The notes beneath the pieces are model-generated. The model saw nothing but the letters and a program-made list of their open reading frames with translations, searched no databases and was not told where the DNA came from. DNA of 37,888 nucleotides from Herpetosiphonaceae bacterium (lineage in GTDB: Bacteria; Chloroflexota; Chloroflexia; Chloroflexales; Kallotenuaceae): positions 1 to 37,888 of the forward strand of contig JACDGP010000047.1 of the NCBI GenBank assembly GCA_013821605.1, given 5' to 3'. Shown piece by piece: positions 1-37,888 of the stretch; position 1 is the stretch's first letter; each line of letters begins with the position of its first letter. A program made the translations under genes and the position numbers.

Positions 1-228
1 GACCTGGAGCGTGATGGGCGCAAACGTGTCGTGGTCGTGCAGTTGACTGCCGGCGTGCATCGTCATCAGGACCACGCGGAGGTTCGTCGCTTTGCGCAAG
101 GTGATCGCATTATGGCCAGCCGCTCCAGCCGCCTCGGCCCACGTTTGTGCGGCGATGTGGTTGAGGTCGAACACCTGTAAGTGTGCGTGGAGTGGTCGTT
201 CAGCATTGATGTGCGGACGAGTAGTCAT
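1..228 (-). CDS. Cupin-domain protein, 5' part only (runs off the left edge)
   Basis: Reading leftwards from an ATG at 228-226, the frame stays open for 76 codons to the window edge. The translated end has the cupin metal-site pattern: RVVLMTMHAGSQLHDHDTF, with a glycine and two histidines spaced as in cupin motif 1 (G-x5-HxH-like). Cupin_2 proteins of this size are small metal-binding barrels with varied roles, so no substrate can be named. The start is supported by a purine-rich GGGGAG about 8 nt upstream. A -10-like TATACT lies at 273-268, with the inverted pentamers AGTAT/ATACT at 268-272 and 293-297 around it. The C-terminal part is outside the window. Confidence 0.6.
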   Translation of the reverse strand, partial: MTTRPHINAERPLHAHLQVFDLNHIAAQTWAEAAGAAGHNAITLRKATNLRVVLMTMHAGSQLHDHDTFAPITLQV

Positions 229-267
229 GTGATGCTCTCCCCCTGTACTGCATATCATCATCGGCCC

Positions 268-297
268 AGTATACTTTGAAAACTGAAACTGCATACT
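268..297 (-). promoter_or_regulatory. Possible promoter/operator of the cupin gene
   Basis: The minus strand carries TATACT (273-268), a good -10 match, about 40 nt before the cupin start codon. No clear -35 is present. The inverted pentamers AGTAT (268-272) and ATACT (293-297) enclose an A/T-rich centre and could be an operator. This is weak evidence from sequence only. Confidence 0.3.
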
Positions 298-373
298 AGC
301 GATCAAGTGAGACGAAGGATACTCGTAACAGCAGAGTGTAAATTTCAAGCATGGACGGACCGTGCACCTTCGT

Positions 374-1312
374 CTAGGGCAGTCGCACGCCCTCTTCATT
401 AATAGCGACGAGACCGTCGTCGGCTAGGCCTGCGACGATGGCTTTAAGCCAATCAAGCTCCTGTAGGTTCCAATCGGGCTTAACCTGTGGTCCGAGTTCG
501 CTGTACGGCAGAATTGCGCCGGGCGGGAGGGGGCGGAGTGCTGCGATCACGCGGCCACGAAAAAAGCGGTTCGAGGTATGAAATGGCGCGGATCGCTCGG
601 CGATGGCACGGACAGGACGGATTGGCTGAGGCATGAGGACCAGTTGTTCATCGGCGATCCGCCACGTCTGGTACGCGCGACATGCGGCACGGAGCGGGCA
701 TTGCTGGCAGCGCGGCCGGGTAGCGGTACAGATCAGCGCACCGAGTTCCATGATCGCTTGATTCCAACTCCAACCTTGGCCGGGTGGGACGGCAGCTCCG
801 GCAAGTGCCAGCAGTTCACGCTCGGTCGGCGCAGGCTTCTGATCAGCTGGTCCCACAAAGACACGCCGAATCACGCGCCGGATGTTGGTATCCATAAAGG
901 CAACATCTTGTTCGAAGGCGAAACAAGCAAGAGCTCCCGCCGTGTACGGGCCAATACCGGGTAGTGTTTGTAACGCTTCAGCGGTCTGAGGAAAGACGCC
1001 ATCATGCTCGCGCAGTACGGCCTGCGCGGTTCGCTGTAGATTAAGCGCGCGCCGGTTATAGCCGAGCCCAGACCAAGCACGGATCACATCACCGGGTGTT
1101 GCGGCTGCTAATGCCTCCAAGGTTGGGAATTGTTCCAAGAAGGCAGCATACTTCGGCTTAACGCGATCAACCTGTGTTTGCTGGAGCATGATCTCAGAAA
1201 CAAGCACATGATAAGGATTGCGGGTTTCACGCCAGGGCAGTTTGCGCCCATAGGCACGGAACCAATCGAGTAGTGCGTGCCGGATCAACTGTAGATCAGG
1301 ATGTATAACCAT
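374..1312 (-). CDS. mutY: A/G-specific adenine glycosylase MutY
   Basis: This is a base-excision repair enzyme that removes adenine mispaired with 8-oxoguanine. The 312-aa protein has the HhH-GPD fold: catalytic Glu40 in SEIMLQQTQV, the helix-hairpin-helix LPGIGPYTAGAL at 118-129, catalytic Asp141 in FMDTNIRRV, and a [4Fe-4S] loop with Cys195, Cys202, Cys205 and Cys211 in the canonical C-x6-C-x2-C-x5-C spacing. It is shorter than E. coli MutY (about 350 aa). The C-terminal MutT-like 8-oxoG recognition domain is not recognisable; about 75 residues of a different tail (SNRFFRGRVIAAL...) replace it, as in many actinobacterial-type homologues. The start ATG follows the stop of the upstream gene by 6 nt, with GGAG in the junction, so the two are probably co-transcribed. 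Confidence 0.93.
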   Translation of the reverse strand: MVIHPDLQLIRHALLDWFRAYGRKLPWRETRNPYHVLVSEIMLQQTQVDRVKPKYAAFLEQFPTLEALAAATPGDVIRAWSGLGYNRRALNLQRTAQAVLREHDGVFPQTAEALQTLPGIGPYTAGALACFAFEQDVAFMDTNIRRVIRRVFVGPADQKPAPTERELLALAGAAVPPGQGWSWNQAIMELGALICTATRPRCQQCPLRAACRAYQTWRIADEQLVLMPQPIRPVRAIAERSAPFHTSNRFFRGRVIAALRPLPPGAILPYSELGPQVKPDWNLQELDWLKAIVAGLADDGLVAINEEGVRLP

Positions 1313-1318
1313 AAACTC

Positions 1319-1882
1319 CTAGTGATCCTGAATCAGCACCATCGTGAGCGGTGGTTGTGATAGTTCCACCCGCAAGGTGAGTTGGCGTGGTTGAGGGATC
1401 GGTAAGGTCATATCCAGGGGCACACTCTGGCCGGGAGCGACAGTCGTGCTGCTACCACCGGAGGCGGCATACTGTGTCCCTTGCTCATCGGTAAAGTGAA
1501 AGGCACTTAACGAGATGGGTAGTGCAGCAGTGCTGATGTTCTTGATCTGGCCGCTGATATGCAAGCCCTGTTCGGAAGGTGCCAGCCCTTTGATCGTCAC
1601 TTGAATCGCACTGTTTTGTGCGACCGGTGTAAGGGCGGCCGCCTGTTCACCACCGGCCAAGTGCGCCAAGGCGGTACGCGCAAAACCCGCGATATTGGGA
1701 GGCAGCGGTGGTAGGTTAATGCCAGTCGTTGCGGCGCTTGGAGGAGCTGCGGCAAAATGCTCGGCCAACGGACGAGCGTTTGAGCGGCTGCGATATGCTT
1801 GGACCAGCAAAAGCACTACGATAAACGCTATGACTCCTATAACCCATGAAGGACCTTGCGACCGTTTGCCGTATACTCGCAT
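1319..1882 (-). CDS. Membrane-anchored protein with a DUF4352/telokin-like extracellular domain, function unknown
   Basis: The 187-aa protein has a short basic N-terminus, one hydrophobic segment at about residues 14-30 (WVIGVIAFIVVLLLVQAY), a low-complexity Ala/Pro linker, and a C-terminal beta-rich domain (about 90-187). That domain contains the pattern 'GxIKNIS...F...DEQGTQY...VAPGQSVPL', typical of DUF4352-like immunoglobulin-fold domains found outside the membrane. No catalytic motif is visible. It lies immediately upstream of mutY, 6 nt apart, which indicates an operon but not necessarily a repair function. Its upstream region (1883-2135) is shared with the divergent liv operon. Confidence 0.6.
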   Translation of the reverse strand: MRVYGKRSQGPSWVIGVIAFIVVLLLVQAYRSRSNARPLAEHFAAAPPSAATTGINLPPLPPNIAGFARTALAHLAGGEQAAALTPVAQNSAIQVTIKGLAPSEQGLHISGQIKNISTAALPISLSAFHFTDEQGTQYAASGGSSTTVAPGQSVPLDMTLPIPQPRQLTLRVELSQPPLTMVLIQDH

Positions 1883-1910
1883 CGTTATGTTATCTCACTT
1901 TTACGCACGC

Positions 1911-1940
1911 TTGACAACCTCCGCCTCCTACGTGTAAACT
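1911..1940 (+). promoter_or_regulatory. Probable sigma-70 promoter of the liv operon
   Basis: TTGACA (1911-1916), 18 nt, then TAAACT (1935-1940). Transcription from here would give a leader of roughly 185 nt before livK. The leader holds a small perfect hairpin (CACATC, TAAT, GATGTG; 1959-1974) and the 10-nt direct repeat ATCTCGCTTG at 1948-1957 and 2100-2109. No known riboswitch was recognised. Confidence 0.5.
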
Positions 1941-2135
1941 GCGCACAATCTCGCTTGCCACATCTAATGATGTGCTGAAGTCACTGATGTTCGGCATTGT
2001 CCCAAGCAGAGCCCCGTCCGTTCGAGTACTCATAGACAATTACGAGGAGGACTTTATCAAGTATTGACCCAAACCCCCGTGTCGGATCAACGTTGGCAGA
2101 TCTCGCTTGTTCCATACCCTTAGGAGTGCGACTCA

Positions 2136-3488
2136 ATGAAACGTGTACCCACCTTTTTTCTAAGCATGGTGCTTGCCACGGCTACGCTGGCCGCGTGTGG
2201 CACACCAACCGGTACGAGTACCACGACACAGAATACCACGGCTGTTGGAGCCACGGCTGCCGCTAGCGCAGCGACGATGGCCCCTACCAGCATGGCAGCC
2301 ACAAGCATGACCGATGCAACCGCCGCGACGAGTGGTGGGTCGGGGACGACCATCCGAGTTTATTCGAGCTTGCCACGTCAGGGCCAATCCAAGAGCCAAA
2401 CAGACTCCGTGGTCAATGCCATCAAGATGCGGTTTGCAGAAGACAAGAACCAGGTCTGCGGCGGTAAGTTCACGATCGATTATGTTGACCTAGATGATGC
2501 AACCGCTGCGAAAGGTTCCTGGGATGAGGCCGCAGAAACCGGCAACGCCAATAAGGCTGTCAGTGACCCGGCCGGAATGGTTTATATTGGCACCTTTAAC
2601 TCTGGGGCAGCCAAGCTGTCAATTCCGGTCCTGAATAATGCCAACATGGTGATGATCAGCCCCGCTAACACCTACGTCGGACTGACGAAGCCACTGGCCG
2701 CCGGGGAACCAGACAAGTACTATCCTAACGGCAAGCGCAACTATACGCGTGTTGTGACCAACGATGCTGTGCAGGGCTTGGCCGATGCCGCCTGGGCGGC
2801 AAAACTGGGCGTCAAAAAAGTCTACATCCTCGACGACCAGCAAGCCTACGGCCAGGGCGTCGCAGGCTTGTTCGAGAAAAACGCCAAGACGATGGGCCTC
2901 ACGGTCCTAGGCCATGAAGGCATCCAGGCCAAAGAGCAGAATTACACCTCGCTGATGACCAAGATTAAAGACCTTGGCCCCGACATGGTGTACTTCGGCG
3001 GCATCGTCGACAACAATGCCGGCCAGTTGCTCAAAGACATGCGTGCGGTTGGCATGACGGGCGACAAAGTCAAGTTCATGGGGCCGGATGGCATCCAGAC
3101 TGACCCATTCATCACCGCAGCCGGTAAGGACATTGCGGAAGGGGCGTATGGTACCGTCGCCGGTCTGCCCCTGAGCAAGCTTGGGGCTAAGGGCCAGGCA
3201 TTCCTAAAGGCCTACAAAGACAAATTTGGGGTCGAGCCGCAGACCTACGGACCGTTTGGTTACGAAGCGGCTGCCGTCACGCTGCAGGCGCTTAACCAGG
3301 TCTGCAAGGCAGACCGTGCAGCAATCCGCGACGCCGTCTTCGCGACGAAAGACTTTGATGGTGTGTTAGGCAAGTGGAGCTTCGATAAGGACGGCGACAC
3401 GACCCTGCAGACAATTCAGGGCTACATCGTCAAAGATGGCAAGTGGGAAGAAGCCAACTTCTTCAACAACGGGCAGTGGGAAAAATAA
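2136..3488 (+). CDS. livK: Branched-chain amino acid ABC transporter, substrate-binding lipoprotein
   Basis: This is the extracytoplasmic receptor for the downstream permease. The 450-aa precursor starts with a lipoprotein signal peptide whose lipobox is LAAC (Cys20). A Thr/Ala/Ser-rich linker (about 25-75) follows, then a type-1 periplasmic-binding fold (Peripla_BP_6). Recognisable blocks are IRVYSSLPRQGQSKSQTDSVVNAI, VSDPAGMVYIGTFNSGAAKLSIPVLN and the hinge region GPFGYEAAAVTLQAL near the C-terminus. AGGAG sits about 9 nt before the ATG. It is followed by livH after 81 nt, the usual place for a receptor gene made in excess. The substrate could be another amino acid, amide or urea, since this family is broad. 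Confidence 0.9.
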   Translation: MKRVPTFFLSMVLATATLAACGTPTGTSTTTQNTTAVGATAAASAATMAPTSMAATSMTDATAATSGGSGTTIRVYSSLPRQGQSKSQTDSVVNAIKMRFAEDKNQVCGGKFTIDYVDLDDATAAKGSWDEAAETGNANKAVSDPAGMVYIGTFNSGAAKLSIPVLNNANMVMISPANTYVGLTKPLAAGEPDKYYPNGKRNYTRVVTNDAVQGLADAAWAAKLGVKKVYILDDQQAYGQGVAGLFEKNAKTMGLTVLGHEGIQAKEQNYTSLMTKIKDLGPDMVYFGGIVDNNAGQLLKDMRAVGMTGDKVKFMGPDGIQTDPFITAAGKDIAEGAYGTVAGLPLSKLGAKGQAFLKAYKDKFGVEPQTYGPFGYEAAAVTLQALNQVCKADRAAIRDAVFATKDFDGVLGKWSFDKDGDTTLQTIQGYIVKDGKWEEANFFNNGQWEK

Positions 3489-3569
3489 GCTCGCTGCTTA
3501 GCTAAGGGACGGTGCGGTGGGGAGGTATATGACCTCCCCACATCGCTATTCTAACTGAGAGGAAGCGCT

Positions 3570-4874
3570 ATGGCCCAGACCGTTGCAACGCCAGTTGTAC
3601 CTGTAGCCCGTCGACGAAACTGGAGCTCAATCATCGTCGGATTGCTCCTCCTCCTGGTCTTCAGCCCGCTCATTTTCAGTATCGCCACCAAGATCGTCCA
3701 CAATCCGCTCCTGCTCCTCGGACAACTGAAAGTCGGCCTGGTCAACGGTGCCATTATCGCTATTATTGCGCTCGGCTATACGTTGGTGTATGGCATTATC
3801 GAGCTCATTAACTTTGCCCACGGCGATGTCTACATGCTGGGCGCCTTCACCACGTTGATCCTGTTGAGTCTGCTTAACATCGGCACCAAAACTCCCTGGA
3901 TTATTCGCGGCCCCGTGCTGTTGCTGATTCTCGCGATTGTGATGGCCGTCTGTGGTGGCATCAACGTGGGCATCGAACGCTTTGCCTACCGCCGGCTACG
4001 TAATGCGCCCCGCCTCGCACCCCTCATTGCAGCCATCGGCGTTTCATTTGTGCTCCAGAACGTCGGCCTCGTTTTAGGTGGTGTCCCGGTCTTTGAAGGC
4101 GATTACTGGGCCTTGGTCGCACTCGTCGCACCCGTAATTGTTATCGCCTTAGCCATGGTGCTAGCACGGCGCTTTGCTGCAGGTGGAGAGCGCAAAATGC
4201 CGGTCTGGGGCTGGCTGATCTTGATCATTGTAGCAGCAAGCCTAGCCATCGCCGGTTTTAACCTCGTCCACCATGGTCTGCAGAGCGCCGTACCTCTCAC
4301 GCTTGGCGATAATGTGATGGGCGAAACCGCGCCGGGCCCCAAGAACGTGCCAGAAGTCATCGCGAGCGTGTCCGCCAGACCACTACTTGAAACGCCCTTC
4401 CGCCTGACCTGGAAAGATCTCATGGTGCTGGTGATGTGCGGCATCTTGATGAGTTCGTTGTACCTCTTCGTCCAACGAACCAAGGTCGGCAAGGCGATGC
4501 GGGCGACGGCACAGGATCGCGACGCGGCGCGACTCATGGGCATTAACGTTGATGCGACGATTGCGCTAGCTTTCTTGTTAGGTGGGGCGCTGGGTGGTGC
4601 TGCCGGAATGATCGTGGGCATGTATAGCAATAGTGCCGTCTTTGTGATGGGCTTCACCGCCGGCTTACGCGCCTTTACTTCGGCCGTCCTCGGGGGGATC
4701 GGCAACATTGCCGGCTCGATGCTCGGGGGCTTATTGATCGGGTTGATCTCGGCACTCAGTGATCAATATATTGAGACGCGCTGGACCAACGCCGTTGTCT
4801 TCGGCATCCTGGTGATCATCCTCGTCTTCCGACCATCCGGGCTGCTCGGTGAAGATGTCGGGCAGAAAGCCTGA
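3570..4874 (+). CDS. livH: Branched-chain amino acid ABC transporter, permease LivH (long form)
   Basis: This is one half of the transmembrane channel. The 434-aa protein has the LivH signatures GYTLVYGIIELINFAHGDVYMLGAF (split across residues 68-94) and, towards the C-terminus, AMRATAQDRDAARLMGINVD followed by GGALGGAAGMIVGMY. Usual LivH proteins are about 290-310 aa. The excess comes from an extended N-terminus and an insert at roughly residues 180-280 containing an extra hydrophobic segment (WGWLILIIVAASLAIAGF) and a soluble loop. The start ATG follows GAGAGGAAGCGCT. The stop is 11 nt before livM, so the two are coupled. Confidence 0.9.
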   Translation: MAQTVATPVVPVARRRNWSSIIVGLLLLLVFSPLIFSIATKIVHNPLLLLGQLKVGLVNGAIIAIIALGYTLVYGIIELINFAHGDVYMLGAFTTLILLSLLNIGTKTPWIIRGPVLLLILAIVMAVCGGINVGIERFAYRRLRNAPRLAPLIAAIGVSFVLQNVGLVLGGVPVFEGDYWALVALVAPVIVIALAMVLARRFAAGGERKMPVWGWLILIIVAASLAIAGFNLVHHGLQSAVPLTLGDNVMGETAPGPKNVPEVIASVSARPLLETPFRLTWKDLMVLVMCGILMSSLYLFVQRTKVGKAMRATAQDRDAARLMGINVDATIALAFLLGGALGGAAGMIVGMYSNSAVFVMGFTAGLRAFTSAVLGGIGNIAGSMLGGLLIGLISALSDQYIETRWTNAVVFGILVIILVFRPSGLLGEDVGQKA

Positions 4875-4885
4875 GAGGAAACTGT

Positions 4886-6421
4886 ATGTCAAGAGCGATC
4901 AACATCGGGGTGTGGGCGGGAGTATTTGGCGTGTTCATCATCGTCTTGTTCGGTGGCCAATCAGTATTGGCAGCAGGCTTGATCTGCGGACTGCTCGCAG
5001 GCCTGCTCGCGGGCGCACGCACCGAGGGCGAAACGATGCAGGCCGGCGTGCGGGATGGCCTGATCTCTGGTGCGGTCGCAGGCGTTATTTTGATCGTATC
5101 AAACATCCTCCGCAATACTTTTATTACCACACTGGTCGGTCAGAATCTGCCGTCCACCGGCGAAGTATTAAGCTTCGGCATCGCAGGCGCAGCTATCAGT
5201 ATGGTGCTGGGTGCAGCACTCGGTGCCGCCCATTTTCTACCAGGGCGGCGCAGCAGCTATGCGACCTGGGCCATTTTAGGCCTGGTCATTTTGATCTATC
5301 CTTTCCTTGACTATAGTATCCAGCTCGGTTGGCTCGGGATTGTGATCACGGGCTTGATCTTTATTCTGCTCGCGCTCGGACTGAATATCGTTGTTGGCTA
5401 TGCGGGATTGCTTGACCTAGGCTATGCCGCCTTTTTCGCCATCGGGGCCTATACAGCCGCCTTTTTAAGCTCAAGCTATATCGGCGACCAGCTCAACTTT
5501 GCCAATCCCCGCGTGAGCTTCTGGCTGGTGATTTTTATTGCGGCAGCCATGGCCGGTCTCTTTGGTCTGATTCTGGGTGCTCCAACCTTGCCGCTGCGCG
5601 GTGATTATCTAGCGATTGTGACGCTGGGCTTTGGCGAAATTGTGCCGATTGTCTTCCGCAATCTCGATACCTTTGGGATCACGATCTTCGGCCATGAGTT
5701 CATCAAAACCTTTAACCTCACCGGCGGCGAGTTGGGTATCAGCCCCATCGATCCGCCGAAGCTACCGGGCCTTAACTTCGCCGATCGTTCCGACCAGCGC
5801 CCATGGTATTTTTTGCTGGTGCTGATCATTCTGTTCTCGATCTTTTTGATTAACCGCCTACGCGGTTCGCGGCTGGGGCGCGCCTGGATGGCAATGCGTG
5901 AGGATGAACTAGCCGCCTCAAGTATGGGCATTAACATTGTCCGTACCAAGCTGCTCGCCTTCGCAATGGGCGCGAGTTTCTCCGGTTTCGGCGGGGCCTA
6001 CTTTGGAGCGTTCGTGGGCGGTGCGTTTCCCAGCTCCTTCGATTTTTCGGTCTCGGTCATCGTGCTATGTATGGTGATCCTGGGTGGCTTAGGCAATATA
6101 CCCGGTGTGATCGTTGGTGGCTTGATTATCGAGCTAAGCGACCGCCTGTTTTTGCCACAGATTACCTTGCTGTTACAATCGATTGCCCAGCACAATGCCA
6201 ACAATCCCAGCTTGTCTGGCTTGCAGCGCTTCGACCCGACGTTGTATCGGACAGGCCTGTTTGGCTTAGTCCTGGTGCTCATGATGCAGTTGCGACCGGA
6301 AGGGTTGCTGCCGAATGCGCGCCGCAAATTGGAATTGCATGCCGATCAGGCGTCGCCGGGTGAAGCCGCGCAAAGTCAGACCGATCTTTATGATGTCGAG
6401 ACTGAGGCCGCCAGCAGCTAG
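4886..6421 (+). CDS. livM: Branched-chain amino acid ABC transporter, permease LivM with N-terminal membrane extension
   Basis: This is the second channel subunit. Residues from about 155 on match LivM: ALGLNIVVGYAGLLDLGYAA, then LPLRGDYLAIVTLGFGEIV, the loop GRAWMAMREDELAASSMGIN that contacts the ATPase, and a C-terminal RPEGLLPN typical of the family. The first ~150 residues are an additional block of about four hydrophobic segments with glycine-rich turns (GLICGLLAGLLAGA, GLISGAVAGVILIV) that ordinary LivM proteins lack. GAGAGGAA precedes the ATG by 5 nt. The stop TAG overlaps the extreme 5' end of the next open frame. The 511-aa length is well above the usual 320-430. Confidence 0.9.
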   Translation: MSRAINIGVWAGVFGVFIIVLFGGQSVLAAGLICGLLAGLLAGARTEGETMQAGVRDGLISGAVAGVILIVSNILRNTFITTLVGQNLPSTGEVLSFGIAGAAISMVLGAALGAAHFLPGRRSSYATWAILGLVILIYPFLDYSIQLGWLGIVITGLIFILLALGLNIVVGYAGLLDLGYAAFFAIGAYTAAFLSSSYIGDQLNFANPRVSFWLVIFIAAAMAGLFGLILGAPTLPLRGDYLAIVTLGFGEIVPIVFRNLDTFGITIFGHEFIKTFNLTGGELGISPIDPPKLPGLNFADRSDQRPWYFLLVLIILFSIFLINRLRGSRLGRAWMAMREDELAASSMGINIVRTKLLAFAMGASFSGFGGAYFGAFVGGAFPSSFDFSVSVIVLCMVILGGLGNIPGVIVGGLIIELSDRLFLPQITLLLQSIAQHNANNPSLSGLQRFDPTLYRTGLFGLVLVLMMQLRPEGLLPNARRKLELHADQASPGEAAQSQTDLYDVETEAASS

Positions 6422-6456
6422 TGCGGTCGAGCCCGACTTTTGATAGGGGAGACGTG

Positions 6457-7293
6457 GTGGCAACGAATATTCTTGAGGCCCAGGGGATTGTCAAGCAATT
6501 CGGCGGTTTGACGGCGGTCAATAATGTCGACTTCGTGATCCCCAAAGGCACCATTTGTAGCTTAATCGGCCCGAATGGGGCCGGTAAAACGACCTTCTTT
6601 AACATGATTACCGGCTTATACGTGCCCACGAGCGGCTCGATGATCTTTGACGACCAGAGCATCGTAGGGCTTAAGCCGGATCAGGTTACTGCGCGCGGCG
6701 TTGGTCGTACCTTTCAGAACATCCGGCTGTTTGCTAACATGACTGCCCTGGAAAATGTGCTGGTTGGTCAGCATGCGCGGCTCAAGGCCAACTTGCTTGG
6801 CATCCTGTTGCAGACGCGGGCGGTCAAGGCCGAAGAAGAACGGGCGCGTTTGCGGGCGATCGAGTTGCTGGAGTTCGTTGGCCTGGGACGGCAACGCGTC
6901 GATGAGATGAGCAAGAACCTGCCTTATGGCGATCAGCGCCGCCTGGAAATTGCGCGAGCCTTGGCCACGAATCCCAAGTTGCTGCTCCTCGACGAGCCAA
7001 CCGCTGGGATGAATCCCCATGAAACGGATGCTCTAACACGCCTGATGCGGCAGATTCGAGATGAACTGGGCATTACCGTGCTGCTCATCGAGCACGACAT
7101 GAAGGTTGTCATGGGCATATCAGAAAAGGTCACGGTGCTCGATCATGGCGGCAAAATTGCCGAAGGGCTGCCCGAGGTCGTCAGGTCGAATGAGCAAGTG
7201 ATCGAAGCCTACCTCGGCAAAGGGGCGGCTGCACAGGGCAAAGGTGGCGGCGGGGTACGCAAAGCAGTCGTCCAAAGCGCTGAGGGTAGGTAA
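6457..7293 (+). CDS. livG: Branched-chain amino acid ABC transporter, ATPase LivG
   Basis: This cytoplasmic ATPase powers the LivHM channel. From the chosen start the protein is 278 aa: Walker A GPNGAGKT at 38-45, the LivG-type signature LPYGDQRRLEIARAL at about 155-169, and Walker B LLLLDEPTAGMNP at about 175-187. The frame is open from a GTG at 6421 that overlaps the livM stop. However, AGGGGAG at 6445-6451 sits 5 nt before the GTG at 6457, and the resulting N-terminus (MATNILEAQGIVKQFGG) matches the family, so 6457 is preferred. The C-terminus carries a short Gly/Lys-rich tail. livF starts 2 nt after its stop codon. Confidence 0.9.
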   Translation: MATNILEAQGIVKQFGGLTAVNNVDFVIPKGTICSLIGPNGAGKTTFFNMITGLYVPTSGSMIFDDQSIVGLKPDQVTARGVGRTFQNIRLFANMTALENVLVGQHARLKANLLGILLQTRAVKAEEERARLRAIELLEFVGLGRQRVDEMSKNLPYGDQRRLEIARALATNPKLLLLDEPTAGMNPHETDALTRLMRQIRDELGITVLLIEHDMKVVMGISEKVTVLDHGGKIAEGLPEVVRSNEQVIEAYLGKGAAAQGKGGGGVRKAVVQSAEGR

Positions 7294-7295
7294 CC

Positions 7296-8009
7296 ATGGC
7301 ACTGTTAGAACTCAAGAACGTTCATAGTTACTACGGCAACATTCACGCCCTCAAAGGCATTTCGTTGACCGTGGATAAGGGCGAGATCGTTACGTTAATT
7401 GGGTCAAACGGTGCCGGTAAGTCAACGACCCTACGCACGATCTCAGGCATCCTGCCACCGCGTGTCGGTCAGATTACATTGGCCGGGGCGCGCATCGATC
7501 AAGTTCCCGCGCACAAGGTCGTCGAACTGGGTGTGCTACAGTCACCGGAAGGGCGTCGCATTTTTCCACGGCTCACGGTGCGCGAAAACCTGGAGATGGG
7601 AGCCTTTACCCGTAAGGATAAGGCCGGGATCGCCGAAGATGTGGAGCGCGTTTTTGGGCTGTTTCCACGCCTGCGCGAGCGCACCGTCCAGAAAGGCGGC
7701 ACGCTTTCGGGCGGCGAACAACAGATGCTGGCGATCGGGCGTGCCTTGATGGGACGACCTACGGTGTTGCTGCTGGATGAGCCGTCGATGGGCCTAGCAC
7801 CGGTGCTGGTTGAGCAAATTTTCAGCATCATCAAGGACATCAATGCCACCGGCACAACGATTCTGCTGGTTGAGCAAAACGCCTTGATGGCCTTGTCAAT
7901 CGCGCATCGCGGCTACGTGCTCCAAACTGGTGAGATCGTGCTTCAAGATAGCGCCAGCAATCTTCAAAGCAACGAAATGGTTCAGAAGGCCTACCTGGGG
8001 ATCGAGTAG
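7296..8009 (+). CDS. livF: Branched-chain amino acid ABC transporter, ATPase LivF
   Basis: This is the second ATPase of the transporter. The 237-aa protein is of normal family length and has Walker A GSNGAGKST (36-44), signature LSGGEQQMLAIGRAL (137-151) and Walker B VLLLDEPSMGLAP (157-169). The LivF-specific block LQSPEGRRIFPRLTVRENLEMG is also present. GAGGGTAGG at the end of livG provides the ribosome binding site. It is the last gene of the operon; the next gene lies on the other strand. Confidence 0.93.
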   Translation: MALLELKNVHSYYGNIHALKGISLTVDKGEIVTLIGSNGAGKSTTLRTISGILPPRVGQITLAGARIDQVPAHKVVELGVLQSPEGRRIFPRLTVRENLEMGAFTRKDKAGIAEDVERVFGLFPRLRERTVQKGGTLSGGEQQMLAIGRALMGRPTVLLLDEPSMGLAPVLVEQIFSIIKDINATGTTILLVEQNALMALSIAHRGYVLQTGEIVLQDSASNLQSNEMVQKAYLGIE

Positions 8010-8057
8010 ACCTTCGATTCACCAAGGGCATTGGCAACACAAACTGGCAGTCATTTC

Positions 8058-8083
8058 GGAGCGCACTACTCATGGTGCGCTCC
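8058..8083. terminator. Hairpin between convergent livF and the GH13 gene
   Basis: A perfect 9-bp stem GGAGCGCAC (8058-8066) / GTGCGCTCC (8075-8083) with an 8-nt loop lies between two gene ends that face each other. Neither strand has a U-tract, so it may stop transcription weakly, need a factor, or mainly protect the 3' ends. Confidence 0.45.
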
Positions 8084-8097
8084 AAGCAGTCAACAAG

Positions 8098-11000
8098 CTA
8101 TAGTGCGGTAGTTCCCTGCGCCCCAGTCATTAATGTATCGAGCTGATATCCTGAGCGTTCACTCGCTTCCAGCCATTGTTGAAGCTGATGATGGAGTGCG
8201 ATGACGCCGGTATCGATCACGGACGGCGACTCCTGAGGATGAGCTGTGGTCGTAATGACCGCCGTCACAAAGAGCCACCAGAGCAGCTGCTCAAAGCTTT
8301 CTCGGTTGAAGTAGCGCACCCCTTCAAAGGTATTGACCCCTAACCACTGCTGCACATCGTGGTCTTCAACCAGCTGCGTCAGGTACACCTGCTGAGCATT
8401 CGTGCGCTCCAAATCTTTGAACCACTGCTGGTGCGTAGTGAGCAGCTTGATCAGGGTGACAGCACGCTCCGAAGCCGTTGCATCCGCACCCATGTTGCGT
8501 AACGCATCGGCCATGATCGGGCCCAGGAGCCACTCATCGATCCACTGACGGCTTTGCAGTGCCGGTTCGGTCGTTGCAGTGATCTGCCCGAGCGCATAGA
8601 CGCTCAGCCAACCAAAGAGCGTACCCCAGGTCAGCGTATCGTCGTGCAGTTGTGAGGTCAGGTACTTAACGGCAGCATCATCCTCGACCGAAGTGGCAAC
8701 GTCGAGATGGTGCTGCAAGACGGGCAAGCACAACATCACCTCAAGGGTGTGGCAGACCTGCCGGGCGATGGGAACTGCGTCAGTCGTTAGCTCCAGCATG
8801 TGCTTGATGGCTTCGAATAGATGGAGCATTTTTTGCTCAACGTCTGCGAGGACTGTATCAGGCAATGGAGCATCGAATTGCTTGAGCCGGTGGTCAAGCA
8901 GCCAGTGCCACATACCGGCATTCGCCAATTCGCGGAAGGGCACATGGATCGGCTGGAGTAACAGTTCATGGAGTGAGCGCTCAATGCTGCGAACGCCGCG
9001 CCCGTTAAGATGCGCAGCCAGCCGCGTGTACTGACCCGTCGTATCCTTGACCTCGCGGAAATCGAGCAAGACCTGGTACTTAAAGGCTTCCAATTCAACA
9101 TACAGCCCTTTTTCGTACAGCTCCTGGCTTGAGCGGAGATACTCAAGGCCAGTAATGTGGTCACGAAACAGGGTCCAATGATCGGCATCCGTATGCAAGC
9201 CGAGGCCCGCGCCCAGGTTTTTTTGCATCAGCACACGTTCATCACCCTGACCGGTTTTGCGCAAATAGGAGACCGAGTTACGTATCCAGCCGTGGGCGGT
9301 GCTGAAGGCGTTGTGGTAGACCACCAGCGCGCGCTCGTCACCTACGCGGTTCGAGTAGGCGAAGACATTTTCGTCGACGCCGCTGACAATAGTGAAGTCA
9401 TAGAACAGAAAGTGCTCAACATTCGCGAACAAATAGCGCTTGTGCAGGAGCGGAAAAATCTCACGCCGGTGCCGCTCGATTAAGTGCTGATCCGGCTGCT
9501 CGTCAAGATACGCGCGGCGATATTCCATCCCGTACTTTTCAGTAAAGCCTTCGACCTGCCCATGACCGAACATCGGCAAGCCCGGCATCGTAACCATCAG
9601 GATACACACCCCGAAATACTTGTCATCCTTGCCGAACTGCTCGACGGCCGTCCGTTCGTCGGGATTGTTCTGAAAGTTCACGTAGCGCTTGAGAATTTCA
9701 GGGTCGAACTCCAGCGTATTCTTGATCGATAAGCGGTAATGGGCGTTCTCCTCGTTTTTGAGCATATTCATGAAGGCGCTGTTATACACGCGATGCATGC
9801 CCAGGGTCCGCACGAAATAGCCTTCCATCATCCAGAAGGCCTCGGCCAGCAACAAGGTGTTGGGCACCTCCTGCGCTACCCGATCGACTACGTCGCGCCA
9901 AAACTCCTCGGGCATGGCAGCATTAAAGTCAGCTTTGCTCAGACCATGCTCGGCGCGCGAGGCGATCGCGCCGCCCGAGCCTGGCTCGGGATACCACAAC
10001 CGTTCGATATGTTTCTTAGCCAAGGTCATCGCTGCATCGAAGCGAATGATCGGAAACTTGCGGGCAACATACAAAATGGCTTGGATCACCGCTTCACGTA
10101 CCGCCGGATCCAGGTAGTTGAGCTGCGCCGTATCATTCCAGGGCATACTCGTGCCATCGTTGCCGTGGTAGATATACAACTCGCTGCCGGTCTGGTGATC
10201 GACGCGCTTAAAAACGACTGCTGCATCACTTTGTGAGTAGTAGTGGTCCTCCAAGTAGATGCCAACGCGGTCATCGACGGAAACATTCGGACCGTTAAAT
10301 GAATACGACGGAAAGGGCGGTTGGGGTACCGAAATGAACCAGTCGGGATGCTCGATCACCCAGCGCGAGTCGATGCCCATATGATTTGGGACCATATCGC
10401 TGGCCAGACGAATACCGCGGCGCCAGGCGCGATGGCTTAAGTTTTCGTAGGCGGCCTCACCGCCTAGATCCTCAGCAATGCCATAATCAAGCAGCGAGTA
10501 GGCCGAGGCGACCGCTTCGGGGTTGCCACACAGACGCTTGATGGTTTGCGAAGCGACACTCCGATTCCAAATCCCGATCAACCACAAGCCGGTAAAGCCC
10601 TGTTGCGAAAGAATATCGAGCTCTTCATCGGGAATCTGGTCCAGGCGCTGAATTGTCCGGCCATAGCTTTTACTGAGTTGATCCAGCCACACATACGTAC
10701 TTTTGGCGATCATCACCAGCTTAGGCATCCAATCGACATCTTCGCTATAACGCTCTGGCTCATCCACCAGCTCATCGACATTGAAGGGCGTCTCGTCGCT
10801 AGGGCCGCCAAAGCCGAAGGTTAATACCTGGCTAGGTCCTGGACCGGTGAAGTGCGGGCGGGTTTCTTCGCGAATCAGGTCCAGACTAGAAAGCATGCGG
10901 ACCAGCAGCAATTGTCCCACAAAACCCCACTGCTCTTGAATATAACGCAACTGGGCCATCAGGTCATCGGGGGCAGTCAATGCCGGCGCACGCAGCAGAT

Positions 11001-11622
11001 CAATGAGGTTCTGCTGCGTGCCGTTCAAGCCGGGCTCATGCTTAAAGAAGTCGTATAGTCCCGTGATAATATCGGGATAGGCGGTTGCTTCCTCTAGTCG
11101 CGTGTCGTCAAACAACTCCTCTAGTGGTGCATAGGCCGGATTCATGACACCCAGCCAGAGCAGCAGCATTTCCTCCAAGATAATTTCACGGTTGGGCACG
11201 CCGTCATGGCTGCCCGAAAGATAGGTTGGAGGGTCGGTCAACCCACGGTAGACTGCCAGGGCCGGAAAATCCTCGACAAAGCCGAGCAAGGACTGGTCAA
11301 GCTCTTCGCGGCCAAGGGTTTGTTCGAGCGATTGGAGCGCGCGAGCCATCGCCTGAGGGCTGCGGTCTTGCGCATATTTACCTAAAGCAGCATGGAGGAT
11401 TTCGTGGATCAGCGCCATCGCGTTAACCTGCCCAGCGCTGACGGCTGCCTCCGGATGGTGGGTCACATCACGCTGCTCATTGATTTTCTGGGCGAACGTG
11501 CGAGCGGCAGGAAAATTGGCAAAAACGACGGTGCCCAGGTTTGAGAAAAGACTTTGGTCGAAGGCATAGCGATCACGTGCCTCACGAGAAACGTGAAATT
11601 CCATCCAAGCAGCTTGATGCAT
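8098..11622 (-). CDS. Very large GH13 (alpha-amylase family) glycoside hydrolase or glucanotransferase
   Basis: The 1174-aa protein has a central GH13 (beta/alpha)8 barrel with all four conserved regions: DMVPNH (409-414), IIRFDAAMT with the presumed nucleophile Asp529, LLLAEAFW with the acid/base Glu594, and FQNNPDE with Asp655. About 330 N-terminal residues, mainly helical and unlike common GH13 accessory domains, precede the barrel. About 380 largely helical residues follow it. There is no signal peptide, so it probably acts on intracellular alpha-glucans. The frame is open further upstream to 11763 inside tsaD, but the ATG at 11622 has AGGAG 8 nt upstream and is preferred. Reaction type (hydrolysis or transfer) cannot be read from motifs. 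It lies 76 nt downstream of tsaD; a 7-bp hairpin (11639-11658) sits in the gap. Confidence 0.85.
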   Translation of the reverse strand: MHQAAWMEFHVSREARDRYAFDQSLFSNLGTVVFANFPAARTFAQKINEQRDVTHHPEAAVSAGQVNAMALIHEILHAALGKYAQDRSPQAMARALQSLEQTLGREELDQSLLGFVEDFPALAVYRGLTDPPTYLSGSHDGVPNREIILEEMLLLWLGVMNPAYAPLEELFDDTRLEEATAYPDIITGLYDFFKHEPGLNGTQQNLIDLLRAPALTAPDDLMAQLRYIQEQWGFVGQLLLVRMLSSLDLIREETRPHFTGPGPSQVLTFGFGGPSDETPFNVDELVDEPERYSEDVDWMPKLVMIAKSTYVWLDQLSKSYGRTIQRLDQIPDEELDILSQQGFTGLWLIGIWNRSVASQTIKRLCGNPEAVASAYSLLDYGIAEDLGGEAAYENLSHRAWRRGIRLASDMVPNHMGIDSRWVIEHPDWFISVPQPPFPSYSFNGPNVSVDDRVGIYLEDHYYSQSDAAVVFKRVDHQTGSELYIYHGNDGTSMPWNDTAQLNYLDPAVREAVIQAILYVARKFPIIRFDAAMTLAKKHIERLWYPEPGSGGAIASRAEHGLSKADFNAAMPEEFWRDVVDRVAQEVPNTLLLAEAFWMMEGYFVRTLGMHRVYNSAFMNMLKNEENAHYRLSIKNTLEFDPEILKRYVNFQNNPDERTAVEQFGKDDKYFGVCILMVTMPGLPMFGHGQVEGFTEKYGMEYRRAYLDEQPDQHLIERHRREIFPLLHKRYLFANVEHFLFYDFTIVSGVDENVFAYSNRVGDERALVVYHNAFSTAHGWIRNSVSYLRKTGQGDERVLMQKNLGAGLGLHTDADHWTLFRDHITGLEYLRSSQELYEKGLYVELEAFKYQVLLDFREVKDTTGQYTRLAAHLNGRGVRSIERSLHELLLQPIHVPFRELANAGMWHWLLDHRLKQFDAPLPDTVLADVEQKMLHLFEAIKHMLELTTDAVPIARQVCHTLEVMLCLPVLQHHLDVATSVEDDAAVKYLTSQLHDDTLTWGTLFGWLSVYALGQITATTEPALQSRQWIDEWLLGPIMADALRNMGADATASERAVTLIKLLTTHQQWFKDLERTNAQQVYLTQLVEDHDVQQWLGVNTFEGVRYFNRESFEQLLWWLFVTAVITTTAHPQESPSVIDTGVIALHHQLQQWLEASERSGYQLDTLMTGAQGTTAL

Positions 11623-11698
11623 TGGGATCTCCTCGCTAACGACGGCACTCACCGTCGTAGAAACAACATTGTTCGACAGAATTTCGTTACGCCTTGAC

Positions 11699-12832
11699 CT
11701 AGGGCCGGTTGGCTGGTGGCTGGCGCTCGTCGCCCCGCCGGTAGGGCCGGGTATGGGGGACAAGGCGCAGGTTCGGCACCACGCTTAATGACCAGTCGTG
11801 CTGCAACCCCTCCACATAACGATAAAAGGCGGCGGCACCGATCATCGCCGCATTGTCGGTACACAAGGTGATTGGTGGATAGCGTACAGGTACCGGCGCG
11901 CGGCGGATGAGTAATTCCCGCAAAGGGCCGTTGGCAGCGACGCCACCAGCGAGCACGATACAGCGCGCGTCGTAGGCTTCGGCTGCAGCCACGGTCTTCT
12001 GCGTTAGAACATCGATAATCGAGTTCTGGAATGCCGCTGCCAGCGACGCCGTAGCTTGCGGATCGAGCTCTGCTAGGCTTTTAGCCGGTTCCACGTGCAT
12101 GGCACGCCGCCGCTCGACCTCCTGAAGTACATGGGTTTTGACACCACTGAATGAGAAATCATAGGAATCGGACAGCCAGGCACGCGGTACCCGCAGGTCG
12201 TTGGCAGTAGCGCGGGCAGCCCACTGCTGCACCTGGGGGCCGCCGGGATAGCCTAGCCCCATGATGCGTGCTGCCTTGTCGAAAGCCTCTCCGGCGGCAT
12301 CATCGCGCGTTTGACCCAGTAGTTGATAGTCACCGTGGTCACGCAGTAGGACGAGCGCGGTGTGGCCACCGCTGACCACGAGCGCAACCAATGGGAACGG
12401 TGGCGGCAGGTCAGGCTGCGTGCCCTCCGGGATCAGCCAGGTGGCATAAATATGGCCTTCCAGATGATTAACGCCGACGAGCGGTTTGCCCCGAGCCCAG
12501 GCCAAACCCTTCGCGGCATTAACCCCCGTCAGCAGGGCACTCGCCAGGCCGGGACCATAGGTACAGGCGATCGCGTCGATCTCGTCCCAACCACGTGCCA
12601 GTGGTGCAAGGGCATCATTGATGACCGGGGCGATACTGGTGATATGCTCGCGGCTGGCAAGCTCAGGCACCACGCCACCGTAGCGCTCGTGCAAATGCAT
12701 TTGTGACGCAACCACGGAGGACACAATCTCGCGTCCACCCCGGATCACGGCTGCTGCAGTTTCATCGCAGGAAGTCTCTAGAGCGAGAATAGTCCAATTA
12801 GCCGGCGGTTCGTCCATGGCGCCATTGTACAA
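11699..12832 (-). CDS. tsaD: tRNA N6-adenosine threonylcarbamoyltransferase TsaD
   Basis: TsaD transfers threonylcarbamoyl to A37 of ANN-decoding tRNAs, with TsaB and TsaE as partners. The 377-aa sequence shows LALETSCDETAAAV near the N-terminus, GVVPELASREH (about 53-63), the metal-binding HLEGH (His123 and His127), VSGGHTALV, the nucleotide loop region FSFSGVKT, and AGGVAANGPLRE in the C-terminal lobe, all typical of the family. Two starts are possible. TTG at 12832 has GGAGG exactly 7 nt upstream; ATG at 12817 is 22 nt from it. The TTG is therefore favoured, and the five extra residues make no difference to the fold. Confidence 0.93.
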   Translation of the reverse strand: MYNGAMDEPPANWTILALETSCDETAAAVIRGGREIVSSVVASQMHLHERYGGVVPELASREHITSIAPVINDALAPLARGWDEIDAIACTYGPGLASALLTGVNAAKGLAWARGKPLVGVNHLEGHIYATWLIPEGTQPDLPPPFPLVALVVSGGHTALVLLRDHGDYQLLGQTRDDAAGEAFDKAARIMGLGYPGGPQVQQWAARATANDLRVPRAWLSDSYDFSFSGVKTHVLQEVERRRAMHVEPAKSLAELDPQATASLAAAFQNSIIDVLTQKTVAAAEAYDARCIVLAGGVAANGPLRELLIRRAPVPVRYPPITLCTDNAAMIGAAAFYRYVEGLQHDWSLSVVPNLRLVPHTRPYRRGDERQPPANRP

Positions 12833-12908
12833 CGAATGGCCTCCCTCCCTGCAACCGCACGAGCTGGCATCACAGCCACCTCAGTACATGGAGCCAGCAC
12901 TTCTCCGG

Positions 12909-12914
12909 TATGAT
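12909..12914 (+). promoter_or_regulatory. Possible -10 element of the MFS gene
   Basis: TATGAT lies about 45 nt before the preferred MFS start codon. No convincing -35 is present at 16-18 nt. Confidence 0.3.
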
Positions 12915-12957
12915 ATAGAGACGGTGTTCAGTTATGAACGCGCACAAAGGAATGAGG

Positions 12958-14235
12958 ATGACGGTTTCACCAAACACCGAAGAAGAGGTAGCTGCCGGGG
13001 AGGAGAAGTTCCATGATCCATACGCGGCCTTGCGCTTCCAGCCATTCATCTTACTCGTCGTCGGTCGCCTGGTCGCCTCGATGGGTGAGCAAATGGCCAG
13101 TGTGGCGATTGGCTGGGAGCTGTATGAGCGTACGCACCTGGCGTTAGCGCTGGGCGGCGTGGGGCTGGTACAGGTCGTGCCGGTGATTCTGTTATCGTTG
13201 CCCGCCGGTCACGCCGCCGATCGCTTTGACCGCAAGCGGATTGTATTGGCGAGCCAACTCCTGTTAGCATTGGGAGCCATGGGGCTGGCCGCATTATCCT
13301 TCACGCGTGGGTCACTGGTTCTGATCTATGGTTGCTTGTTCTTGATCGGCATCGCCCGCGCCTTTAGCGGTCCGGCCGGAGCGACCTTGTTGCCCCAAAC
13401 GGTGCCACCGGAGCTGTTCACGAATGCTGCCACCTGGAGCAGCAGTGCGTGGCAGGCGGCCTCGGTAGCAGGGCCGGCTTTGGGCGGCTTGATGATTGCT
13501 GTCCAACACCGCGCCGGCTGGGTGTATGTGGTTGATGCTGTGGGTGCGCTGATCTTTTTTGGCTTTGTCTGCCTGCTCCATATCCGGCGGCTGGCACAAC
13601 CGGTTGAGGCGGCCACCTTGAAAAGCCTAGCGGCCGGCGCGCACTTTCTGTGGAATACGAAAGTCATTTTGGCAGCGATTACGCTCGATCTTTTTGCGGT
13701 GCTGCTCGGGGGCGCGACGACCCTGCTGCCGATCTTCGCCACCGATATTTTGCACGTCGGGCCGAGTGGCTTGGGGTGGCTACGGGCCGCGCCGTCGGTT
13801 GGCGCGGTCCTGGTAGCCGTGCTGTTGGCCCATCTGCCGCCGCTCCGCCGGGCAGGAGCTACCTTGTTGTGGGCCGTGGCCAGCTTCGGGATGGCGACGA
13901 TCATCTTTGGTTTGTCACGATCATTTATCCTATCATTGCTGATGCTTGTGGTGCTGGGAGGCGTAGATAACATCAGTGTGGTCATCCGCAGTACGCTATT
14001 GCTGGTTGGCACGCCGGATGAGATGCGGGGCCGCGTATCGGCGGTCAACAGCGTCTTTATTAGTGCATCGAATGAGCTAGGGGGCTTCGAGTCCGGGTTA
14101 GTGGCGAGCGTGTTCGGACCAATTGCGTCGGTAGTGGGTGGTGGTATCGGTACATTGCTGGTTGTCAGCGCGGTCGCACTTATCTGGCCTCAGATTCGGC
14201 AGCTTAAGCGGCTCAATTCCCTGGAAACGCAGTAA
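12958..14235 (+). CDS. MFS transporter, EntS-like (MFS_3) exporter family
   Basis: This is an integral membrane protein of about 425 aa with roughly 12 hydrophobic segments. The loop between segments 2 and 3 (AGHAADRFDRKRIVLASQ) carries the MFS motif A-like GxxADRxxRK pattern. The block FSGPAGATLLPQTVPPELFTNAATWSSSAWQAASVAGPALGG is characteristic of the EntS/MFS_3 group, which mostly export siderophores or drugs. The substrate cannot be inferred. ATGs at 12934, 12952 and 12958 are in frame; AAAGGA lies about 6 nt before the last, so it is chosen. It faces away from tsaD, and an alpha/beta hydrolase gene follows after 18 nt. Confidence 0.82.
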   Translation: MTVSPNTEEEVAAGEEKFHDPYAALRFQPFILLVVGRLVASMGEQMASVAIGWELYERTHLALALGGVGLVQVVPVILLSLPAGHAADRFDRKRIVLASQLLLALGAMGLAALSFTRGSLVLIYGCLFLIGIARAFSGPAGATLLPQTVPPELFTNAATWSSSAWQAASVAGPALGGLMIAVQHRAGWVYVVDAVGALIFFGFVCLLHIRRLAQPVEAATLKSLAAGAHFLWNTKVILAAITLDLFAVLLGGATTLLPIFATDILHVGPSGLGWLRAAPSVGAVLVAVLLAHLPPLRRAGATLLWAVASFGMATIIFGLSRSFILSLLMLVVLGGVDNISVVIRSTLLLVGTPDEMRGRVSAVNSVFISASNELGGFESGLVASVFGPIASVVGGGIGTLLVVSAVALIWPQIRQLKRLNSLETQ

Positions 14236-14253
14236 GCATAGACGGAGGATGGT

Positions 14254-15540
14254 ATGACGACGGTCGTATTTGTACACGGTACGGGAGCACGCGGTCAGGC
14301 TGCCGAATGGGCCGCAACGCCAGATGGTCAAGCAGCACTCACAACGTACGGCAGCATCAAGACAGCGTTGCAAGAGCGCCAGCCCCACCTAGAGGTTGTA
14401 GCTTGTGCCTGGGGTGAGACGCATGGCTATGAATTGCACGAGCATGGCAGTTCTATTCCAACGTATGCTGAGACAGGGGGTGGTGTTCTCGGCCTTGACG
14501 ATGGCACTGCAACTCCCAACAGCACAAGTAGCGATGCCAGTATGTGGGGCTTACTGTATCACGATCCGCTCGCGGAACTGCGAATCCTGGTGGCACAAAA
14601 TGGATCGGCGGGCCAAGGATCGGAAGCAGGAGCTCTGCTTGATAACCGGGTCCAATTGCTAACCCTGGCGCTGGCCACGCCGGATCTACGGACAAACGTT
14701 GCCGCAGCCGAACTAACGGAGACCTTCGATACCGCTGTCCAAACTGTGCGAGCGAGTGAGCCCTACCGCACAGGACGCGCTACGCTACCCGATGCCGATC
14801 TTGATATATACCGTATAGCGGTTGCGCGCGCCATTGTGGCCGAGGCAGCCATGCAAAGCGTAGCCCAAGGCCATACGCCGGCTATGTTAACCGATGCTAC
14901 ACTGCGAGATGCCGCCGTTGGAGCGCTGACCGATCAACTCGCTGTCGGCGCAGGGGGTACATTAGGCATCTTCAGCCCCCTCGAAAACAAGGGACTGCAG
15001 CTCATGAGCCAGTTGCTGACAACCCAGCTTCGTGAACGGCGTGGTGGTTTGACGGACAAAGTATTCAAATTCCTTGGTGATATTCTGGTGTATCAGGGCG
15101 AAGGCCAGGCCATCCGCAGCCAGCTTCTCGACTCCATTAAGGCGGCGACGCCCCCGGTCGTGGTGCTGGGGCATAGTCTGGGAGGCATCGCATGTGTTGA
15201 TCTGCTGATCGAGCACGATCTGGGTGACCGCGTACCGCTCTTAATTACCTGCGGCTCGCAAGCGCCGGTCTTTTACGAAATGGGCGCGCTCGAGTCACTG
15301 CCCTATGGCTCTACGACCGAGCTACCGGTGCACTTCCCACCCTGGCTCAACGTGTATGATTTGCAAGATATGTTGAGCTTCGTGGGCAACGGCGTCTTTC
15401 CTCACCGGGTCAAGGATGTACTGGTCGATAATCGCCAGCCCTTCCCCTACGCCCATAGTGCGTATTGGAAGAACTCGGCCGTGTGGGACGAGATCATGAA
15501 AGCGATCGGTAATCCGGCTAGCGTAGTGTTCGAAGCATGA
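14254..15540 (+). CDS. Alpha/beta-hydrolase-fold protein (lipase/esterase-like), function unknown
   Basis: The 428-aa protein begins with the strand-plus-oxyanion-loop pattern VVFVHGTGARG (4-14). It has a nucleophile elbow VVVLGHSLGGIACVDLL with Ser308, followed by a plausible acid near NVYDLQDMLS (Asp369 or Asp372) and a histidine at PYAHSAYW (His401). The unusually long gap of about 290 residues between the oxyanion loop and the nucleophile is mostly helical. There is no signal peptide. GGAGG lies just before the ATG, and the 18-nt gap to the MFS gene suggests co-transcription. The substrate is unknown. Confidence 0.65.
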   Translation: MTTVVFVHGTGARGQAAEWAATPDGQAALTTYGSIKTALQERQPHLEVVACAWGETHGYELHEHGSSIPTYAETGGGVLGLDDGTATPNSTSSDASMWGLLYHDPLAELRILVAQNGSAGQGSEAGALLDNRVQLLTLALATPDLRTNVAAAELTETFDTAVQTVRASEPYRTGRATLPDADLDIYRIAVARAIVAEAAMQSVAQGHTPAMLTDATLRDAAVGALTDQLAVGAGGTLGIFSPLENKGLQLMSQLLTTQLRERRGGLTDKVFKFLGDILVYQGEGQAIRSQLLDSIKAATPPVVVLGHSLGGIACVDLLIEHDLGDRVPLLITCGSQAPVFYEMGALESLPYGSTTELPVHFPPWLNVYDLQDMLSFVGNGVFPHRVKDVLVDNRQPFPYAHSAYWKNSAVWDEIMKAIGNPASVVFEA

Positions 15541-15553
15541 GGCACGGGGGCTA

Positions 15554-15562
15554 TGCTATAAT
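15554..15562 (+). promoter_or_regulatory. Extended -10 promoter of dnaN
   Basis: TGCTATAAT (15554-15562) is a perfect extended -10 (TGn plus TATAAT). No -35 match is present at the expected distance, as is common for extended -10 promoters. The predicted leader to dnaN is about 50 nt. Confidence 0.55.
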
Positions 15563-15618
15563 GCTCGGACCTACGGCAAACGATATTCAAAGCATGATCA
15601 TAAGGGACCGAAACCAGC

Positions 15619-16755
15619 ATGAAGCTTTCGTGTTTGCAAGAGAACCTCAAGCGCGGCGTGGGGATCGTCAGCCATGGCGTAGCTGCCAAGTCGACCTTGC
15701 CCGTGCTTTCAAATATTTTATTGACGACCGAAAACGGTCGTTTACGCCTGCAGGCCACAAACCTCGAAATCGGTGTCACATGCTGGATTGGCGCGAAGAT
15801 CGAGGAGGAAGGTGCGGCAACGATCCCAGCCAAGCTCCTGCAAGACTTCATCGGCAACTTGCCCAATGACGCAATCACAATGACCTTGGACGAGGGGACT
15901 CAGACAATGCACCTGGCCTGTGCCCGCTCAGAGGCTAATATTAAGGGCATTGAGGCGGATGAGTTTCCGGCCATTCCGAAGGTGCAAGCCGATGCGCCGA
16001 CGGTACGGATCGATCCAGCACAACTCCGCACCGCGATCAATCAGGTAGCCTATGCGGCTGCTACCGACGAGACCATGCGCCCCGTCATTACGGGCGTGCT
16101 GGTACGATTGCATGATGCAAGTGCCACGTTCGCGGCCATCGACGGCTTCCGCCTGGCCGTCAAGAAGATCGAGCTGGCTGAGCCGGTCGAGCAGCCGATG
16201 GAAGTAATTATTCCCGCGCGTACGTTGATCGAAGTCGGACGGGTGATCGGTGATAGCGAGACACCGGTCGAGATCACGGTCACGCCGCAGGGCGGACAGG
16301 TTTTGTTCCACAGCGACAACGTTGATCTGGTGAGTCGCTTGATCGACGGCAAGTTCCCCGATTATGAGCGGATGGTTCCTAAACAGTTCTTGACTCGTGC
16401 CGTCATGGATCGGAATGGGCTACTCCAGTCGACGCGCCAGGCATCAGTCTTCGCTTCGTCTAGTGCCAATATCGCCAAGATCACACTGGAGGCCGGTGCC
16501 GATCTCGTACCGGGGAAGCTGTTGTTGTCTGCGAATGCTGCCGAAGTAGGCGATAACAAATCTGAGCTCGAAGGCCAGGTGGTCGGCGATGGTGGTCAAA
16601 TTGCGATGAACGTCAAATATCTGCAGGACGCGCTCAATGCGCTGCCAACACCACAGGTCGCGCTGGAAATTCAAACCCCCGCCTCGCCGGGTGTTTTCCG
16701 ACCTGTGGGTGACGATAGTTTGCTCATTTTAGTCATGCCGATGACGGTGCGCTAA
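15619..16755 (+). CDS. dnaN: DNA polymerase III beta subunit (sliding clamp)
   Basis: This is the ring-shaped clamp that tethers the replicative polymerase to DNA. The 378-aa protein spans the three clamp domains: an N-terminal VSHGVAAKSTLPVLSNILL, the central RPVITGVLVRL...IDGFRLAVKKIEL and DGKFPDYERMVP blocks, and the C-terminal PVGDDSLLILVMPMTVR that ends in the usual MPM motif. Length and order are normal. AAGGGA lies 11 nt before the ATG. dnaA, recF and gyrB are not next to it and no DnaA-box cluster was seen, so this is not the usual origin-type arrangement. Confidence 0.95.
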   Translation: MKLSCLQENLKRGVGIVSHGVAAKSTLPVLSNILLTTENGRLRLQATNLEIGVTCWIGAKIEEEGAATIPAKLLQDFIGNLPNDAITMTLDEGTQTMHLACARSEANIKGIEADEFPAIPKVQADAPTVRIDPAQLRTAINQVAYAAATDETMRPVITGVLVRLHDASATFAAIDGFRLAVKKIELAEPVEQPMEVIIPARTLIEVGRVIGDSETPVEITVTPQGGQVLFHSDNVDLVSRLIDGKFPDYERMVPKQFLTRAVMDRNGLLQSTRQASVFASSSANIAKITLEAGADLVPGKLLLSANAAEVGDNKSELEGQVVGDGGQIAMNVKYLQDALNALPTPQVALEIQTPASPGVFRPVGDDSLLILVMPMTVR

Positions 16756-16891
16756 GCCGCGCAGCATTTAGTTTATTACTAGCACCCAAGCCGCACGTTG
16801 TCCAGAACATGTGCATAATATGTGGCTGCATGGGGACTAGTGGTAAATCCTGCTAAATCAGTTTCATAGCTCGACTGGATAATGCTTAACT

Positions 16892-16922
16892 GAGCCACTA
16901 CAATGGCTTAATCTTTATTTCA
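16892..16922 (+). terminator. Weak candidate terminator after dnaN
   Basis: GAGCCA (16892-16897) and TGGCTT (16904-16909) can form a 6-bp stem with one G-T pair, followed by the T-rich AATCTTTATTT. The stem is short. The rest of the gap 16756-17006 shows no gene. Confidence 0.3.
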
Positions 16923-17006
16923 TAACTGTTTGCTATCCTACACGTGCACGATGCTGCCATGCATGTATTGCATGGACGATGTACGTTAAGGGGAGAGGAG
17001 CGGGTC

Positions 17007-17339
17007 ATGCAGATTGTACGCTATGACCAGGCAAGCGAGCAGCGAGAGATCACAGGCGACTGGCAAGGATGGCTGTACGCCCATGGTTTCCTCCGTATCC
17101 GGCTTGTGCCCGTGCTCGGGCCGTGGCACCGGTTGATGCTGGAAGTATGGAAAGGCGCGGCGGGACGCGAGTTTATGGTTTACCAGCCGCCGGTCGAGGA
17201 TGGAGCCGTGCCGGAGATGTTGTACACGGCTTTACCTGACAGCGACACGCTCGAAGCTTTTCTCCGTGCAACGCGCGGTAGTCTCAAAGAAGCTTTATTT
17301 CAACTCCCGACTCACGCAGCAATGTATGCGCACCACTAA
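17007..17339 (+). CDS. Small protein of unknown function
   Basis: The 110-aa protein is soluble, with Trp-rich beta-like segments (GDWQGWLYAHGFLRIRLVPVLGPWHRLMLEVW) and a helical C-terminus. There is no signal peptide or membrane segment, and no family was recognised. The frame is open from 16944, but GAGAGGAG precedes the ATG at 17007 by about 6 nt and fixes that start. The next small gene starts within 10 nt of its stop, so the pair is likely one transcript. Confidence 0.55.
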   Translation: MQIVRYDQASEQREITGDWQGWLYAHGFLRIRLVPVLGPWHRLMLEVWKGAAGREFMVYQPPVEDGAVPEMLYTALPDSDTLEAFLRATRGSLKEALFQLPTHAAMYAHH

Positions 17340-17345
17340 TTGCCC

Positions 17346-17603
17346 ATGATGAACGAGGCGCAAGCACTACAGTGGACGCTTTCACCAGATGGTACGTGGA
17401 TCTGCGATGCCTCCAACGGTCATGCGCTGCTTCGTCCACTGGCGGGACCACAGGTTGCTATCGGCTACTGCTGGCAAATCGAGATCGAGACTTCGTACTG
17501 TATTCAGCGGACAGTGCGCTGGTTTATTAACGACACTTTCGCCCGGCGGCGCGTCGAGCACGACCTCACGCTGGCCTGTGCAGAAGCCTCCGAAGCGAAG
17601 TGA
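17346..17603 (+). CDS. Small protein of unknown function
   Basis: The product is about 85 aa, soluble, with Trp and Cys residues and a basic stretch FARRRVEHDL near the C-terminus. No family was recognised. The frame begins at a TTG (17340); ATG at 17346 or 17349 is more likely. No good ribosome binding site is visible, so translation may depend on coupling to the preceding gene, whose stop is only a few bases away. It ends 48 nt before the Pho-box-like promoter of the next operon. Confidence 0.4.
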   Translation: MMNEAQALQWTLSPDGTWICDASNGHALLRPLAGPQVAIGYCWQIEIETSYCIQRTVRWFINDTFARRRVEHDLTLACAEASEAK

Positions 17604-17650
17604 GCAGTGGGTACACGTAGCGCAACGCGGATCACTATCCGCAGGTCGCA

Positions 17651-17705
17651 GTTAACCCCGACTTAACCTTGCGATTACCGCAATATCACGAGCGGTTGGG
17701 ATACT
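17651..17705 (+). promoter_or_regulatory. Pho-box-like tandem repeats and -10 of the acid phosphatase operon
   Basis: Consecutive 11-nt units are GTTAACCCCGA (17651), CTTAACCTTGC (17662), GATTACCGCAA (17673) and a weak TATCACGAGCG (17684-17694). Five nt (GTTGG) and GATACT (17700-17705) follow. The 11-nt spacing of TTAAC-like cores is that of PhoB/PhoP-family binding sites. A start site 6-8 nt after the -10 would fall at the ATG (17713), suggesting a leaderless mRNA. Confidence 0.65.
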
Positions 17706-17712
17706 GCTACCC

Positions 17713-18720
17713 ATGGATAGATCTACGCGTTCGCTCGGGACGATACGAGAATATGGGCGTAACCCCGTGCGCTTTTTGGTGATGGGCGACACCGGCACCG
17801 GCACTCCGGAGCAATACCAGGTAGCAGCAGCTGCGACCTCTATCAGCCGCAACCTTGGCTGTGATTTCATCCTAGGTCTTGGCGACAATATCTACGAATT
17901 CGGCGTCCGAAGTGCTTATGACACTCAGTTTGAGAACAAATTCGAGCAACCGTACCGTGAATTGAATGTGCCCTTCTATTTTGTGTTGGGCAACCATGAT
18001 AATAGCAGTGATTTGCTTGAGGGCGATGGTCGGCAGAACTGCAATGGTAACTACCAGGTCGCATACCATTACCGGAAGGACCGATTAAGCAACAAGTGGC
18101 AGATGCCAGCCCGCTACTATACCTTCCGCTATGGACCGGTCCAGTTCTTCGCACTCGATACCAATCCGCTGATGGGCGTTGACCCGTACTGGCCGGCTGC
18201 ATACAGCGCGGCACAGCGTCTGTGGCTTGAGCAGGCCCTGACCACTAGCACCGCCGCTTGGAAGATCGTGTACGGGCACCATCCTTATCGTTCTAATGGC
18301 TTTCATGGTGATGCCGGCAGCTATGACCAGATGCCGGGCGAAGGGCAGGGCGTTCGCCAGTTTTTGGAGCAAAGCGTGTTAGGCAAAGCCGACCTATATC
18401 TAGCCGGGCATGATCACAATCTGATGTGGTTGACACCTAAGCCAAGCCACGGCAACACCCAATTAGTTATTTGTGGGGCTGGGGGCCGCACGGGGCCTTT
18501 GATCGATCCCCAGCGTAATCCTACCTTTTTTCAGACGAACGATAGCTTGGGCTTTGCCTGGTTCGAAATCGCAGGCCGGACGCTGCACAGCATCTTCTAT
18601 AATGGCGAGGGCAACCAACTCTTCGAGCACACGGTGCTCCAGAGTGAGCCTACAGTCGTTGACATGGGTCATCAGCGGACGCGTTCGCCCTTCCCGGTGA
18701 GCGCCCACCTGCAGAAATGA
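17713..18720 (+). CDS. Purple-acid-phosphatase-like metallophosphoesterase (ACP5/TRAP type)
   Basis: This dimetal phosphoesterase hydrolyses phosphomonoesters or diesters. The 335-aa protein has the family metal ligands in order: GDTG (Asp26), GLGDNIY (Asp58 and Tyr61, the tyrosine being the purple acid phosphatase hallmark), GNHD (Asn94, His95), GHHP (His189) and GHDHN (His233, His235). The order and spacing match tartrate-resistant acid phosphatase. No signal peptide is seen, so a cytoplasmic or membrane-surface role is possible. No ribosome binding site precedes the ATG, which fits the proposed leaderless start. It heads a three-gene operon with overlapping ends and a Pho-box-like promoter. 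In that context it may release phosphate from phospholipid-derived substrates, by analogy with PlcP beside glycolipid synthases; that role is inference. Confidence 0.85.
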   Translation: MDRSTRSLGTIREYGRNPVRFLVMGDTGTGTPEQYQVAAAATSISRNLGCDFILGLGDNIYEFGVRSAYDTQFENKFEQPYRELNVPFYFVLGNHDNSSDLLEGDGRQNCNGNYQVAYHYRKDRLSNKWQMPARYYTFRYGPVQFFALDTNPLMGVDPYWPAAYSAAQRLWLEQALTTSTAAWKIVYGHHPYRSNGFHGDAGSYDQMPGEGQGVRQFLEQSVLGKADLYLAGHDHNLMWLTPKPSHGNTQLVICGAGGRTGPLIDPQRNPTFFQTNDSLGFAWFEIAGRTLHSIFYNGEGNQLFEHTVLQSEPTVVDMGHQRTRSPFPVSAHLQK

Positions 18721-18728
18721 GGCAAAGC

Positions 18729-19340
18729 ATGGAACAGCAAACAGCTGCGATCTGTATCTCGATTTACGGTCGCTGTGAAGCAGACCGAGCGCACTGGAAC
18801 TGGCTGGCCGTCGACGGTGACGAGCAATCGCTCGCCGAAGAGCAGGGCGTGGCGGAGCCCAATCCTGAGGTCGGTGCGAACGAGGCACATGCAATCGCGA
18901 CACTATCAGCCCTGCGTTGGGCTAGGGAACAAGAGCTCCAAGACGTAGTCCTATGCATTGATGATCAGGAGTTTGTGTGCTATTTGACCGGTGAGGCCAC
19001 ACCTTCGCCCTATCTCGCCGTCTTGATCGCCCCAATTCTGCCCTTGGTTGAAGAAGTGAGCGGGAGTGTGGAATGTGTGGCAGCATATGTGCCCACAGTG
19101 CCTGCATTCCACGAACCGGGCGATGATCAAGCGATTGTTGGGGTAACACCGCCGCAGGCGCAGCGCCAAGTTGTGCAGGATGTTGAGCAGTGGCTTGCGG
19201 CATGGCCTACAATTCGGGGTAAACTTGCACCATTGATCGCACTCGACGCCGATGTTCATGCTGTTCCACTGGAAGCATTAGCTCAAGTGGATACATTAAT
19301 CGCAACACTGGCGACGCTGATACCGGAGTCTTCACGATGA
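18729..19340 (+). CDS. RNase H-like-fold protein lacking part of the catalytic set, function unknown
   Basis: The 203-aa protein has an N-terminal half resembling the RNase H/RVT_3 fold. A first strand pair (AAICISIYGRC) is followed by ANEAHAIATLSALRWAREQELQDVVLCIDDQEFVCYL (given in outline), which parallels the 'NNxAEyxALixGLxxA...vxGDSqLV' block of RNase HI-like proteins. The first catalytic Asp (TDGS in RNase HI) is Tyr here and the Glu position is His; only the Asp in IDDQ remains. It is probably not a nuclease. ATG at 18717 overlaps the phosphatase stop, but TGAGG 6-7 nt before ATG 18729 favours the latter. It overlaps the glycosyltransferase gene by 4 nt. The fold assignment is by eye. 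Confidence 0.5.
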   Translation: MEQQTAAICISIYGRCEADRAHWNWLAVDGDEQSLAEEQGVAEPNPEVGANEAHAIATLSALRWAREQELQDVVLCIDDQEFVCYLTGEATPSPYLAVLIAPILPLVEEVSGSVECVAAYVPTVPAFHEPGDDQAIVGVTPPQAQRQVVQDVEQWLAAWPTIRGKLAPLIALDADVHAVPLEALAQVDTLIATLATLIPESSR

Positions 19341-20569
19341 TGATGTCTTTTGTGGTGGCAGTGGGCCTGTTCGTGTGTGTCGTGTTGCTGTGCGTCGTCG
19401 GTATGCTGTGGAGGCAGCGTAAGGACGCGGTACCCGCCATCAAGGAGCCGTCGAACGGTAGTTATTGTGTGTTAATCCTGACTGCTGCGGTTGGTGGTGG
19501 CCATGTGGCGGCCGGCCGGGCACTGCAAGTCGACATCGAGCAGGCGGGTCATCAAGCTATCGTCCGTGATGGTATGCACGATCTCAGTCCGTCGCTCGAT
19601 TGGCTGGTGCGTACAGTCTATGCTAGTCAACTCAAGCATCGTTCTCAGTCGGCAGCCATGATTTTCTGGTTGACCTCGCAGCCGGCGGTCGCGGCTGCTG
19701 TTCGCGCCTTGATCGGCTTTTGTTATGGCTATCGTCTGCTACAGGTAGCTCAGCAGTTGCAGCCGGACATCGTCGTCTCGACCTATCCGCTGGTCACCAG
19801 TGCGCTTGGCTACTTACGTAGGCGAGGAAAGCTAGCCATGCCGGTGGTAGCGCTCATTCCCGATTATGGCGTGCATCCGCTGTGGGTTGCACCCGCGATT
19901 GACCTACATCTCGTAGCCAGCCGCCTTTCGGCCCAACTTGCCGAGCGCGCGGGCGGTCAAGTGCTCGTGGCACGTTTGCCCGTCGCTCCGGCTTATCGAA
20001 GTGCGCTCGTACGGGCCGAGGCGCGGCAACTGCTCGGCTTGCCGCATGAGCCATTTATAGCGCTGATTGTGGGTGGGGCATGGGGCGCCGGGGATCTCGA
20101 AGGGATGACCAGGCATGTAGCTAGGTCGGGCGCATATACGATCGTCGTTACCGGCCATAACCTGGCTTTACGAGACCAATTAGTCACGCGTTTTGCTGCC
20201 GAGTCCAATGTGCATATCTTGGGCTGGACCGAGGAGATGCGGCGACTGATGGCGGCAGCAGACTGTATCCTCCAAAATGCTGGCGGCATGACGTGTTTGG
20301 AGGCGATGGAGGCACGACTGCCGATCGTGCTCTTTGACCCGATCCGCGGACATGGTGAGTTCAATGCCACGATTATGGAACAGGCCAGATTGGCCTCTTG
20401 GCCACGAACAGGTGCAGCACTCGAAGCACTACTCCGTAGCGCGAGGTTGGACAAACGATCACTTCCCGCGCCCCACCGAGAGGCCGCTCCGGCGGCTGCT
20501 ATGTTGATGCTGGCGTTAGCACAAACGAGCTTGTCTGAAGTTGCTCAAGGTAGCTTAACCCTAGCGTAA
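19337..20569 (+). CDS. MGDG-synthase/UgtP-type diacylglycerol glycosyltransferase (GT28)
   Basis: This enzyme probably transfers a sugar from a UDP-sugar to diacylglycerol at the membrane to make glycolipid. The 410-aa protein starts with a single membrane helix (about 4-25). It then has the MGDG_synth N-terminal motif AVGGGHVAAGRAL (51-63), the block VSTYPLVTSALGYLRRRG, VVALIPDYGVHPLWV, and the C-terminal GT28 donor site NAGGMTCLEAMEARLPIVLFDP with GHGEFNA replacing the GQE-x-NA pattern. The related MurG family has a different N-terminus and a narrower role in cell-wall synthesis. The ATG overlaps the previous stop (ATGA), with GGAG 8 nt upstream. Its place behind an acid phosphatase and a Pho-type promoter suggests phospholipid replacement when phosphate is short. 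Confidence 0.8.
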   Translation: MMMSFVVAVGLFVCVVLLCVVGMLWRQRKDAVPAIKEPSNGSYCVLILTAAVGGGHVAAGRALQVDIEQAGHQAIVRDGMHDLSPSLDWLVRTVYASQLKHRSQSAAMIFWLTSQPAVAAAVRALIGFCYGYRLLQVAQQLQPDIVVSTYPLVTSALGYLRRRGKLAMPVVALIPDYGVHPLWVAPAIDLHLVASRLSAQLAERAGGQVLVARLPVAPAYRSALVRAEARQLLGLPHEPFIALIVGGAWGAGDLEGMTRHVARSGAYTIVVTGHNLALRDQLVTRFAAESNVHILGWTEEMRRLMAAADCILQNAGGMTCLEAMEARLPIVLFDPIRGHGEFNATIMEQARLASWPRTGAALEALLRSARLDKRSLPAPHREAAPAAAMLMLALAQTSLSEVAQGSLTLA

Positions 20570-20628
20570 TCACGCATAACGCAATCGCGCTATCGTCAAG
20601 TGCGTGTACAGCGTCGTGCTTTCCGCGT

Positions 20629-21051
20629 TTACACCTGAGCTTCCTCATCAGGAGTGGTTGACTCAAGGCTTACTCCGGTTTGCTCTGCTAGGGCAGCCTC
20701 GCATAGCTCGCGACAGAAATCCTCGATATACCCAGGCACCTGATCCTCATAACCTAGCTCTTGTAAAACAGGATCGGTCCGTATGATGGTTAACCAAAGG
20801 GCATCCGAAAGAATGAGATCGGCAGCGATGACTTGCCCGTTCATATAGAAGCGGGCTCCACTCAGCTTACCCGGCGTCTGCTCCTCCGCTGCGTGCAACC
20901 GCCCGAAGGCGTTGATATGGTTCACGCAAGGCCCATAGCAGAACACTTCCACCGGTACACCCGCTTGCCGGGCTTGTGTTACGACCGCCGCATAAAGTGC
21001 AGGTCGTAACTCTAATGGGACGATGACGCGGTGGTTTGATGATAAAGCCAA
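20629..21051 (-). CDS. Small protein of unknown function downstream of xfp
   Basis: From the chosen start the protein is 140 aa, soluble and alpha/beta in character. It has VIVPLELRPALYAAVVTQARQAGVPVEVFCYGPCVNHINAFG at the N-terminus (shown only to orient the reader) and an acidic tail. No family was recognised. The frame is open from a GTG at 21090, but a perfect AGGAGG lies 8 nt before the TTG at 21051, which is therefore the likely start. It follows xfp by 59 nt on the same strand and could be co-transcribed. It converges with the glycosyltransferase gene; the 59-nt gap 20570-20628 shows no convincing terminator. Confidence 0.55.
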   Translation of the reverse strand: MALSSNHRVIVPLELRPALYAAVVTQARQAGVPVEVFCYGPCVNHINAFGRLHAAEEQTPGKLSGARFYMNGQVIAADLILSDALWLTIIRTDPVLQELGYEDQVPGYIEDFCRELCEAALAEQTGVSLESTTPDEEAQV

Positions 21052-21110
21052 TTGATACGCCTCCTGCTTATATATCGTGCTGTCGCGCACGAAAAATGGT
21101 CGGTACGTCG

Positions 21111-23555
21111 CTAGTCCTCAGCTGTAGACCAGACCCAATCCCGTATTTCCGGCAGATCCTCGAAATGCGTCCGTGCATAAGCCGTCGCCCATGCAAGCAT
21201 GTCATCGCACGCGTCAATCAACATCGCCGCACGTAATCCTACGCGTGTTGAGCGCCGTAACGCCTCAATACACAGGTGATAACGGCTCATGCTGTTCAGC
21301 ATCACCATGAAGAACGGGGTCGTAGTAGTGCCTTGCTCCATAAAGCCCCGCACATGAAAACGCTCAGCATTGGTTCGTCCATGGACAATCTCGTGGATCG
21401 CACGCTGGTAGCCGTGGAAGGCGAAGATGACCGGCTTGTCGTCCGTAAATAGCTCAACAAAGCGTGCTTCACTCATGCCATGTGGATGCGATTCTGGGCG
21501 AAACAAGGTCATCAGATCGACGACATTGACGACGCGCACCTTCAACTCGGGGGCATGCTCACGCAGCCACCACGCTGCGGCCACGACTTCCAGTGTCGGG
21601 ATATCACCCGCCGCCGCTAACACGACATCGGGCTCATCGCCGTGATCGTTGCTCGCCCACTCCCAAATGGAAGCTCCATCCGCGCAATGCTTCATTGCCG
21701 CATCCATGGTGAGCCATTGCAACTGCGGCTGCTTATCGATCACGATCAAGTTCACATAGTTCCGGCTACGGAAGCAGTGATCGGCAACTGACAGCAAGCA
21801 ATTCGCATCCGGTGGCAGGTAAATGCGGGTGACGGTGCCGCGCTTCGACAGCATCACGTCGATCAGGCCCGGTCCTTGGTGGCTGAAGCCGTTATGATCG
21901 TTGCGCCAGCAGGTCGACGTCAACAAGATATTCAAGGAGGCGACCGGCGCACGCCATGGCAGCTTAACGGCTTCTTCGAGCCACTTCGTATGTTGGACGG
22001 TCATCGACGCTGAGACCATCGCGAAGGCCTCGTACGTCGCAAAGAGACCGTGGCGACCCGTCAGCAGATAACCTTCTAACCAGCCCTGGCAGAGATGTTC
22101 GCTCAGCACCTCCAGAACGCGACCATCGGCAGCGACGTGATCATCAATATCGATGATCGTGCCGACGAAGCAACGGTTCTCGACTTCGAAGACGTTGCCC
22201 AGTCGATTCGAGTTGGCCTCGTCCGGACTGAAGAGCCGGAAATTTTGTTGCTGTGCGTTGCGGATAAAGATATCCCGGAGCCAGAGGCCTAGCTGGCGCG
22301 TCGACTCATGGTGCTCCGTGGCCGGCTGTGGCACCGCCAGCGCATAGTCCCGAAAACTTGGTAGATCAAGCTCGGCCAGCAGCTTGCCGCCATTCGCATG
22401 CGGATTCGCGCCCATACGTCTGGCACCCGTGGGTGCAAGCGCGGCAAGCACCGGTATCAGTTGTCCCGTCTCGTCGAAGAGTTGCTCCGGCCGGTAACTG
22501 TGCATCCAAGCTTCGAGCATCGCCAGTTGGGCAGGATCGGATTTCACGGTCTCTAGTGGAACTTGATGGGCGCGGAAGGTCCCTTCGACGGCGTGGCCCG
22601 CGACCTCCTTAGGACCGGTCCAACCTTTCGGGGTGCGCAGCACGATCACCGGCCAGCGTGGCTGGCCGGTAAAGCCATGTGCGCGGGCCTCCTGCTGTAT
22701 GGCTCGGATACGGGTGTAGCAAAGGTCTAGAGTCGCGGCCAAGGCCTGGTGCATCTGCAGCGGGTCATCGCCCGCCACCACATGCACCTCGTAGCCATGA
22801 CCCTCAAGCAGACAACGTACAGCGTCGTCACTCGAACGACCTAATACAGTCGGGTTCGCGATTTTGTAGCCGTTGAGATGCAAGATTGGGAGCACAGCAC
22901 CATCGCGCACAGGATTCAAAAAACTGATACTTTTCCACGAGCCCTCAAGGGGCCCGGTCTCCGCCTCACCATCGCCAACCACGGCAGCGACGATCAGATC
23001 AGGGTTATCGAAGGCAGCTCCAAAGGCGTGGACAAGCACATACCCAAGCTCACCTCCCTCATGAATCGAGCCGGGCGTCGGCACACTCACATGACTCGGG
23101 ACGCCGCCGGGTGTAGAAAATTGGCGAAAGAAGCGCTCCAACCCGGCTGCGCTTCCTTCGATCTCGGGATACACTTCCGAGTACGTGCCTTCAAGATACA
23201 CGTTTGCCAGCAGGGCCGGTCCACCATGGCCTGGTCCGGCGAGAAATATGACATCGGCGTCGCGCTCCCGAATCAGCCGGTTGAGGTGTACATAGAGCAG
23301 ACTCAGACCGGGCGAGGTGCCCCAATGACCTAGTAAGCGCGGTTTGATATGATCGGGGCGTAGTGGTTCGCGCAAGAGTGGATTGGCCTGGAGGTAAATC
23401 TGGCCGACCGTGAGGTAGTTGGCAGCCTGCCAGTAACGATGCATGCTGGTGAGGAGCTCTTCCCCCAATGGTCCGTCTTCCACGAGGGCGGCCTGATGTG
23501 CAACAGCGCCGCCACTATTAACAGCGCTCGAGATCGTGGGATCAAACTCAAACAT
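21111..23555 (-). CDS. xfp: Xylulose-5-phosphate/fructose-6-phosphate phosphoketolase
   Basis: This thiamine-diphosphate enzyme splits xylulose-5-P or fructose-6-P to acetyl phosphate plus glyceraldehyde-3-P or erythrose-4-P. The 814-aa protein has the normal length and family blocks: [31 protein letters not shown] (105-115), the TPP motif region [14 protein letters not shown] (194-207), [16 protein letters not shown], and C-terminal-half motifs such as [16 protein letters not shown]. The frame is open to 23600, but AAGGA 7 nt before the ATG at 23555 supports the shorter start. That ATG overlaps the tail of a broken acetate kinase gene, the enzyme that would normally turn acetyl phosphate into acetate plus ATP. 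Confidence 0.95.
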
Positions 23556-24014
23556 GGTGTGTTCCTTCCCTTGAGAGGAGATGGTAGGTGTGCCAAGCAA
23601 TCATTCGATCTGCGTCCGTCGCCATCACGCGCACGACGACCGGATTGTCATCGCGCGAAATCACCGGCGCATGCTCGGCGTTACGGTCTGGATCAAGTGG
23701 AAGGACGTATCGAAGCATACGACCTGCGGGAGTTGCGGATAGCACTTTGTCATAACTTCAATGCTCCGGGACAATGCTGTCGGAGCCCCTCAAGCAGCGC
23801 TTGTAAGCCAGCGTCATGGGTCGCAGGTGACGTTGTTTGATCAAGCAGAGTTACGCCCGACGCATCTTGTGAGCCGGAGCTGACTATCAGCATGGCCAAT
23901 CCGTTCGATCTGGACCGTGAGTTCCAGTGTCACGACAGGCTCAAAGATGTAGAGCGCAGCCTTGAGGCTCGAAGAACCAGTGTTGAGCGTGAGGAGACGC
24001 ATGCTTTGCTCCAT
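23548..24014 (-). pseudogene. ackA: Degenerate acetate kinase gene (ackA remnant) upstream of xfp
   Basis: Translating the minus strand gives pieces of acetate kinase in three frames. Piece 1 (24014 to about 23871) begins with MRLLTLNTGSSSLKAALY, the phosphate-binding N-terminus of AckA, and runs to ERIGHADSQLRL. After a frameshift, piece 2 (23872-23750) reads DASGVTLLDQTTSPATHDAG then LQALLEGLRQH before a stop. Piece 3 (about 23762-23696) holds QLPQVVCFDTSFH, equivalent to the QxxVxxFDTAFH block. Piece 4 (about 23703-23548) is the AckA C-terminus, LDPDRNAEHAPVIS through [14 protein letters not shown]. Some 60 residues are missing between pieces 2 and 3, and about 200 between 3 and 4, so the active-site core is gone. 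AGGA lies 7 nt before the original ATG. The final stop overlaps the xfp start, so the genes were once coupled. Confidence 0.85.
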
Positions 24015-24078
24015 GTTCTGTTCCTGTTTTCACAATGCTTTCGTTGTGTCTTGCTGTCAGCAGGTAGCAGAAACGTCT

Positions 24079-24111
24079 GATCGGGATGGCAACCCAGTTG
24101 CCATCCCGGTC
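24079..24111 (-). terminator. Strong hairpin after the beta-propeller phosphoesterase gene
   Basis: GATCGGGATGGCAAC (24079-24093) and GTTGCCATCCCGGTC (24097-24111) form a 15-bp stem with one G-T pair and a 3-nt loop, about 22 nt past the stop of the 24134-26797 gene. The tail on the minus strand is AGACGTTTCTGC, without a long U-tract. Confidence 0.55.
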
Positions 24112-24133
24112 AACGACACCGCTGAGCTATTAA

Positions 24134-26797
24134 TTAGTCGCCATCGCCGGCTGGCGTTTGACGGCTGGTCACCGCATCAGGCAGCGCAGGATAGGGCTTA
24201 TCCGCGCCTTTAACCGCACCCCATAAGATGTGGTTGAGTTCGTCCATGGGCATCCGATCCTCCTGGCTAAAGTCCATCTTCGCCGAGCGCTCTGCCCCGT
24301 AGGCATTCGGTGCGTTCGTCACCATCCGGGTGGTCTCGGCCAATGTGTCATAGGTCCTTAGATCGGGTGTGCGCTGAAACAAGTGCCACATGGGCGTTGC
24401 TACGGCGTCATACTGGCTGAGAGGTCGCAGGCCTACCAGGAGTTCCATAGTGCGGACCATAGCGGCGGTGTCATACAAGGTGTGGTCGACATAGACATAG
24501 CCGCGTGATGTGTAGGGACTGATCACAAGCGACGTCGTGCGATGCGCATCAACATGATCCGGCCCATTCTGCGCATCATCCTCGGTCACAAAGATCGCAG
24601 TACTGCCCCAATATTTGCTCTTGCTGACGATGCTGACCAGATTCCCCACAGCGGCATCGTTCTCGGCAACGAAGGCTTGTGGCGTAAGGCTGGTGGGACT
24701 CGTGCCCGATGTATGGTCGTTCGGCAAGCGCACAATCTCGAGTTGGGGCAAGCTATCGGTCGTGACGAAATTATCGAACTCACGCTGCCACTCGGCGAGG
24801 CGGTCTGCCTCGCGATAACGCATGTCGAAGGTGCGAAACTTGGGATCGTAATGAGCAATTAAGTTCGGAGTGGTGGACGGATTGATATTCATGGGCAGAA
24901 AGCAGAGCACTTGGCCATTCGGGATCGTCATGCCACTGTAGGCATGTGCCACCGGACCTACGCAGGTATCAGCCTGGCTTTCGGGGATCAGTTTGCCGCG
25001 TGAGGCCGGATAGTTCGCGTCGAACTGCACGAACTCCCCGTAGTCACGATAGCTGATGTGGGCCTCAGCGGCCGCGTCCCAGAGGTACCCGCCGGGCGAA
25101 AGATTGATGCTGCTGCCCCCTTCAAAGTCATAGCCACGGTTGCGTCCGTCACCTGGGGAGTAGTCTTGCGGCCACATTTTCTCGTTGTAATCACTGGCAT
25201 TGGCCGAGTTGGCCCAGTTATGGCCGTCGGCACTCACCTCGGCATCAGCATAGAAGTTATCGAGCAGCCCAAAGCGATCGGCCAGAGCATGCAGATTTGG
25301 CGTATTCGCCCGTGGGAAGAGCGTGAGCGATTGGTCGCCGTCACCGACGGAGGCATCACCGAAAACCTGATCGTAGGTGCGGTTTTCCTTGATAATGTAG
25401 ATCACATGCTTGATCGGCGAGGTACCACCGGGACGCGGCACGGGATTGCCACGGCTACGCAGGAGCAGCGATTGGTCGCCCTGATGGTTGTTGCGCATGA
25501 CCTGATTCGTATAGACCTGGAGGCGACCTTTGCCGGGTACTGCGATGGTCGAGAGTGTGCCATGAATCATGCTGCCACTATATTGATCATAGGTGCAATT
25601 GCAGTAGCGATCGTTATAGCCCATGAGCACATCCACGAAGGGCGGGTTCGCCCGCTGGGGACTGGGGAAATAACCGGCGTTATTGGGACCGGCACCGAGC
25701 CCTTTCGCGTTCGTCACAAACAGCGATCCGTTATCAGGGCTCACAGCAACAGACGTCGGGTACCAGGCCGTCGGTATGCGGCCAAGGCGCTGCTCGGGGC
25801 CATTGCGCCCATGCAGGGCGAAGACCATCACTTCGTTGCTGCCTGCATTCGCGACATACAAACGCTGGCCGTCATGGCTAACCGCCAGCCCTTGTGGGCT
25901 GCTGCTAAGCGGAGCATGCGCATAGGGCGCGACGGACAGCAGCCGTAGTTGTTGATTCGTCGTGGTATCGATCACCGAGACGGCGTCGCTGTTGGAGTCG
26001 GCGACGAACAAGAGTTGGTCGGGGCCGAAGATCATGGCCGAGGGATGGCTGCCGACGGTAATGGTGGCCGATACAGTTTTGCTGCCTGTATCGATTACAG
26101 AAACCGTGCCATCGCCCCAGTTCGAGACGTAGACATGCGCGCCATCACCACTGGTGAGCGTCGTGTAGGGATAGTGGCCGACTGGCACGGTGGTGCTGAC
26201 GGTTCGGAGATGAGTATCGATCAGCGCTACGGTGTTACTGATATTATTCGCGACATACAACATGCCGCCATCGGGGCTGACACTTAAGCCAGTCGGAAAC
26301 GGGTTTTCCTTGCCCCTGCCCAGTACGATATCGCCGGTGGGTGTAACCAAGCCGCTCGACAGAACATCATAGGCATGCACGACATTATGACCACCACCGG
26401 AGGCATAGGCCTGATGACCATCGGGGCTGTAGGCAACACCTACGAACACGCTGTCCGGGACCGTATAAGGAATGGTTTGCACCAGACGAGTGGTCGTCGT
26501 ATCGACCACCTGCAAGGATTGAACGCCGGCACCACCATTCGCCACGAGCAGGTGCTGGCCGTCGGGTGCTAGTGCGGAATTTAATGGCAGGTCACCTAAG
26601 GTCGTTTGACGGCCAGCAGGCGTGACGATCCAATTGTTGACGAGGCGTGTGCTTCCGTCGGATCGTGGGCCGGGCCTAGCGTATTGCACCAACGGGACAA
26701 TGGGGCCGAGGATAAGGACGCCGACCAAGAACGCAAAGCGACGATGTAGGTTCAACCAGGATCGGAACTGGCGCAGGACACGAGCAGGTGGCTGCAT
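24134..26797 (-). CDS. Membrane-anchored YVTN beta-propeller plus phosphoesterase (PF04185-type)
   Basis: The 887-aa protein has a cytoplasmic basic start, one membrane helix at about 19-37, and a seven-bladed-propeller-like region (about 45-400). That region is built from repeats of the type 'SPDGxxLYVANxxSNTVxVIDTxTxxVxxTIxVG'. A phosphoesterase domain from about 465 follows: IKHVIYIIKENRTYDQVFGD with the putative Thr nucleophile after ENR, then NFYADAEVSADGHNW and FVTEDDAQNGPDHVDAHRT. The catalytic part faces outside. The substrate (phospholipid or other organophosphate) is not determined. GGGAG lies about 5 nt before the ATG. It is 90 nt downstream of another phosphoesterase gene, with an intercistronic hairpin between, and probably shares that gene's Pho-type promoter. 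Its C-terminal PAGDGD is shared with the 29658-32477 protein, pointing to paralogy. Confidence 0.82.
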   Translation of the reverse strand: MQPPARVLRQFRSWLNLHRRFAFLVGVLILGPIVPLVQYARPGPRSDGSTRLVNNWIVTPAGRQTTLGDLPLNSALAPDGQHLLVANGGAGVQSLQVVDTTTTRLVQTIPYTVPDSVFVGVAYSPDGHQAYASGGGHNVVHAYDVLSSGLVTPTGDIVLGRGKENPFPTGLSVSPDGGMLYVANNISNTVALIDTHLRTVSTTVPVGHYPYTTLTSGDGAHVYVSNWGDGTVSVIDTGSKTVSATITVGSHPSAMIFGPDQLLFVADSNSDAVSVIDTTTNQQLRLLSVAPYAHAPLSSSPQGLAVSHDGQRLYVANAGSNEVMVFALHGRNGPEQRLGRIPTAWYPTSVAVSPDNGSLFVTNAKGLGAGPNNAGYFPSPQRANPPFVDVLMGYNDRYCNCTYDQYSGSMIHGTLSTIAVPGKGRLQVYTNQVMRNNHQGDQSLLLRSRGNPVPRPGGTSPIKHVIYIIKENRTYDQVFGDASVGDGDQSLTLFPRANTPNLHALADRFGLLDNFYADAEVSADGHNWANSANASDYNEKMWPQDYSPGDGRNRGYDFEGGSSINLSPGGYLWDAAAEAHISYRDYGEFVQFDANYPASRGKLIPESQADTCVGPVAHAYSGMTIPNGQVLCFLPMNINPSTTPNLIAHYDPKFRTFDMRYREADRLAEWQREFDNFVTTDSLPQLEIVRLPNDHTSGTSPTSLTPQAFVAENDAAVGNLVSIVSKSKYWGSTAIFVTEDDAQNGPDHVDAHRTTSLVISPYTSRGYVYVDHTLYDTAAMVRTMELLVGLRPLSQYDAVATPMWHLFQRTPDLRTYDTLAETTRMVTNAPNAYGAERSAKMDFSQEDRMPMDELNHILWGAVKGADKPYPALPDAVTSRQTPAGDGD

Positions 26798-26846
26798 GAA
26801 TCTCCCAACCTTTCGCAGTTGCTTGGATTTCTAGCGCATCGTGATA

Positions 26847-26880
26847 GTTGATGGGCTGGATACAGACCCAGCCCGTCAAC
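26847..26880 (-). other. Intercistronic hairpin between the two phosphoesterase genes
   Basis: GTTGATGGGCTGG (26847-26859) and CCAGCCCGTCAAC (26868-26880) pair over 13 bp with one G-T, with an 8-nt loop, just after the stop of the upstream gene. No U-tract follows on either strand. It could attenuate read-through or stabilise the upstream message. Confidence 0.5.
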
Positions 26881-26887
26881 TAGCGGA

Positions 26888-28435
26888 CTACTTGTGGATC
26901 GGCAGCCCGTTGAACGGGTCGAGGAAGAGGGTGGGTGCCTGGCCGCCACCCGTGAAGTCGAAGAGGTGGTCCAGTGTCCCTGCTAGCTGATCAAACGACT
27001 GGTCACCGATGCGACCCAAGCTCCAGTTACCTTCAATGAAGCGCAGGATCGAGCTTTGATCGGTGATGGTGTGGTCGACAAAGTTCGTCTTCGCATAGGG
27101 CGAGATGACCAGCAGCGGCAGGCGTGGCCCGTAGCCACAGCGATCCGGATAGGCACCCGCCTTCGCCGTGCCGCACATGCCCGGGCCCGAGAGCGCATCG
27201 CCATTCGGGTCGTCAGACATGCTGACGATCGGGCTCATCACGTGGTCATACCACCCATCCGAGTCGTCGTAGGCGATGATGACGGCTGTGTCCTTCCAAC
27301 TATTCATGTGCTGTAGGCGGTTGAGCGTGTCGACCAGAAAATGCTGCTCGTCTAAGGGATCCGAATAGCTAGCATGACCATCCTGATACTTAGAGGCCTT
27401 GAGGAAACTGACGGCAGGCATATTGCCTACACTGGCAGCAGCCCAGAAGTCCGACAGGTCATACTGGTGATTGGCCTGATCGGTTTTGCCGATCTTGAAG
27501 ATCGAGCTTGGCGGCAAGTGGCTCGGATTAGCAGTCGACTGATAATATTGGAAGGGCTCGTGGTGTGCGCTATAGTCCGTGACGGTAGCTCCACCAATAT
27601 TCACATGGCTGCTACCGCAGACGATGGTACCGCCGCTGGTTGAGCTCGGCGTGAAGCCGCCCTGGAACCAGCCCCAGGTAATGCCATTGCCGTTCAAGAG
27701 GTCCCCAATATTGCGACCACTTAGGGCAGCCGTGGTCGTTCCCGAGCAGGCATCATAGGCAGGATCGGGATCGCCGATCACCGTCCCGTTCTGGACCTCG
27801 CCTGCAGCTTCCGGCGTGGCACCATGGGTTTGCCCAGAGACCAGATTAAGCGCGCCAGGGGTCGATGGCCCAAACGTGGTACCAAACGAGTTATCGCTCA
27901 TGGCGAAATGCTGAGCATAGTTCCACAGCCCGGTAACGGTGTTACCGTCATAGTAGTCCATGACCTGCGTTTTATCGGTGCATCCGCTGCCACTGGCCGA
28001 CTCGACGAACTTGTCCATGAGGCCGTTGTCGAAGGCCTGCTGCTCGGCGGTGTAGCCGTGATCCTGATCACAGGTCAGTGCCTGGGAGCGGTCAAGGCGC
28101 TGCGGGTTCGCGGCGTTGGGGTTGGCGGTCAGCAGCGCGGCACTTAACCCATTGACCGGCGGCGTGCCCGGCGCTGCGACGAACTTCGGTTCGCCCCCCG
28201 GATTCTGCGCCTTCGGGTACGTACCGAAATAATGATCGAACGAAACGTTTTCCTGAAAGATGACCACAACATGCTTGATCGGGGTTACAGTGTGGGACTG
28301 CGCAGCGACGTAGGGAGCGTCTGGCGCGCTCCGTGTCGCCTGCATGGCCGACGTAGCCAGGGGCGAGGTCGCGAGCGGGGCGGCGAGCCCAACTCCTAAG
28401 GCGAGCAAGGTTGCGACGGTGGTTGAGGCCTTCAT
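26888..28435 (-). CDS. Secreted phosphoesterase, acid phosphatase/phospholipase C type (PF04185)
   Basis: The 515-aa precursor has a signal peptide (about 1-30, MKASTTVATLLALGVGLAAP...). The PF04185 catalytic start TPIKHVVVIFQENVSFDHYF (51-70) has Ser65 after the ENx pattern as the putative nucleophile. Further blocks are CDQDHGYTAEQQAFDNGLMD, GPSTPGALNLVSGQTHG and AYDDSDGWYDHVMSP, the last being the metal-binding DDxxGxxDH region seen in AcpA and non-haemolytic phospholipase C. It lacks the propeller of its neighbours. GGAGGAGG lies 7 nt before the ATG. A Pho-box-like repeat array and -10 sit about 50-100 nt upstream. Whether it is a phosphomonoesterase or a phospholipase C cannot be settled by sequence alone. 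Confidence 0.85.
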   Translation of the reverse strand: MKASTTVATLLALGVGLAAPLATSPLATSAMQATRSAPDAPYVAAQSHTVTPIKHVVVIFQENVSFDHYFGTYPKAQNPGGEPKFVAAPGTPPVNGLSAALLTANPNAANPQRLDRSQALTCDQDHGYTAEQQAFDNGLMDKFVESASGSGCTDKTQVMDYYDGNTVTGLWNYAQHFAMSDNSFGTTFGPSTPGALNLVSGQTHGATPEAAGEVQNGTVIGDPDPAYDACSGTTTAALSGRNIGDLLNGNGITWGWFQGGFTPSSTSGGTIVCGSSHVNIGGATVTDYSAHHEPFQYYQSTANPSHLPPSSIFKIGKTDQANHQYDLSDFWAAASVGNMPAVSFLKASKYQDGHASYSDPLDEQHFLVDTLNRLQHMNSWKDTAVIIAYDDSDGWYDHVMSPIVSMSDDPNGDALSGPGMCGTAKAGAYPDRCGYGPRLPLLVISPYAKTNFVDHTITDQSSILRFIEGNWSLGRIGDQSFDQLAGTLDHLFDFTGGGQAPTLFLDPFNGLPIHK

Positions 28436-28483
28436 GTACCATCCTCCTCCAATGTACCTAGAGAAACTGCGGTCCGAGGAGTA

Positions 28484-28538
28484 ATGGTAGGCGGGTCAGG
28501 TTAACCCCACGTAAATCTCGGGTTAAGGAGGAGCTAAG
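28484..28538 (-). promoter_or_regulatory. Pho-box-like tandem repeats and -10 of the phosphoesterase operon
   Basis: Read on the minus strand, consecutive 11-nt units are CTTAGCTCCTC (28538-28528), CTTAACCCGAG (28527-28517), ATTTACGTGGG (28516-28506) and GTTAACCTGAC (28505-28495). Five nt (CCGCC) and TACCAT (28489-28484) follow. The predicted leader to the ATG at 28435 is about 40 nt. Confidence 0.7.
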
Positions 28539-28579
28539 GAAGGCGAACGAAGCGGGGCACGAAGTGGCCTCGTACCGAC

Positions 28580-28634
28580 GTTTACGGTGGCTTAACGTGA
28601 TTGGTGCGTTCGCTTAATTCCGCACCGCTAGACT
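28580..28634 (+). promoter_or_regulatory. Pho-box-like tandem repeats and -10 of phnZ
   Basis: The 11-nt units are GTTTACGGTGG (28580), CTTAACGTGAT (28591), a poor TGGTGCGTTCG (28602) and CTTAATTCCGC (28613-28623). Five nt (ACCGC) and TAGACT (28629-28634) follow. It shares the 277-bp divergent gap with the array at 28484-28538, in the opposite orientation. Confidence 0.65.
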
Positions 28635-28712
28635 GTATGGTGTCCACGTGCCTGAACTGGAGTTGGGACGAAGTCGTAGAAAGTGCCAAGTAGGATATGT
28701 GGGGAGGAGTTT

Positions 28713-29267
28713 ATGCAAACTAACCCAATCATCAACCAAATCTTCGCGATCTTCGGCGCAACCGGGGATGCAACATATATTGGCGAACCGGTCTCGCTGA
28801 GCGAGCACATGCTACAGACCGCCTATGCTGCCGAGCAAGATTGGGCAGGTGCCGCCTTGATCGCTGCCGCCCTGCTCCACGATTTTGGGCATCTCATCCA
28901 TGATCTACCGGAGGATGCAGCGGAGCATGGTATCGACACCGTCCATGAGCAGGCCGGTGCGGAGTTTCTTGAGCCGTACTTTTTGTCGTCTGTTACCGAG
29001 CCAACTCGTCTGCATGTAGCGGCTAAACGCTATCTTTGTGCCATCGATTCCGTTTACCTAGCATCGCTGTCGCCGGCCTCCATATTAAGCCTTGAACTGC
29101 AGGGTGGTCCATTCAACGAGGCTGAGGTGCGAGCCTTTGAAGCACTGCCGTACGCACAGGACGCGGTGCAACTGCGACGTTATGACGACAGCGCCAAGGA
29201 AGCAGGTGCGTGGACCCCAGGGCTTGAACACTTCCAACCCTACCTAGAACAAGCACTCCGAGCTTAA
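28713..29267 (+). CDS. phnZ: PhnZ-like HD-domain diiron oxygenase (phosphonate C-P cleavage)
   Basis: Known PhnZ cleaves 2-amino-1-hydroxyethylphosphonate with O2 to glycine and phosphate, using a mixed-valent diiron site. The 184-aa protein matches the 'phosphonate degradation-associated HDIG' group. It has Tyr22 and Glu25 in TYIGEPVS (the mobile Tyr/Glu pair of PhnZ), and iron ligands His32, His56-Asp57 (LLHDFGH), His78 (HEQAG), His101 (LHVAAKRYLCA) and Asp158 or Asp159 (RRYDDSAK). The block SPASILSLELQGGPFNEAEV is also typical. A GTG start at 28683 is possible, but GGGGAGG 5 nt before ATG 28713 decides. phnY, which makes its usual substrate, is not in the window. The Pho-box-like promoter agrees with use of phosphonate as a phosphate source. 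Confidence 0.85.
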   Translation: MQTNPIINQIFAIFGATGDATYIGEPVSLSEHMLQTAYAAEQDWAGAALIAAALLHDFGHLIHDLPEDAAEHGIDTVHEQAGAEFLEPYFLSSVTEPTRLHVAAKRYLCAIDSVYLASLSPASILSLELQGGPFNEAEVRAFEALPYAQDAVQLRRYDDSAKEAGAWTPGLEHFQPYLEQALRA

Positions 29268-29488
29268 TCAGGACTGACACGAGCCAGATCACAGACTGCT
29301 GCCGCCGTCTCAACTTGTCGTGGAGTCGGCAGAGTTGGCAGGATCTGTGTGAGGAGTGTGGTCAGGGTATCCAAGAAGCGAAGATCATCCTCACCATGGC
29401 GGCGTGGATGGAATGGACGTTGACCCTTATCACCTGATGGCATACCCATACCCTCGGGCTGGTCATGCGTCGTCTTGACACGCTCCAT
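29264..29488 (-). CDS. Small hydrophilic protein of unknown function
   Basis: The 74-aa protein has a basic/polar N-terminal half (HPRRHGEDDLRF) and a Thr/Leu/Pro-rich helix-like C-terminal half (TLTTLLTQILPTLPTPRQ). No family was recognised. The case for a real gene is a strong GGAGGAG 5 nt before the ATG and a -10-like TATACT at 29532-29527. It ends tail-to-tail with phnZ, the two TAA stop codons overlapping, and lies divergently from the next phosphoesterase gene. Confidence 0.5.
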   Translation of the reverse strand: MERVKTTHDQPEGMGMPSGDKGQRPFHPRRHGEDDLRFLDTLTTLLTQILPTLPTPRQVETAAAVCDLARVSPD

Positions 29489-29551
29489 GAAAACTCCTCC
29501 ACTACATCAGTCAAACTCTATGTACAGTATAGCAAGAAGAAAACCAAGATG

Positions 29552-29617
29552 CTTAATACGAGCTTAATCACTCCTGCTTCAAAGTATGTTAGCTGATTAA
29601 TCACTTAGCAAGAGAAT
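29552..29617 (+). promoter_or_regulatory. Pho-box-like tandem repeats upstream of the third phosphoesterase
   Basis: The 11-nt units are CTTAATACGAG (29552), CTTAATCACTC (29563), a poor CTGCTTCAAAG (29574), a poor TATGTTAGCTG (29585) and ATTAATCACTT (29596-29606). Five nt (AGCAA) and GAGAAT (29612-29617) follow. An alternative -10 is TATGTT at 29585-29590, directly behind the third unit. Confidence 0.55.
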
Positions 29618-29657
29618 GAAGAAGCTTCAATCACCCCCTACAGCAGGAGGGAAGGTC

Positions 29658-32477
29658 ATGAGACGGATGTCCGCTCGACTAACGATGGTTGCACTCACGA
29701 CGATGCTGCTGGCACCAATGGTGACGGGTGCCAGCAGCCCGGGACTAACGCCAGCGGACGCCGCTGCCTGCGCTGCCCCAGCGGAATATCAGGCACCGGC
29801 GGGGACAGCCGAGACCCAGATCAACAAGGACGGCCAGACCGTGATCCCCAATGGACGGTTCGTCACTCCGGCAGGAGTCAATGTCACCGTGGCGCCGCAT
29901 CCCTTTGGGCTCACCATCTCCCCCAACGGCAAGCAGCTGGTGAGTGCCAACAGTGGCACAGCCCCCTTTTCGATCTCGGTTGTATCACAGCCCGACAGTT
30001 CCAGGCCCAGGGTGCAGCAAATCCCTCCCGGCCCGAATACTGACCCTGCCGTGCTCGATGCAGTCTTTATGGGGGTGGCCATCGCCCGCGATAATCGCAC
30101 GCTGTATGTTTCGGGCGGCAATGATGGCAACATCGTGATCTTTGACCTATCGACCGGAACTCGTACGGCAGCCATTGACCTAAACGTGCCGGCTGCGGGC
30201 CGCAACTGGACCGAGAGCTATATCGGCGACATCAAGCTATCTCCAGACGGTTTGACCTTATGGGCCATCGATCAAGCGAACTTCCGGCTGGTCGCGGTTG
30301 ATGTTGCCACCAAGACGGTCACCAAAGTGGCTCCCGCCGGTCGATATCCATTCGGTCTGGCAATCACGCCTGACAATAAGACGGCGTATGTAGCGAATGT
30401 CGGTATGTACCAGTATTCATTCGTGAATGGCTTCGATCCCAATAACCCGACGGCTACCGGGCTCGCGTTCCCACCCTTCGCTCAGGGTAGCGCGGCTGCA
30501 CGCTATGGCACAATCGTTGAGGGTAAGACGGTGCCCGGTTTGGGGAGCCCAAATGATCCGGCAAGCTTCAGCGTTTGGGCGATTGACCTCGCCAGCGCTC
30601 AGCCGGTCGCTAAGCTCAAGACCGGCCCGTTGGTTGGCGAATTGGTCAAAGGTATCCCCGCCGTCGGCGGCTCGAGTCCAAACTCAGTGGTGACTGATGG
30701 ACGCCGCGTCTATGTTTCCAATAACCACAGCGACAGCGTCACGGTGATCGACGTCATGACGAACCGGGTGGTCAGCCAAGTACCGCTTCGCCCGGCAGGC
30801 GATGCCAATCAATTGCGCGGTACCATGCCCTTCGGCGTTGCTCTCAGCCCCGACAACCAGACCTTGTTCGTCGCGGAATCGGGTCTTAATGCCGTAGCCG
30901 TGATCGACACCCCCTCACTCGCCGTGCTGGGTCGCATTCCGGTCGGCTGGTTTCCTGCAAAGGTCGCGGTCGCCCCTGATGGCCAACATTTATACGTCAG
31001 CAATGCCAAAGGCTATGGTGCGGGGCCAAACGGGGGTGCTCATTTTGTGCCGGGACCGGAAGGTACCTATATCGGCCAGATTCAGAAGGGCACGATCTCA
31101 GCCATCGAACTGCCCGACTTCCACAGTGCAGCCGGTCGCGCACAACTACAGACCTGGAGCGAACAGGTACTCAAGAACAACGTGGTGAAGACAGCCGCCG
31201 CAGGTGCCACGCCACCAAGCGCGGTGTCAGGCCAGCGTGGGAGCTGCCCGATCCAGCATGTCATTTTTGTCACCAAAGAGAATCGCACCTACGACGAGGT
31301 GTTTGGCGATCTGGGGCAGGTAGGAAACCGCACCGTCAATGGTGACCCAACACTGGCACGCTACGGTCAGAAGGTTACGCCTAACCACCATGCCCTGGCG
31401 CGCCGCTTCGCAAGCAGCGACAACTTCTACGTCGACTCGGACGTATCGGCGGATGGCCATCGTTGGTTGGTCGGCGTCGCGCCCGATGAGTTCGTAGAAA
31501 CCAGTTGGCCGGCCTCCTATGGTGGGCGGCGTAATTTTAGCTATGACACGTCAGCCAACGCAGCGCCGGGACGCCGGGGCTTCACCGAGTCGAACTCGGC
31601 ACTAGCGCCGGAAGAATATCCGGAACTCGGTTCGATCTGGAACAACTTCGCGCGTAATAACATCAGCTTTTATAACTATGGCGAAGGCTTCGAGTTCGCC
31701 GGCATCTTCGAGAACGCAGGCTATGAGCCGACCGGGGCGCGCCTACCGGTGAATGTACCAATGCCGGACCCCTTGTTTGATCGCACCGACCGGAATTTTC
31801 CAACCTTTAACACGACCATCCAGGATCAGTATCGGGTCGATGAATTTGCGCGCGACTTCCAGCAGCGTTTTGTGGCCGGCGGTGAACAGCTGCCGCAGTA
31901 TATTAACTTGTATCTGCCACAAGATCACACGGCCAGCCCCAACCCAGCGCTAGGCTATCCCTATACGTCATCCTACGTCGCCGACAACGATCTCGCCTTG
32001 GGACGCGTCATCGATCTTGTTAGCCACTCCAAATACTGGGGATCGACGGCGATATTTGTTACAGAGGACGATGCCCAAAGCGGTGTTGATCATGTGGATG
32101 CGCATCGCTCATTGCTGTTAGTCATAAGCCCGTGGACCAAGCAAGCCTATGTCTCTGCCCAACATAGCTCGATCGTCTCGATCATCAAAACGATCAACGA
32201 ATTCACCGGTGCACCGCCGCTCAGTCTCTACGACGACTTCGCGACCGACCTGCGCGATACCTTCGACTTCCAGCAGCAGCCGAACCTCACGCCCTATGTT
32301 GCCCTGCCGGAAGATCCAACGATCTTCAACCCGGGTCCGCGCCAGCTCGGTCATTTGACAGCCGAACAGCTGCGCGGCGGTGCGAAGATTGACGACCCCC
32401 AGGACATGGTCAAACAGCACCATCAAGCGTTTGATGTGCCAGCGACGGCCGTACCAGCCGGCGATGGCGACGATTAA
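29658..32477 (+). CDS. Secreted YVTN beta-propeller plus phosphoesterase (PF04185-type)
   Basis: The 939-aa precursor begins with a signal peptide (MRRMSARLTMVALTTMLLAP...). It has a beta-propeller region (about 50-460) with repeats such as SPNGKQLVSANSG, TPDNKTAYVANVG, DGRRVYVSNNHSDSVTVIDV and APDGQHLYVSNAKGYG. A catalytic domain from about 540 follows: IQHVIFVTKENRTYDEVFGD, NFYVDSDVSADGHRW, YLPQDHT and FVTEDDAQSGVDHVDAHRS. Domain order and C-terminal PAGDGD match the 24134-26797 protein, but this one appears fully secreted rather than anchored. The frame is open from 29616, but GGAGG 7 nt before ATG 29658, plus the signal peptide, fixes the start. The upstream 11-nt repeats suggest phosphate control. 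Confidence 0.85.
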   Translation: MRRMSARLTMVALTTMLLAPMVTGASSPGLTPADAAACAAPAEYQAPAGTAETQINKDGQTVIPNGRFVTPAGVNVTVAPHPFGLTISPNGKQLVSANSGTAPFSISVVSQPDSSRPRVQQIPPGPNTDPAVLDAVFMGVAIARDNRTLYVSGGNDGNIVIFDLSTGTRTAAIDLNVPAAGRNWTESYIGDIKLSPDGLTLWAIDQANFRLVAVDVATKTVTKVAPAGRYPFGLAITPDNKTAYVANVGMYQYSFVNGFDPNNPTATGLAFPPFAQGSAAARYGTIVEGKTVPGLGSPNDPASFSVWAIDLASAQPVAKLKTGPLVGELVKGIPAVGGSSPNSVVTDGRRVYVSNNHSDSVTVIDVMTNRVVSQVPLRPAGDANQLRGTMPFGVALSPDNQTLFVAESGLNAVAVIDTPSLAVLGRIPVGWFPAKVAVAPDGQHLYVSNAKGYGAGPNGGAHFVPGPEGTYIGQIQKGTISAIELPDFHSAAGRAQLQTWSEQVLKNNVVKTAAAGATPPSAVSGQRGSCPIQHVIFVTKENRTYDEVFGDLGQVGNRTVNGDPTLARYGQKVTPNHHALARRFASSDNFYVDSDVSADGHRWLVGVAPDEFVETSWPASYGGRRNFSYDTSANAAPGRRGFTESNSALAPEEYPELGSIWNNFARNNISFYNYGEGFEFAGIFENAGYEPTGARLPVNVPMPDPLFDRTDRNFPTFNTTIQDQYRVDEFARDFQQRFVAGGEQLPQYINLYLPQDHTASPNPALGYPYTSSYVADNDLALGRVIDLVSHSKYWGSTAIFVTEDDAQSGVDHVDAHRSLLLVISPWTKQAYVSAQHSSIVSIIKTINEFTGAPPLSLYDDFATDLRDTFDFQQQPNLTPYVALPEDPTIFNPGPRQLGHLTAEQLRGGAKIDDPQDMVKQHHQAFDVPATAVPAGDGDD

Positions 32478-32490
32478 GCGCACATAAACT

Positions 32491-32521
32491 GAGCCCGGAG
32501 GGTGCCTTGCCCTCCGGGCTC
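32491..32521. terminator. Bidirectional terminator-like hairpin
   Basis: A perfect 12-bp GC-rich stem GAGCCCGGAGGG (32491-32502) / CCCTCCGGGCTC (32510-32521) with a 7-nt loop lies between the convergent phosphoesterase and response-regulator genes. There is no U-tract on either side, but position and strength make it a good transcript end. Confidence 0.65.
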
Positions 32522-32539
32522 GATAGCCATGATGGGCAG

Positions 32540-33256
32540 CTATGGTTGCGGTGGAGATGCAGAAAGTGGGGCGGCTTCTTGAAAGCGATAGCCAATCCCG
32601 CGCACGGTGGTGAGCAACTGCGGCTGGCCGGGATCATGTTCAAGCTTTTCGCGCAACCAGCGGATGTGCACATCAACCGTGCGTGAGTCGCCCATAAAAT
32701 CATAGCCCCAGACGCGCTGGAGCAGCAGATCACGGGACAATGCCATGCCTTGATGGCGCATGAGGCAGGTCAATAGATCAAACTCTTTAGCCGATAGGGC
32801 AACTTCCTCGCTTCCACACCATACCCGTCGCGAACCGGTATCCACCTTGAGGCCGCCGCTTTGTAATACTTCGCGCGGGACCGTGCTACCTTCTAGTTGG
32901 CCACGCCGCAGGATTGCTCGTACACGGGCTAGTAGTTCACCCAGACTAAAGGGCTTGACCACATAATCATCCGCGCCAAGCTCCAAGCCGGCGATGCGGT
33001 CTACCTCGTCTTGCCGGGCAGATAGCATAATGATCGGCACGCCCGACTCACCCCGTAGGATACGGCACACCGAAAAGCCATCAAGACGTGGGAGCATGAC
33101 ATCGAGCAGGACGAGGTCCGGATGTTCACGGCGTGCCAGCTCCAACGCTTGTGCACCATCTCCAGCGATCACGACGGTGTGGCCCTCGCGTTCCAGGTTA
33201 TAGCGTAGTGTTTCAGCGAGTATCGCTTCGTCTTCGACCAATAAGATCGTTGTCAT
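32540..33256 (-). CDS. OmpR/PhoB-family response regulator, probable phosphate regulator
   Basis: The 238-aa DNA-binding response regulator has a receiver domain with acidic pocket Glu8-Asp9-Glu10, phospho-acceptor Asp52 (LLDVMLPRLDG), Ser79 and Lys101 (DDYVVKPFS). The C-terminal winged helix contains the OmpR-type block LSAKEFDLLTCLMRH, WGYDFMGDSRTVDVHIRWLR and TTVRGIGYRF. Overall it reads most like the RegX3/PhoP/PhoB branch, which controls phosphate genes. No histidine kinase or PhoU gene is adjacent. The ATG has no clear ribosome binding site. The promoter carries the same 11-nt repeat array as four nearby operons, suggesting that it controls itself and them; this link is inference. Confidence 0.85.
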   Translation of the reverse strand: MTTILLVEDEAILAETLRYNLEREGHTVVIAGDGAQALELARREHPDLVLLDVMLPRLDGFSVCRILRGESGVPIIMLSARQDEVDRIAGLELGADDYVVKPFSLGELLARVRAILRRGQLEGSTVPREVLQSGGLKVDTGSRRVWCGSEEVALSAKEFDLLTCLMRHQGMALSRDLLLQRVWGYDFMGDSRTVDVHIRWLREKLEHDPGQPQLLTTVRGIGYRFQEAAPLSASPPQP

Positions 33257-33330
33257 CGGATTTCATACATTCAAATATATTACAATCGATATAGGGCCGA
33301 GCACAGGACTCACATGCTATATGGTATTTA

Positions 33331-33385
33331 AGCATAGCAGACCTGTGTAAAGTATCAGCAGCGATCATGTTAAGCGGTTGTAAAG
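33331..33385 (-). promoter_or_regulatory. Pho-box-like tandem repeats and -10 of the response regulator
   Basis: On the minus strand the units are CTTTACAACCG (33385-33375), CTTAACATGAT (33374-33364), a poor CGCTGCTGATA (33363-33353) and CTTTACACAGG (33352-33342). Five nt (TCTGC) and TATGCT (33336-33331) follow, the best -10 of the five arrays. The leader is about 68 nt. Confidence 0.65.
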
Positions 33386-33391
33386 GGGGCT

Positions 33392-33734
33392 ATGCTCCAC
33401 AGACGGGAGGTGACGCTGGCGGCGTATGCGGAGTATGCACACTAGATGCCAGCACCACGCTGGCAAGAATACCGGCAGGTCGTCCTCGCTGCCTTGGACC
33501 AAGCCGGGCCGGTCGAACGGATCGTCGCAGAGCAAGATGGCGCGCTAGTCGGTAGCGTCCTGCTATTTCCACCCGCAGGCAACGTTTATGGCAACGCCAC
33601 CAGCCAGATTGACTGGCCGGAAGTGCGTCTCCTAGCGGTTCTTCCGTCGGCGCGGGGCCGGACGTGGGAGCAGCACGTATGGAGGCATGTGCACGACGGG
33701 CACGGCGGATGGGGCAACGGCTCTCGGCTTCTAG
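33392..33734 (+). pseudogene. Broken GNAT-family acetyltransferase gene
   Basis: From ATG 33392 the frame reads MLHRREVTLAAYAEYAH and hits TAG at 33443. It continues in the same frame as RWQEYRQVVLAALDQAGPVE, then IVAEQDGALVGSVLLFPP and WPEVRLLAVLPSARGR, the standard GNAT acetyl-CoA-binding strand. After about 33660 the matching sequence moves to another frame (VGAARMEACARRAR), and near 33711 to a third (GATALGF), stopping at 33732-33734. The C-terminal third of a GNAT domain is missing. A 117-aa frame (33446-33799) remains open but its tail is out of frame with the family. No gene-sized intact frame exists between 33257 and 33795. Confidence 0.75.
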
Positions 33735-33795
33735 GTCTCGCCGGCGCACGTATGGCATTAATATATGTACTCGATAACAATAAGGGAACGATAAG

Positions 33796-34227
33796 ATGAG
33801 CTGGAGTGAGCAGGTATTAACCGACCTGGCAGCCGAAGGGCATAGACTGACGGGGCCACGGCGCCAGATTTTGGATTACATTTTGCGCTATACGGCCCCG
33901 TTTACGGCCGAGGAACTGCTTGCCGCGCTACATGAGACGGGGGTGCAGGTGGGGCGGGCAACCGTGTATCGCACACTGGAATTGTTGCAGCAGCACGAGT
34001 GGCTACGGCTTGTGCACCGGCCTGAAGGTGAGCATGGGTATGTCGTCGGCGAACCGGGCCACCAGCACCATCTAGTATGCAGGGCGTGCGGCAAGGTGAT
34101 CATGTTCGAGGGCTGCGAGCTCGACAAGCTGCTGGGTGGCTTGGCAGAGCGTCTGCACTTTCGGATTGAGGGACATTGGCTGGAGGCGTGCGGGGTCTGC
34201 CATGGCTGCCAAGTAGCAGGAGCGTAG
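33796..34227 (+). CDS. Fur-family metal-dependent repressor (Fur/Zur/PerR type)
   Basis: The 143-aa regulator has the Fur winged helix (RLTGPRRQILDYIL and the recognition segment VGRATVYRTLELLQQ at 52-66). The dimerisation domain has HQHHLVCRACGKV (His89-92 region, Cys95, Cys98) and a second CxxC at Cys135/Cys138 (GVCHGC), the structural zinc site. Which metal it senses cannot be told; the HHLVCRxCGKV form is common in Zur and Fur alike. AGGGA precedes the ATG by about 9 nt. The upstream A/T-rich stretch 33757-33790 is a likely promoter. It converges with ftsZ. Confidence 0.9.
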   Translation: MSWSEQVLTDLAAEGHRLTGPRRQILDYILRYTAPFTAEELLAALHETGVQVGRATVYRTLELLQQHEWLRLVHRPEGEHGYVVGEPGHQHHLVCRACGKVIMFEGCELDKLLGGLAERLHFRIEGHWLEACGVCHGCQVAGA

Positions 34228-34236
34228 ACGAGTGAT

Positions 34237-34264
34237 GAGGACTGAGAACTGAGGACTGAGTAAC
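34237..34264. repeat. Short heptad tandem repeat
   Basis: Three 7-nt units GAGGACT, GAGAACT, GAGGACT and a degenerate GAGTAAC follow the Fur-family stop codon. Its role is unknown; it may be a simple-sequence slippage tract. Confidence 0.6.
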
Positions 34265-34322
34265 GTCTGCCGGGCAACTTGTTGGCAAGCAGTAGGCACG
34301 TAATGGGCTTGGTGGTTGTAGC

Positions 34323-34352
34323 GAAGGCAGTATCACGTATGATGCTGCCTTC
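34323..34352. terminator. Hairpin between convergent fur-like gene and ftsZ
   Basis: GAAGGCAGTATCA (34323-34335) and TGATGCTGCCTTC (34340-34352) form a 13-bp stem with one G-T pair and a CGTA loop, 29 nt past the ftsZ stop. There is no U-tract; it probably ends both transcripts. Confidence 0.6.
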
Positions 34353-34380
34353 GACGAGCGCCAGAGCTACGGTACCCGTC

Positions 34381-35580
34381 TTATTTGCGTCGATTACGCA
34401 GGAAGGGCGGGATATCCAGATCGTCCGACAGGTTTTGATTGAATGAGGGCTGGGACCGACTTGTCGGCTGCTGAACAGGTGCGGGCTGACGCTCACGTTG
34501 AGGTTGCGCCTGGGGTTGCGGCTGAGGCTGCGCCTGCGTGCTCTGGCCATAGCTGGTACCGGCCTGGCCAAAGGTTGTCGCCGCGCGGCCCGCAGGTCGT
34601 GCAGGCGGGCGCGGGGTGTTGTCGAAGCCGGTGGCAATCAAGGTAATCTTAACTTCGTCATGCATATTGGGATCGAAGACCATACCATAGATAATGTTGG
34701 CCTCGGGGTCGGCGGCCTTGGCGATAATATCGGCGGCCTCGTACACTTCTTGAATACCCAGATCCTCGCCGGCCGAGATGTTGAACAATACGCGTTGCGC
34801 CCCGTCGATCGACAGCTCGAGTAAAGGGGATGAAATCGCCATATTGGCGGCTTCAATCATGCGTTGGTCGCCCGATCCACGACCGATTGCCATCAAGGCC
34901 GAGCCCGCCTCGGTCATGATCGCTTTGACGTCGTTAAAATCGAGGTTGATCAAGCCGCGTTGCGTTACCAGATCCGAAATGCCCTGGACGCCTTGGCGTA
35001 GCACATCGTCGGCCATCCGAAACGCTTCCAGCATCGAGGTGTTGCGCGAGGTAATCTGTAGCAGGCGGTCATTGGGGATCACGATCAGCGTGTCGACGAC
35101 CGGTTTGAGCTGATCAATGCCCTGCTCAGCGACTTTGCGGCGATGTGCGCCTTCGAAGGTAAAGGGCTTGGTCACGACACCGACCGTTAGCACACCCAGC
35201 TCTTTAGCAATTGACGCGATGACCGGCGACGAGCCGGTACCGGTGCCACCGCCCATACCGGCAGTGATAAAGACCATGTCGGCGCCTTTAAGCACATCAT
35301 AGAGTTCTTCGCTGGTTTCTTCGGCGGCCTTTTGTCCGATCACCGGGTTACCACCCGAGCCGAGTCCTTTCGTTAGCTTATCGCCAATTTTGATGCGGTG
35401 AGGAGCCAGTGAGTGGCCGAGGGCTTGAGCATCGGTATTGATGGTTACGAAGTCGATGCCTTGCACGCCCGTTTCGATCATGCGATCAACCGCATTCGAG
35501 CCGCCGCCACCGGTGCCGATCACTTTGATTTGTGCTGAGCCGTCGCTTGCCTGTGCCGTCCATGGGTTGCGTCCGTCCAT
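34381..35580 (-). CDS. ftsZ: Cell division GTPase FtsZ
   Basis: This tubulin homologue forms the division ring. The 399-aa protein has [12 protein letters not shown] (20-31), the tubulin signature [10 protein letters not shown] (110-119), the T7-loop [11 protein letters not shown] (from 212) and the usual C-terminal GTPase-activating region. A Gln/Pro-rich linker (about 335-380) follows, including a [11 protein letters not shown] stretch. The final peptide [14 protein letters not shown] is the conserved tail that binds FtsA and other partners, here with a basic end. GAGG lies 5-6 nt before the ATG. It follows ftsA after 85 nt in the usual order ftsQ-ftsA-ftsZ. Confidence 0.97.
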
Positions 35581-35665
35581 CGTGTCCTCATTCTCCCGTG
35601 CAGCATCGAAAGCTTGGATGCTTCAGCGGGCTATGCAGCTTATCGTCGCCAGAGATATCGTATTT

Positions 35666-36910
35666 TTAGGGAAGAAATTCGCGCATCCAGCCTTTAAAGC
35701 GGTCATAGATTGCGCGCCAGTTACCGCCTTCGCGAACTGTCACTGCCCCGTTGGGATGGAGTAGACCACGCGTGACGCCCCAGCGTACGAGCCCAACGCC
35801 CGTGGCATAGGGTGGTGCATCGACCGAATCCGCCAGTCCGGCCAGTTGCGTCGGCACACCAATGCGAACCGGCATGTCCAGCATCTGGCGCGTGAGCTCG
35901 TCCATGCGGGGCAGTTGCGATGAGCCGCCCGTCAAAACGATGCCCGCCGGCAAGAGGCCTTCGTAGCCCGAACGCCGAATTTCAGCCCCAACGAGATCGA
36001 CTAATTGCTCGCAGCGCGCCTGTAAGATTTGATTCAAATGCGAACGTGAAATCTGTTGGTGCTCGCCAGGGGAGAACGACTCGGTATCGATCATGTCGTC
36101 GTCACCCTCTGTAGGCTCGGTGGCGATGGCCGAGCCATATCTGAGTTTCAGGTATTCGGCGGTGTTATGGGGGGTATGCAGGACATACACCAGGTCATTG
36201 GTCAGGTGGTTGCCGCCCAGTGGGAGCACCACGCTATGCCAAATACCACCTTGGATAAAGATGGCAACATCCGTCGTACCACCGCCGATATCCACCAATA
36301 CAACACCGCGATCTTTGTCTTCAGGCGATAGTACTGCCTCAGCCGAGGCCAGCGGTTGCAGCACCAGATCATCGATCTGCACCCCGGCACGCTCGACACT
36401 TTTGATCAGATTCTGAATCGCCATGACTTCGCCGGTCACGATATGCGTTTCAACCTCAAGCCGGTAGCCCGACATGCCGACGGGGTCGCGGATATTTTCG
36501 TGACCATCAACGATATACGCGCGCGGGATCACATGGATCACTTCGCGCTGGGTTGGGATAGCGACGGCTTGGGCCGACTCGACGGCACGCGTTACATCGT
36601 CCAGCGTAATTTCGTGATCGGCGCGCGAGATAGCAACCACACCACGACTATTCAGCGACGAAATATGGCGGCCGGCAATGCCCACATAGGCTGTGCCGAT
36701 GCGATAGCCCGACAAGCGTTCGGCCTTCTCGACCGAGGTACTGATCGCTGCAACCGCATCGTCGATATTGACGACGACGCCTTTGTCTAGTCCTTTCGAC
36801 GTGGTGAGGCCAACGCCGAGGATGTTGACGCGCCCGTCATCGCGCACCTCAGCGACCATCGTACATATTTTGGTTGTGCCTACGTCGATTCCAACGACTG
36901 TTCGGCTCAT
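35666..36910 (-). CDS. ftsA: Cell division protein FtsA
   Basis: This actin-like ATPase tethers FtsZ to the membrane. The 414-aa protein has the phosphate-1 loop GIDVGTTK (8-15), the SHS2/1C-domain region with VIPRAYIVDGHENIRDPVG, phosphate-2 VLVDIGGGTTDVAIF, an adenosine motif GIVLTGGSSQLP, and a C-terminal amphipathic helix WRAIYDRFKGWMREFLP suited to membrane binding. Length is normal. It has its own strong promoter in the 176-bp gap after ftsQ, so FtsA and FtsZ can be made independently of the upstream genes. Confidence 0.96.
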   Translation of the reverse strand: MSRTVVGIDVGTTKICTMVAEVRDDGRVNILGVGLTTSKGLDKGVVVNIDDAVAAISTSVEKAERLSGYRIGTAYVGIAGRHISSLNSRGVVAISRADHEITLDDVTRAVESAQAVAIPTQREVIHVIPRAYIVDGHENIRDPVGMSGYRLEVETHIVTGEVMAIQNLIKSVERAGVQIDDLVLQPLASAEAVLSPEDKDRGVVLVDIGGGTTDVAIFIQGGIWHSVVLPLGGNHLTNDLVYVLHTPHNTAEYLKLRYGSAIATEPTEGDDDMIDTESFSPGEHQQISRSHLNQILQARCEQLVDLVGAEIRRSGYEGLLPAGIVLTGGSSQLPRMDELTRQMLDMPVRIGVPTQLAGLADSVDAPPYATGVGLVRWGVTRGLLHPNGAVTVREGGNWRAIYDRFKGWMREFLP

Positions 36911-36975
36911 AATACTCTATTCCTTGCGACCTGGCCGCGGGGCTGCGACACTCGCCACACAGTGTGTAAAGCTCA

Positions 36976-37021
36976 CGGAGTTACTCCGATAGATTATAAG
37001 CGATGAAACGAGGCTATGCAA
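36976..37021 (-). promoter_or_regulatory. Strong sigma-70 promoter of ftsA-ftsZ with a palindrome at +1
   Basis: On the minus strand: TTGCAT (37021-37016), 17 nt, TATAAT (36998-36993). The predicted start is near 36986, inside the 13-nt palindrome CGGAGTAACTCCG (36988-36976), which could be an operator or a 5' mRNA hairpin. Confidence 0.7.
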
Positions 37022-37086
37022 CGCTTTACCTGTGAAGACCACATTACAAAATAGCAGTGACGTGCCCGTAGCAAAGTGTAAAATGA

Positions 37087-37888
37087 TTAGCGATAGTAGG
37101 GTGTCTCCGGACGCAAATCGAAAAACGTAAACTGCGTTCCTTCTTTCATTACGGAGCGCAACGTGGCCAGCTTGCGATCAATTTCACGAGAATTGCCTAG
37201 GACGACCTGATGACCTTCGCCCATAATCAACGAAACACCTAAGCCAGCATCCCACTCAATGCGAGTGATCGGCTGGGGCAGATCGGCACTCCGCAGACTG
37301 ACGCGGCGCGCGAGTTCGACCGCATCGGGATCGACATGATCTTTGATCTTTAAGGGGCGGTTGGGCGTCGTATCAACAATGGTCACCACGCTGACGAAAG
37401 TGCGGCTCGGAACGGTGGTGGTCGTTACCGGTGCGCTGGCAGACAGCGGGCTGGTCACAGAAAGCGGGACAGTCGCCGTGAGCGCGGTTGTTTTGCTCAG
37501 TGGTATGCTGGCGGTCAGAGTGCCGGTCTGGGTCAGACTTTGCCCAGCCACAGGCAACTTGGGTGCAGGTGCCGGCGGCAATACTTGATCAACGACCAAC
37601 CCGTCGGAGGTCACGGCGAAGACTTGCCCATCATGCAGCCAGCGAATATCGGGCTGACGTTCAGCGATCGTCACGACGACGGCATCGGGTAGTTGCAGGC
37701 GGACCTTGACCGTCTCCACATAGGGACTTTCAGCGATTCGACCACGGATATCATTGGGGTGCACGAACCAGATCGACTGACCGGTGGCTTGGGCAAAGCG
37801 GGTTACATCCTCTGTGGTTAAGGCCCGATTACCTTCGGCCTTGACCGTTTGGACTGTAAAGCGCGGCGAGGTCTGCGCGATGTAGCCG
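37087..37888 (-). CDS. ftsQ: Cell division protein FtsQ, C-terminal part (runs off the right edge)
   Basis: The minus-strand frame is open from the window edge to a stop at 37087, so at least 266 residues are present and the cytoplasmic start and membrane helix lie outside. The visible part begins with a POTRA domain (FTVQTVKAEGNRALTTEDV, then FVHPNDIRGRIAESPYVETV and VVVTIAERQPDIRW). A beta domain FAVTSDGLVVDQVL follows, as in FtsQ/DivIB. A Ser/Thr/Val-rich insert of about 60 residues (roughly 37390-37560, repeats of the type 'TLTASIPLSKTTALTATVPL') interrupts the beta domain and is not usual in FtsQ. The family assignment is strengthened by the following ftsA and ftsZ. Confidence 0.88.
   Translation of the reverse strand, partial: GYIAQTSPRFTVQTVKAEGNRALTTEDVTRFAQATGQSIWFVHPNDIRGRIAESPYVETVKVRLQLPDAVVVTIAERQPDIRWLHDGQVFAVTSDGLVVDQVLPPAPAPKLPVAGQSLTQTGTLTASIPLSKTTALTATVPLSVTSPLSASAPVTTTTVPSRTFVSVVTIVDTTPNRPLKIKDHVDPDAVELARRVSLRSADLPQPITRIEWDAGLGVSLIMGEGHQVVLGNSREIDRKLATLRSVMKEGTQFTFFDLRPETPYYR

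Follow-up and report, generated by a model that had tools for sequence, protein, structure and literature searches.

Does a three-gene locus of a Herpetosiphonaceae genome, in which genes for a phosphatase and a glycosyltransferase follow a Pho-type promoter, exchange phospholipid for glycolipid during phosphate limitation, and does it do so with enzymes other than those of the known systems? In Proteobacteria, such an exchange is carried out by PlcP and Agt, a phosphatase and a transferase encoded by one Pho-controlled operon (PMC4796936, PMC8528852, PMC9239053). The locus resembles PlcP–Agt in having a Pho box, in a gene order that puts a phosphatase of the calcineurin-like superfamily ahead of the glycosyltransferase within one operon, and in a presumed cytoplasmic site of action. 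It differs in that the phosphatase is of the purple-acid/tartrate-resistant type and not PlcP, the transferase has the PF06925/MGD1 fold and is not a GT4-type Agt, and the two genes are separated by an orphan. We put the probability that the locus is a Pho-controlled lipid-remodeling module, working like PlcP–Agt with neither of its enzymes, at roughly 45%; the lipid step is the presumed part of this reading. If it is true, unrelated enzymes have been assembled on at least two occasions to swap phospholipid for glycolipid when phosphate is short, and a survey relying on PlcP only would miss such swaps in Chloroflexota and Actinomycetota.

Operon layout and Pho-type promoter

The window, i.e., the whole stretch of DNA that was analyzed, is an entire contig of 37,888 bases, belonging to a genome of 5.88 Mb that is 99.6% complete. 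Positions 17713–20569 are a genuine three-gene operon (Table 1). The spacing given by the sequence-only reading is correct: all ORFs are on the forward strand, the first two genes are 8 nt apart, and the second and third overlap by 4 nt through a shared ATGA. The sequence TGAGG lies 8 nt upstream of the gene 2 ATG, and another possible start is an in-frame ATG at 18717, from which gene 2 would share 4 nt with gene 1. Coding scores mark each of the three genes as coding in its own frame only. A neighborhood survey, which the same reading had proposed, covered the same family and the other loci of the transferase subfamily and recovered the triplet from no other genome searched; the linkage of the triplet as such is therefore not conserved.

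Table 1. Positions of the operon and promoter features in the window.
Feature	Position	Strand	Description
Pho-type array	17651..17694	+	Four 11-bp units: GTTAACCCCGA CTTAACCTTGC GATTACCGCAA TATCACGAGCG; the fourth is weak
Putative −10	17700..17705	+	GATACT; presumed because TANNNT is spaced likewise at further arrays of the genome, e.g., those of pstS and PAP2
Gene 1	17713..18720	+	Putative metallophosphatase of the purple-acid/TRAP type, 335 aa; no signal peptide
Gene 2	18729..19340	+	Orphan protein (by sequence searches), 203 aa; alternative start 18717
Gene 3	19337..20569	+	Predicted membrane-anchored GT-B glycosyltransferase, "GHG" subfamily (PF06925), 410 aa
N-terminal membrane helix of gene 3 product	19352..19408	+	Predicted, about residues 6–24

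The stretch upstream of the triplet reads GTTAACCccgaCTTAACCttgcGATTACCgcaaTATCACG. Its array, made of CTTAACCT-like boxes, matches the SphR/PhoB form and shares this form with the pst genes; in the cyanobacterial SphR box, 8-bp CTTAACCT repeats stand in tandem, separated by linkers of 3 bp (PMC1906773). Like arrays precede five other genes of the same genome: pstS, a PAP2-like gene that directly precedes the pst operon, and the genes for an acid phosphatase (profile score above the curated cut-off), a vWA/binding protein, and a CAP-domain secreted protein. The claim that a Pho-type array precedes the operon is borne out in two ways: the exact core TTAACC-N5-TTAACC has a single occurrence in the 5.88-Mb genome, at 17652, and a matrix trained on those five promoters, all of them outside the window, places the triplet promoter at the top of all window positions (score 23.2, vs. 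19.4 for the best of 60 Markov windows). The next distinct window site under this matrix is the promoter of the phosphoesterase gene at 26888–28435.

The putative −10 lies 5 nt past the fourth unit and 7 nt ahead of the gene 1 ATG, and the triplet mRNA is possibly leaderless. A TANNNT is likewise found 5 nt past the fourth unit at pstS, the PAP2-like gene, the vWA gene, the 26888 phosphoesterase gene, and an array at 16885, with the register of some arrays set by eye; the CAP gene does not fit this spacing. Since a strict three-unit Pho pattern showed no genome-wide enrichment over a reversed control, our argument is based on the matrix and on how the −10 is spaced. The Pho arrays of the genome are to be read as a sample of the regulon and not as a count. 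Judged by these motifs, Pho control of the triplet is very likely.

Other phosphate-related features lie nearby. The array at 16885–16939 (CTTAACT..CTTAATC, followed by TATCCT, the −10 found at the genome's pstS) precedes two small same-strand ORFs (16944–17603) directly upstream of the triplet. Three PF04185 phosphoesterase genes, two of them fused to β-propellers, occupy 24134–32477, and the one at 26888–28435 has a four-unit Pho array on the reverse strand at about 28538–28500; because this cluster and the triplet lie together, the contig has the appearance of a phosphate-scavenging island. An OmpR-family response regulator is encoded at 32540–33256, with no sensor kinase identified beside it; it scores 235 bits against the PhoB model (cut-off 296) and is closer to the RpaB, MtrA, and YycF models.

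The three encoded proteins

The gene 1 product matches PF00149 (1.8e-16), and its closest solved relatives are purple/tartrate-resistant acid phosphatases (uteroferrin, 1ute, 1e-21), with similarity along nearly the whole chain, in agreement with the earlier assignment of this phosphoesterase to the purple-acid type rather than to PlcP. Alignment with 1ute places all seven metal ligands in the motifs GDxG, GDNxY, GNHD, GHxP, and GHDH, and the GDNxY tyrosine is kept. Unlike uteroferrin, the protein has no signal peptide: only 24 residues, with no hydrophobic stretch, lie ahead of the first motif, and the open frame upstream of the gene extends for at most 19 codons and contains no ATG, GTG, or TTG. 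Intact Chloroflexia relatives (two partial relatives were set aside in this comparison) have at least 46 residues ahead of the first motif, and in most of them this part includes a signal peptide or lipobox. Because it lacks a signal peptide, unlike its relatives in the class, the gene 1 phosphatase is probably cytoplasmic. Purple acid phosphatases act mainly on phosphomonoesters and soluble substrates, over a broad range; as these enzymes are mainly monoesterases, gene 1 would not directly replace the phospholipase C step.

The gene 2 protein is an orphan as judged by sequence searches: 158 genomes of Chloroflexia, 400 of Chloroflexota, and viral contigs contained no relative at E 0.001, and plasmids contained none in a search up to E 1. 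It had been labeled RNase H-like, a description that is not supported: the match to RVT_3 is confined to one stretch and reaches 13.7 and 15.2 bits (E 0.02–0.06) against a Pfam cut-off of 21.6, which is no stronger than the match to the unrelated DUF6109, and a PDB sequence search retrieved no RNase H. By eye, the position of the first catalytic Asp of RNase H reads Tyr. A single-sequence AlphaFold model (pLDDT 38.5) was unusable. We also considered gene 2 as a detached version of the C-terminal domain that is fused to other GHG enzymes, and found no similarity.

The gene 3 product matches PF06925 (64.9 bits, cut-off 25; 1.2e-17) and scores 133.5 bits against the UgtP equivalog model (cut-off 500). 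Sequence searches place it nearest to a diacylglycerol glucosyltransferase and AtMGD1, and AlphaFold, given nine sequences, yielded a model (pLDDT 87.6) that is nearest to AtMGD1 (4wyi; Z 28.7, 307 residues, 3.1 Å), followed by MurG (Z 24.7). In MGD1, H155 is the catalytic base (PMC7419546). Its counterpart in gene 3 is H56, within GGGH, which is invariant in the subfamily. In the C-terminal, donor half of the protein, QNAGG replaces TK-GG and GHG replaces GQE. These changes are common, with small variants, to homologs from Rubrobacteraceae, Acidimicrobiia, and Thermomicrobia-type genomes; the usual motifs are kept in MGD1, in the solved diacylglycerol glucosyltransferase 9wde, and in the genome's own two paralogs. 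Gene 3 shares fold, GGGH histidine, PF06925, and membrane association with MGD1 and the processive, UgtP-type enzyme 9wde, and differs from them in the two motifs and in a true N-terminal membrane helix, as predicted. From sequence and structural model, we regard gene 3 as an MGD1-fold membrane glycosyltransferase of an uncharacterized "GHG" subfamily. The earlier placement in the MGDG-synthase family is right as to PF06925, the fold, and the catalytic histidine, but the enzyme is not a plain MGDG synthase, because TK-GG and GQE are both replaced and most relatives pair with a polysaccharide deacetylase. A transferase paralog with the canonical motifs (TKAGG/GQE; L078, 5852–8377) is convergent to a gene for a PF04185 phosphoesterase with a TAT signal.

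The GHG subfamily and its gene neighborhoods

The GHG subfamily forms one clade in the tree (support 100/100), and represents an uncharacterized transferase group with altered active-site motifs in Rubrobacteraceae, Acidimicrobiia, and Thermomicrobia-type genomes, usually with an adjoining deacetylase. A polysaccharide deacetylase motif occurs within 2.5 kb at 25 of the 43 subfamily loci, in many members the transferase continues into a fused domain that looks like a degenerate polysaccharide deacetylase, and at several loci an EamA-like membrane protein is encoded downstream of the transferase. A conserved and apparently undescribed module, comprising a deacetylase-fused transferase, an intact deacetylase, and an EamA-like protein, is found at L014, L117–L119, L122–L127, and L137–L152.

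The sister group of the gene 3 transferase consists of two Rubrobacteraceae enzymes (L121 and L120), with support of 98/85 in the full tree and 89/82 in the subfamily tree; this is moderate support, the grouping being starred in just one of the two trees. Both sisters adjoin a metallophosphoesterase gene, in one case overlapping on the same strand and in the other divergent by 53 bp, and these two are the only metallophosphoesterase-like ORFs among 479 ORFs in 50 loci. Their products (456–476 aa) share 57% identity, and predictions give them one or two membrane segments; BLAST revealed no relation to the gene 1 product, with which they have only the superfamily in common. Like gene 3, the sister transferases have neither a deacetylase neighbor nor a fused domain. 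Unlike the triplet, the Rubrobacteraceae pairs have a different, membrane-segmented phosphatase and no middle gene, and no Pho arrays of the window genome's kind were seen at them. As the closest transferase relatives also adjoin a metallophosphoesterase, the link between phosphatase and transferase has comparative support; the two Rubrobacteraceae cases share ancestry, so that they and the window amount to two observations, not three. We found no earlier description of the Rubrobacteraceae metallophosphoesterase–transferase pair, and literature searches returned no paper linking Chloroflexus to transferases of the MGDG type, nor any that joins glucosaminyl lipids to polysaccharide deacetylase.

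Proposed lipid remodeling and competing explanations

In the lipid-remodeling reading, a regulator of the PhoB/SphR type would bind the 11-bp array and recruit polymerase to the −10 at 17700, as suggested by motif and geometry. The gene 1 phosphatase, acting at the membrane's inner face, would then dephosphorylate a lipid phosphate and so free phosphate; since purple acid phosphatases mainly act on monoesters, its lipid substrate is likely phosphatidic acid, and the likeliest reaction would be the conversion of phosphatidic acid to diacylglycerol. The gene 3 transferase would add a sugar from a nucleotide sugar onto the freed hydroxyl, donor and acceptor both being presumed. Overall, lipid flux would shift away from phospholipid and toward phosphate-free glycolipid, and this would likely take new lipid out of phospholipid synthesis instead of breaking down old lipid. 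For the gene 2 protein, a part in coupling or regulation can only be guessed at. Several findings count against the lipid reading: the genome's two canonical-motif paralogs could make glycolipids anyway, gene 3 lacks the usual motifs, a deacetylase is present at 25 of the 43 subfamily loci, and the triplet is not conserved. The preference of purple acid phosphatases for monoesters and soluble substrates also speaks against it, as do the starring of the Rubrobacteraceae grouping in a single tree and the fact that the phosphatases there are homologous to gene 1 at the superfamily level only.

The sequence-only reading had taken the locus for an independently assembled version of the PlcP–Agt strategy. 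Of this proposal, the Pho promoter and the pairing of phosphatase with transferase survive, the pairing being strengthened by the Rubrobacteraceae cases; the MGDG-synthase label is weakened, and the RNase H-like middle component is not supported. In the form that we retain, and advance tentatively, a cytoplasmic purple acid phosphatase would feed a GHG transferase under Pho control, with an orphan partner, and the transferase lineage would have recruited an unrelated membrane metallophosphoesterase in Rubrobacteraceae.

The main rival to lipid remodeling, suggested by the subfamily neighborhoods and motifs, is that the product belongs to the envelope. Here, the transferase would make a lipid-linked, possibly amino-sugar, envelope glycan or glycolipid rather than a bulk membrane lipid, the operon would substitute a phosphate-free envelope component for a phosphate-rich one, and the phosphatase would supply or recycle a lipid phosphate, for instance that of polyprenol or diacylglycerol. 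The nearby deacetylases, the many fused deacetylase domains, and the EamA-like proteins all fit this explanation, as do the altered gene 3 motifs, with their hint of another donor, and the second-nearest fold, that of MurG, a UDP-GlcNAc user. However, it is precisely the gene 3 enzyme and its two closest relatives that are without deacetylase and fused domain, and we consider the envelope explanation unlikely.

Alternatively, the phosphatase could be a plain intracellular scavenger of soluble phosphomonoesters, with the transferase under the same promoter either by coincidence or to serve the envelope in some unrelated way, and no substrate passed between them. Such a role would suit the broad phosphomonoesterase range typical of purple acid phosphatases, the lack of conservation of the triplet, and the company of three more phosphoesterase genes in the window, one with its own array. 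Yet genes overlap within the one operon, and the closest transferase relatives again adjoin a metallophosphoesterase; we hold this explanation to be improbable. That gene 2 encodes an RNase H-like nuclease, through which the operon would tie nucleic acid turnover to phosphate hunger, is very improbable, as its weak RVT_3 match is offset by the sub-threshold score, the similar match to DUF6109, the PDB search, the Tyr at the catalytic position, and an unusable model.

At L102 (13919–14839), the gene just ahead of the pst operon encodes a PAP2-type phosphatase and has a Pho array of four units; it could provide another Pho-controlled source of diacylglycerol.
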